From a virus, in IMG/VR virus record IMGVR_UViG_3300027805_000055, positions 1-31,795 of that record: a stretch of DNA of 31,795 nucleotides; one strand, 5' to 3'. Positions within the stretch are counted from its first letter, which is position 1. Every line of letters starts with the position of its first letter. The position numbers and the translations under genes were made by a program. Shown one piece after another: positions 1 through 31,795 of the stretch. Below the pieces are notes generated by a model. The model had not been told where the DNA came from and ran no database searches. It saw only the letters and a list, made by a program, of their open reading frames with translations.

Positions 1-42
1 GAATTGAGGCAGCGTGCTTTTGTGTAGGAGGTTGCGGCTCAT
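1..42 (-). CDS. Start of an unknown phage protein, cut by the window edge
   Basis: Only the first 14 codons (MSRNLLHKSTLPQF) lie in the window; the frame is open to the edge. The ATG at 42-40 overlaps the TGA of the upstream gene as ATGA, and a GAGGAG Shine-Dalgarno sits 6 bases upstream, so the start is well supported. Nothing can be said about function. It appears to be the fourth gene of a leftward operon of small genes beginning at 650. Confidence 0.55.
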   Translation of the reverse strand, partial: MSRNLLHKSTLPQF

Positions 43-323
43 GCCTTGCTCCTCGGTGCGCCGTTCTCGTCGATGTAGAGGTTCGCACCACAGGCGCAGC
101 GCCACGGCTTTTCTTCCGTCAGCGGCAGGCGCTGGGGTGGAGTTACTGGAGTGTTTACGGGCATACCGAGGCATCCGATGTTTGTCGCCACCGGCTCCTG
201 CACCGGCTCTGCCAGCGCGGCGCGGATGGCGTCTGCTGCGGTCTTACGCGCTTCTATCCACGACGGACCGGGGTACTCCAACGCCTCCAGCGCCTGCTGG
301 GCGGCGGTTCTAAGGCCACTCAT
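39..323 (-). CDS. Small phage protein of unknown function (94 aa)
   Basis: A 94-residue protein. The N-terminal half is helical and Ala/Glu-rich (AAQQALEALE near residue 7, later AIRAALAEP), a style common in small accessory proteins of proteobacterial phages. A Pro-rich linker follows, and the C-terminus holds a Cys pair in WRCACGANLYID (C75, C77) plus C50, perhaps part of a metal-binding element, though only three Cys are present. The ATG follows the upstream stop by one base and the TGA overlaps the next start as ATGA. It lies in a leftward operon of very small genes, a typical place for early host-takeover or accessory proteins. Function unknown. Confidence 0.75.
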   Translation of the reverse strand: MSGLRTAAQQALEALEYPGPSWIEARKTAADAIRAALAEPVQEPVATNIGCLGMPVNTPVTPPQRLPLTEEKPWRCACGANLYIDENGAPRSKA

Positions 324-324
324 C

Positions 325-504
325 TCACAGAGCCTTCTTGAGGCGCACGATGCGCTCGCCGTACATCTTTTCCATCGCGGTGTAGTACTCGCGCATCTGG
401 ATCGCCTGCTCCAGGCTGTGCTCGGCCTCGTTGAGCGAGCGTTGCAGGGTTTCCTCCAGGCTGGGCTTGCGGAAAAAGTCGAAGAATCGAAAGGTCTCAG
501 TCAC
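325..504 (-). CDS. Small helical phage protein (59 aa)
   Basis: I place the start at the GTG at 504-502, which overlaps the TGA of the upstream gene as GTGA, the coupling used repeatedly in this genome; the frame stays open further upstream without a good start. The product starts MTETFRFFDFFRKPS and continues as one long charged, probably coiled-coil helix (LEETLQRSLNEAEHSLEQ and onward) ending in a basic RLKKAL. No catalytic motif is visible and I do not recognise a family. The frame reads through a region that is not coding-like on the other strand. It may be a small DNA- or protein-binding accessory factor, but that is a guess. Confidence 0.65.
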   Translation of the reverse strand: MTETFRFFDFFRKPSLEETLQRSLNEAEHSLEQAIQMREYYTAMEKMYGERIVRLKKAL

Positions 505-650
505 AGCAGTGCGTCTCCAAAGTCGTCGAGCATCCGCTCGACGGTCTCCTCCCGGCTGGGAGGCACGTAGGGCACCGTGCCAAACGGCCACCAAGCAGGC
601 GTGCCTGCCGGCTTGCGGCCGTCTGGTAGCGTGCTGGGCACTGTGTCCAT
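501..650 (-). CDS. Very small phage protein (49 aa), first gene of the leftward operon
   Basis: A 49-codon frame from the ATG at 650-648, rich in Pro and Trp at first (MDTVPSTLPDG, then PAWWPFGTVPYVPP) and acidic at the end (ERMLDDFGDALL). The longer open frame upstream is low-complexity and antisense to a plus-strand gene, so I reject it. There is no Shine-Dalgarno. Instead an extended -10 element ends 7 bases upstream, so the mRNA would begin at or next to the ATG (leaderless). The stop overlaps the next gene as GTGA. Function unknown. Confidence 0.5.
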   Translation of the reverse strand: MDTVPSTLPDGRKPAGTPAWWPFGTVPYVPPSREETVERMLDDFGDALL

Positions 651-666
651 CGGCCGAAATTTAGCA
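651..666 (-). promoter_or_regulatory. Putative leftward promoter (extended -10, no -35)
   Basis: Read on the minus strand, TGCTAAATT gives a TG extension plus the -10 hexamer TAAATT at 663-658. Seven bases separate it from the ATG at 650, so transcription would start at the start codon. There is no -35 match 17 bp upstream. The palindrome at 685-702 is centred about 43 bp upstream of the inferred start, where a class II activator would sit. Confidence 0.45.
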
Positions 667-684
667 GTTGACAAGTGATTCTGG

Positions 685-702
685 CTTAGGGAAAACCCTA
701 AG
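685..702. promoter_or_regulatory. 18-bp perfect palindrome, putative operator (box A)
   Basis: CTTAGGG-AAAA-CCCTAAG has perfect 7-base arms around a 4-base AT centre, in the space between the divergent starts at 650 and 784. There is no T-run on either side, so it is not terminator-like. A near copy (box B) lies at 11275-11292 in the only comparable divergent region. A regulator-binding site is the best reading. Confidence 0.6.
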
Positions 703-783
703 AATTTGGCACTTGCGTTCCTGGGACTGCAACTGCAAAATCCACGACACGTTTTCCCACCCCGCCTCAGAAAGGCCCTACAC

Positions 784-1203
784 ATGACTGTAAACGTCTC
801 GATTACCTTCCCGACGATTGAGGACGCTGTCGCGTTCCTCGCGGGAAAGCCGCAGATGCCGGCCGTGGTCGCTGTGACCGCGCCGGCCCCCACATCAGCC
901 CCCACATCAGCCCCCGCATCAGCCCCCACACCGGCCCCCACCCCGGCGAAGGCGGCCGCTGCCCCGAAGGCGGCCCCCGCGCCTGCCCCTTCGGCGCCTA
1001 CTGCCGAGGAGGCCCCGCCCCAGGCCGCTGCGCTCGACTTCAAGCGCGACGTGGTTGAGGCCCTGCGCGGCTACAGCAAGGCCGTGCCCGAGGCCGACTT
1101 CCGCGCCTACATGTCGAGCCTGGGCGCGGCCAAGGTCAGCCTGATCGAGCAGATGCCCGACAAGTGGGCCGACATCGTTGCGCACTGCAAGGCCAATGGC
1201 TGA
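784..1203 (+). CDS. Phage protein with a Pro/Ala repeat linker, first gene of the replication operon
   Basis: 139 residues from the ATG at 784, which has GAAAGG upstream; the frame extends to 706 but without a better site. The N-terminal 25 residues look like a small folded segment (MTVNVSITFPTIEDAVAFLA). A low-complexity Pro/Ala/Ser/Thr linker follows at about residues 33-80, encoded by tandem 12-bp DNA repeats. The C-terminal 50 residues are helical (RDVVEALRGYSKAVPEADF, later DKWADIVAHCKANG). The layout of two small domains on a flexible tether suggests an adaptor or binding protein rather than an enzyme. Its stop overlaps the nuclease start (ATGGCTGA), so the two are translationally coupled. 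I do not recognise the family. Confidence 0.8.
   Translation: MTVNVSITFPTIEDAVAFLAGKPQMPAVVAVTAPAPTSAPTSAPASAPTPAPTPAKAAAAPKAAPAPAPSAPTAEEAPPQAAALDFKRDVVEALRGYSKAVPEADFRAYMSSLGAAKVSLIEQMPDKWADIVAHCKANG
886..945 (+). repeat. Five tandem 12-bp repeats inside the linker
   Basis: Five back-to-back 12-base units start at 886, 898, 910, 922 and 934. The first two are identical (GCCCCCACATCA) and the rest differ by 1-3 bases. They encode four-residue Ala-Pro-Thr/Ala-Ser/Pro units of the Pro/Ala linker. Copy number probably varies by slippage. Confidence 0.85.
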
Positions 1204-2521
1204 GTCCGTCATCAAGCTGCACGCGAAGCGCGGCCCCTCGGGCGCGCCTCGCTGGGCCTTCTGCCACGCATCCCCGGAGCGCGAGGCTGCCTCCCCCAAC
1301 AAGGGTGGCGGCTCGGCTGCAGATGCGGGCACCGTGACGCACGACCTGGGCGAAGGTGTGCTCAAGCACGGCCCCGCCTATCTGGAGCAGCGCAAGGGTA
1401 TGCGCGGCATGGTCGATGAGAAGGGCCAGACCACCTACCACGCGGCCGACGACCTGTTCGCCGCCTTCGGCCATCTGGTCGATGACGAGATGGTGGACTG
1501 CGTCGAGAGGTACGTGGATCACATCAAGAAGGTCGCGATGGGTGGCGTGCTCATGGTCGAGCAGCGGCTGTCGATCGAGCACATCACCGGAGAGCGCGGT
1601 GCCAAGGGCACCAGCGATGCGGTGGTGCTCTTTCCTGACGAGATTTTCGTCGGCGATCTGAAGGGTGGCTACCAGCGGGTGCTGGCCTCGTACCCGCTGA
1701 CCGGCTACCGCTACGAGCACGCGCCCGATGCGATCAAGCGGGCGATGCTGCTGCGCGACGACGTGCGCATGCCCAACCTGCAGGCCCTGATGTACGCGGA
1801 GGCCGCGCGCCACCAGTACGACGCGGATGGCACCCGCTTTAAGCGTGTGCGCCTGAGCATCATTCAGCCCCGGCTGAACCATGTCGATGAGCACGTCATG
1901 GAGATCGCCGAGTTCCGCGTCTGGGTCCAGTGGGTGAAGGAGCAGGCGCACCTGAGCCACCAGCCCAACGCCCGCGCGCTGGTAAGCGAGAGCACCTGCC
2001 AGTGGTGCCGTGCCTTCCCGTGCGAGGATGCCAAGGCGGCTGCCCTGCAGACGGCCCTGGACGACTTCGAGGACGCGCCGCGCGACATCAGCAAGATCGA
2101 CCTTGCAGAGGCTGCGCGGCTCGTGCCGGTCATCCGACAGTTCTGCGACTCGGTCGATGCCGCGGTGCGCGAGCAGTTGACCGCGGGGCGCCCTGTGGCG
2201 GGCTTCAAGATCGTCGAGGGTGACCTGGGCGACCGTAAGTGGGCCGACGACACCGCGGTGCGCAGCACCCTGGCTGGCATCGGGCTCAAGCCTGAGCAGT
2301 ACCTCAACAGCAAGACCATCTCCCCGGCCCAGGCCGAGAAGCTGGTCATTGGCAAGCGTGCCTCACCCAACCGGGTGATCACAAAAGAGCAGTGGGAGTC
2401 CATCCAGACCCTCATCGCACCCCGCTCCGTTGGAGCACCGAAGGTCGTACCCGACAGCGACCCTCGTCCACCTATGGCCACCGATCACTTCGGTGACGAC
2501 GTGTCGGATTTCTTCAACTGA
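1196..2521 (+). CDS. DUF2800-type RecB/Cas4-like nuclease with probable Fe-S cluster
   Basis: 441 residues from the ATG at 1196, overlapping the previous stop. Motifs match DUF2800 phage proteins of the PD-(D/E)XK RecB-like superfamily: H49 in AGTVTHDLGE, E122 in VEQRLSIEH, D141 in GTSD, D154-L-K156 in VGDLKGG, and the QALMYA helix near residue 199. Four cysteines sit as in Cas4/AddB nucleases, one early (C23) and a cluster C268-x2-C271-x4-C276, so a 4Fe-4S cluster is likely. Such nucleases resect or process DNA ends during phage replication and recombination. The C-terminus is acidic and ends DDVSDFFN, resembling the tails of the SSB and of the protein at 6878. DUF2800 next to an Enc34-type SSB is a known phage cassette. 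Confidence 0.85.
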   Translation: MAESVIKLHAKRGPSGAPRWAFCHASPEREAASPNKGGGSAADAGTVTHDLGEGVLKHGPAYLEQRKGMRGMVDEKGQTTYHAADDLFAAFGHLVDDEMVDCVERYVDHIKKVAMGGVLMVEQRLSIEHITGERGAKGTSDAVVLFPDEIFVGDLKGGYQRVLASYPLTGYRYEHAPDAIKRAMLLRDDVRMPNLQALMYAEAARHQYDADGTRFKRVRLSIIQPRLNHVDEHVMEIAEFRVWVQWVKEQAHLSHQPNARALVSESTCQWCRAFPCEDAKAAALQTALDDFEDAPRDISKIDLAEAARLVPVIRQFCDSVDAAVREQLTAGRPVAGFKIVEGDLGDRKWADDTAVRSTLAGIGLKPEQYLNSKTISPAQAEKLVIGKRASPNRVITKEQWESIQTLIAPRSVGAPKVVPDSDPRPPMATDHFGDDVSDFFN

Positions 2522-2537
2522 CAATCGAAAGCGAAAC

Positions 2538-3101
2538 ATGAAAGTAGTCATCAAGCGTGCGCGTCTGGCGTTTGCGCAGATTTGGGAACCCAAGTCCTTC
2601 AACGGGTCGGGTGAGCCCCGTTGCTCGGCCTCGATCATCATTGACCCCAAGACCCAGAAGGAAGAGGTGGACAAGGTCGTCGCGGCTATTCAGGACGTTG
2701 CCAGCGAGAAGTGGGGCGCCAAGGCCGGTGACGTGCTCAAGACTCTCAAGGCCAAGGGCGACATTTGCCTGCACGACGGGGCCACCAAGGGCGAGTACGA
2801 CGGGTTTGAGGGCAAGGTCTACGTGAGCGCAGCCAACAAGGCGCGCCCTGTCGTGGTGGACCGTGACAAGAGCCCGCTGACGCAGCAGGACGGCAAGCCC
2901 TACGCAGGGTGTTTCTGCGACTTCAGCATCGACATCTGGCCCCAAGACAACCAGTACGGTAAGCGGATCAACGCCAAGCTGCTGGCCATCCGCTTCTACG
3001 AAGACGGGCCCGCGTTCTCGGGTGGCACCTCGTACTCGGAGGCTGATTTCGACGACGAGGACGACGTGGCCGACAACAAGGCTGATTCTTTCTTTGCCTG
3101 A
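2538..3101 (+). CDS. Single-stranded DNA-binding protein, Enc34 type (DUF2815)
   Basis: 187 residues starting MKVVIKRARLAFAQIW at the ATG at 2538, which lies 16 bases after the nuclease stop; the frame continues upstream but only antiparallel to coding sequence. The sequence fits the DUF2815/Enc34 ssDNA-binding family, an OB-fold protein like T7 gp2.5: conserved RLAFAQIWEP and CSASIIIDP near the N-terminus, and DGKPYAGCFCD and INAKLLAIRF further on. The last 22 residues are strongly acidic and end ADSFFA, the equivalent of the SSB C-terminal tip that recruits polymerase and repair partners. It should coat ssDNA during phage replication, together with the polymerase and helicase downstream. 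Confidence 0.87.
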   Translation: MKVVIKRARLAFAQIWEPKSFNGSGEPRCSASIIIDPKTQKEEVDKVVAAIQDVASEKWGAKAGDVLKTLKAKGDICLHDGATKGEYDGFEGKVYVSAANKARPVVVDRDKSPLTQQDGKPYAGCFCDFSIDIWPQDNQYGKRINAKLLAIRFYEDGPAFSGGTSYSEADFDDEDDVADNKADSFFA

Positions 3102-3113
3102 GGAGGGCACAGC

Positions 3114-3392
3114 ATGTTCGAGATCAAGAAGGGCATCCCGGTACCCACCACCGGCCTGGGCGGCAGGCCCGGGGTCTACCCGTTCGCTGACATGGTCATT
3201 GGCGACTGTATCGACATCCCGGTCGGTGACAGCAAGCCTGATGCCGTCGTGCGCCGCGTGCGCGTGGCCTCGGCGACGTGGCGCAAGCGCAGCAAGGCTG
3301 ATTGCGGCTTCTCTGCGCGCGTGGTCACCGAGGGAGGCGCCATGAGCGTTCGCTTGTGGAAGACCCACCCGCGCCCCGCCAAGGGCGCCTGA
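3114..3392 (+). CDS. Small conserved phage protein (92 aa)
   Basis: 92 residues starting MFEIKKGIPVPTTG at the ATG at 3114, with GAGGAG about 9 bases upstream and only 12 bases after the SSB stop. The pattern of basic start, GIPVP, a Gly-rich turn, YPFADM and IGD recurs in small phage proteins encoded beside replication genes. The middle is basic (RRVRVASATWRKRSK) and the C-terminus has VRLWKTHPRP, so nucleic acid contact is plausible. No catalytic residues are evident. It is the last gene before a strong terminator at 3395-3425, so the sub-operon 784-3392 can be expressed on its own. Function unknown. Confidence 0.8.
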   Translation: MFEIKKGIPVPTTGLGGRPGVYPFADMVIGDCIDIPVGDSKPDAVVRRVRVASATWRKRSKADCGFSARVVTEGGAMSVRLWKTHPRPAKGA

Positions 3393-3394
3393 GC

Positions 3395-3425
3395 AACGTC
3401 CCCCGGGTTCTCCGGGGGCGTTTTT
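3395..3425 (+). terminator. Rho-independent terminator
   Basis: CCCCCGG (3400-3406), loop GTTCT, CCGGGGG (3412-3418), extended by ACG/CGT around a bulged T, then a run of five T at 3421-3425. It sits 3 bases after the stop of the 3114 gene and splits the plus-strand operon between the SSB and polymerase parts. Confidence 0.85.
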
Positions 3426-3428
3426 GCT

Positions 3429-3450
3429 GAGAGGTGGTGTGTCACCTCTC
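3429..3450 (+). promoter_or_regulatory. Hairpin just upstream of the 3458 start
   Basis: GAGAGGTG (3429-3436), loop GTGTGT, CACCTCTC (3443-3450): a perfect 8-base inverted repeat that follows the terminator directly. It contains the only purine-rich Shine-Dalgarno-like segment (GAGAGG) near the next gene, so folding could control its translation. There is no T-run, so it is not a second terminator. Confidence 0.5.
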
Positions 3451-3457
3451 ATCAAAA

Positions 3458-3763
3458 ATGGACTCTGACTTTGAACCGCTGTTCGGCGGCGAGACCTACG
3501 ACGAGGCGCGTGACGGTGGGCGCCTGTTCGCACAACTCCGAGACGTGTTTAACCTCATGCAAGACGGCCAGTGGAGGACGCTGCCCGAGATCAGCGAACG
3601 GCTAGGCCACCCACCGGCCAGCGTGAGCGCGCGTCTGCGCGACTTCCGCAAGGACCGCTTCGGCGGCTTCACGGTTGAGCGGCAGTACCTGCGCCGCGGC
3701 CTGTTCACCTACCGGCTGCACACCGACTTGCGCAGCATCGAAAGCTATTTCTTCGATGTCTAA
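3458..3763 (+). CDS. Winged-helix DNA-binding protein
   Basis: 101 residues from the ATG at 3458 (MDSDFEPLFGGETYDEA). A GTG at 3434 is possible, but it lies inside the hairpin arm. Residues 28-70 read as a winged helix: LRDVFNLMQDGQWRTLPEIS, then ERLGHPPASVSARLRDF as the recognition helix, then RKDRFGGFTVERQYL as the wing. The same helix-turn-helix with wing is seen in small phage proteins that bind origins or act as regulators. The C-terminus (SIESYFFDV) carries an acidic/aromatic tip. The stop overlaps the polymerase start (ATGTCTAA), so the two are coupled and the protein may act with the polymerase, for example at an origin. That link is inference. Confidence 0.75.
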   Translation: MDSDFEPLFGGETYDEARDGGRLFAQLRDVFNLMQDGQWRTLPEISERLGHPPASVSARLRDFRKDRFGGFTVERQYLRRGLFTYRLHTDLRSIESYFFDV

Positions 3764-5555
3764 GCCGATCGCTGCGGTGGATATCGAGTGCTACCGAAAC
3801 TACCTGCTCGTGCAGTTCAAGCGTCTGGACACGGGTGCGGTGCGCTACTTCGAGATGTACGAGGACCGGCCGCTCGATTGCAGCACCGTGCTCGCCACCA
3901 TGCGCAAACTCACGCTGGTCACTTTCAACGGCACGAAGTACGACATGCCGATCCTGGGCCGTGCGCTCAAGGGCGCGACCTGTGCCGACCTCAAAGAGAT
4001 GAGCGACGAACTGATCGTCGAGGGCACGCCCCACTGGCAGATCACGCGCCGCTATGAGTGCGAGTTGCCGGTGCTGGATCACATCGACCTGATCGAGGTG
4101 GTGCCTGGGTTCGTGAGCCTCAAGGTCTACATGGGCCGCCTGCATTGCAAGACCATGCAGGACTTGCCCATCGAGCACGATGCGCTGATCGATGCCGAGC
4201 AGCGCGAGGTGCTGCGTCGCTACTGCGAGAACGACCTCGACGGCACCCTGGCGCTTTACCGCAAGTTCGAGGCACAGATCACGCTGCGCGCGGCGATGAG
4301 CGCGGAGTACAAGCAAGACCTACGCTCGAAAAGCGACGCGCAGATTGCCGAGGCTGTCATCCGCGAGAAGGTGGCCGCGATCACTGGGGTGCGCGTGAGC
4401 AAGCCCGAGGTCAAGGCCCGCACCTTCCGCTACCGGGCGCCCGACTTCCTGCGCCGCGCAGGGCCGATCACGGCCAGCGTGGTGAAGATGGTGACAGAGA
4501 CTGACTTCGTGGTCGAGGAAAACGGCTACGTCAAGATGCCTGAGACGCTGGCCAAGGCCCGCATCCACATAGGGCCGAGCAGCGTCTATCGCATGGGCAT
4601 TGGCGGCCTGCATTCGAGCGAGCAGTCCAAGGCTCACATTGCGACCGACGACCTGTTGATCTTGGATCGTGACGTAGCGTCCTACTATCCCGCGATCATC
4701 ATCCAGACTGAGTTGTACCCGCAGCACCTGGGCATGGATTTCCTGAGCGTCTACCGGGACATCCGCGATACGCGCATTGCGGCCAAACGCGCCGGCCAGA
4801 AGACCCAGGCCGACACGCTGAAGATCGTGCTGAACGGGAGCTTCGGCAAGTTCGGTTCACCGTACTCGGTGCTGTACAGCCCCGACCTGTTGATCCAGAC
4901 GACGCTCACCGGCCAGCTTGCCCTGCTGATGCTGATTGAGTGGTTGGAAGCGGTGGCCGTGCCGGTCGTCTCAGCCAACACCGATGGGATCGTGCTCACC
5001 TGCATGACCGACCGCTACGACGATGCGCTCGCTGTCTTCAAGGAGTGGGAGCAGGCCACGGGCTTTGAGACCGAGGAGACGCGCTACCGCGCTTTGTTCT
5101 CACGGGACGTGAACAACTACATCGCGCTGAAGGACAAGGGTGGAGTTAAGTTGAAGGGCGCCTATGCGGAGCCCGAGCCCGTGGCCTCCTCCTGGCCCAG
5201 CCCGCACAACCAAATCTGCGTCCAGGCCGTCTGCGACTACCTCGAATGGGGCTGGCCCATCGAGCACACCATCGAGTCGTGCCGTGACATCCGACAGTTC
5301 CTGACCGTGCGCACGGTGACGGGTGGGGCACTGTGGAAGGGCGAGTACGTGGGCAAGGCCGTGCGTTGGTACACGGCCACAGGCGAGACCGCGCCAATGC
5401 TCTACAAGAAGAACGGCAACAAGGTGCCGCGCAGCGACAGTTGCCGGCCGCTCATGGCGCTGCCTGACGAGTTCCCCACCGACGTGGACTTTGCGGCTTA
5501 CATCCGCGAGGCCAACGACATCCTGCATGACATTGGAGCAAGCCGTGCTAACTGA
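3756..5555 (+). CDS. Family B DNA polymerase with 3'-5' exonuclease
   Basis: 599 residues from the ATG at 3756 overlapping the previous stop. Exonuclease motifs: ExoI D9-I-E11, ExoII N58-x4-D63 (FNGTKYD), ExoIII Y156-x3-D160 (YCEND). Polymerase motifs: A at D306 (DVASYYP), B at K356 (KIVLNGSFG), C as ANTDG with D410. A and B are only 50 residues apart and B and C 54, leaving no room for the TPR1 or TPR2 insertions of protein-primed (phi29-type) enzymes. Motif C has Asn where most family B enzymes have the first Asp of DTD; I believe this is usual for a phage clade, from memory. It should be the replicative polymerase. In other phages that carry DUF2800 plus Enc34-SSB the polymerase is often family A, so this combination is notable. 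Confidence 0.9.
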   Translation: MSKPIAAVDIECYRNYLLVQFKRLDTGAVRYFEMYEDRPLDCSTVLATMRKLTLVTFNGTKYDMPILGRALKGATCADLKEMSDELIVEGTPHWQITRRYECELPVLDHIDLIEVVPGFVSLKVYMGRLHCKTMQDLPIEHDALIDAEQREVLRRYCENDLDGTLALYRKFEAQITLRAAMSAEYKQDLRSKSDAQIAEAVIREKVAAITGVRVSKPEVKARTFRYRAPDFLRRAGPITASVVKMVTETDFVVEENGYVKMPETLAKARIHIGPSSVYRMGIGGLHSSEQSKAHIATDDLLILDRDVASYYPAIIIQTELYPQHLGMDFLSVYRDIRDTRIAAKRAGQKTQADTLKIVLNGSFGKFGSPYSVLYSPDLLIQTTLTGQLALLMLIEWLEAVAVPVVSANTDGIVLTCMTDRYDDALAVFKEWEQATGFETEETRYRALFSRDVNNYIALKDKGGVKLKGAYAEPEPVASSWPSPHNQICVQAVCDYLEWGWPIEHTIESCRDIRQFLTVRTVTGGALWKGEYVGKAVRWYTATGETAPMLYKKNGNKVPRSDSCRPLMALPDEFPTDVDFAAYIREANDILHDIGASRAN

Positions 5556-6090
5556 CGTAATGATCGATCTGGAGACGATGTCGTCTCGCCCAGACGCTGC
5601 TATTGCGGCGATCGGGGCTGTGGCCTTCGACATGAAGAACATGGCCATCGGTGAAAGCTTCTACACCACAGTCGATCTGCAGTCCTGCGAAGACCTGGGC
5701 CTGCACTTCTCAGCCGGCACGGTGTCGTGGTGGATGCGACAGTCCGAGCAGGCGCGCCGCGACGTGCTCGGTGGCGAGCAGCTTGACCTGATCACCGCGA
5801 TGACCGGCTTCAGCCTGTGGTTGCAAGAGCACTGCGTGAGCCAGGGCCACCTCAAGGTGTGGGGCAACGGCGCCAACTTCGACCCGGTGATCATGGAGTC
5901 GGCCTACCGCGCCTGCAAAGAGCCGGTGCCCTGGCAGTTCTGGAACGTCCGTTGCTTCCGCACGCTCAAGGGCATGTACAACATCAAGATGCAGGAGCGC
6001 GCCGGCACGCACCACAACGCACTCGACGATGCCATGCATCAGACCCAACACATCTTCCACATTCGCAGGACGCTCCGTGGCAACACCTGA
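5545..6090 (+). CDS. DEDDh 3'-5' exonuclease (RNase T-like fold)
   Basis: 181 residues from the GTG at 5545, which overlaps the polymerase end and has TTGGAG 6 bases upstream. DEDDh motifs: D8-L-E10 (VMIDLETM), N108-x3-F112-D113 (GNGANFD), and H157-x-A159-x2-D162 (HNALDDA), so all acidic ligands and the catalytic His are present. The pattern SAGTVSWWMRQS matches the phage exonuclease VIII / Rv2179c-like group that degrades DNA or RNA from 3' ends. Because the polymerase already has its own exonuclease, this one probably works on primers, mRNA or recombination intermediates rather than on proofreading. It overlaps the VRR-NUC gene by 14 bases. Confidence 0.85.
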   Translation: MLTDVMIDLETMSSRPDAAIAAIGAVAFDMKNMAIGESFYTTVDLQSCEDLGLHFSAGTVSWWMRQSEQARRDVLGGEQLDLITAMTGFSLWLQEHCVSQGHLKVWGNGANFDPVIMESAYRACKEPVPWQFWNVRCFRTLKGMYNIKMQERAGTHHNALDDAMHQTQHIFHIRRTLRGNT

Positions 6091-6352
6091 AGGCCAAGTC
6101 AAAGGCAACCTCGTGCGGCGCATTCGTGCGCTGGGCGGCGAGGTGCGGTTCGTGAAATGGATCGGCCGCAACAACGCGCCCGACACCCTGGTGCTGCTCG
6201 ACGGCATCCCGCCCACCTTCGTCGAGACCAAGGCTCCAGGCTTGCGTCCGCGGCCAGCACAGGAGCGCGAGTTCGAGCGTCTGCGGCACTACGGCTTTCG
6301 TGTGCTCGTGATCTCCACCCCAGAGGAACTGGACTATGAGTTTCCGCTTTGA
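6077..6352 (+). CDS. VRR-NUC domain nuclease
   Basis: 91 residues from the GTG at 6077 with AGGA 7 bases upstream. It is a stand-alone VRR-NUC domain: E5 in the first helix (ATPEGQVKGNL), the APD motif with D36, E50-T-K52 as the (E)xK pair, and Q62 after a basic loop, then a final strand RVLVIST. This is the PD-(D/E)XK nuclease module found in FAN1 and in phage single-domain proteins, which act as structure-specific (Holliday-junction-like or flap) nucleases and usually sit next to an SNF2 helicase. Length is typical for the phage form (about 90 aa). Its stop overlaps the next gene. Confidence 0.88.
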   Translation: MATPEGQVKGNLVRRIRALGGEVRFVKWIGRNNAPDTLVLLDGIPPTFVETKAPGLRPRPAQEREFERLRHYGFRVLVISTPEELDYEFPL

Positions 6353-6569
6353 CGAGGTTCACCCGGCCACGCGGCTGTGGTGGGCCCAGCGCGAGCAGTG
6401 TGAGACGTGCGCGCACTGCACGCTCTACGAGGGCCGCGGGGGCGAGGGTGTGATGCTGTGCTCTGCGACGTTCGTCGGCGCCAAGATCGCTTACTGCATC
6501 GACGCGCGCTCCGATGACAAGCCGTGCGGGCCGGATGCCCGTCTCTTCACTCCCAAAGGTCAGTCGTGA
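6336..6569 (+). CDS. Small Cys-rich protein, probable zinc binder
   Basis: 77 residues from the ATG at 6336 inside the end of the VRR-NUC gene. Six cysteines: C22-x2-C25-x2-C28, C42, C54 and C64 (QCETCAHC, MLCSATF, YCIDAR, CGPDARLF). This spacing suggests one or two structural metal sites. Similar short Cys proteins ending CG-x-DA-x-LF-x-P occur in phage replication clusters. It could be an adaptor for the nuclease-helicase pair it sits between, but no function is known to me. The stop overlaps the next start as GTGA. Confidence 0.8.
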   Translation: MSFRFDEVHPATRLWWAQREQCETCAHCTLYEGRGGEGVMLCSATFVGAKIAYCIDARSDDKPCGPDARLFTPKGQS

Positions 6570-6874
6570 CGCAGTCTTACCGCGAGATCGAGCTTCAGAT
6601 CATTCGCTGGGCCGAGGCCCGCAAGATCATTTCCAACAGCACGCCCCAGGCCCAGTTGCTGAAAGCCTTCGAGGAGATGGGCGAACTGGCCAGTGGCGTG
6701 GCCAAGAAGGATCACGCGGCCACGGTCGATGCGGTGGGCGACGTGATGGTGTGTCTCATCAACATGTGCGCGCTGCTCGACATCGACCTCGTGCGCTGCA
6801 TGGAGCACGCCTACGACCAGATCAAGGACCGCAAGGGCACCCTGACCCCGCAAGGCATTTTCATCAAGGAGTAA
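6566..6874 (+). CDS. MazG-like NTP pyrophosphohydrolase
   Basis: 102 residues from the GTG at 6566 in a GTGA overlap, with AAAGG 5-9 bases upstream. The all-helical MazG signature is present: E36-E37-x2-E40 (FEEMGEL), then D55-x3-D59 (VDAVGDVMV), the Mg2+ ligands of the active site. MazG-like phage enzymes hydrolyse (d)NTPs to monophosphates, clearing aberrant nucleotides or lowering alarmone signals; the substrate here is unknown. The final part DQIKDRKGTLTPQGIFIKE is typical of the phage subfamily. It lies within the replication operon. Confidence 0.85.
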   Translation: MTQSYREIELQIIRWAEARKIISNSTPQAQLLKAFEEMGELASGVAKKDHAATVDAVGDVMVCLINMCALLDIDLVRCMEHAYDQIKDRKGTLTPQGIFIKE

Positions 6875-6877
6875 ATC

Positions 6878-7195
6878 GTGAGCAAAGAGATCACCGTTGT
6901 CCATATTCAAACGGCACTGCTGGTGCCGATCACCGGGCAGTTCATCGTGGATAAGCTCGGCATCAAGCCGGTGCGCAAGGAGAAGCGCGCCATGTACTGG
7001 CGCACCGAGGACTTCACCAACATCTGTCAGGCCCTGATCCAGCACATCACCGCGGCGCGCAACGCGGACTTCTCGGCGATCAGTGCCCAGACCGCGAAGA
7101 AGGCAACCCCGGTCGAGTCGGCCCCCAAGCTGTTCGACGACGCAGACGACGCAGACGACGCAGTCGGCGGCGAGGTCGAAGACTTCTTTGCGTGA
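6878..7195 (+). CDS. Small protein with SSB-like acidic tail (105 aa)
   Basis: 105 residues from the GTG at 6878, with a perfect AAGGAG overlapping the previous stop. Residues 1-62 form a compact domain (ITVVHIQTALLVPITGQFI, then KRAMYWRTEDFTNICQ) with no enzyme motif. An Ala/Pro linker follows, then an acidic tail of three Asp-Asp-Ala units and VEDFFA. The tail mirrors those of the SSB (ADSFFA) and the DUF2800 nuclease (SDFFN). It may therefore be a second ssDNA- or replisome-binding protein. The helicase start overlaps its stop (GTGATG), so the two are coupled. The family is not recognised. Confidence 0.78.
   Translation: MSKEITVVHIQTALLVPITGQFIVDKLGIKPVRKEKRAMYWRTEDFTNICQALIQHITAARNADFSAISAQTAKKATPVESAPKLFDDADDADDAVGGEVEDFFA
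7136..7162 (+). repeat. Triple 9-bp repeat encoding Asp-Asp-Ala units
   Basis: GACGACGCA occurs three times in a row, perfectly, in frame with the gene at 6878. It builds the acidic tail just before VEDFFA. Confidence 0.9.
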
Positions 7196-8622
7196 TGCAG
7201 TTCAACTCGCGCGATTACCAACGGGCGCTGCGCGACTTCGCGCTCGACCGTCCCCGCTGTCAGTGGTGGGCCGGCACCGGCACGGGCAAGACCGCAGCGG
7301 CGCTGTCGCTGTTCGACCATCTGCGACTGTTCGACGAGGCCGAGCGGTTGCTGGTGGTCAGCACGAAGCGCATCGCGCAAGGGGTCTGGTCACGCGAGGT
7401 GAGCAAGTGGGAGAACTTCGCACACCTGTCGGTGGCCACCGCGGTGGGCACCCCCGGCCAGCGCAAGGCCGCGATCATGGCCCAGGCCGACATCACCACC
7501 ATCAACTACGACAACCTGCCCTGGCTCGTGCAGACGATGGGCGATGACTGGCCCTGGGACATGGTGATCGCCGACGAGAGCACCAAGCTCAAGGGCCTGC
7601 GCATCGATCTGCGCACCTCCCCCACCGGCAAGACGGTGATGCGCAAGAGCGGCGGCAGTGAGCGCGCGATGCACCTTGCTCGGGTCGCGCACAAGCGCGC
7701 CCGCCGCTGGGTCAATTTGACCGGCACGCCCGCGGCCAACGGTCTGATCGACCTGTGGGGGCAGGCATGGTTCGTCGATGCCGGCCAGCGGCTCGGCCGC
7801 TCGTTCACGGCCTTCAAAGAGCGGTGGTTCCGCTCGGTGCAGGTGGGCGCCGATGCCTATGCCGTGCGCCTGGAACCGCAGCCCTGGGCGGATGCGCAGA
7901 TCAAGGCGGCCCTGGCCGACATTGCCCTGACCATCGAGGCCAAGGACTATTTTGATTTGCCGCCGACGCTGACCAACCGCATCGAGGTGACTCTGCCGGC
8001 CACGGCTCGTGCCCAGTACGAGTGCATGGAAGGCGAGTTCTTCGCCCAGGTTGGCGGCGCCGACATCGAGGCCGTGAGCGCAGGCGCCAAGAGTATGAAG
8101 TGCCGGCAGTTGGCCAGCGGCGCGATCTATAACACGTACGGCAACTGGTATTTCGCGCACGATGCCAAGATCGAGGCCCTGGGCGACCTGATCGAGAGCC
8201 TGAACGGTGAGCCGCTGATCGTCGCTTACCAATTCAAGAGCGACCTCGAACGGCTGTGCGCCGCCTTCCCCCAGGGGCGCGTGTTCGATGACAAGCCCAA
8301 GACCCTGGCCGACTTCTGCGCCGGCCGCATCCCGCTGCTTTTCCTGCACCCCGCCTCAGCCGGCCACGGTATCGACGGCATGCAGGACGCCTGTCACCAC
8401 ATCTGCTGGTTCAGCATGACGTGGAACCTTGAGGAGTACGAGCAGGCGATCGAGCGCATCGGGGCCACGCGCCAGATGCAGTCCGGTCGCCGTCGCACTG
8501 TGCATGTCCACCTGCTGATCGCGGAAGACACGATCGAGGAGGACATGGTCGAGCGCATCGAGACCAAAGCCTCGGTGCAGCAATCCATTCGCAACGCAAT
8601 GAAGAAGCGAGGACCGAAGTGA
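7195..8622 (+). CDS. SNF2-family DNA helicase/translocase
   Basis: 475 residues from the ATG at 7195 (GTG at 7192 is an alternative, in frame) in a TGATG overlap. Superfamily 2 motifs in order: an upstream YQ, Walker A G27TGTGKT33, the DEAH-box equivalent D127-E-S-T, motif III L175-T-G-T-P, motif V G390-H-G-I-D394, and motif VI ERIGATRQ at 420-427 with Arg fingers R421 and R426. This is the short phage SNF2 helicase that accompanies VRR-NUC and DUF2800 genes. It probably remodels or unwinds DNA during replication or recombination. No separate DnaB-type helicase is in the window. Its stop overlaps the next start as GTGA. Confidence 0.9.
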   Translation: MQFNSRDYQRALRDFALDRPRCQWWAGTGTGKTAAALSLFDHLRLFDEAERLLVVSTKRIAQGVWSREVSKWENFAHLSVATAVGTPGQRKAAIMAQADITTINYDNLPWLVQTMGDDWPWDMVIADESTKLKGLRIDLRTSPTGKTVMRKSGGSERAMHLARVAHKRARRWVNLTGTPAANGLIDLWGQAWFVDAGQRLGRSFTAFKERWFRSVQVGADAYAVRLEPQPWADAQIKAALADIALTIEAKDYFDLPPTLTNRIEVTLPATARAQYECMEGEFFAQVGGADIEAVSAGAKSMKCRQLASGAIYNTYGNWYFAHDAKIEALGDLIESLNGEPLIVAYQFKSDLERLCAAFPQGRVFDDKPKTLADFCAGRIPLLFLHPASAGHGIDGMQDACHHICWFSMTWNLEEYEQAIERIGATRQMQSGRRRTVHVHLLIAEDTIEEDMVERIETKASVQQSIRNAMKKRGPK

Positions 8623-8903
8623 GTGACACCAACGCGATCGACATCCTGGGCAAAGCGGCCGAGCACATGGCAGCCCGCGCGGCCACCTACGACCGGCCCG
8701 AGGGCGAGCGGTCGATGCCGCGCATCGTGGCGGCCTTCAACGAGATCACCGGCCACACGCTCACCGAGAGCGAGGGCTGGTTGCTGATGGCCATTCTGAA
8801 GATGGTGCGCGATCGGCAGCGCGCCCAGGCCCATCAGGACTCCTGTGAGGACTTGGTGGCCTACAGCGCGCTCTATGGAGAAGCGCGCCTGGGTGGCCGC
8901 TGA
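8619..8903 (+). CDS. DUF6378-like phage protein
   Basis: 94 residues from the GTG at 8619 (GTGA overlap, AGGA 6-9 bases upstream). The pattern is that of DUF6378-type phage proteins: AATYDRPEGERSMPRIV, then FNEITGHTLTESEGW, LMAILKMVRDRQRAQ, DSCEDLVAYSALYGE. The helical body with conserved Glu and Asp recalls the MazG/dUTPase-like all-alpha fold, but the catalytic set is incomplete, so I make no enzymatic claim. It is commonly found next to phage replication genes. Function unknown; the family name is from memory. Confidence 0.75.
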   Translation: MSDTNAIDILGKAAEHMAARAATYDRPEGERSMPRIVAAFNEITGHTLTESEGWLLMAILKMVRDRQRAQAHQDSCEDLVAYSALYGEARLGGR

Positions 8904-9025
8904 TGATTCTCGCGTTCGTGCTGGGCGCCTTTGTAGGCGGCGCGCTCGGCATTCTGATCGCGAGCCTACTGGTCATGGCAAGGAATGACGATGAGCAGAG
9001 ACGCAATGGCGACGGCCAATCCTGA
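8903..9025 (+). CDS. Tiny membrane protein (40 aa)
   Basis: A 40-codon frame from the ATG at 8903, overlapping the previous stop (TGATG) and ending with TGA at 9023-9025. It begins MILAFVLGAFVGGALGILIA: a single Gly-zipper-like membrane helix of about 25 residues, then a charged cytoplasmic tail (ARNDDEQRRNGDG). It fills the only gap between two coupled genes and overlaps the start of the next gene. It resembles the very small DUF3789-type phage membrane proteins. It could be an inner-membrane modulator; nothing more is visible. Confidence 0.65.
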   Translation: MILAFVLGAFVGGALGILIASLLVMARNDDEQRRNGDGQS

Positions 9026-9242
9026 GATGTTGTTCGCGGACGGGTTCGATGAGGCCCTGATGGGTTTTGCCGAGCGCGCAGGTGGGCTGTGCGTGGCCGC
9101 CTACGACCGCAGCCGCTGCATCGACATCCTGGCCCGGGACATGCCGCGCGAGGAGGCCGAGGAGTACTTCGAGTTCAACGTCATCGGCGCCTGGATGGGT
9201 GAGCAGACCCCGGTCTTCGTGGACACGAGGCCCTGCGAATGA
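8991..9242 (+). CDS. Small conserved phage protein (83 aa)
   Basis: I prefer the ATG at 8991 over the in-frame ATG at 8985, because AAGGA ends directly before 8985 and is 6 bases from 8991. The core FDEALMGFAERAGGLCVAAY, then EEAEEYFEFNVIGAW and GEQTPVFVD is a widespread phage pattern of unknown function, seen in proteins of about 75-90 aa in replication regions. An acidic helix precedes the FNVIGAWMGE turn. No metal site or catalytic set is clear. The stop overlaps the next start as ATGA. Confidence 0.8.
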   Translation: MSRDAMATANPEMLFADGFDEALMGFAERAGGLCVAAYDRSRCIDILARDMPREEAEEYFEFNVIGAWMGEQTPVFVDTRPCE

Positions 9243-9625
9243 AGCGCGCCTGGGGCCAGACCACTGAGCACATCCTGGCGCTGCTGGCCAGCCTGGGGCC
9301 GATGACGCGCAGCGAAATCTGCAGGCAACTGGGCCTGCCGCGCAAGGACTGCGCGGCGATCGTCACGCGGCTGATGAAGCCCACGCAGCGCCCGCCGGGG
9401 CCGCGGCGGCTGCACATCGTGGCCTACGTCTACGACGAGGAAGGCCAGCGACGTTACCCACGGGCCGTGTATGCACTGGGTGACGGCCCAGATGCCCGCT
9501 GCCCCGGCGCCGACACGTCGGGCACCCGTCGCCGCTACCGGGAGGCGCGCAAGCTGCGGGTGGCAAGCGTGTTCCACCTGGGTCTGACGCGGAAAAAGAA
9601 ACGGCAGGCGGGCTACCGGCTGTAG
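9239..9625 (+). CDS. Winged-helix DNA-binding protein (128 aa)
   Basis: 128 residues from the ATG at 9239 (ATGA overlap). Residues 8-45 form a helix-turn-helix of MarR/winged type: HILALLASLGPMTRSEICR, then QLGLPRKDCAAIVTRLM, followed by a wing (RRLHIVAYVYDEEGQRRYP and AVYAL). The C-terminal third is very basic (GTRRRYREARKLR and RKKKRQAGYRL), fitting DNA binding. It is the last gene of the coupled replication operon and abuts the 186-bp region full of dyads, so it may bind there; that is inference. There is no catalytic domain. Confidence 0.75.
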   Translation: MKRAWGQTTEHILALLASLGPMTRSEICRQLGLPRKDCAAIVTRLMKPTQRPPGPRRLHIVAYVYDEEGQRRYPRAVYALGDGPDARCPGADTSGTRRRYREARKLRVASVFHLGLTRKKKRQAGYRL

Positions 9626-9639
9626 GCTTGGTTTGTGAA

Positions 9640-9669
9640 TTGACTTACCCGGTAAGTCCTGTGCAGAAT
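9640..9669 (+). promoter_or_regulatory. Putative rightward promoter with operator palindrome
   Basis: TTGACT (9640-9645, 5 of 6 to consensus) and CAGAAT (9664-9669, 4 of 6) are 18 bp apart. The near-perfect 17-bp palindrome GACTTACC-C-GGTAAGTC (9642-9658) covers the -35 and most of the spacer, so a bound regulator would block it. The downstream gene starts at 9812. Confidence 0.5.
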
Positions 9670-9714
9670 GCACTGCCTCGCACGTCTGAAGTGAGTGGTT
9701 TGTGCATTCTGCAC
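9661..9714. repeat. 13-bp inverted repeat pair around a 28-bp spacer
   Basis: GTGCAGAATGCAC at 9661-9673 and its exact reverse complement GTGCATTCTGCAC at 9702-9714. Each copy is itself a short dyad (GTGCA/TGCAC around 3 bases). They could be two operators for one dimeric regulator, or a long stem-loop in the RNA. The left copy contains the putative -10 element. Confidence 0.75.
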
Positions 9715-9722
9715 CGCGGAGT

Positions 9723-9740
9723 CCCTTGATTATCAAAGGG
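9723..9740. promoter_or_regulatory. Further dyad, CCC-TTGATTATCAA-AGGG
   Basis: TTGATTATCAA is a perfect 11-bp palindrome, flanked by CCC and AGGG. It may be another operator, or with CCCTT/AAGGG a weak hairpin followed by ATTTCCATTT, possibly ending the replication operon. There is no clean T-run. Confidence 0.35.
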
Positions 9741-9773
9741 ATTTCCATTTAACCACTTATACATTATGCGTAC

Positions 9774-9802
9774 TTGGCATATCGCGTTTGCTATGGGATA
9801 TT
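9774..9802 (+). promoter_or_regulatory. Putative promoter of the 9812 regulator
   Basis: TTGGCA (9774-9779, 5 of 6) and GATATT (9797-9802, 4 of 6) with an ideal 17-bp spacer. Transcription would start about 9809, at or within 3 bases of the ATG at 9812, and no Shine-Dalgarno precedes that ATG. This points to a leaderless mRNA, as for lambda cI from PRM. Confidence 0.5.
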
Positions 9803-9811
9803 TAGCATCCG

Positions 9812-10234
9812 ATGTCCGAGTTGCAAAACCTCGTCGATGCCCTGGGACCGCACCGCGCGGCCGACTTGTGTCGCGTGCATCGCACCACGCTGCTGCGCTG
9901 GCTCGCCGGCCAGACGCGGGTGCCGGCCGCGGCCCTGGCCACGTTGCGGGCGGCTGCGTGGGGCCAGATGCCTGGGCGTGAGCGCGCCTGGGACGGCTGG
10001 ACGTTCGACGAGGGCTACCTGTGGTCGCCCGAAGGCGTGCGCTTCAGCCGTGGCGACGTGGCGAGCCTGCCCTACGTGCGCGACCTCGTGAAGGCCCTGC
10101 AGGCCGACGTAGCGCGGCTGGAGGCGCAACTGGTGGCCGCTACGCGTGCAGCGGCTGAGACCGACCGCGCCAGCAACGACGCGGCCATCTGGCCCGACGA
10201 TGTCAGGTCGCGGGCGTTTCCAAGAACCGCTTGA
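9812..10234 (+). CDS. Phage HTH regulator, DUF3653-like
   Basis: 140 residues from the ATG at 9812. Residues 12-45 form a Cro/YdaS-like helix-turn-helix (HRAADLCRVHRTTLLRWLAG, then helix AALATLRA). Then comes the DUF3653 signature W60-D-G-W63-F65, G68-Y-L-W71-SPEG-V-RF (residues 60-78), and a coiled coil at about 85-118 (YVRDLVKALQADVARLEAQ) that would dimerise it. DUF3653 proteins are phage or prophage genes found near early control regions. The gene has its own promoter region (9640-9802) with several dyads, which suggests autoregulation. Its end overlaps the convergent gene at 10203 by 32 bases. Confidence 0.75.
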   Translation: MSELQNLVDALGPHRAADLCRVHRTTLLRWLAGQTRVPAAALATLRAAAWGQMPGRERAWDGWTFDEGYLWSPEGVRFSRGDVASLPYVRDLVKALQADVARLEAQLVAATRAAAETDRASNDAAIWPDDVRSRAFPRTA

Positions 10235-10496
10235 CGGTGTCGCAGGCCAGGGCCTCGACGGCCATCGGCAGCCTCAGATAGTCGCCCACCCAGCCCGCCT
10301 CGTGCTTGACTGAGAAGACCCGGTCGCGCGGGTTCATCTCGCTCACGAAAGGCCGCGAGGTGATGCTGTAAGGCCCCACCGTAAGCACGTTCTCGTCTAG
10401 AGCGGTGGGCGAGGCAATGGCTGCGAACACGTCGCCCGTGAGCCGTGCCAGCGTGTCGTTGACCAGGGCAACGTCGTCGTCAGTGATCTCGTGCAT
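10203..10496 (-). CDS. Small phage protein of unknown function (97 aa)
   Basis: 97 residues from the ATG at 10496 with GGAGG 8 bases upstream. It opens with a helical acidic segment (MHEITDDDVALVNDTLARLT), has a beta-like middle (VLTVGPYSITSRPFVSEM, RDRVFSVKHEAGWVG) and ends with a helix (MAVEALACDTVKRFLE). No motif is recognised. It is the last of three leftward genes (11212 to 10203); 21 bases separate it from the zinc ribbon gene. It runs tail-to-tail into the regulator gene with a 32-base overlap and no visible terminator. Confidence 0.75.
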   Translation of the reverse strand: MHEITDDDVALVNDTLARLTGDVFAAIASPTALDENVLTVGPYSITSRPFVSEMNPRDRVFSVKHEAGWVGDYLRLPMAVEALACDTVKRFLETPAT

Positions 10497-10517
10497 AGCG
10501 GGCCTCCAGAGGCTTGA

Positions 10518-10742
10518 TTATGCGCAATGGAAGAGGCCCATGAGCAGCAGTTGCTCTGCGCCATAGACCTTGGCCGCCCCGCACGACTCACAGTGGCCTT
10601 TGACCATGTCGGGCTCGACCCCGCCCTGCTCTTCTCCGCAGGCCAAGCAGAAACCCGTGGTGCCGTCGGCGACCGCGGCCTCCACGTCCTCGAACGCGGG
10701 TTTGTACTGGGTCGCCCCAGCCTTGGTGGTGTATGCCTTCAC
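10518..10742 (-). CDS. Zinc-ribbon protein (74 aa)
   Basis: The start is the GTG at 10742-10740, with a perfect AGGAGG 4 bases upstream that overlaps the previous stop. The frame is open further upstream to 11129, but that part is antisense noise. Product: N-terminal basic segment (MKAYTTKAGATQYKP), then two Cys pairs C32-x2-C35 and C51-x2-C54, a typical four-Cys zinc ribbon, then an amphipathic helix ending in GLFHCA. Zinc ribbons of this sort occur in phage proteins that touch nucleic acid or act as adaptors. Specific role unknown. It is coupled to the gene upstream. Confidence 0.75.
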   Translation of the reverse strand: MKAYTTKAGATQYKPAFEDVEAAVADGTTGFCLACGEEQGGVEPDMVKGHCESCGAAKVYGAEQLLLMGLFHCA

Positions 10743-10750
10743 GCGGCCTC

Positions 10751-11212
10751 CTAGAAGTGCGGGTTGCGCTCGTCGCGGTGCCCCGGCACCATCGACCACA
10801 TGCTCTGGTGGAGCCACGCCCCCGTCAAGCCGCGCCGGTAGTACTTCTTGCCGGTGCTGGAGGTGATCACGCGCAACGACTTGCTGATGCGTGCGATCTC
10901 CCCGTCTGGGTAATAGTCGCCGTTGAAGGCGAAAGAAATCTTGTCGCCCACTGCAGGGGCCTCGATCACCCCGAAGCGCGGGCCGCGCAGCGGAGCGTCG
11001 GTGGCGATCCAGAGCCGCCCCGTCAGTTCGCTGGCGGATGCGGCCAGGGCTTCGGCCATCTCGATGTTGCGAATGTCCCAGCGGTCGATCCAGCCTGGGT
11101 TGCAGTACCCGTCCTTCTGAAAGTGCCACGAATTGTTCTTCTTCAGTTCCTCTGGGAACTCCGACTCGATCCGTAGCACATCGAGTTCCTGGGTGATTTG
11201 CATGTACGTCAT
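10751..11212 (-). CDS. Phage protein of unknown function (153 aa)
   Basis: 153 residues from the ATG at 11212-11210 with AGGAGG about 8 bases upstream; it heads the leftward three-gene operon. The N-terminus is helical (MTYMQITQELDVLRIESE), the middle has many aromatics (WHFQKDGYCNPGWIDRWD), and a beta-rich core follows (VGDKISFAFNGDYYPDGEI and ARISKSLRVITSSTGKKYYR) like a small SH3/OB-type barrel found in other phages. No catalytic residues are apparent. It is the product of the promoter linked to box B at 11275-11292. Function unknown. Confidence 0.75.
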   Translation of the reverse strand: MTYMQITQELDVLRIESEFPEELKKNNSWHFQKDGYCNPGWIDRWDIRNIEMAEALAASASELTGRLWIATDAPLRGPRFGVIEAPAVGDKISFAFNGDYYPDGEIARISKSLRVITSSTGKKYYRRGLTGAWLHQSMWSMVPGHRDERNPHF

Positions 11213-11247
11213 CGCGGGGCCTCCTGTGTGTTGCGTGCGATGGAGTG

Positions 11248-11253
11248 ACTGTA
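11248..11253 (-). promoter_or_regulatory. Putative leftward -10 element, matched to box B
   Basis: TACAGT on the minus strand, 21 bases from the edge of box B. This is the same spacing as TAAATT from box A at the left end. The implied transcript starts near 11241 and reaches the ATG at 11212 with a normal leader and Shine-Dalgarno. Confidence 0.4.
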
Positions 11254-11274
11254 GCCGCGTTTCAAGTTTATTCT

Positions 11275-11292
11275 CTCGGGGTTTACCCTAAG
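11275..11292. promoter_or_regulatory. 18-bp imperfect palindrome, putative operator (box B)
   Basis: On the minus strand it reads CTTAGGG-TAAA-CCCCGAG: 7-base arms with two mismatches and a 4-base AT centre. The first 7 bases are identical to box A (685-702), and 15 of 18 positions match the plus-strand form of box A (14 of 18 in the minus-strand orientation). It lies between divergent starts at 11212 and 11350. Confidence 0.6.
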
Positions 11293-11312
11293 ACAAAATC
11301 AAGATGATTGTG

Positions 11313-11321
11313 TGCTACGAT
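11313..11321 (+). promoter_or_regulatory. Putative rightward extended -10
   Basis: TGCTACGAT: a TG extension one base before TACGAT. It would start transcription about 11328, upstream of the GTG at 11350. There is no clear -35. It shares the TGCTA core with the leftward extended -10 at 658-666. Confidence 0.4.
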
Positions 11322-11349
11322 CAACGCCCCTCCACTACCGGAAGCCGCC

Positions 11350-11559
11350 GTGCTGTCCCGCACCTACACACTGCTGATCACCGTCCACTCTGATGATCCG
11401 CCATCTGCCAGGGAACTGGCCGGCGGCATGCAACTCGCGATGACCGAATCCCTCGGCTTCGCCAAGGCCCTGATCCACGGCTGGGAAGGCAACGTCACCG
11501 CCGCCCCGCCCGAGATCAAGGCAGAACACAACGCACTGCTGAAAGAGGTTCGCCAATGA
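11350..11559 (+). CDS. Small phage protein of unknown function (69 aa)
   Basis: The start is chosen at the GTG at 11350 with GGAA 7 bases upstream; the longer frame to 11308 lacks a ribosome site. 69 residues: an initial beta strand (MLSRTYTLLITVHSDDPPS), then a helix (ARELAGGMQLAMTESLGFA) and a short acidic/helical end (EIKAEHNALLKEVRQ), perhaps a small alpha-beta fold. No motif recognised. Its stop overlaps the next start as ATGA. The two genes form a short rightward transcript between two leftward operons. Confidence 0.65.
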   Translation: MLSRTYTLLITVHSDDPPSARELAGGMQLAMTESLGFAKALIHGWEGNVTAAPPEIKAEHNALLKEVRQ

Positions 11560-11759
11560 ACAAGCCCGCCAAAGCACAATGGGGCGGCTATCGCCCAGGC
11601 GCCGGCCGCGCTCCCATCAAGGAAGGGGTGCCCACCCTCTCCTACAACATGCGCCTGACAGGCGACCAACGGGCCAAACTGGAGCGGCTAGGTGGCGCGG
11701 CCTGGGTGCGTGAGCAGATTGAGGCGGCGAGCCTTAGTCAGACGTTGCGCTCGAAGTGA
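11556..11759 (+). CDS. Ribbon-helix-helix-like small protein (67 aa)
   Basis: 67 residues from the ATG at 11556 (ATGA overlap). It starts with the basic motif GGYRPGAGRAPIKEG, a variant of the GRPGAGRKP element common at the N-terminus of small phage proteins, followed by YNMRLTGDQRAKLERL and AAWVREQIEAA. The latter is a strand-helix-helix segment like Arc/CopG DNA-binding domains. A DNA-binding regulator is likely; it is a candidate to bind box B, just upstream, and box A. Its last 22 bases overlap the end of the convergent endolysin gene. Confidence 0.65.
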   Translation: MNKPAKAQWGGYRPGAGRAPIKEGVPTLSYNMRLTGDQRAKLERLGGAAWVREQIEAASLSQTLRSK

Positions 11760-12076
11760 GGCACGTCGATCAGTGACTTGAAGTTGCCGCCCCAGCGGTT
11801 CTTCGGGTTCAGGGACTCCCAGAACGTGCCCAGCGGCTCGATCTGGGTTTTGTCCCACACCAGCTTACCGTCGCGGAAGAAGTTTAGATCGATGGCACAC
11901 CGCTTCAGGTGGATACTGTTCATCGTCTTCGAGCGGCCAGCGTTGACGTGAATCTGCTGCTGCTCGATGGTGCGGTACAACTCGCCGCCCGTCAGCGTCC
12001 AACCCTTGCTGGACGCATGCTGCACCAGCTTGCACACGTCTAGCAGGAACGCAGCCTGCTCAACCACGAGGCTCAT
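11738..12076 (-). CDS. Endolysin, M15 family peptidase
   Basis: 112 residues from the ATG at 12076, overlapping the upstream gene as ATGA. It is an M15C-type (L-Ala-D-Glu / D-Ala-D-Ala) peptidase: N-terminal helix, then GRSKTMNSIHLKRCAIDL with zinc ligands H56 and D63 (H-x6-D), and near the C-terminus WGGNFKSLIDVPHFE with D104 and the third ligand H107. It is slightly short compared with phage L-Ala-D-Glu peptidases (about 130 aa) but keeps all key residues. It has no signal peptide, so release depends on a holin; three membrane-protein genes lie directly upstream. It is the last gene of the late transcript. Confidence 0.9.
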   Translation of the reverse strand: MSLVVEQAAFLLDVCKLVQHASSKGWTLTGGELYRTIEQQQIHVNAGRSKTMNSIHLKRCAIDLNFFRDGKLVWDKTQIEPLGTFWESLNPKNRWGGNFKSLIDVPHFERNV

Positions 12077-12606
12077 CGTTCAGTCTCCAGTTGCTTGGTG
12101 ATCGCCTGCGTCTTGTCCTGCGAGCCCTTGGACGAGCCGTAGAAGAACTGGACGATCGAGCCGATCAGCGTGCCCAGCAGGAAGCCCAGGATCGTGTCGG
12201 CGAAGCGCACGTTGTCAGGCGGGATGTAGCCGAAGGTGATGAAGCCGATGTACAGGGCCGCCGCCACGCTCCAAAAAATCGCGTAGTAGTAGATGAACCG
12301 CTTGCTGAAGAGGTCGTCCTGTGCAAGCGCGGCCTTCTGCATGCTGCGAGCATCCTGGCGATCTTGGATATACGCCAGTTCCATCTGCATCGACAGCCGG
12401 TCGTCCTCCTGGCGCAGTCGAATCAACTGCTCCTCGTGCTCCATCTCGAACTGGCGCAGCTTCAGCGTGTCCTCAGCCGACAGCGGCTGGTCGAGTTTCA
12501 CGCCTGTCTTTTCCTCGACCCAGTCCTTGCCCTTGGCGAGGACGGCATTGCCAAGAAGATTGAGGCCCTGCGTCAGCAGCGGCGCGAGGATCGCAGGAAT
12601 CGGCAT
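12073..12606 (-). CDS. Holin candidate with long helix and two C-terminal membrane segments
   Basis: I place the start at the ATG at 12606 (MPIPAILAPLLTQG) with GAGG about 9 bases upstream; the frame to 12657 has no such site. 177 residues: an N-terminal hydrophobic/amphipathic helix (about 3-20), a charged coiled region (about 25-105), then membrane segments at about 112-135 (FIYYYAIFWSVAAALYIGFI) and 145-165 (TILGFLLGTLIGSIVQFFYG), closing with the motif FFYGSSKGSQDK. That ending resembles the three-TM holin family of phages and gene-transfer agents (Holin_3TMs). It overlaps the endolysin gene by 4 bases. Holin is the best call, ahead of the two neighbours. Confidence 0.7.
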   Translation of the reverse strand: MPIPAILAPLLTQGLNLLGNAVLAKGKDWVEEKTGVKLDQPLSAEDTLKLRQFEMEHEEQLIRLRQEDDRLSMQMELAYIQDRQDARSMQKAALAQDDLFSKRFIYYYAIFWSVAAALYIGFITFGYIPPDNVRFADTILGFLLGTLIGSIVQFFYGSSKGSQDKTQAITKQLETER

Positions 12607-12607
12607 G

Positions 12608-12853
12608 TCACAGCCTCGACAAAACAGTGGGTGCAAGCACCACGAGCCCGCCAGCAACTGTGGCTAGGGTGTCCATCACGTCAGCGGTGCCGGTCTTCGA
12701 CACCCGGTCGTAGATTTCCTTGCCCACCGCAACAGCCAACAGCGCCACGAAAGCCGCGATCGGGTTTGAAACGACCAGCACCGCGGCCGTGACCAGCGAG
12801 CCGTAGGCCCAGTGGTTGGCCTTGTCGTGAGCCAGTGTGGGCAGGCGGCGCAT
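12608..12853 (-). CDS. Small membrane protein of the lysis cassette (81 aa)
   Basis: 81 residues from the ATG at 12853, sharing a base with the upstream stop (TGATG). It begins with a polar HDKANHWAYGS, then two hydrophobic stretches at about 18-42 (LVTAAVLVVSNPIAAFVALL) and 58-80, separated by GKEIYDRVSKTGTADVMD. The conserved H, KE-x2-D and D-x3-T positions recur in small phage membrane proteins near endolysins. It could be a holin or antiholin. There is no lipobox or spanin feature. Confidence 0.7.
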   Translation of the reverse strand: MRRLPTLAHDKANHWAYGSLVTAAVLVVSNPIAAFVALLAVAVGKEIYDRVSKTGTADVMDTLATVAGGLVVLAPTVLSRL

Positions 12854-13260
12854 CAGGCCCTCGCCGTGCTGATCATGTCGGTGCCTTTGGACACCGTGAC
12901 CCGCTCACCATCGACCGCAACACTCATAGGCACCTCGCTCTTATCGAGCCGGCTGATGAGTTCCTTGATGATGGTGATCTCGGGCTTCTCTTCTTTCTTG
13001 GCCTCGTTGACGATGCCCCCGACCATCTGGATCAGAGCCATCGTTGCGGTGGCCACCAGCCCGATCACGGCCGGCAATGCGCTCGGGTCGAGGAAGGCCG
13101 ATGCGGCGACACCGACGAGCACCAGCATGAAAATCCAGATGAGGGCATCCTTGCCGATCGCCTTGCTGGCGACCTCGCGAGCCGTGGCGACCGCCTCCAT
13201 CTTGTCGAGTTCGATGCGCGCCTTGGTCTTCAGCACTTGGATATCGTTCTCATCGGCCAT
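12853..13260 (-). CDS. Two-TM membrane protein of the lysis cassette (135 aa)
   Basis: Start at the ATG at 13260 with GAGG 5-8 bases upstream. 135 residues: charged N-terminal helix (1-38, KTKARIELDKMEAV), TM1 at about 42-60 (ALIWIFMLVLVGVAASAFL), TM2 at about 65-87, then a basic/acidic tail of about 45 residues (IVNEAKKEEKPEITIIKEL). The topology suggests a holin-like or spanin-associated protein but I cannot assign a family. It is coupled to the gene on each side and forms a block of three membrane-protein genes before the endolysin. Confidence 0.7.
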   Translation of the reverse strand: MADENDIQVLKTKARIELDKMEAVATAREVASKAIGKDALIWIFMLVLVGVAASAFLDPSALPAVIGLVATATMALIQMVGGIVNEAKKEEKPEITIIKELISRLDKSEVPMSVAVDGERVTVSKGTDMISTARA

Positions 13261-13261
13261 C

Positions 13262-13480
13262 TCAAACCTCAATCACCTCGATGGGCAGCGCGGGCGCAGG
13301 GCCTTCGATGGCCCCGTCTCGCACGAACACCCGGTCGCTGACCTGGGCGTCGCCCCGGGCCTGGACTGTGCCACCGTCAGGCAGGGCAACGATACAGGTG
13401 CCGTTTGCGGCGGCGATGACCGTGCCGGCCAGCAGCGGCGGGTCAGGCAGCAGGCTCTTCAGCATCTTGTAAGGGTTCAC
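13262..13480 (-). CDS. Small tail-assembly protein with OB-like fold (72 aa)
   Basis: The GTG at 13480-13478 overlaps the hub protein stop as GTGA, so I take it as the start; the frame continues up to 13510 within the hub gene. 72 residues: MNPYKMLKSLLPDPPLL, then a beta-rich barrel (AGTVIAAANGTCIVALPDG, RGDAQVSDRVFVRDG, PALPIEVIEV). Small OB- or SH3-like proteins of this kind follow tail hub genes and may act as a hub cap or adaptor. That role is inference from position and fold type. Confidence 0.7.
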   Translation of the reverse strand: MNPYKMLKSLLPDPPLLAGTVIAAANGTCIVALPDGGTVQARGDAQVSDRVFVRDGAIEGPAPALPIEVIEV

Positions 13481-15612
13481 AGGTGCGTCTCCAGTTCGAG
13501 GGTCTGCCACACGTCAGGCCAACTCACATCGACGTTGGTGGAGCGCACGATGCCCAGGCGCGAGGTGACCCCGTCGCTGTACTGCACGAACCGGCCCGGG
13601 TCGATTACACCCGTGCTGTTAAGCACCGGCAGGCGCAGGCGCACCATCGCTTGCTTGCCGGTGTCGGCCAAGATGGACAGGCCGCGCTGGCGCGCTGCGG
13701 CAGCGGCCGTGATCAGCGGATCGGTGACCATCTGCGCCGGTAGGTCGCCTGCCGTACCCTCGCGCGTCACCTGACCCAGCACACCCTGCGAGGTGCCGCT
13801 CACGAACACCCGGTTGTAGTCGGGCTTGTCCAGCCACTCGATGCCTTCCTGCACCGTGACTGAGGACGGCAGCGAGTACTCGGGGGTGACCTCACTGGCC
13901 CAGTCCCACGGGGCCACGGGGTAGCGCAACAGCACGCTCACCGACTGAGCCACTGGGTCGGGCTTGAGATAGGCCCCCGCAGCCCCTGCGATCGCGGTGA
14001 GACCGTCGATGTAGGTGCCGCGCACGTTGAAGGCGTCGGCCGGCACCAGCCAGTCGTCGAGTTGCCAATCGACCGACCAGCCCAGCGGCACGTTGTTGAA
14101 GGTCAGCACGTCGGCCATCAACTGCTGCGCGGTGCGCTGCTGCGCGTTCGCGAACGTCAGCACAGGCGCGTAAGGCGCCGACAGCAGTGCCGTCTTGCCG
14201 CGGCCGGTGACGCGGATGGTGGAGTTGCCGAAGGAGCGGTCGCGGCCGATCTTCTCGGCCAGCACCCGGTACAGGTTGCCGTTGATGTTCGCTTCCAACT
14301 CCACCGGCCCCGTGCTCGTGGGCTGCAGGGCATCGAGCGCACTGGCCGGCAGGCTTGCGCTGAAGCCCCAGGTCCACGAGTCCGCGTCGATGGACAACGA
14401 CAGGCTGACAGTGGGCAACATGACGTTGCCACTGACGCGACGCAGCCAGACATCATTGATCACGACGTAGACACTCCTGATGGGCACGACGATTGTCGTG
14501 GTTGGCGGGCGGCCCGGGTTCGTCTCGCAAAAGAACAGCAGATTGGTATTGCTGCTTGCGTTGGCCTCGAAGACCAGATTGCCGCTCGGGATGTAGCAGG
14601 GATCGATCGGCGGCTCGGGCGGGACGACGATGGTCTCGATACCCGCGGGCGGCCGCATCGCTTCCTGATAGAAGGCTTGCCACGCCTTGTGGAAAGCATT
14701 GGCGGTCTGGTGTGGGCTGCTGTAGCGGCGCACGACCTGCGTCGCACTCTGAAACGAGGACTGCAGCCGGCCGCGACGGTCGCGCAGCATCTCTTGGAAC
14801 GGGCTGTAGGTTGACGCGCGCCGGTCGATGCCTTCCTGAAACGACGACTGCAACGAGATGCGGCGATCGCGCAGGCTCTCTTGGTGCGGCGCCTGCACGC
14901 CCCAGTTCCCAGGCTTCATCGCCTCGGTGTGCGGAGCGGTCAGCGGCGGGTTGTCGAGCTTGAGCCCCGCTTGATGCTTGGCCTGGGTGAGGTTCGACAG
15001 GATCGCCGCGGTCTGGTGCTGGGCCTGCCACGCAGCGTTGTACGGCAGGTTGTCCTGAGTGATGTGCTCCCAGCCGAGTTCGGTCTTGTTGGCGATCTGG
15101 TGCGGGTGAGAAGTCTGCCCGACCAGTGGGCGCGCGGTGTCGCTGTTGTATTCAACCTCGCTCACCAACGTGAGGGGCGGCAGAGTGCCGGCGAGTGTGA
15201 CTTCTACCGCTGCCCCGATACTTACCGTGACCGTCAGCGGCGGCAACGAGCCTGATAGCGTCAGTTCGGCCAGCGGCGCGACACTGGCCGCGAACGTCAG
15301 CGGGAACGTACCGTTCAGCGTGAGGTCTACGCTGTCGGAAGTAATCGATGCGCTGACAGTCAGCGGCGGCAATGACCCGCTGAACGTGACCTCGACGAGG
15401 GGTAGGACGCTCGCGGAGAACGTCAGCGGCGGCAGAGTGCCGCTGAAGAAAACTTCTGCGTAAGGTTCGACGGTTGCCGCAAATGACAGCGGCGGTAGCC
15501 CGCTGGCAAATGTGACGTTTACGTCTGCTGGGACATATGCAGGGACACCAAAAACCAAATCCGCTGGCTGGGCCAGCGGAGGGTTTTGAAAGACAAGATC
15601 AGAGTCGTTCAC
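13477..15612 (-). CDS. Tail hub/tip protein with N-terminal beta repeats
   Basis: 711 residues from the GTG at 15612 (GTGA overlap with the gene upstream). Three parts are visible. Residues about 30-155 are six beta repeats of about 20-24 residues around a core such as SGSLPPLTVSAS. Residues about 165-320 have a loose repeat with HQ or FQ pairs (PHQIAN, QHQTA, KHQAG, SSFQEG, SPFQEM). From about 350 on there is a beta-rich hub region (VYVVINDVWLRRVSGNV, LYRVLAEKIGRDRSFG, TYIDGLTAIAGAAG, PEYSLPSSVTVQEG) like gp27/gpJ-type baseplate hubs. It should close the tail tube and carry receptor-binding proteins. The N-terminal repeats look like an added module. Confidence 0.75.
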   Translation of the reverse strand: MNDSDLVFQNPPLAQPADLVFGVPAYVPADVNVTFASGLPPLSFAATVEPYAEVFFSGTLPPLTFSASVLPLVEVTFSGSLPPLTVSASITSDSVDLTLNGTFPLTFAASVAPLAELTLSGSLPPLTVTVSIGAAVEVTLAGTLPPLTLVSEVEYNSDTARPLVGQTSHPHQIANKTELGWEHITQDNLPYNAAWQAQHQTAAILSNLTQAKHQAGLKLDNPPLTAPHTEAMKPGNWGVQAPHQESLRDRRISLQSSFQEGIDRRASTYSPFQEMLRDRRGRLQSSFQSATQVVRRYSSPHQTANAFHKAWQAFYQEAMRPPAGIETIVVPPEPPIDPCYIPSGNLVFEANASSNTNLLFFCETNPGRPPTTTIVVPIRSVYVVINDVWLRRVSGNVMLPTVSLSLSIDADSWTWGFSASLPASALDALQPTSTGPVELEANINGNLYRVLAEKIGRDRSFGNSTIRVTGRGKTALLSAPYAPVLTFANAQQRTAQQLMADVLTFNNVPLGWSVDWQLDDWLVPADAFNVRGTYIDGLTAIAGAAGAYLKPDPVAQSVSVLLRYPVAPWDWASEVTPEYSLPSSVTVQEGIEWLDKPDYNRVFVSGTSQGVLGQVTREGTAGDLPAQMVTDPLITAAAAARQRGLSILADTGKQAMVRLRLPVLNSTGVIDPGRFVQYSDGVTSRLGIVRSTNVDVSWPDVWQTLELETHL
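15160..15530 (-). repeat. Six degenerate ~63-bp coding repeats
   Basis: On the plus strand the core recurs near 15167, 15230, 15293, 15353, 15419 and 15485, each a variant of GTCAGCGGCGGCA followed by a CCG-rich segment. Spacing is 60-66 bp. They encode the SGxLPPLT beta repeats of the hub protein. It is protein-coding duplication, not a CRISPR. Confidence 0.8.
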
Positions 15613-16001
15613 CCAAGCACGGCAGAGACCAGCGCAGCCTTGCCGCCCGCGTACAGGGTTGCGTCAGCAAGAATCACCTCGCCGGTCGCGCCGGGGCCTC
15701 CTTGCGCGTCGCAATCGAACGCGTGGTCTCCGTTGCCGTTGACGACCCTAGCCCAGGTGGGGCTACCGCTTACCGCGATCGTTGCTAGGTCATTGGAGTC
15801 AAGCACGAGCGTGCCGGCACTTACCACGCCGGCCGGCTTTGTCAGCGCGATTTCCACCAACATCGGCTCGGCTGTCGCCGCCCCGTTGGCAGGCCGCGTA
15901 CCGCCGTAAATGCGGATGCGTGCGTTGGCGGCGCCCGTGTCTAGAAAGTTGAGCCTGCCGGTCAGGGCCGATTCGTTGAACGCAGACGATTGAGAAATCA
16001 T
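15609..16001 (-). CDS. Tail-tip accessory protein (130 aa)
   Basis: 130 residues from the ATG at 16001 in an ATGA overlap. It is beta-rich (LTGRLNFLDTGAANARIRIY, AEPMLVEIALTKPAG, SGSPTWARVVNGNGDHAFDC, GEVILADATLYAGG), with Asn/Gly turns like a small jelly-roll or fibre-knob domain. Genes of this sort sit next to fibre genes in many siphophages and are annotated as structural proteins of unknown role. It is translated between the receptor-binding protein and the hub, which suits a connector or fibre accessory. No known domain is recognised with certainty. Confidence 0.75.
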   Translation of the reverse strand: MISQSSAFNESALTGRLNFLDTGAANARIRIYGGTRPANGAATAEPMLVEIALTKPAGVVSAGTLVLDSNDLATIAVSGSPTWARVVNGNGDHAFDCDAQGGPGATGEVILADATLYAGGKAALVSAVLG

Positions 16002-17740
16002 GGTACTGATTCCGCTAGAAGGTTGTCAGCCAGCACAGCCCTGAACGTCCTGCTGGGATGGAATGCGACCACCATGTACCGGCGACCGCGCGGCACATAG
16101 TCGAACTCGTAGTTGCCTGTGGCTGGGTCGCTAAAGGTCTCGGCTACCAGTTCACCCTCGGGGTCCAGATACAGCGCCACGATACAGCCGATCGGGATGT
16201 TGCTCGGCAGCGCGCTGGTCTTGGTGGTGCCGCTGACCTTGCCTTGGGTAGGGGTATTGTTCGGATAGAAGCCAGAAAGAAGATACGGCTTGTTCGGGCC
16301 TTCATTGTTTGAAACCGCCCCGCGAACGAGTCGCTTGCTGTATTCAGGCTCGTAGCCTATTTTTTGCAGGTCTGTCGGCGCGTTCGGGTATGTAAACAAT
16401 CGACCTAAGTTTTCTAGTGTATACCCAACTACGCTGGCTTGACTGTTAATGCCAGTGCCGATCGTCTGCTTGACTGAGTGTAACCGCACCGTCGCCTGAT
16501 AGACAAAGATGCCCATGCGCAACGGTGATCGAAAACTGTAATACGGTGACCTTAATTGCAAAATACCGTCAACGTAAAACTCAAATTGAGTTTCGCGGGG
16601 ATCGGTCACTGATTGTCGAAGTTTGACTTTTAATAGTCGTCTGTCGCCTGCGTTAAACGAAGTGTTAGCCGCTTCTGGTACGGCTAATACCAAAGATTCG
16701 CCACTGCCATTAACGTTGTTATAATAGGCGGCTTGCCAGTTAGTCGTTAAATGCGAAAAGCGAAAACCCTGGCCAGTACCGTCAATGGTAGAAAGCCAAA
16801 TACCAGCATGCTTGTAGTTGTTAGCCCCGCTGCTATCCGTTATCAACTGAAGATCAACTTCAAACTCACCTTCATACACCGTGGCTGACTTGCCGATCAG
16901 CCAATAGGCTTGTTGTGCAACTGGCTGTACAAGATCGACCGCTTGCTCAGTTGCGTTGTAAGTAGCCGACAAACCACTCGCCGTGCTTGCATAGCCCCAG
17001 GCCGCGTTAAAGTCAGCCGGGATTCCGGTTGCGAACGTCTCGTCAATGACCGTGACGTTGCCAATTGCAAGATCGCTGCGCACCGCGGCTTCGAGGTCTT
17101 GCAACTGCTGCAGCGTTGCGGCGCCCTGGAAAACGCCGAGCGCGATCAAACCCTGCTTTAAATTCCAAGTGTTGTCGTAAGTGATACCGCGAGAACCCGT
17201 AGCGGCAGAACCGTCTGAGTTGATGTTACCAGCCGAGCCGAGTAGTGCGCCGTTGTAATAGAACTGCCCCTGCGTACCTGTAAAGGTCAACGCAATAAAC
17301 ATTGGCCTGTCGCTGACAGGTGTTATCTCGGCTCGTATCGGGCAGGCGGTTCCACCCTCGTTAGTGATACGCGCGTTGGTGCCGCCTGTCGAGCCGTTCA
17401 AATTTGTGCGCGGCGCAAACACCATTAAATGGTCGCCGGTGGCATCAGAAGCATGAAAAAGCGTGTTGAAACTTGTGCTGTCCCGATACCAGAAGAACGC
17501 AAACACGGTGCAGCCGGTTTGCGGATAAGTAACTAAGTTGGTGTAACGAACTCGCTGATCGTTTGGGGATATGAAGTTATAGACGTTGCCGTTTATATCC
17601 CCACGCGCGCTCGCGGTCTGACCGCTCAGGCTGGCCGGGTTGCCGCCGCCCAGCCGATCGACCAGTGCGCCGCCCGACACGTTAGACGCGTCATGGGCGG
17701 CTAGGGCTGTGAGCCCTGCGACTGCGTCGTACCAGGGCAT
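15998..17740 (-). CDS. Receptor-binding tail protein with two LamG-like domains
   Basis: 580 residues from the ATG at 17740 with GGAG 7 bases upstream. Layout: N-terminal attachment segment (MPWYDAVAGLTALAAHDASN); a LamG/concanavalin-type beta sandwich at about 50-215 (CTVFAFFWYRDSTSFNTLF, PMFIALTFTGTQGQFYYNG); a second sandwich at about 225-430 (VIDETFATGIPADFNAAWGY, HAGIWLSTIDGTGQG, TQFEFYVDGILQLRSPYY); and a C-terminal carboxypeptidase-regulatory-like Ig fold at about 490-575 (CIVALYLDPEGELVAETF, GNYEFDYVPRGRRYMVVAFH). Sugar-binding domains of this type fit a receptor-binding fibre. The DNA from about 16260 to 17600 is clearly more AT-rich than its neighbours (26 of 60 GC at 16561-16620), suggesting recent exchange. 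Confidence 0.75.
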   Translation of the reverse strand: MPWYDAVAGLTALAAHDASNVSGGALVDRLGGGNPASLSGQTASARGDINGNVYNFISPNDQRVRYTNLVTYPQTGCTVFAFFWYRDSTSFNTLFHASDATGDHLMVFAPRTNLNGSTGGTNARITNEGGTACPIRAEITPVSDRPMFIALTFTGTQGQFYYNGALLGSAGNINSDGSAATGSRGITYDNTWNLKQGLIALGVFQGAATLQQLQDLEAAVRSDLAIGNVTVIDETFATGIPADFNAAWGYASTASGLSATYNATEQAVDLVQPVAQQAYWLIGKSATVYEGEFEVDLQLITDSSGANNYKHAGIWLSTIDGTGQGFRFSHLTTNWQAAYYNNVNGSGESLVLAVPEAANTSFNAGDRRLLKVKLRQSVTDPRETQFEFYVDGILQLRSPYYSFRSPLRMGIFVYQATVRLHSVKQTIGTGINSQASVVGYTLENLGRLFTYPNAPTDLQKIGYEPEYSKRLVRGAVSNNEGPNKPYLLSGFYPNNTPTQGKVSGTTKTSALPSNIPIGCIVALYLDPEGELVAETFSDPATGNYEFDYVPRGRRYMVVAFHPSRTFRAVLADNLLAESVP

Positions 17741-17743
17741 CGC

Positions 17744-19042
17744 TTATCTCCAGGGGCCGGTAATGTCGAAGGCGACGCGCGAAGTTCCGTCAGTGGCGAG
17801 GCCCTGCCCGTTATCACAAGAAACAATTAGAAATTTTCGGTTTGCGTAATTTGAGACGTTATCAATAATTGACAAATCGGCGACATTAGTGCCGCAATTG
17901 TTCAAAATTGCGTACAAGCCCGGGTATACGCCTCGAAGTGCGCCGGCACTGTAGTCGCCGCAATATGACGGGAACAGCAATAGCGAATAATCTACGGGGT
18001 TTGGATAAACAATGCCCGTGCTTTGACCGCTTAGAATAGTGCTGTATGGAGTATCCCGGTTACCAGTAGCTAAAGTAACTTTTGGCGCATACGTGCCCGC
18101 GCCCGTGCCAAAATATGAACGCAACAATGCTTCGCCCGGCGAGGCAAGATTTATGCCTTGAAACGCGGCAGACATCGGCCCATAAGAATAGGTATATGGT
18201 GTAGTACCACCTGTGGAGTTATAATTCTCTGTTGCAAAAAGAAAAGTACCGTATTGATCTAAGGGTTTAAAAGAATTAATTTGGCCGAAGCCATACATTA
18301 ATCTAACCGTTAGATAATTTGGTCCATTGGCATTTGGCGCATTAAAGAAATAGAAACTTCTATCGTCGCCAACTAAAACCCAAGGTTTTGCGCTGTTATT
18401 GTTATTGTTCGAATTAGGGGTGAAGCCAAAATAGTACGTAGTTTGATACCACTTGTACCAACCATACGTCGGAAAACTAGTACTAACTGAGCTGAACGGG
18501 TGATATTCAACCAGAGTGTCTACATCTGTCGCTTGTCTCGCGATATGAACACTGGCTTGCGTCGGGTATTGGTTTGTCCACCCTGGCGGGGCGTCGTTGT
18601 CTACGCGTAGCACGTTGCCGTTACCCGTCAGGTCGGTCGAACGGTAAACCCGCCGGTTAGCAGAGGAAAACTGAATTTCAAAGCCTAGCGGCGCGGCTTT
18701 GCACTTGATGCTGTCAGCGGACGAAGTGCCCGGGGTGACCGGCGTGCCGACCACGTCGAAGGTCAGTGAGTTGGTCGTCGCACTGGTCACTCGCTGGTCG
18801 CCGCTGTACTCAGTCTGAGCACAATCGTAGATGTTTATGACCTGATCCTTAACGTAGCCGTGCGCTGTCGAGAAGGTGACTGTGGCCACAGTGCCGACGC
18901 GTGTGATGCTCTGCACTGTCTTCAAATTGAAGCCCGTGACCAAGCAGGCATCGAGCATGGCAACGAGTTGCCCGTACCCGTGCGTCAACTGCGGCGCACC
19001 CGTCATCAGGTGCGAGAACCACTTCACCGGCACGTTTGCCAT
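17744..19042 (-). CDS. Distal tail protein, probable fibre or tip component (432 aa)
   Basis: 432 residues from the ATG at 19042 with GGAG 8-9 bases upstream. The N-terminal ~120 residues have the conserved phage pattern WFSHLMTGAPQL, LDACLVTGFN, GTVATVTFSTAHGY, an Ig-like beta domain that anchors in the tail. The remainder is aromatic and Asn/Gly/Ser-rich (residues 180-420, for example YGWYKWYQTTYYFGF, NSNNNNNSAKPW), typical of a variable receptor or carbohydrate binding face. The DNA of this second part is strongly AT-rich (20 of 60 GC at 18241-18300), unlike the first part. Domain swap in the exposed part is likely. Confidence 0.75.
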   Translation of the reverse strand: MANVPVKWFSHLMTGAPQLTHGYGQLVAMLDACLVTGFNLKTVQSITRVGTVATVTFSTAHGYVKDQVINIYDCAQTEYSGDQRVTSATTNSLTFDVVGTPVTPGTSSADSIKCKAAPLGFEIQFSSANRRVYRSTDLTGNGNVLRVDNDAPPGWTNQYPTQASVHIARQATDVDTLVEYHPFSSVSTSFPTYGWYKWYQTTYYFGFTPNSNNNNNSAKPWVLVGDDRSFYFFNAPNANGPNYLTVRLMYGFGQINSFKPLDQYGTFLFATENYNSTGGTTPYTYSYGPMSAAFQGINLASPGEALLRSYFGTGAGTYAPKVTLATGNRDTPYSTILSGQSTGIVYPNPVDYSLLLFPSYCGDYSAGALRGVYPGLYAILNNCGTNVADLSIIDNVSNYANRKFLIVSCDNGQGLATDGTSRVAFDITGPWR

Positions 19043-19056
19043 ATCAGTCTCCGAAA

Positions 19057-22000
19057 TCAGGGACGATCCACGTCGCCGCGGATCAGAAGCGTGAACGAGT
19101 CGTTGGCCACGGTCTCAGGGCCTTGCAGGATAGTTCGCACCACCCACACCGGGAATTCTGCACCCACGGTGTTAAAGCGCAGTGCATTGCCTGTCGCCCA
19201 CCCCAGGCCCCAGCCGATGGCCGAGATGCTGAAGTACGGCACGCCCGTGGCCGGGTTGACCGGCGCGGTGTCAGAGTTGATGCTGCCCGTGCCGATGACA
19301 CCTATGTGCTCACCGATGATGTTGAACGTCGATGTCGAGGTGAACTGCAGCGCCCACCGCTCGGTCAGCGCACCGCGGTTGGTCACCGAGATCGGCGCCA
19401 GCACCGTGTTGTAGGTGCCGGTGGCCGCACTGCCTGAGACCGTGTCAGACCACGCGTTGCTCCACGTAGCTTGGTCGAAGGTCACCGACACCCGCGCCTG
19501 GAGGTCACCGGCCACCAGCGCGCTGCTGATGTAACTGCCCATCGGGTAGTCGTGGGTCAGCGCGCGGGTGAAGGTGATCTCGCCGCTGATTTGCGCGTCG
19601 CTGACCAGAGCCATGTCCTCGATTCGGTGCTCGACCCTGATCGGCTGGCTGTAGCCGGCGATGTCAGTGAACGTGATGGTGCCCGCATCAAGGTTGGCCG
19701 TGTAGCCGGTGTTGATGACGCTGCCGTTGTTGCCGATCACGCGCACCCGCGACAGCCTCGTTCGGGCCGCGTTCAGCGTCTGGCCCACGCTCACCGTCAC
19801 CGGGCCGATCGTGCCGGTGTGGCCCACCACTGCGAACGAGCCTGGGCGGAAGATCGGCACGCGCCCATCGGTGGGCAAGCGCACAGGGTCGATACCGATG
19901 AGGTCAGCATCCAGCGGCAAATAGCTGTAGGCCACTGCGTTGTAGCGGACGCTGTTGACTAGCGCGAGGTCAGCCGGAATCGTGCTCAGACCCGAGATGC
20001 CAAGGAACGTGAGATCGACGTTGAGGCTGGTGTTGCCGGTCGGGTTGACGAAATAGAGTTCGACGAGACCATACTCGTAGTCCACCCTCCCCTTCACCCG
20101 GGTACCGTTGATCTTGCCGTTGGCGTCTGCGGTGACGTTGAACTGCGTGCCGTCCTGCATCGTTCCGAGCACGCTCAGAGACGACGGGCGCAGCGGCGAG
20201 GCTGCCGTGCGGAAGACGCTGCTGAAGGTCATAAACGGGGCTTCGACCCCGACCGTTGGAGGCGAGATCAGCCCGCGCCAATTGAGCAGCGTCGGGCTGG
20301 CCCCAGTAGGCCAGTACGACATCGTCACCAGCCCCAGCGCAGTCGTCACCGAGCCGGCCGGTGTGCCGCCGCCCGCGGTCGGGCTCGGACTGTGAACCAG
20401 CGTGTTGTCAGTGAGTTGGACGTACTGCGTAGAGCCCAGGCCAAACCGCACACCCTTCAGCGTGTAGTTCGGCACCATCACCGAGCGGGCAAGGTACTGA
20501 TTGACGATGACTGACGGAGCGGAACTGGTCGCTGAAGATGTGCCGGCCAGACGACCGTTTGCAAACTCCCCCGCGGTCGGAACCATTGATACAGTTCTAC
20601 CGCTCAGGTTAACCCAGGGGATTGTGTAACTCATCGGCGCACTGCCACCTGCTACGAAGGTTAAGGCAGTAGCATCAGGGCCGTTGATGATGAGCGACGG
20701 TGTACGCGAAATTGGCGTAGCTGTTAAAGTGAAGACGCCAGTAACGTAATTTATTGTGCCAACATTGAGAGTCGTATTGTCTTGCTGTCTAATAAATAAA
20801 TTACCAGACGCGTCATCGTTAATGTACAGAAGAACATTGTTAGTGGTGTACGCCAACTTATATTGGCCTAAGCCACTGACCCCATAAGTAAACGTGTAAT
20901 AAACTGTCAAAAGCAGCGAACCGGGCGTGATGTTCGTGTAGCCAGTGATGCCGCTGGCTGTCGGGATATTGGTCAGTTCGGCCGGCGTACTTCTGTCTGA
21001 GCCAATGATGAACGTCGTACCTGCGGCCGGCATAAGCGTCGGCGACAGGCGCAGGACACCCGCGGTGTAATCCACAGTGCCCGTCGCATCGCCGGTCAAC
21101 TGACCAAATCCGTCATCGGACGCAGTCTTCGTTTGACCGTCATACATCCACGTTACGGCTACTGAATTACGATTAAAGGACTTTGAACCGTCTTCTTCCG
21201 TCAAATCACCATCGCTGTTAACCGCGAAGTACGCTTTGCCACCGTACTGCAACGACGTGTTAGACGGTGCGATAGTCGTTGCGTCAGAGAACGACTGCAG
21301 CACCACAGCCGAGCCGACATCAGGCAGTGCGCCCAGCGTGATGACGACACTACCAGTCGTATAGTTGACGGTGCCGGCCCCGTAGGAAGAGTCGATGCCC
21401 TTGAGCACCCCGCCGCCGGTGTCACGCAGCACGTACCAGCGGCCCTGGGCCAGATAGCTGACGGTCAGCGTCCTGGCCACGGGCGGGTCTTCCAGCGTCA
21501 GCGCATACGACTGGCTGCGGTTGGCCGCAGTAACCCGAATGGCGCGCTGTTCAGAGATCAGATCAGGCGCAGTAGCCGGAATGAACGTGACCGTATGCGT
21601 ACCACCGCTGGTGCCCCAGACGTTCGTCGTCAGGGTCAGGATGCCGTTGTCGTAGTCAACGATGCCGACTTCGGCGCTGCCGTTGATCAGCACACCCCCC
21701 GAGTCGGTGACCGTCACACCGCTGCGCACGACACTAAGCGAGCCTGGGTAAATCGGGCCGCCCACCTGCATACTTTGCGACGTGGTGAACGTCATAGTGA
21801 TGGAAGTGGTAAGCGCGCTGCCAGTCGGAATAAGCGCAGTGCTTAGTCCGTTAGAGCGAATGTCAGACAGCGGTGTCTCGGTCTGTGCAGACGGCACCAA
21901 CTGTGTGTAAATCGATGAGCCAGAGACGGTGAAGTCACCCGTGTCGGCAGCTGCAGTAAGCGGCACCACGCCAACATACGTACCCGCGTCAGCGACAACA

Positions 22001-22668
22001 GTGTCGCGAATCTTTGTGCCAGTGGAGGCACGCGTATAAGAGCGCGAGGCCGGCGATCCAGTGAAGTCATAGCGCAATGCATCACTGATGTCACAGGTGA
22101 CGACGTTCGCTTGATAGTCGCCCGTGCTAACGTCGTAAAAAGTGCGAGTCTCTACGGTGATCGCAGTCATCCGCACGTACTGCTCTTTCTCCGTAGACAG
22201 CCCCTCGTTCTGAACCATGACCAGAGTCTGACCAACGATGGGCAGCGGTGCGGTGGTGCGCTGGAACAACTGGATGACGCGTTGGCCAGCGATGTGGTTC
22301 TCCCACAGATAGCCGGCCCACTCACCACCCTTGTTCAGATACGACTCGACGCGCGCAGTGGCCTCGTCTCGCTGGTCAAAGGTGCTCTCGGTAGAGAACA
22401 GCGTCACGCTCACCCGCGGGTCATCCGGCGGGTCAGCGACGATCATGTTGGCACCGTAGTACCCGTCAGTGGTGGTCGTCTGAATGGCAGCGAACACCTT
22501 GCGCAGGTTCACCCGGCCAGCGGCGCGGTCAAGTTCGGAGATGTCGGGGAAGATCGAGTTGCTCACCCCGTCGTTGATCACGGCCGCGCTCGGAGCCCCG
22601 CCGCCTTCTGGCACGTCCAGCATGACCTGTGACGAAACCAGTTTCACATCACCAGACTGGATGGGCAC
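19057..22668 (-). CDS. Very large tail structural protein with repeated beta modules
   Basis: I choose the GTG at 22668-22666, 7 bases from a GGAGG; an in-frame TTG at 22674 is too close to it. 1203 residues. The N-terminal 200 are conserved in phage tail proteins (PDISELDRAAGRVNLRKVF, YYGANMIVADPPDDPRVS, YLWENHIAGQRVIQLFQR). From about 270 to 1050 at least six modules share a strand such as GTVNYTTGSVVI, GTVDYTAGVLRL, GTINYVTGVFTL, GIVDYDNGILTL, GRVDYEYGLVEL. Each looks like a beta-sandwich, so the protein is probably a long tail-tip or fibre shaft. The C-terminus has a second conserved part (ITFTRALTHDYPMGSYISSA). Parts around 20640-21000 are AT-rich. Confidence 0.8.
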   Translation of the reverse strand: MPIQSGDVKLVSSQVMLDVPEGGGAPSAAVINDGVSNSIFPDISELDRAAGRVNLRKVFAAIQTTTTDGYYGANMIVADPPDDPRVSVTLFSTESTFDQRDEATARVESYLNKGGEWAGYLWENHIAGQRVIQLFQRTTAPLPIVGQTLVMVQNEGLSTEKEQYVRMTAITVETRTFYDVSTGDYQANVVTCDISDALRYDFTGSPASRSYTRASTGTKIRDTVVADAGTYVGVVPLTAAADTGDFTVSGSSIYTQLVPSAQTETPLSDIRSNGLSTALIPTGSALTTSITMTFTTSQSMQVGGPIYPGSLSVVRSGVTVTDSGGVLINGSAEVGIVDYDNGILTLTTNVWGTSGGTHTVTFIPATAPDLISEQRAIRVTAANRSQSYALTLEDPPVARTLTVSYLAQGRWYVLRDTGGGVLKGIDSSYGAGTVNYTTGSVVITLGALPDVGSAVVLQSFSDATTIAPSNTSLQYGGKAYFAVNSDGDLTEEDGSKSFNRNSVAVTWMYDGQTKTASDDGFGQLTGDATGTVDYTAGVLRLSPTLMPAAGTTFIIGSDRSTPAELTNIPTASGITGYTNITPGSLLLTVYYTFTYGVSGLGQYKLAYTTNNVLLYINDDASGNLFIRQQDNTTLNVGTINYVTGVFTLTATPISRTPSLIINGPDATALTFVAGGSAPMSYTIPWVNLSGRTVSMVPTAGEFANGRLAGTSSATSSAPSVIVNQYLARSVMVPNYTLKGVRFGLGSTQYVQLTDNTLVHSPSPTAGGGTPAGSVTTALGLVTMSYWPTGASPTLLNWRGLISPPTVGVEAPFMTFSSVFRTAASPLRPSSLSVLGTMQDGTQFNVTADANGKINGTRVKGRVDYEYGLVELYFVNPTGNTSLNVDLTFLGISGLSTIPADLALVNSVRYNAVAYSYLPLDADLIGIDPVRLPTDGRVPIFRPGSFAVVGHTGTIGPVTVSVGQTLNAARTRLSRVRVIGNNGSVINTGYTANLDAGTITFTDIAGYSQPIRVEHRIEDMALVSDAQISGEITFTRALTHDYPMGSYISSALVAGDLQARVSVTFDQATWSNAWSDTVSGSAATGTYNTVLAPISVTNRGALTERWALQFTSTSTFNIIGEHIGVIGTGSINSDTAPVNPATGVPYFSISAIGWGLGWATGNALRFNTVGAEFPVWVVRTILQGPETVANDSFTLLIRGDVDRP

Positions 22669-22670
22669 GA

Positions 22671-23063
22671 TCAAGCCTCCATGAATCGCAGGACAACCCG
22701 ATACCAGTCGGTGTTGTCGGTGTCACTGTAGTGGACGACAGGGGTCGCATCGATTGCCCCGTCTTGATGCCGGAAGATCACGGTGCGCGCCACACCCCTG
22801 AGTGTAAGGGTCATCTCGCGGCCGGCAACAGCGGCCCAACTGCGCAGCGTGTCCAGCGTCGCCCTGGCCATCCAGGCACTGCCTTCGTTCTCGGGCTGCA
22901 GGGTGATGGGCCTGCCGCCGACCCGTGCAGCCGTGTTGACCACGAGCGCGCCGGACACCGTGCGCGTGACGGTCTGCTCGACCGGGTGCCAGTCGTTCTC
23001 GTCAGACCAGTACAGGTCAGGATCGAGCGTGAGGGTCGTGGTGCTGTATTGCAGGGTGATCAT
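22671..23063 (-). CDS. Distal-tail-like protein (130 aa)
   Basis: 130 residues from the ATG at 23063 (ATGA overlap with the tape measure). It is beta-rich (MITLQYSTTTLTLDPDLYW, HPVEQTVTRTVSGALVVNT, GGRPITLQPENEGSAWMA) with a helix (ATLDTLRSWAAVAG) and a final strand (TDWYRVVLRFMEA). Small beta proteins right after the tape measure are tail-tip or distal tail proteins in siphophages, comparable to lambda M or L. I place it there by position and fold type; no strict sequence signature is seen. Confidence 0.7.
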   Translation of the reverse strand: MITLQYSTTTLTLDPDLYWSDENDWHPVEQTVTRTVSGALVVNTAARVGGRPITLQPENEGSAWMARATLDTLRSWAAVAGREMTLTLRGVARTVIFRHQDGAIDATPVVHYSDTDNTDWYRVVLRFMEA

Positions 23064-26000
23064 GGCCCAGTCCTGCTGGCGCTGTTGCCCAGGCTCTGCA
23101 GTAGCGAGGTCAGGGCCTGAGCGTCTGCGTCAGATGCTGTGTTGATTGCGGTCGTGCGCCCGCCGAGGTTGATGTTAACCGTGTAGACCTGGGAGGGCGC
23201 TTGCGCTACTGGTGCTACTTGAGCTTGAGGTGCGAAGGCCGACTGCGGAATCACTGGCCCACCCTCGCTAGCGTTGCGCAGGTACTTCTCTGCCGCTCGG
23301 TCCACCGCGAAGCCGATCGTGCTGCCTGCGCCACCGTACTTCAGTTGCGCTTGATTGTTGAAGTTCTGGACGTTGCCGTTGCTCTCGACGAACTCGTTGG
23401 CGATGCTGCGGGCCGCATCATCCGGCAAGCCCCTGCCCTTCAACTGGTTGAAGATGGACAACCATGTCGGCAACTCCATCGACAGCCGGTTACCGCTTCT
23501 GTCGAGCGTAAAGCCTTCCTTGTCCACGTTGAGCCGCTTGCGCTCGGCCTCTGCAGCCTTCTCCGAGGCTTCTTTGACACGGTCAAGCGCAGAGACCTCT
23601 TTGCCACGGTCTGCGACGAAACGGTTGGCCCCGTCGCTGCTTACCTGACCGCGGATGCGCATCAACTCGATCTCGCGCTCGAAGCCCTTGATGAGTTCGC
23701 CGTTGCGGTCCACCTCCAGCAACTTGGCCTTCGCGGCCAAGATGCGCGCCTCGATCTCCTTCTTCTTGACTTCGGTGAGAGCGTTGGTCGCAATGAGACT
23801 CTGCTTATCGTTCTCGGCCGCTTGGATCGCCGCCCGGGCCTCTGCTGCAAGCGCGACGTTCTTGGCCTGGATGACCTTGATGTCGAGTTCCTTGAGTTGG
23901 ATCGTCTTCTCCAAGACCAGGGCCGACTGCCCCATAGCCTTGGCGGTCTCAATCTCGTTCTGCAGCTTGAGCTTCTCGACACCGATCTGGCCTTCAGTGA
24001 CAGCCAACTTCGCCTGCTGCAACCTGATGTTGGCATCGAGGTTCTTGGTCGTGTCGGCCACGGCATCGCGGTACAGGGCCTCTGCGACTGCTGCACGCTG
24101 CTTGGCACCTGTGACTTGTTCGGCGGTCCCTACACCCTTGCTCAGTGCGGCTTCAGCCGCGACAACGGCCTTCTGCGCGGTGTCATAGGCTGTAGCTAGG
24201 GTCTGAAGCGCGGCAGAGTTGTCGGTATATGTCCTGACCGCGGTCTGGCGTGCAAGAGCCTCGCGTTGCAGAGCCTGGGCCGCCTGAGCAGCCTTCTCAG
24301 CCTCTGCGCCCTTGGCGGCAATCGCCTGATTGATCTTCTCAATCTCAGCAGTCCGCGCGCCGCCAGCATCGCCCAGGCTCGTGATCAAGCCTTGTAGTTG
24401 CGACCGCTGGGCTTCAAGAAGGCTAACCTCGACTTTGCGCGCTTCGGCAACGCGAGCCAGGGCAGCCGCTTCTTCAGTCTTTGCCTCAGCGGCTACGCGA
24501 ACCTTCTCAGCCTCGTTGCCCGCGATGTCGGCGATCTCTTGCCGCGCTTGCCCTTCGAGTCGCTTCGCTGCGGCAAGGGTTTCGCTGACTTTGATCTGTT
24601 CGCTTGCAAGTTTGATGTCCTTTTCATACTGGACACTCAACTGCACCCACTGATTGCCAGCCGCGCCGGCTGCGTCACCTGCGGTTTTAGCGGCGGCGCC
24701 GGCCGCGGTTTGTGCCGCAGCGTTCTTGGTCGCAGCGCCGGCCGCTGCCAGTTGCGCCGCCGAAGAGGTTTGAAAGCTGACAGCCGACTGCTCGACAGCT
24801 TTTCCTGTTTCTACTACAGCATCAGTCGTCTTTTTCTGCGATACGGCGACCTTGTCTGATTCAAATACAAAGTCGCGGTATTTCTGCGCGACGTTGGCCA
24901 AACTTTGTATGTTCTCTTCTTCGATGCGGCTAAGTTCAGCCCGTAAATTCTTGAAGTCACGAGTTGCAATTGCAGCTATCACAGTGCCCAGTTGGCGTAC
25001 GCGAGTAGCTAGCGTTCCGAAAATGGTGTTTAAACCGACACCTATGGCACCTGCAACAATGCCGAGACCTTTAAGCGCAGCGATTAGGCCGGCACCGCCG
25101 CCACTGTCTCCGATGGCTTGCGCGAGTTCGGTTAGTTGGTTCTTGAATCGTGCAATCGATGCACCGAGACCCTCAACAGATTTTGTACCGTCGCCGAAAG
25201 AATTTACAAGCGCATCGCGTAACGCTGGCAAGAAGTCAGCAGACAGCAATCGGCCGTTCTCGACCAACGTAACTAGCTCGCTGGTCGTGATGCCAAGACC
25301 TTTAGCCGTCAGGTCAAGGGCCCCGGGCAGCGAGTCACCCAACTGCTGCCGCAGTTCTTCCATCGACACGACACCCTTATTCGCAGTCTGCGCGAGGGCA
25401 TCGAGGATGAGCGAAGTTTTCTGCGACGACAGGCCCAGTTGGCCTGATGCGTTGACGACTGCGCGGAAGAGGCTTTCGGTGGTTTCGAGCGGTACGTTGG
25501 CGCCGTTCAGCGCAGCTTGGAACTTGACGAACGATGAACTGATCTCACCGATCGAGATACCCGACGTGTTCGCAACGGTGCGAAGCAGCTCGATCTGCTG
25601 CGCCGCCGCCTGAGTACTGCCCGTGACCAGGGTCAGCGACCTACGCAGCGTCTCCAGTTGGACATTGGCCTGGATGAACTGCGTGCCGAGTTCGATGCCG
25701 CCATAGATGGCAGCGAACTGGCGGAAGGCCGCTGTGACGTACTCGGTTGACTTGCCTGTCTTGTTGAGGCTGTCAGGCAGGCCGTTGAGTTCGCCCTGCA
25801 GCTTTTGTAGACGCCCCTGGGCCGATGCGAAGGCTCGATCGAAGTCGGCGCCTGTGACGCTGCTGTCAGTACGCAGCTTGGCCAGGGCCGCGATGATGTC
25901 GTCGATCTCTTTCTGGATCGCCTGCGCCGAGCGCACGCCAGTCTTGCCGAATGCCTCGTCCAAAGCCTTGCCGGCCGCGTCAGCCTGCTGCTTCAGTGCA

Positions 26001-27025
26001 TTGGCCTGGGCCTGGGCGGCTTGGGCAGCCTGCTGTGCGGCAGCAGCCTGGGCCTTCTGTGCAGCAGTCGCCTGATTCAGTTCCCCGGTCAGACGCTTGA
26101 TGCGTTCCTGGGCAGCGTCAAAAGCCCGCGCAAGGTCGGCCGCGCTGACGTTGGAGTCGTTCTTCAGCCGGTCGAGTGCCGCATTGATGCGGTTGATCTC
26201 TTCGGTGACCGACTTGCTTGACTTGACCCCGACGGCAGCGAAAGCCTCGGCCTCGGCCTTGGCCTCGGCGAATGAGGTCGCCTGCTTATCGATCTCAGTG
26301 CGCGTGGCCGTCAGCGCGCTCTTGATCTGCTCCTGGGCCTTGGCAATGTCGGTTGTGGTTACGCCCGTCTTGGCCAGGGCCTGCTGTGCGCTATCTAGCG
26401 CGGCCTTCTGCTTTGAGACTTCGGCCTCGAACGCTGCAGCCTCGGCTTTTGCAGCCTCGTACGCCTTCGCAGCGTCCTTCAGGGCCTTCTCGACCTCACG
26501 CACCTCAGTGCGCGTGGACACCAGGGCCTTCTGGTCCTTGAGTTGGTTCTCAAGGCTCGCGACCTCGGTGCGCAGTTCGACGACACGCGCCTTGTACTCA
26601 TCGGTGCTCTTGGCAGCGGAGTCTTGCGAGGCGCGGAAAACATTCAGTGCGCCCTGGACGGCCCTGAGCTTCTGCTCGGTGGCCTCAACTGCTGCGCGGG
26701 CTTCTGATTGGTTTTGGCGAAACGCGTCAGTCTTCTGGGCCTGCTCTTGGAAAGCGGTGCCGAGCCGCTCGACCTTGCCGGCAGCTTCGGCGACCTTGGT
26801 GCCCGTCTGCTCGATCTCGGTCTGCAGAGTCTCGATCGTCTGGACCGCTTTGGTCTGCTCGGCGATCTTCTGAATTTCACCTGCGAGTCGCTGGAACTCC
26901 GGGGCAGCATCGCCGCCCTCTTTGGCCAGGGCCTGGAGTTGCTGGGCCAGCAGGCGAATCTGCTCGTCGCCACTCGTCGTGGCTGAGATTCGCAGTTCAA
27001 CGTCGCGGGTGTTTTGAGTTGCCAT
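23060..27025 (-). CDS. Tape measure protein
   Basis: 1321 residues from the ATG at 27025. A long, Ala/Glu/Lys/Gln-rich coiled coil covers the first 440 residues and about 780-1160. The conserved tape-measure core at about 450-620 is clear (LETLRRSLTLVTGSTQAAAQ, SFVKFQAALNGANVPLETT, SMEELRQQLGDSLPGALDLT). Hydrophobic segments follow at about 640-690. A 42-residue unit occurs twice, with a third weaker copy upstream. At the usual 0.15 nm per residue this predicts a tail of roughly 200 nm. There is no Shine-Dalgarno; the start is 9 bases after a terminator T-run. It sets tail length and is ejected into the host with the DNA. Confidence 0.9.
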   Translation of the reverse strand: MATQNTRDVELRISATTSGDEQIRLLAQQLQALAKEGGDAAPEFQRLAGEIQKIAEQTKAVQTIETLQTEIEQTGTKVAEAAGKVERLGTAFQEQAQKTDAFRQNQSEARAAVEATEQKLRAVQGALNVFRASQDSAAKSTDEYKARVVELRTEVASLENQLKDQKALVSTRTEVREVEKALKDAAKAYEAAKAEAAAFEAEVSKQKAALDSAQQALAKTGVTTTDIAKAQEQIKSALTATRTEIDKQATSFAEAKAEAEAFAAVGVKSSKSVTEEINRINAALDRLKNDSNVSAADLARAFDAAQERIKRLTGELNQATAAQKAQAAAAQQAAQAAQAQANALKQQADAAGKALDEAFGKTGVRSAQAIQKEIDDIIAALAKLRTDSSVTGADFDRAFASAQGRLQKLQGELNGLPDSLNKTGKSTEYVTAAFRQFAAIYGGIELGTQFIQANVQLETLRRSLTLVTGSTQAAAQQIELLRTVANTSGISIGEISSSFVKFQAALNGANVPLETTESLFRAVVNASGQLGLSSQKTSLILDALAQTANKGVVSMEELRQQLGDSLPGALDLTAKGLGITTSELVTLVENGRLLSADFLPALRDALVNSFGDGTKSVEGLGASIARFKNQLTELAQAIGDSGGGAGLIAALKGLGIVAGAIGVGLNTIFGTLATRVRQLGTVIAAIATRDFKNLRAELSRIEEENIQSLANVAQKYRDFVFESDKVAVSQKKTTDAVVETGKAVEQSAVSFQTSSAAQLAAAGAATKNAAAQTAAGAAAKTAGDAAGAAGNQWVQLSVQYEKDIKLASEQIKVSETLAAAKRLEGQARQEIADIAGNEAEKVRVAAEAKTEEAAALARVAEARKVEVSLLEAQRSQLQGLITSLGDAGGARTAEIEKINQAIAAKGAEAEKAAQAAQALQREALARQTAVRTYTDNSAALQTLATAYDTAQKAVVAAEAALSKGVGTAEQVTGAKQRAAVAEALYRDAVADTTKNLDANIRLQQAKLAVTEGQIGVEKLKLQNEIETAKAMGQSALVLEKTIQLKELDIKVIQAKNVALAAEARAAIQAAENDKQSLIATNALTEVKKKEIEARILAAKAKLLEVDRNGELIKGFEREIELMRIRGQVSSDGANRFVADRGKEVSALDRVKEASEKAAEAERKRLNVDKEGFTLDRSGNRLSMELPTWLSIFNQLKGRGLPDDAARSIANEFVESNGNVQNFNNQAQLKYGGAGSTIGFAVDRAAEKYLRNASEGGPVIPQSAFAPQAQVAPVAQAPSQVYTVNINLGGRTTAINTASDADAQALTSLLQSLGNSASRTGP
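25784..25909 (-). repeat. Tape measure repeat, copy 2
   Basis: 126 bp encoding 42 residues from EIDDIIAALAKLRTDSS to GELN. 23 of 42 residues are identical to copy 1 at 26075-26200. Confidence 0.8.
26075..26200 (-). repeat. Tape measure repeat, copy 1
   Basis: 126 bp encoding 42 residues from EINRINAALDRLKNDSN to GELN. The upstream flank of both copies also matches (VGVKSSKSVTEEI and TGVRSAQAIQKEI), so the duplicated unit is longer, about 290 bp centre to centre. Confidence 0.8.
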
Positions 27026-27034
27026 GCTGCAAAG

Positions 27035-27068
27035 AAAAACGGGGAGTCAGGGTTGCCCCCGACTCCCC
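27035..27068 (-). terminator. Rho-independent terminator between tail tube and tape measure
   Basis: On the minus strand: GGGGAGTC stem (27068-27061), a G-U wobble, GGG, loop GCAA (a GNRA tetraloop), CCC, GACTCCCC, then G and five T (27039-27035). It would lower tape measure expression relative to tail tube. Confidence 0.8.
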
Positions 27069-27093
27069 AGTTGATCAGCCGGGGGAACGCTTA

Positions 27094-27843
27094 TCAGGCG
27101 TCGCGCAGATGGACCGTGAACGGCTCGTTAAAGCCGGCCGGGGTCTTCATGCGACCCGGCAGCGTGACGGAACCGAAGTCGTCGCTCAGGAAGTCGAACG
27201 CGGCATCGGCAGAGATCACGGCCTCGTACACGGTCACGATCACGGGCAGCCCGTCAGCAAAGTTCTTGCCGTCCAGCTTGAACCGCGCACGCAGTTGCGA
27301 GTCGGTCATACCGCGAATCTCAGTGCCGGTGATCGAGCCGTAGGCCACATCGACGTGCAGCGACATACCCTCGGTGATGGCACCGCCGGTCAGGGCCTTG
27401 ATCCAGCCCAGTTGAGCATTGACGATGTAGTCGCTGCCGGCCACGTAGGTGGTCGTGCCAGCGGTGTTGGTCACGACAGGCGCGGCACTCCAGTTGGCCT
27501 TCGACAGCGCAACCCACTTGTCCAGCTTTGCCGTCACCGGCTCGTTGGAAAGCGTGCCGCCCGTCTGCGACAGCGCAGCGGCCGTGCCCAGCAGAGCGAT
27601 GGCCATCGACTCCTTGTTGACCTCGCTCAGGGCCACCGACAGGTCGGCAGGCTGAGGGATGGTCACCGACTCGATCACCTGACCGTAGGTGCTGCGGCCC
27701 TTGGAGACCTTCTCACGCAGTTCGACGTTCGGCTTGATCTCGAACTGCTCGCACTCGTAGGGACCAGAGTAGTCCTCGAACGCTCCGTTGACATAGCGGG
27801 CGATGTACAGGTCGCCTGCGCCGATGAAAGCACGAGAAGCCAT
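27094..27843 (-). CDS. Major tail (tube) protein
   Basis: 249 residues from the ATG at 27843 with AAGGAG 8 bases upstream. The order of genes (after U-like, before tape measure) and the sequence fit a siphophage tail tube protein: N-terminal AFIGAGDLYIARYVNGAF, the strand-rich core KPNVELREKVSKGRSTYGQV, PADLSVALSEVNKESMAIAL, and the C-terminal half with the Ig-like ITGTEIRGMTDSQLRARFKL and DAAFDFLSDDFGSVTLPG. It polymerises as hexamers around the tape measure. The terminator right behind it matches its need for high expression. Confidence 0.85.
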   Translation of the reverse strand: MASRAFIGAGDLYIARYVNGAFEDYSGPYECEQFEIKPNVELREKVSKGRSTYGQVIESVTIPQPADLSVALSEVNKESMAIALLGTAAALSQTGGTLSNEPVTAKLDKWVALSKANWSAAPVVTNTAGTTTYVAGSDYIVNAQLGWIKALTGGAITEGMSLHVDVAYGSITGTEIRGMTDSQLRARFKLDGKNFADGLPVIVTVYEAVISADAAFDFLSDDFGSVTLPGRMKTPAGFNEPFTVHLRDA

Positions 27844-27914
27844 GCTCGAATCTCCTTGAGAAGTTGCTGAAGTTTACGAGAGGGAAGAGTGTTGAACCCT
27901 GCGGACAAATTGCG

Positions 27915-28364
27915 TTAGGGATCAGTCAACTCCTCGACAAACGTCACGTCGATATCCACCGACGCAGCGCAGATTGAAGTACCGTCTTCACGGGCCGATA
28001 TAGACCGACCGGCATACTCGATGTCGTTCGGACGCAGAGCACCATCGAAGCTCAGGTCACCACCGAAGATCGCCTTCTTGATGTCCTGCAGGATTTCGTG
28101 AGCCTTGTCGTTGGGTTGCTCGGGGTCACAGTTGTCGTGGCCCTCGATGATGTACCGCTGCTTGACCCGCACCTTGGTGCCCTTGGTTTCCAGTACGCTG
28201 TCAGCCTCTTCCACGATCACTGCGCAAGGTAAGTCCTTGGTGTTGAGGGACATTCGCCCGCGATACACACGCAAGCCAATGTCGGTGTTGTAGCCGTTGG
28301 CCACGGTGATGTCAGCTATGCGACCAGCAACTACCAGGGCGATGTCAGAAGCCTTGCTGCTCAT
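27915..28364 (-). CDS. Tail terminator-like protein (lambda U position)
   Basis: 149 residues from the ATG at 28364 (ATGA overlap with the Z-like gene). It is an alpha-beta protein (ASDIALVVAGRIADITVANG, IGLRVYRGRMSLNTKDLPCA, VRVKQRYIIEGHDNCDP, AHEILQDIKKAIFGG, ICAASVDIDVTFVEELTDP) with the layout of tail terminator / minor tail U proteins that cap the tail tube and join it to the head. Assignment rests on gene order and fold type. Confidence 0.75.
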   Translation of the reverse strand: MSSKASDIALVVAGRIADITVANGYNTDIGLRVYRGRMSLNTKDLPCAVIVEEADSVLETKGTKVRVKQRYIIEGHDNCDPEQPNDKAHEILQDIKKAIFGGDLSFDGALRPNDIEYAGRSISAREDGTSICAASVDIDVTFVEELTDP

Positions 28365-29146
28365 CGGAAAGCCTCATCGACTTGCTTGGAGACAGCCTCG
28401 CCGACGGTACGCACAAGGTCAGCCTCTGCGATCGGGATGACCTGGGCCGCGGCGTTGCGGAACAACTGCCACACCGACAGCGAGTACAGGGGCTCGATCT
28501 GACCCTTGCCCTTCTTGCCGCCGTTGCGGTTTATGCGACGCATTACAAGAATTTGCCCGCCGTTTTCCTTAGGCATCTTTTGCATAAACGCGTCGAAACC
28601 ACCATCGGGCTTGATGACCTTGCGTTGGCCTTTCAGCACCGAGACGCTTAACTTCCCGGGCTTTTGGCCCACCGGGATGTTCAGAATTGAGTTGCCAGTA
28701 CGCAGGATGAACGGCAACTTTTTATCAGGGGCTCTTGGGTTAGCCGTAAGTGGCGAAGTGGCCAGTCGGCCATCACGCATGGCAAACACCTTGCGGCGCC
28801 CACCAGGGTTGGGCCGCGATGACTTGTACTCGTAGAGCGGAAAGTACTGGCGCAGGTTCACTGGCCGCACGCCTTTGCGACGGCCACCGGAGCGGAACGC
28901 AATGATCGTAGCCGTAGGCTTTTTCACGTCGTTGGCCGCTTCGATGGCCATGCGCTCGCGCACGTAAGCCTCGGTCAGGTTGACACGCTGGGTCATCAGC
29001 CTGCGCGACTCAGTGAAGGTGCGCTCGGCGACCTGATTGACAGCGCCCAGCGACGCGCGGCTGATCTCTTCGCTGTTGATCTTCGCCACGCGATCCGCAA
29101 CCTCCTTGACTTGGAGGGTGTTGACCACGACTGCGAAAGCTGCCAC
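28361..29146 (-). CDS. Minor tail protein Z-like
   Basis: 261 residues from the GTG at 29146 with AAGGA 6 bases upstream. The N-terminal helix NTLQVKEVADRVAKINSEEI, the conserved AVNQVAERTFTESRRLM and YVRERMAIEAAND, a basic beta middle (FRSGGRRKGVRPVNLRQYF), and a C-terminal helix (SVWQLFRNAAAQVIPIAE) match lambda gpZ-type (PF06763) tail proteins needed to join or finish tails. Its high Arg/Lys content suits contact with DNA or acidic capsid parts. The position between head-tail joining and U-like genes matches lambda order. Confidence 0.82.
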   Translation of the reverse strand: MAAFAVVVNTLQVKEVADRVAKINSEEISRASLGAVNQVAERTFTESRRLMTQRVNLTEAYVRERMAIEAANDVKKPTATIIAFRSGGRRKGVRPVNLRQYFPLYEYKSSRPNPGGRRKVFAMRDGRLATSPLTANPRAPDKKLPFILRTGNSILNIPVGQKPGKLSVSVLKGQRKVIKPDGGFDAFMQKMPKENGGQILVMRRINRNGGKKGKGQIEPLYSLSVWQLFRNAAAQVIPIAEADLVRTVGEAVSKQVDEAFR

Positions 29147-29147
29147 G

Positions 29148-29432
29148 TCAATCCTTGCGGGCGATGAACCGGGTTGAGAACCCGTTGTCGTCGATCAGCG
29201 TTTCCAGCACGAAGTCCTCGGTGCCGACCGAAAGAGAGTCCTCAGGCTCGGCAGCGTGATCCTTGCTGATCGTGGCGATGTATGTCGCCACGAACATATT
29301 TCCTTCGCGGTCGGTCATCTGCACGTCGCGATCGAGATGCGCCTTGCAGTTGACCGTACCACGCAAAACCGCATCCTCACCCATTCGAGCGAGGATGCGG
29401 TTTGTGGCCCGGGCTAGAACCGGGTTGACCAT
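29148..29432 (-). CDS. Head-tail joining protein (lambda FII position)
   Basis: 94 residues from the ATG at 29432, sharing a base with the capsid stop. N-terminal helix (NPVLARATNRILARMGED), beta core (AVLRGTVNCKAHLDRDVQMT, NMFVATYIATISKD), C-terminal strands (EDFVLETLIDDNGFSTRF). The size and position fit the FII/adaptor class that sits below the portal and connects to the tail terminator. No specific signature beyond that. Confidence 0.75.
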   Translation of the reverse strand: MVNPVLARATNRILARMGEDAVLRGTVNCKAHLDRDVQMTDREGNMFVATYIATISKDHAAEPEDSLSVGTEDFVLETLIDDNGFSTRFIARKD

Positions 29433-30445
29433 CAGATCGTGAGCTTGAGCACCACGTTCGGACGGGTGCAGATGCTGATCGGGTTGGACTGGGCTTCCAG
29501 TTCCACGCCGCGGTTCATCCGCATCATCTCCTGCTTCGCGTAGTACGGCAGGCCGACCGTGTTCACGGTCTCCATGTAGTCCGCGGGAGCGTAGTGGGTC
29601 ACGAACAGGTCAGGCACGCCCAGGGGCACCAGATACGCCTCGTTGTCAGCGATGAACGTCTGACCGGAGACCGCGCCCTTGTACTCTTCCCACTGCACGC
29701 CCACGAAGCCGAAGCCGGGGCCAGAGCCTTCCTGGCCGCGCTGGGTGGTGCGCAGGAACTGCGACTCCAGATAGCGGTCGTAAGCCTTCTCGACAGCCGG
29801 GTGGCCCACAAGCGAGTCGAAGAAGTTGACACCGCAGAAGGCGTGCAGGCCGCGGTGCATGATGCCGCCCAGGGCAGTCTCAACCGCACGAGTTGCCTCG
29901 ACGATCTTCTGCTTCACCTTGGTGGCGTCGTTGTCGAGCACCATGTCCTTGGTGGTCTGCGTGGTGCCGAAGGCATTGTGCAGATCGAGGATGGTCGTGG
30001 TGCCGTCAGCGTCCAGCACCAGACCCTTGATGGCGCCGATACGCTGCCACTCGATGGTGACATCGAGGTTGCGACGCATCTTGGCCAGCTTGTTGTTGAC
30101 GAGGTTCTGCACCGTCTCCAACTCGGTCTCGGAGCCGAAAGCGCGCACGTTCTGCACCTCGTCGGCGATCACCGCGCCGCGCTGGGGCAGATGCACGGTG
30201 CCGATCGGGATCAGCGACCGCTTGTCGTTGCTCTCGGGACGGCCCGGGGCACCACGGGCTGCGCTGGGGACCAGCGACAGGGTCGTGCCGCGCTTCTCGA
30301 TGGAGAGCGTGGTCGTGGTGATGCCCTCTTCGCCGAAGAGGCCCAGTTCGCCGATACGCATCGGCTGATACGGGGTTTCGTTGATCGCCTTGGTAAGCGA
30401 ATGAACGCTGAAGGCGTCGTTATTGAAGATGTCCAATGCGGGCAT
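29432..30445 (-). CDS. Major capsid protein (lambda gpE family)
   Basis: 337 residues from the ATG at 30445 with AGGAG 9-13 bases upstream. Family PF03864 signatures: FSVHSLTKAINETPYQPMRI, TTTLSIEKRGTTLSLVPSAA, RSLIPIGTVHLPQRGAVIAD, EWQRIGAIKGLVLDADGT, and the C-terminal HYAPADYMETVNTVGLPYYA and NPISICTRPNVVLKL. HK97 fold, length typical (lambda gpE 341). It forms the icosahedral shell, stabilised by the decoration protein encoded just upstream. Confidence 0.92.
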   Translation of the reverse strand: MPALDIFNNDAFSVHSLTKAINETPYQPMRIGELGLFGEEGITTTTLSIEKRGTTLSLVPSAARGAPGRPESNDKRSLIPIGTVHLPQRGAVIADEVQNVRAFGSETELETVQNLVNNKLAKMRRNLDVTIEWQRIGAIKGLVLDADGTTTILDLHNAFGTTQTTKDMVLDNDATKVKQKIVEATRAVETALGGIMHRGLHAFCGVNFFDSLVGHPAVEKAYDRYLESQFLRTTQRGQEGSGPGFGFVGVQWEEYKGAVSGQTFIADNEAYLVPLGVPDLFVTHYAPADYMETVNTVGLPYYAKQEMMRMNRGVELEAQSNPISICTRPNVVLKLTI

Positions 30446-30480
30446 GTTTTCCTACTCCTAGTGAGTTGTGAGACCCGCTA

Positions 30481-30825
30481 TTAGCGGACGATGATGCCGA
30501 TGCCGGCGAGATCGGTCGTGCCAGCCGAGTCGTTGCCGGTCAGGACCGAGCCCTGAACTTCGGCATCGCGGGCGATGATGACAGCCTTCTGGTCAGAGGC
30601 ACTGTCAGCCACGTTGTACAGCAGCACGCCGGCAGCGGTCTGCGTGCCGTCGCTTGCGGCGTTGCTGTACGCAGCGTACTTGCCGCTCGCGGTGATCCTG
30701 CCGACCACAGTACCGGCGGCCAGGGCGGCAGCAGCGGCAGCGATGGTGACCTGTTCGCGGCTGCGGGTGCCATTGGCCTCCGACAGCAGGAACTCGCCAG
30801 TGTACTTACCTTCGTTGAGTGCCAT
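30481..30825 (-). CDS. Head decoration protein (lambda gpD family)
   Basis: 114 residues from the ATG at 30825 with AAGGAG 8 bases upstream, overlapping the protease stop. Sequence pattern of gpD-type trimeric decoration proteins: EFLLSEANGTRSREQVTI, Ala-rich AAAAAALAAGTVVGRITAS, YSNAASDGTQTAAGVLLYNV, and C-terminal AVIIARDAEVQGSVL and LAGIGIIVR. Length is as in lambda (110). It stabilises the expanded capsid at the threefold sites. The protease-D-E order is that of lambda. Confidence 0.9.
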   Translation of the reverse strand: MALNEGKYTGEFLLSEANGTRSREQVTIAAAAAALAAGTVVGRITASGKYAAYSNAASDGTQTAAGVLLYNVADSASDQKAVIIARDAEVQGSVLTGNDSAGTTDLAGIGIIVR

Positions 30826-30837
30826 GACTCATGCTCC

Positions 30838-31795
30838 TTAGAAAGACTTGGATCGACGCGCCGCCCAGATGTCGGCAGTTTTGACCGCAGCGGTCTGCGG
30901 CGCGGTGACCGGCGAAGCCGGGTTGCGAGGTGCAGTGTCGGTGTGCGATTTCTCGTCCTGCTCGGCCAGGGTCGTGACCAGGGTCTCACGGACCTTGGCC
31001 AGCGGCAGACGGGCTCGGATGAACCCGTCAGCGGCCTCCGGGCGCTTTGCAACCGCGCACAGCGAGATGATCTCGCGCGCCTCACTCAGGGCAGCCTGCG
31101 CAGCCTCGACAGAATCGGCCGACAGTGCAAAGACCGACGTGTACGTGGACAACCCGGCAGTGGAGGCCAGGGCCTCGATCTGCTCCGCAAGGGTTTTGTC
31201 GTCGGCCACCTCGGTAACGGGTTCGGCAGGCTCATCCTGGGGCTCTGCCGAGGCGAACGCAGTGCGCACAGCCTCAGGCAGTTGCTCGACATCGAAGTGA
31301 GCCGCGATCTTCATCTCGGCTTCCATCTCGTCGGCAAAACCCATCTCGACAGCCTCCGCGGCCGTCAGCCACGTCTCAGCGTCAAGCAGTTCCTTGATCT
31401 CGTCTTCGGACTTACCCGTGCGCGCCACGTAGATGCCGATCAGGGACGCGGCGATCTTGTCCAGGGTGTCAGCCCAGTCGCGCATCTCTTGCGCGTTGCC
31501 GAAGACCCCGCCCATCGGGTTGTGAACCATCAGGAACGAGTTCTCGGGCATGACGATCTTGTCGCCCGCCATCGCGATGAAACTCGCCGCACTGGCCGCG
31601 ACACCCATGACCTTCACAGTCACGTTCGCGGGATGCTGGCGCAGTGCGTTGTAGATGGCCAGTCCATCAAACACCGACCCACCCGGCGAGTTGATGAACA
31701 CCGTCAGGGCCGAGGTATCGATCTTCTTCAGATCGGTGATGAAGTCCTTGGCAGTAACGCCCCAGAACCCGATCTCGTCAAAGATCGAAATTTCG
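30838..31795 (-). CDS. Head maturation protease, ClpP/S14 type (5' end beyond the window)
   Basis: About 319 residues are visible; the frame is open to the right edge, beginning EISIFDEIGFWGVTAKD. Catalytic features of the phage ClpP-like protease: FINSPGGSVFDGLAIYN (oxyanion loop), nucleophile Ser in GVAASAASFIAMAGD, and His in FLMVHNPMGG. The remaining ~150 residues are Ala/Glu-rich and end AVKTADIWAARRSKSF, a likely scaffold domain as in lambda C/Nu3. An internal start could produce a separate scaffold (not shown here). It cleaves scaffold or portal during prohead maturation. Confidence 0.88.
   Translation of the reverse strand, partial: EISIFDEIGFWGVTAKDFITDLKKIDTSALTVFINSPGGSVFDGLAIYNALRQHPANVTVKVMGVAASAASFIAMAGDKIVMPENSFLMVHNPMGGVFGNAQEMRDWADTLDKIAASLIGIYVARTGKSEDEIKELLDAETWLTAAEAVEMGFADEMEAEMKIAAHFDVEQLPEAVRTAFASAEPQDEPAEPVTEVADDKTLAEQIEALASTAGLSTYTSVFALSADSVEAAQAALSEAREIISLCAVAKRPEAADGFIRARLPLAKVRETLVTTLAEQDEKSHTDTAPRNPASPVTAPQTAAVKTADIWAARRSKSF

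Follow-up and report, generated by a model that had tools for sequence, protein, structure and literature searches.

The question raised by this locus is why several phage proteins whose bodies are unrelated should end in the same kind of acidic, aromatic-capped peptide. The window, a 31,795-nucleotide stretch of viral DNA (IMG/VR record IMGVR_UViG_3300027805_000055) that represents a genome fragment, carries three such proteins: a DUF2800 nuclease, a single-stranded DNA-binding protein (SSB) and a small protein encoded at 6878-7195. Each ends in an acidic tail capped by Phe-Phe, which the initial annotation had reported and which translation bears out. The span of 2455-7195 given there begins inside the nuclease gene; the tails themselves occupy the positions listed in Table 1.

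Tagged and untagged proteins of the window

The three tagged proteins belong to separate families according to Pfam and PHROG (PF10926, PF10991 and none, respectively), so that the bodies are indeed unrelated, as had been stated. The nuclease matches PF10926 over its full length (E 7.6e-59, profile positions 1-368 of 368 covered) as well as the PHROG 69 exonuclease family, and its AF2 model has a mean pLDDT of 87.5, with the C-terminal residues 443-447 below 50. The SSB matches PF10991 (E 1.1e-39) and possesses a T7-type OB fold: its best Foldseek match is the Enc34 SSB (5odl; E 4.6e-12, TM 0.72/0.76), and T7 gp2.5 (1je5) is matched with an E value of 7e-7. In its AF2 model the core (residues 1-160) reaches pLDDT values of 94-98, compared to 65-69 in the tail. 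The SSB tail is thus acidic and, as modelled, flexible, and low order is predicted for the SSB and nuclease tails alike. The final sequence of the SSB is SEADFDDEDDVADNKADSFFA, closing in DSFFA, and Phe171, which lies in the ADF motif inside the tail, is kept in at least 90% of 48 SSBs. The 6878-7195 protein has no Pfam or PHROG match; its tail contains the three Asp-Asp-Ala units described earlier.

Table 1. Features of the window
Feature	Position	Strand	Basis
Gene 5' of the nuclease, untagged; possible scaffold or receptor	706..1203	+	Profile search
DUF2800 nuclease gene (PF10926, Cas4/RecB-like), tag-bearing	1178..2521	+	Pfam, PHROG, translation
DUF2800 C-terminal tail ATDHFGDDVSDFFN, final residues SDFFN	2477..2518	+	Translation
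SSB, Enc34/T7 gp2.5-type ssDNA-binding, tag-bearing	2538..3101	+	ATG at 2538, stop to 3101; PF10991
SSB tail SYSEADFDDEDDVADNKADSFFA, ADF motif inside and DSFFA at end	3030..3098	+	Translation
Small DUF7303-like ORF, untagged in the window	3114..3392	+	E 4.9e-13 to L214:5618-5977
Family-B DNA polymerase (PHROG 1252), untagged	3756..5555	+	PHROG E 2.9e-186; family-B motifs
Small tagged protein, ~65-aa body, multi-motif tail	6878..7195	+	Translation
Tail of the 6878-7195 protein, KLFDDADDADDAVGGEVEDFFA, closing EDFFA	7127..7192	+	Translation, orthologue tails
SNF2-type helicase, untagged; candidate receptor	7192..8622	+	PF00176, PHROG 62

Among the called genes of related loci, only 4 of 3060 end in [DES]FF(x)-COOH, and from this background the probability of at least three such ends among the 33 window genes is about 1.2e-5. 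The Phe-Phe codons of the three tails are TTC TTC, TTC TTT and TTC TTT, and the flanking codons differ too. A winged-helix-like protein (3434/3458-3763, ending SIESYFFDV), which had been offered as a weaker match, was rejected as a fourth member: it has no acidic run, its Phe-Phe is not terminal, and no tailed homologue was found in any locus examined.

The remaining genes of interest are untagged. The polymerase, whose best PDB match is a weak one to polymerase II, ends in HDIGASRAN, and the SNF2-type helicase in MKKRGPK; the Smarc1 homologue of the latter ends in EAFDDDDL. The DUF7303-like ORF does carry the tag in its L214 orthologue (NNDDMFSA), and is therefore a case of tag gain or loss. 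The gene upstream of the nuclease belongs to the family of Chi gp44 and Enc34 ORF3 (E 1e-21 to 3e-23, the sequence being partly of low complexity), which is tagged in the Casjensviridae, unlike the member in the window. No clamp was found among the replication genes examined in this fragment.

The tails in close relatives

Orthologues of the 6878-7195 protein, which surfaced only after polymerase-based scans, were identified in three related loci, L198 (E 9e-18), L262 (E 1e-16) and L214 (E 4e-13), and the family is so far confined to close relatives; no reliable homologue was found in phage records, viral contigs or 401 genomes of one bacterial family. The orthologue tails (DAEFFGDTTIDEANGEDMFDDTQPGDDDMFE in L198, ADDLFGEGGDDDLFAENNDDLFA in L214 and NPFGAAADPFGAAPDPFAAAPAAPDLSNLFG in L262) all repeat D-x-F-like motifs. 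The nearest relatives of the window possess up to five tagged proteins, with D-D-L-F motifs repeated in some; FF, LF or MF ends are found on five proteins in L198 and four in L214, some of them with repeated motifs.

Joint respelling of the tails within genomes

Conservation among relatives had been set beforehand as a test of the proposal. The tails are kept in kind and respelled jointly, genome by genome: an acidic and hydrophobic C-terminal peptide occurs on several unrelated DNA-handling proteins of the window phage and, in other spellings, in more than 100 relatives. DxFF/DxLF is the form of the window clade, and elsewhere LV, LI, LA, LF, FLx, DLV, ALI, DFLA, DEV, DEL and DLLG are found. 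One C-terminal code on several non-homologous proteins therefore stands, with Phe-Phe as only one local spelling.

The spelling changes jointly across the tagged proteins of one genome. The within-genome similarity of nuclease and SSB ends was reached by none of 2000 shuffled pairings, whether the SSBs were dereplicated at 95, 80 or 60%. The last hydrophobic pair is identical between nuclease and SSB in 11 of 20 capped genomes of proteobacterial phages (3.6 expected; none of 5000 shuffles). When the matching was repeated on a set of 25 genomes with family-B polymerases, the score was 8.52 versus 4.17 (sd 0.78; none of 3000 shuffles), and for seven orthologue groups in nine genomes it was 115 versus 35.7 (sd 6.2; none of 20000 shuffles). 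Shared ancestry is not fully removed in these shuffles; the signal survived dereplication to 50-60%. The matching is not universal, the last pair being identical in about 55-60% of the capped genomes of the first set. Tags are gained and lost between orthologues, the hydrophobic cap is absent from several nucleases (those of Firmicutes phages, of Kokobel1 and of PLY284), and some SSBs of the same family as that of the window have a poly-Arg end (L177, L083).

In the Casjensviridae the code extends to the primase, RdgC, the small terminase subunit and a capsid-adjacent protein. Phage Chi has nine clear DEV/DDV ends and Serratia phage Smarc1 about a dozen D/E-rich ends in Leu, while the code of Enc34 is DEV. 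Acidic ends with Val are found on 10 of 73 Chi proteins and acidic ends with Leu on none (P ~1e-14); in Smarc1, 12 of 73 proteins have the Leu form and one the Val form (P ~1e-14). Since the tag of the capsid-adjacent protein closes a Lys-rich sequence (KKGGKAGAADEEV, KSAKKSNDDLV), bulk acidity is ruled out as the signal. All four Val codons are in use in the Chi tails; the ends are therefore not DNA copies, and copying between genes is ruled out by the codon differences. In lambda, used as a control, the terminase small subunit and FI have no such ends, which indicates that the tag is not general to those gene positions. The tail-organised replisome of the initial annotation is thus too narrow, given the coded terminase subunit and capsid-adjacent protein.

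Comparison with known systems

The docking principle is proven in T4 and T7, which serve here as analogies. In T4 the C-termini of gp43, gp33 and gp55 are interchangeable on the clamp gp45 (PMC2988020), and in T7 the acidic tails of gp4 bind the polymerase gp5 (PMC12593628). As in T4, several proteins of one phage have near-identical hydrophobic and acidic C-termini; however, in T4 the motif is present on the polymerase and the clamp acts as the hub, whereas the window polymerase is untagged, Chi-like polymerases end in YFYRKD, and the tag is found on the SSB, nuclease, RdgC, primase and packaging proteins. The likeness to T7 lies in the SSB, which is T7-type and whose acidic tail has a terminal aromatic residue, and in a second protein with the same last residues (T7 gp2.5 ends in DGDF, gp4 in DTDF). 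In T7 only two proteins are tailed and the polymerase is of the family-A gp5 type; here the number of tailed proteins can reach ten or more, the window polymerase is of family B, and the constant partner is the nuclease rather than the helicase.

The bacterial SSB C-terminus shares the disordered tail, the acidic run and the terminal hydrophobic residue, but there one tail serves many receptors, as opposed to many tailed proteins with a lineage-specific spelling; no PF end, as in its terminal I/L-P-F, occurs among the listed SSBs of the window family. Bacterial and archaeal clamp-binding motifs (QLxLF, PIP box) are likewise short hydrophobic peptides near the ends of many proteins that share one hub. 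They differ in their conserved Gln, the tails described here having an acidic context and, by eye, V, A, N, T, E or G in place of the first-position Gln of the beta-clamp motif in the inspected LF/FF tails; DEV and DLLG do not fit. A limited literature search, with most subscription papers outside its reach, returned no earlier description of a multi-protein tag.

Proposed docking model and alternative explanations

We consider it probable that the shared ends serve as docking motifs at the C-terminus, in co-evolution with a single receptor that the phage itself encodes, the peptide-receptor interaction being inferred. Flexible C-terminal tails would each present one terminal copy of the motif, often accompanied by internal ones, and a single phage-encoded component of the replication, recombination and packaging machinery would read them all. 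The peptide pocket of this receptor would shift between phage lineages, which is proposed to be why the terminal residues of all tagged proteins in one genome vary in concert. Of the earlier idea of one receptor for several proteins, the shared code stands and the docking is inferred.

A T7-like arrangement, in which basic patches of the replicative polymerase bind the tails of the SSB and its partners, is unlikely as the explanation. The binding of gp4 tails to gp5, the final DF common to gp2.5 and gp4 and the T7-type SSB of the window speak for it, as does the enrichment of LF/FF/MF codes with family-B polymerases (10 of 52 versus 3 of 117). Against this, LV, DL, LLG, FLx and LA codes are found with family-A and family-B polymerases alike, so that polymerase family as the sole setter of the code was rejected and the polymerase, one of two receptors originally suggested, is weakened; the code is also carried by packaging proteins. 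A host receptor, for example the beta sliding clamp, is improbable, as is mimicry of host SSB tails. The DLF/DMF ends of the window clade are reminiscent of the way bacterial clamp-binding motifs finish, and DDFDDI of the terminus of host SSB, DFDDDIPF, but DEV, DEL and DLLG match neither, the clamp-motif Gln is absent from the inspected tails, and codes differ among phages of one host species: N98 (DEV) and N133 (DLV) of K. pneumoniae, Redjac (DEV) and Kokobel1 (EEM) of P. stuartii.

Slightly less credence still is given to independent acidic DNA mimics, each blocking dsDNA binding by its own protein, with like ends as convergent chemistry. The tagged proteins are mostly DNA-handling, and the Enc34 SSB binds dsDNA once 21 residues are removed (PMC5686142), but genome-specific terminal residues and tags that close Lys-rich sequences are left unexplained. 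A signal for stability or degradation, recognised by a protease, would account for the position at the extreme C-terminus; it is very improbable in view of the internal copies, the concentration in DNA-metabolism and packaging proteins, and the differences between phages that share a host. Nothing was found that favours chance or the copying of DNA from one gene to another; both are contradicted by the permutation and binomial results and the differing codons, and may practically be dismissed.

Within the docking model, the OB-fold core of the SSB is the leading, although tentative, receptor candidate, in which case proteins such as the nuclease, RdgC, primase and terminase small subunit would mimic the SSB tail; in Enc34 SSB crystals the tail occupies a groove of the neighbouring SSB (PMC5686142). 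The polymerase or another replisome protein comes after it as a rather doubtful choice, and the conserved small protein encoded 5' of the nuclease is third and unlikely; a receptor other than these would be a further choice. Distance-matrix and per-column tests of association with code class singled out none of SSB, nuclease, helicase and polymerase, the gene trees being strongly correlated; the SNF2 helicase, the other receptor first suggested, thus received no specific pointer.

Implications

On a broader and more speculative reading, possible but doubtful, many tailed phages would employ an address code that spans the genome: as many as a dozen unrelated proteins (of replication, recombination and DNA methylation, together with the terminase small subunit and a protein adjacent to the capsid) would share a C-terminal peptide specific to the lineage and be collected by one co-evolving receptor, forming a single DNA factory that joins copying to packaging. 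Since Chi and Enc34 are culturable and a crystal structure of the Enc34 SSB exists, the docking prediction is directly testable. If it is true, C-terminal sequence alone could place uncharacterised phage proteins in the DNA machinery, among them the 6878 family, chi_007, chi_027 and several small ORFs. The joint respelling would then be a natural record of receptor-peptide co-evolution, and the code would suggest how phages without an obvious clamp hold replication, recombination and packaging together.

Acidic C-terminal tails in the window

Translation of the 31,795-base viral window confirms the acidic Phe-Phe tails described in the initial annotation on the DUF2800 nuclease, the ssDNA-binding protein (SSB) and the 6878 protein, and their bodies are unrelated, as had been claimed (see table). 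Ends of the form [DES]FF(x) occur in 4 of 3060 called genes of related loci, and the probability of at least three such ends among the window's ~33 genes is about 1.2e-5. The Phe codons of the three genes and the codons surrounding them are not alike. The SSB structure model, which matches Enc34 SSB and T7 gp2.5, has a confident core and a weakly predicted tail; the last residues of the nuclease model are likewise weak. The winged-helix protein at 3458, formerly listed as a weaker fourth match, is excluded: it lacks an acidic run, and no tailed homologue turned up among the fetched loci.

Features of the window and of related phage loci (L numbers), with C-termini by translation for the tailed window proteins
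Feature	Locus	Coordinates	Body	C-terminus
Small protein upstream of nuclease	window	706-1203	Chi gp44 family	
DUF2800 nuclease	window	1178-2521	PF10926	...ATDHFGDDVSDFFN
SSB	window	2538-3101	PF10991	...SEADFDDEDDVADNKADSFFA
3114 protein	window	3114-3392	DUF7303-like	untagged
Winged-helix protein (rejected)	window	3434-3763		SYFFDV
Polymerase	window	3756-5555	family B	
6878 protein	window	6878-7195	no family match	...KLFDDADDADDAVGGEVEDFFA
6878 orthologue	L262	14941-15345		
SSB	L262	6740-7483		
VirE-type primase	L002-L004	near 721-3742 (reverse strand)		KDDFENV...
Post-capsid protein	L010	23902-24195		own tag
Post-capsid protein	L190	17801-18085		own tag
Post-capsid protein	L181	2987-3250		own tag
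Post-capsid protein	L183	18935-19207		own tag
RdgC	L206	6158-7147		NDLF
RdgC	L171	12567-13640		DDDEV
RdgC	L181	32838-33911		DDEL
RdgC	L185	4631-5803		DDDEV

Tails in related phages

The nearest relatives by polymerase are L214 (63%) and L198 (59%). Five L198 proteins carry a tag, i.e., a short acidic-plus-hydrophobic C-terminal peptide common to unrelated proteins of one genome: the nuclease (ADFF), SSB (GDFFN), a 56-aa protein (DLFDDSNDEFFD), the 6878 orthologue (EDMFDDTQPGDDDMFE) and the protein following it (EEDLFA). In L214 the tagged proteins are the SSB (TDSFF), the 3114 orthologue (NNDDMFSA), the 6878 orthologue (DDLFGEGGDDDLFAENNDDLFA) and the protein after it (SSDLFFG); its nuclease ends in GDLFQE. 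Since its orthologues in close relatives bear such tails, the 6878 protein is no isolated orphan but one of a small family whose tails carry repeated motifs. L262 has D-P-F motifs in its 6878 orthologue (repeated) and SSB, within a non-acidic Ala/Pro-rich tail; in the SSB, extra residues (GAPASTNPGNMPW) follow the last motif. In L206, RdgC ends in NNDLF, resembling its own SSB (SDLF) and nuclease (DDLF).

The window polymerase belongs to family B (motifs DRDVASYYPAII, KIVLNGSFGKFG and NTDG), whereas most relatives have a family-A enzyme in the equivalent gene neighbourhood, and it thus reads as a polymerase swap within a conserved module.

Among 160 loci gathered via the SNF2 helicase (genes of unannotated loci being called mechanically), 121 genomes contain both SSB and nuclease. 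Two tail elements recur. One is a [DE][DE]F motif inside the SSB and nuclease tails, the other a terminal hydrophobic cap. Of 67 dereplicated SSBs, 48 have the internal motif within their final 28 residues (shuffled mean 14.6), as do 26 of 67 nucleases (shuffled 4.5); none of the helicases or family-A polymerases does. The spelling of the cap varies by lineage, with DLV, ALI, DLA, SDLF or PLFA in proteobacterial phages and DxFL[ASGN] in those of Firmicutes and Actinobacteria, where the nuclease mostly carries the internal motif alone. A strict acidic-plus-cap rule selects 72% of SSBs, 29% of nucleases and 0.8% of other forward-strand genes. In L177 (Escherichia phage TheodorHerzl) and L083 the tail charge is reversed, with the SSB ending in an Arg-rich run (APRKRRRR / RRERRRR). 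The VirE-type primase of L002-L004 shares its internal motif with the SSB and nuclease of these phages.

Matching of ends within genomes

The tails persist among relatives as conserved elements, and their spellings match within genomes. Nuclease and SSB ends are more similar within a genome than in genome-shuffled pairs (0/2000 shuffles at every dereplication level), a type of test that lessens, without removing, the effect of shared ancestry. Among 20 capped proteobacterial-phage genomes dereplicated at 60% SSB identity, 11 have the same last hydrophobic pair on both proteins (3.6 expected; 0/5000). A second set of 25 genomes, dereplicated at 50%, obtained mainly via the window's family-B polymerase and overlapping the first by about ten, gave a similarity of 8.52 against 4.17 expected (sd 0.78; 0/3000 shuffles). 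Permutation of seven orthologue groups across nine genomes gave 115 against 35.7 (sd 6.2; 0/20000).

Tagged proteins in Casjensviridae and other named phages

Many more proteins are tagged in the Casjensviridae. Phage Chi has DEV or DDV ends on chi_007, RdgC, chi_027, primase, gp44, DUF2800, SSB, the terminase small subunit (TerS) and chi_058; Enc34 has [DE]EV on primase, ORF3, DUF2800, SSB, TerS and ORF17; Smarc1 has acidic-plus-L ends on primase, the gp44 homologue, DUF2800, SSB, helicase, TerS, RdgC, Dcm and others. Ruegeria V18 uses DLLG or DILG (helicase-primase, gp79, DUF2800, SSB, gp55), and Klebsiella N133 uses DDLV (SSB, TerS, capsid-adjacent protein). Acidic-plus-V ends close 10 of 73 annotated Chi proteins (one doubtful, an HTH protein ending ECEDNV) and acidic-plus-L none of 73; the Smarc1 figures are 1 of 73 and 12 of 73 (a few weak), respectively. 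All four valine codons are used among the Chi tails, which are therefore no recent copies at the DNA level. In the capsid-adjacent protein the tag terminates a Lys-rich stretch; the shared element is therefore the terminal residues and not general acidity. Codes differ between phages of one host species, as in N98 and N133 of K. pneumoniae or Redjac and Kokobel1 of P. stuartii.

In L010, L190, L181 and L183, a small protein encoded just after the major capsid gene has a short N-terminal domain followed by a Lys-rich linker and, at its C-terminus, the tag of its own genome; it occupies the position of lambda FI, which has no such end. RdgC homologues in separate lineages each bear their own genome's tag.

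Putative docking role and candidate receptors

The initial annotation had proposed docking on one receptor, perhaps the polymerase or SNF2 helicase. The same spellings are found with family-A and family-B polymerases, LF/FF being commoner with family B, so the code is not set by polymerase identity alone. Sequence association, tried in two ways, singled out no receptor. The SSB core is the leading candidate, because crystals of Enc34 SSB show the tail in a neighbour's groove and its removal alters DNA preference (PMC5686142). A further candidate is the small conserved protein encoded ahead of the nuclease (706-1203). In T4, one hub serves several phage proteins with interchangeable hydrophobic and acidic C-termini (PMC2988020), and in T7 the acidic tails of gp4 bind the polymerase (PMC12593628); T7 gp2.5 and gp4 have the common end DF. 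On the most economical reading, the tag would be a peptide that docks these proteins on a single phage receptor, whose pocket may shift from lineage to lineage.
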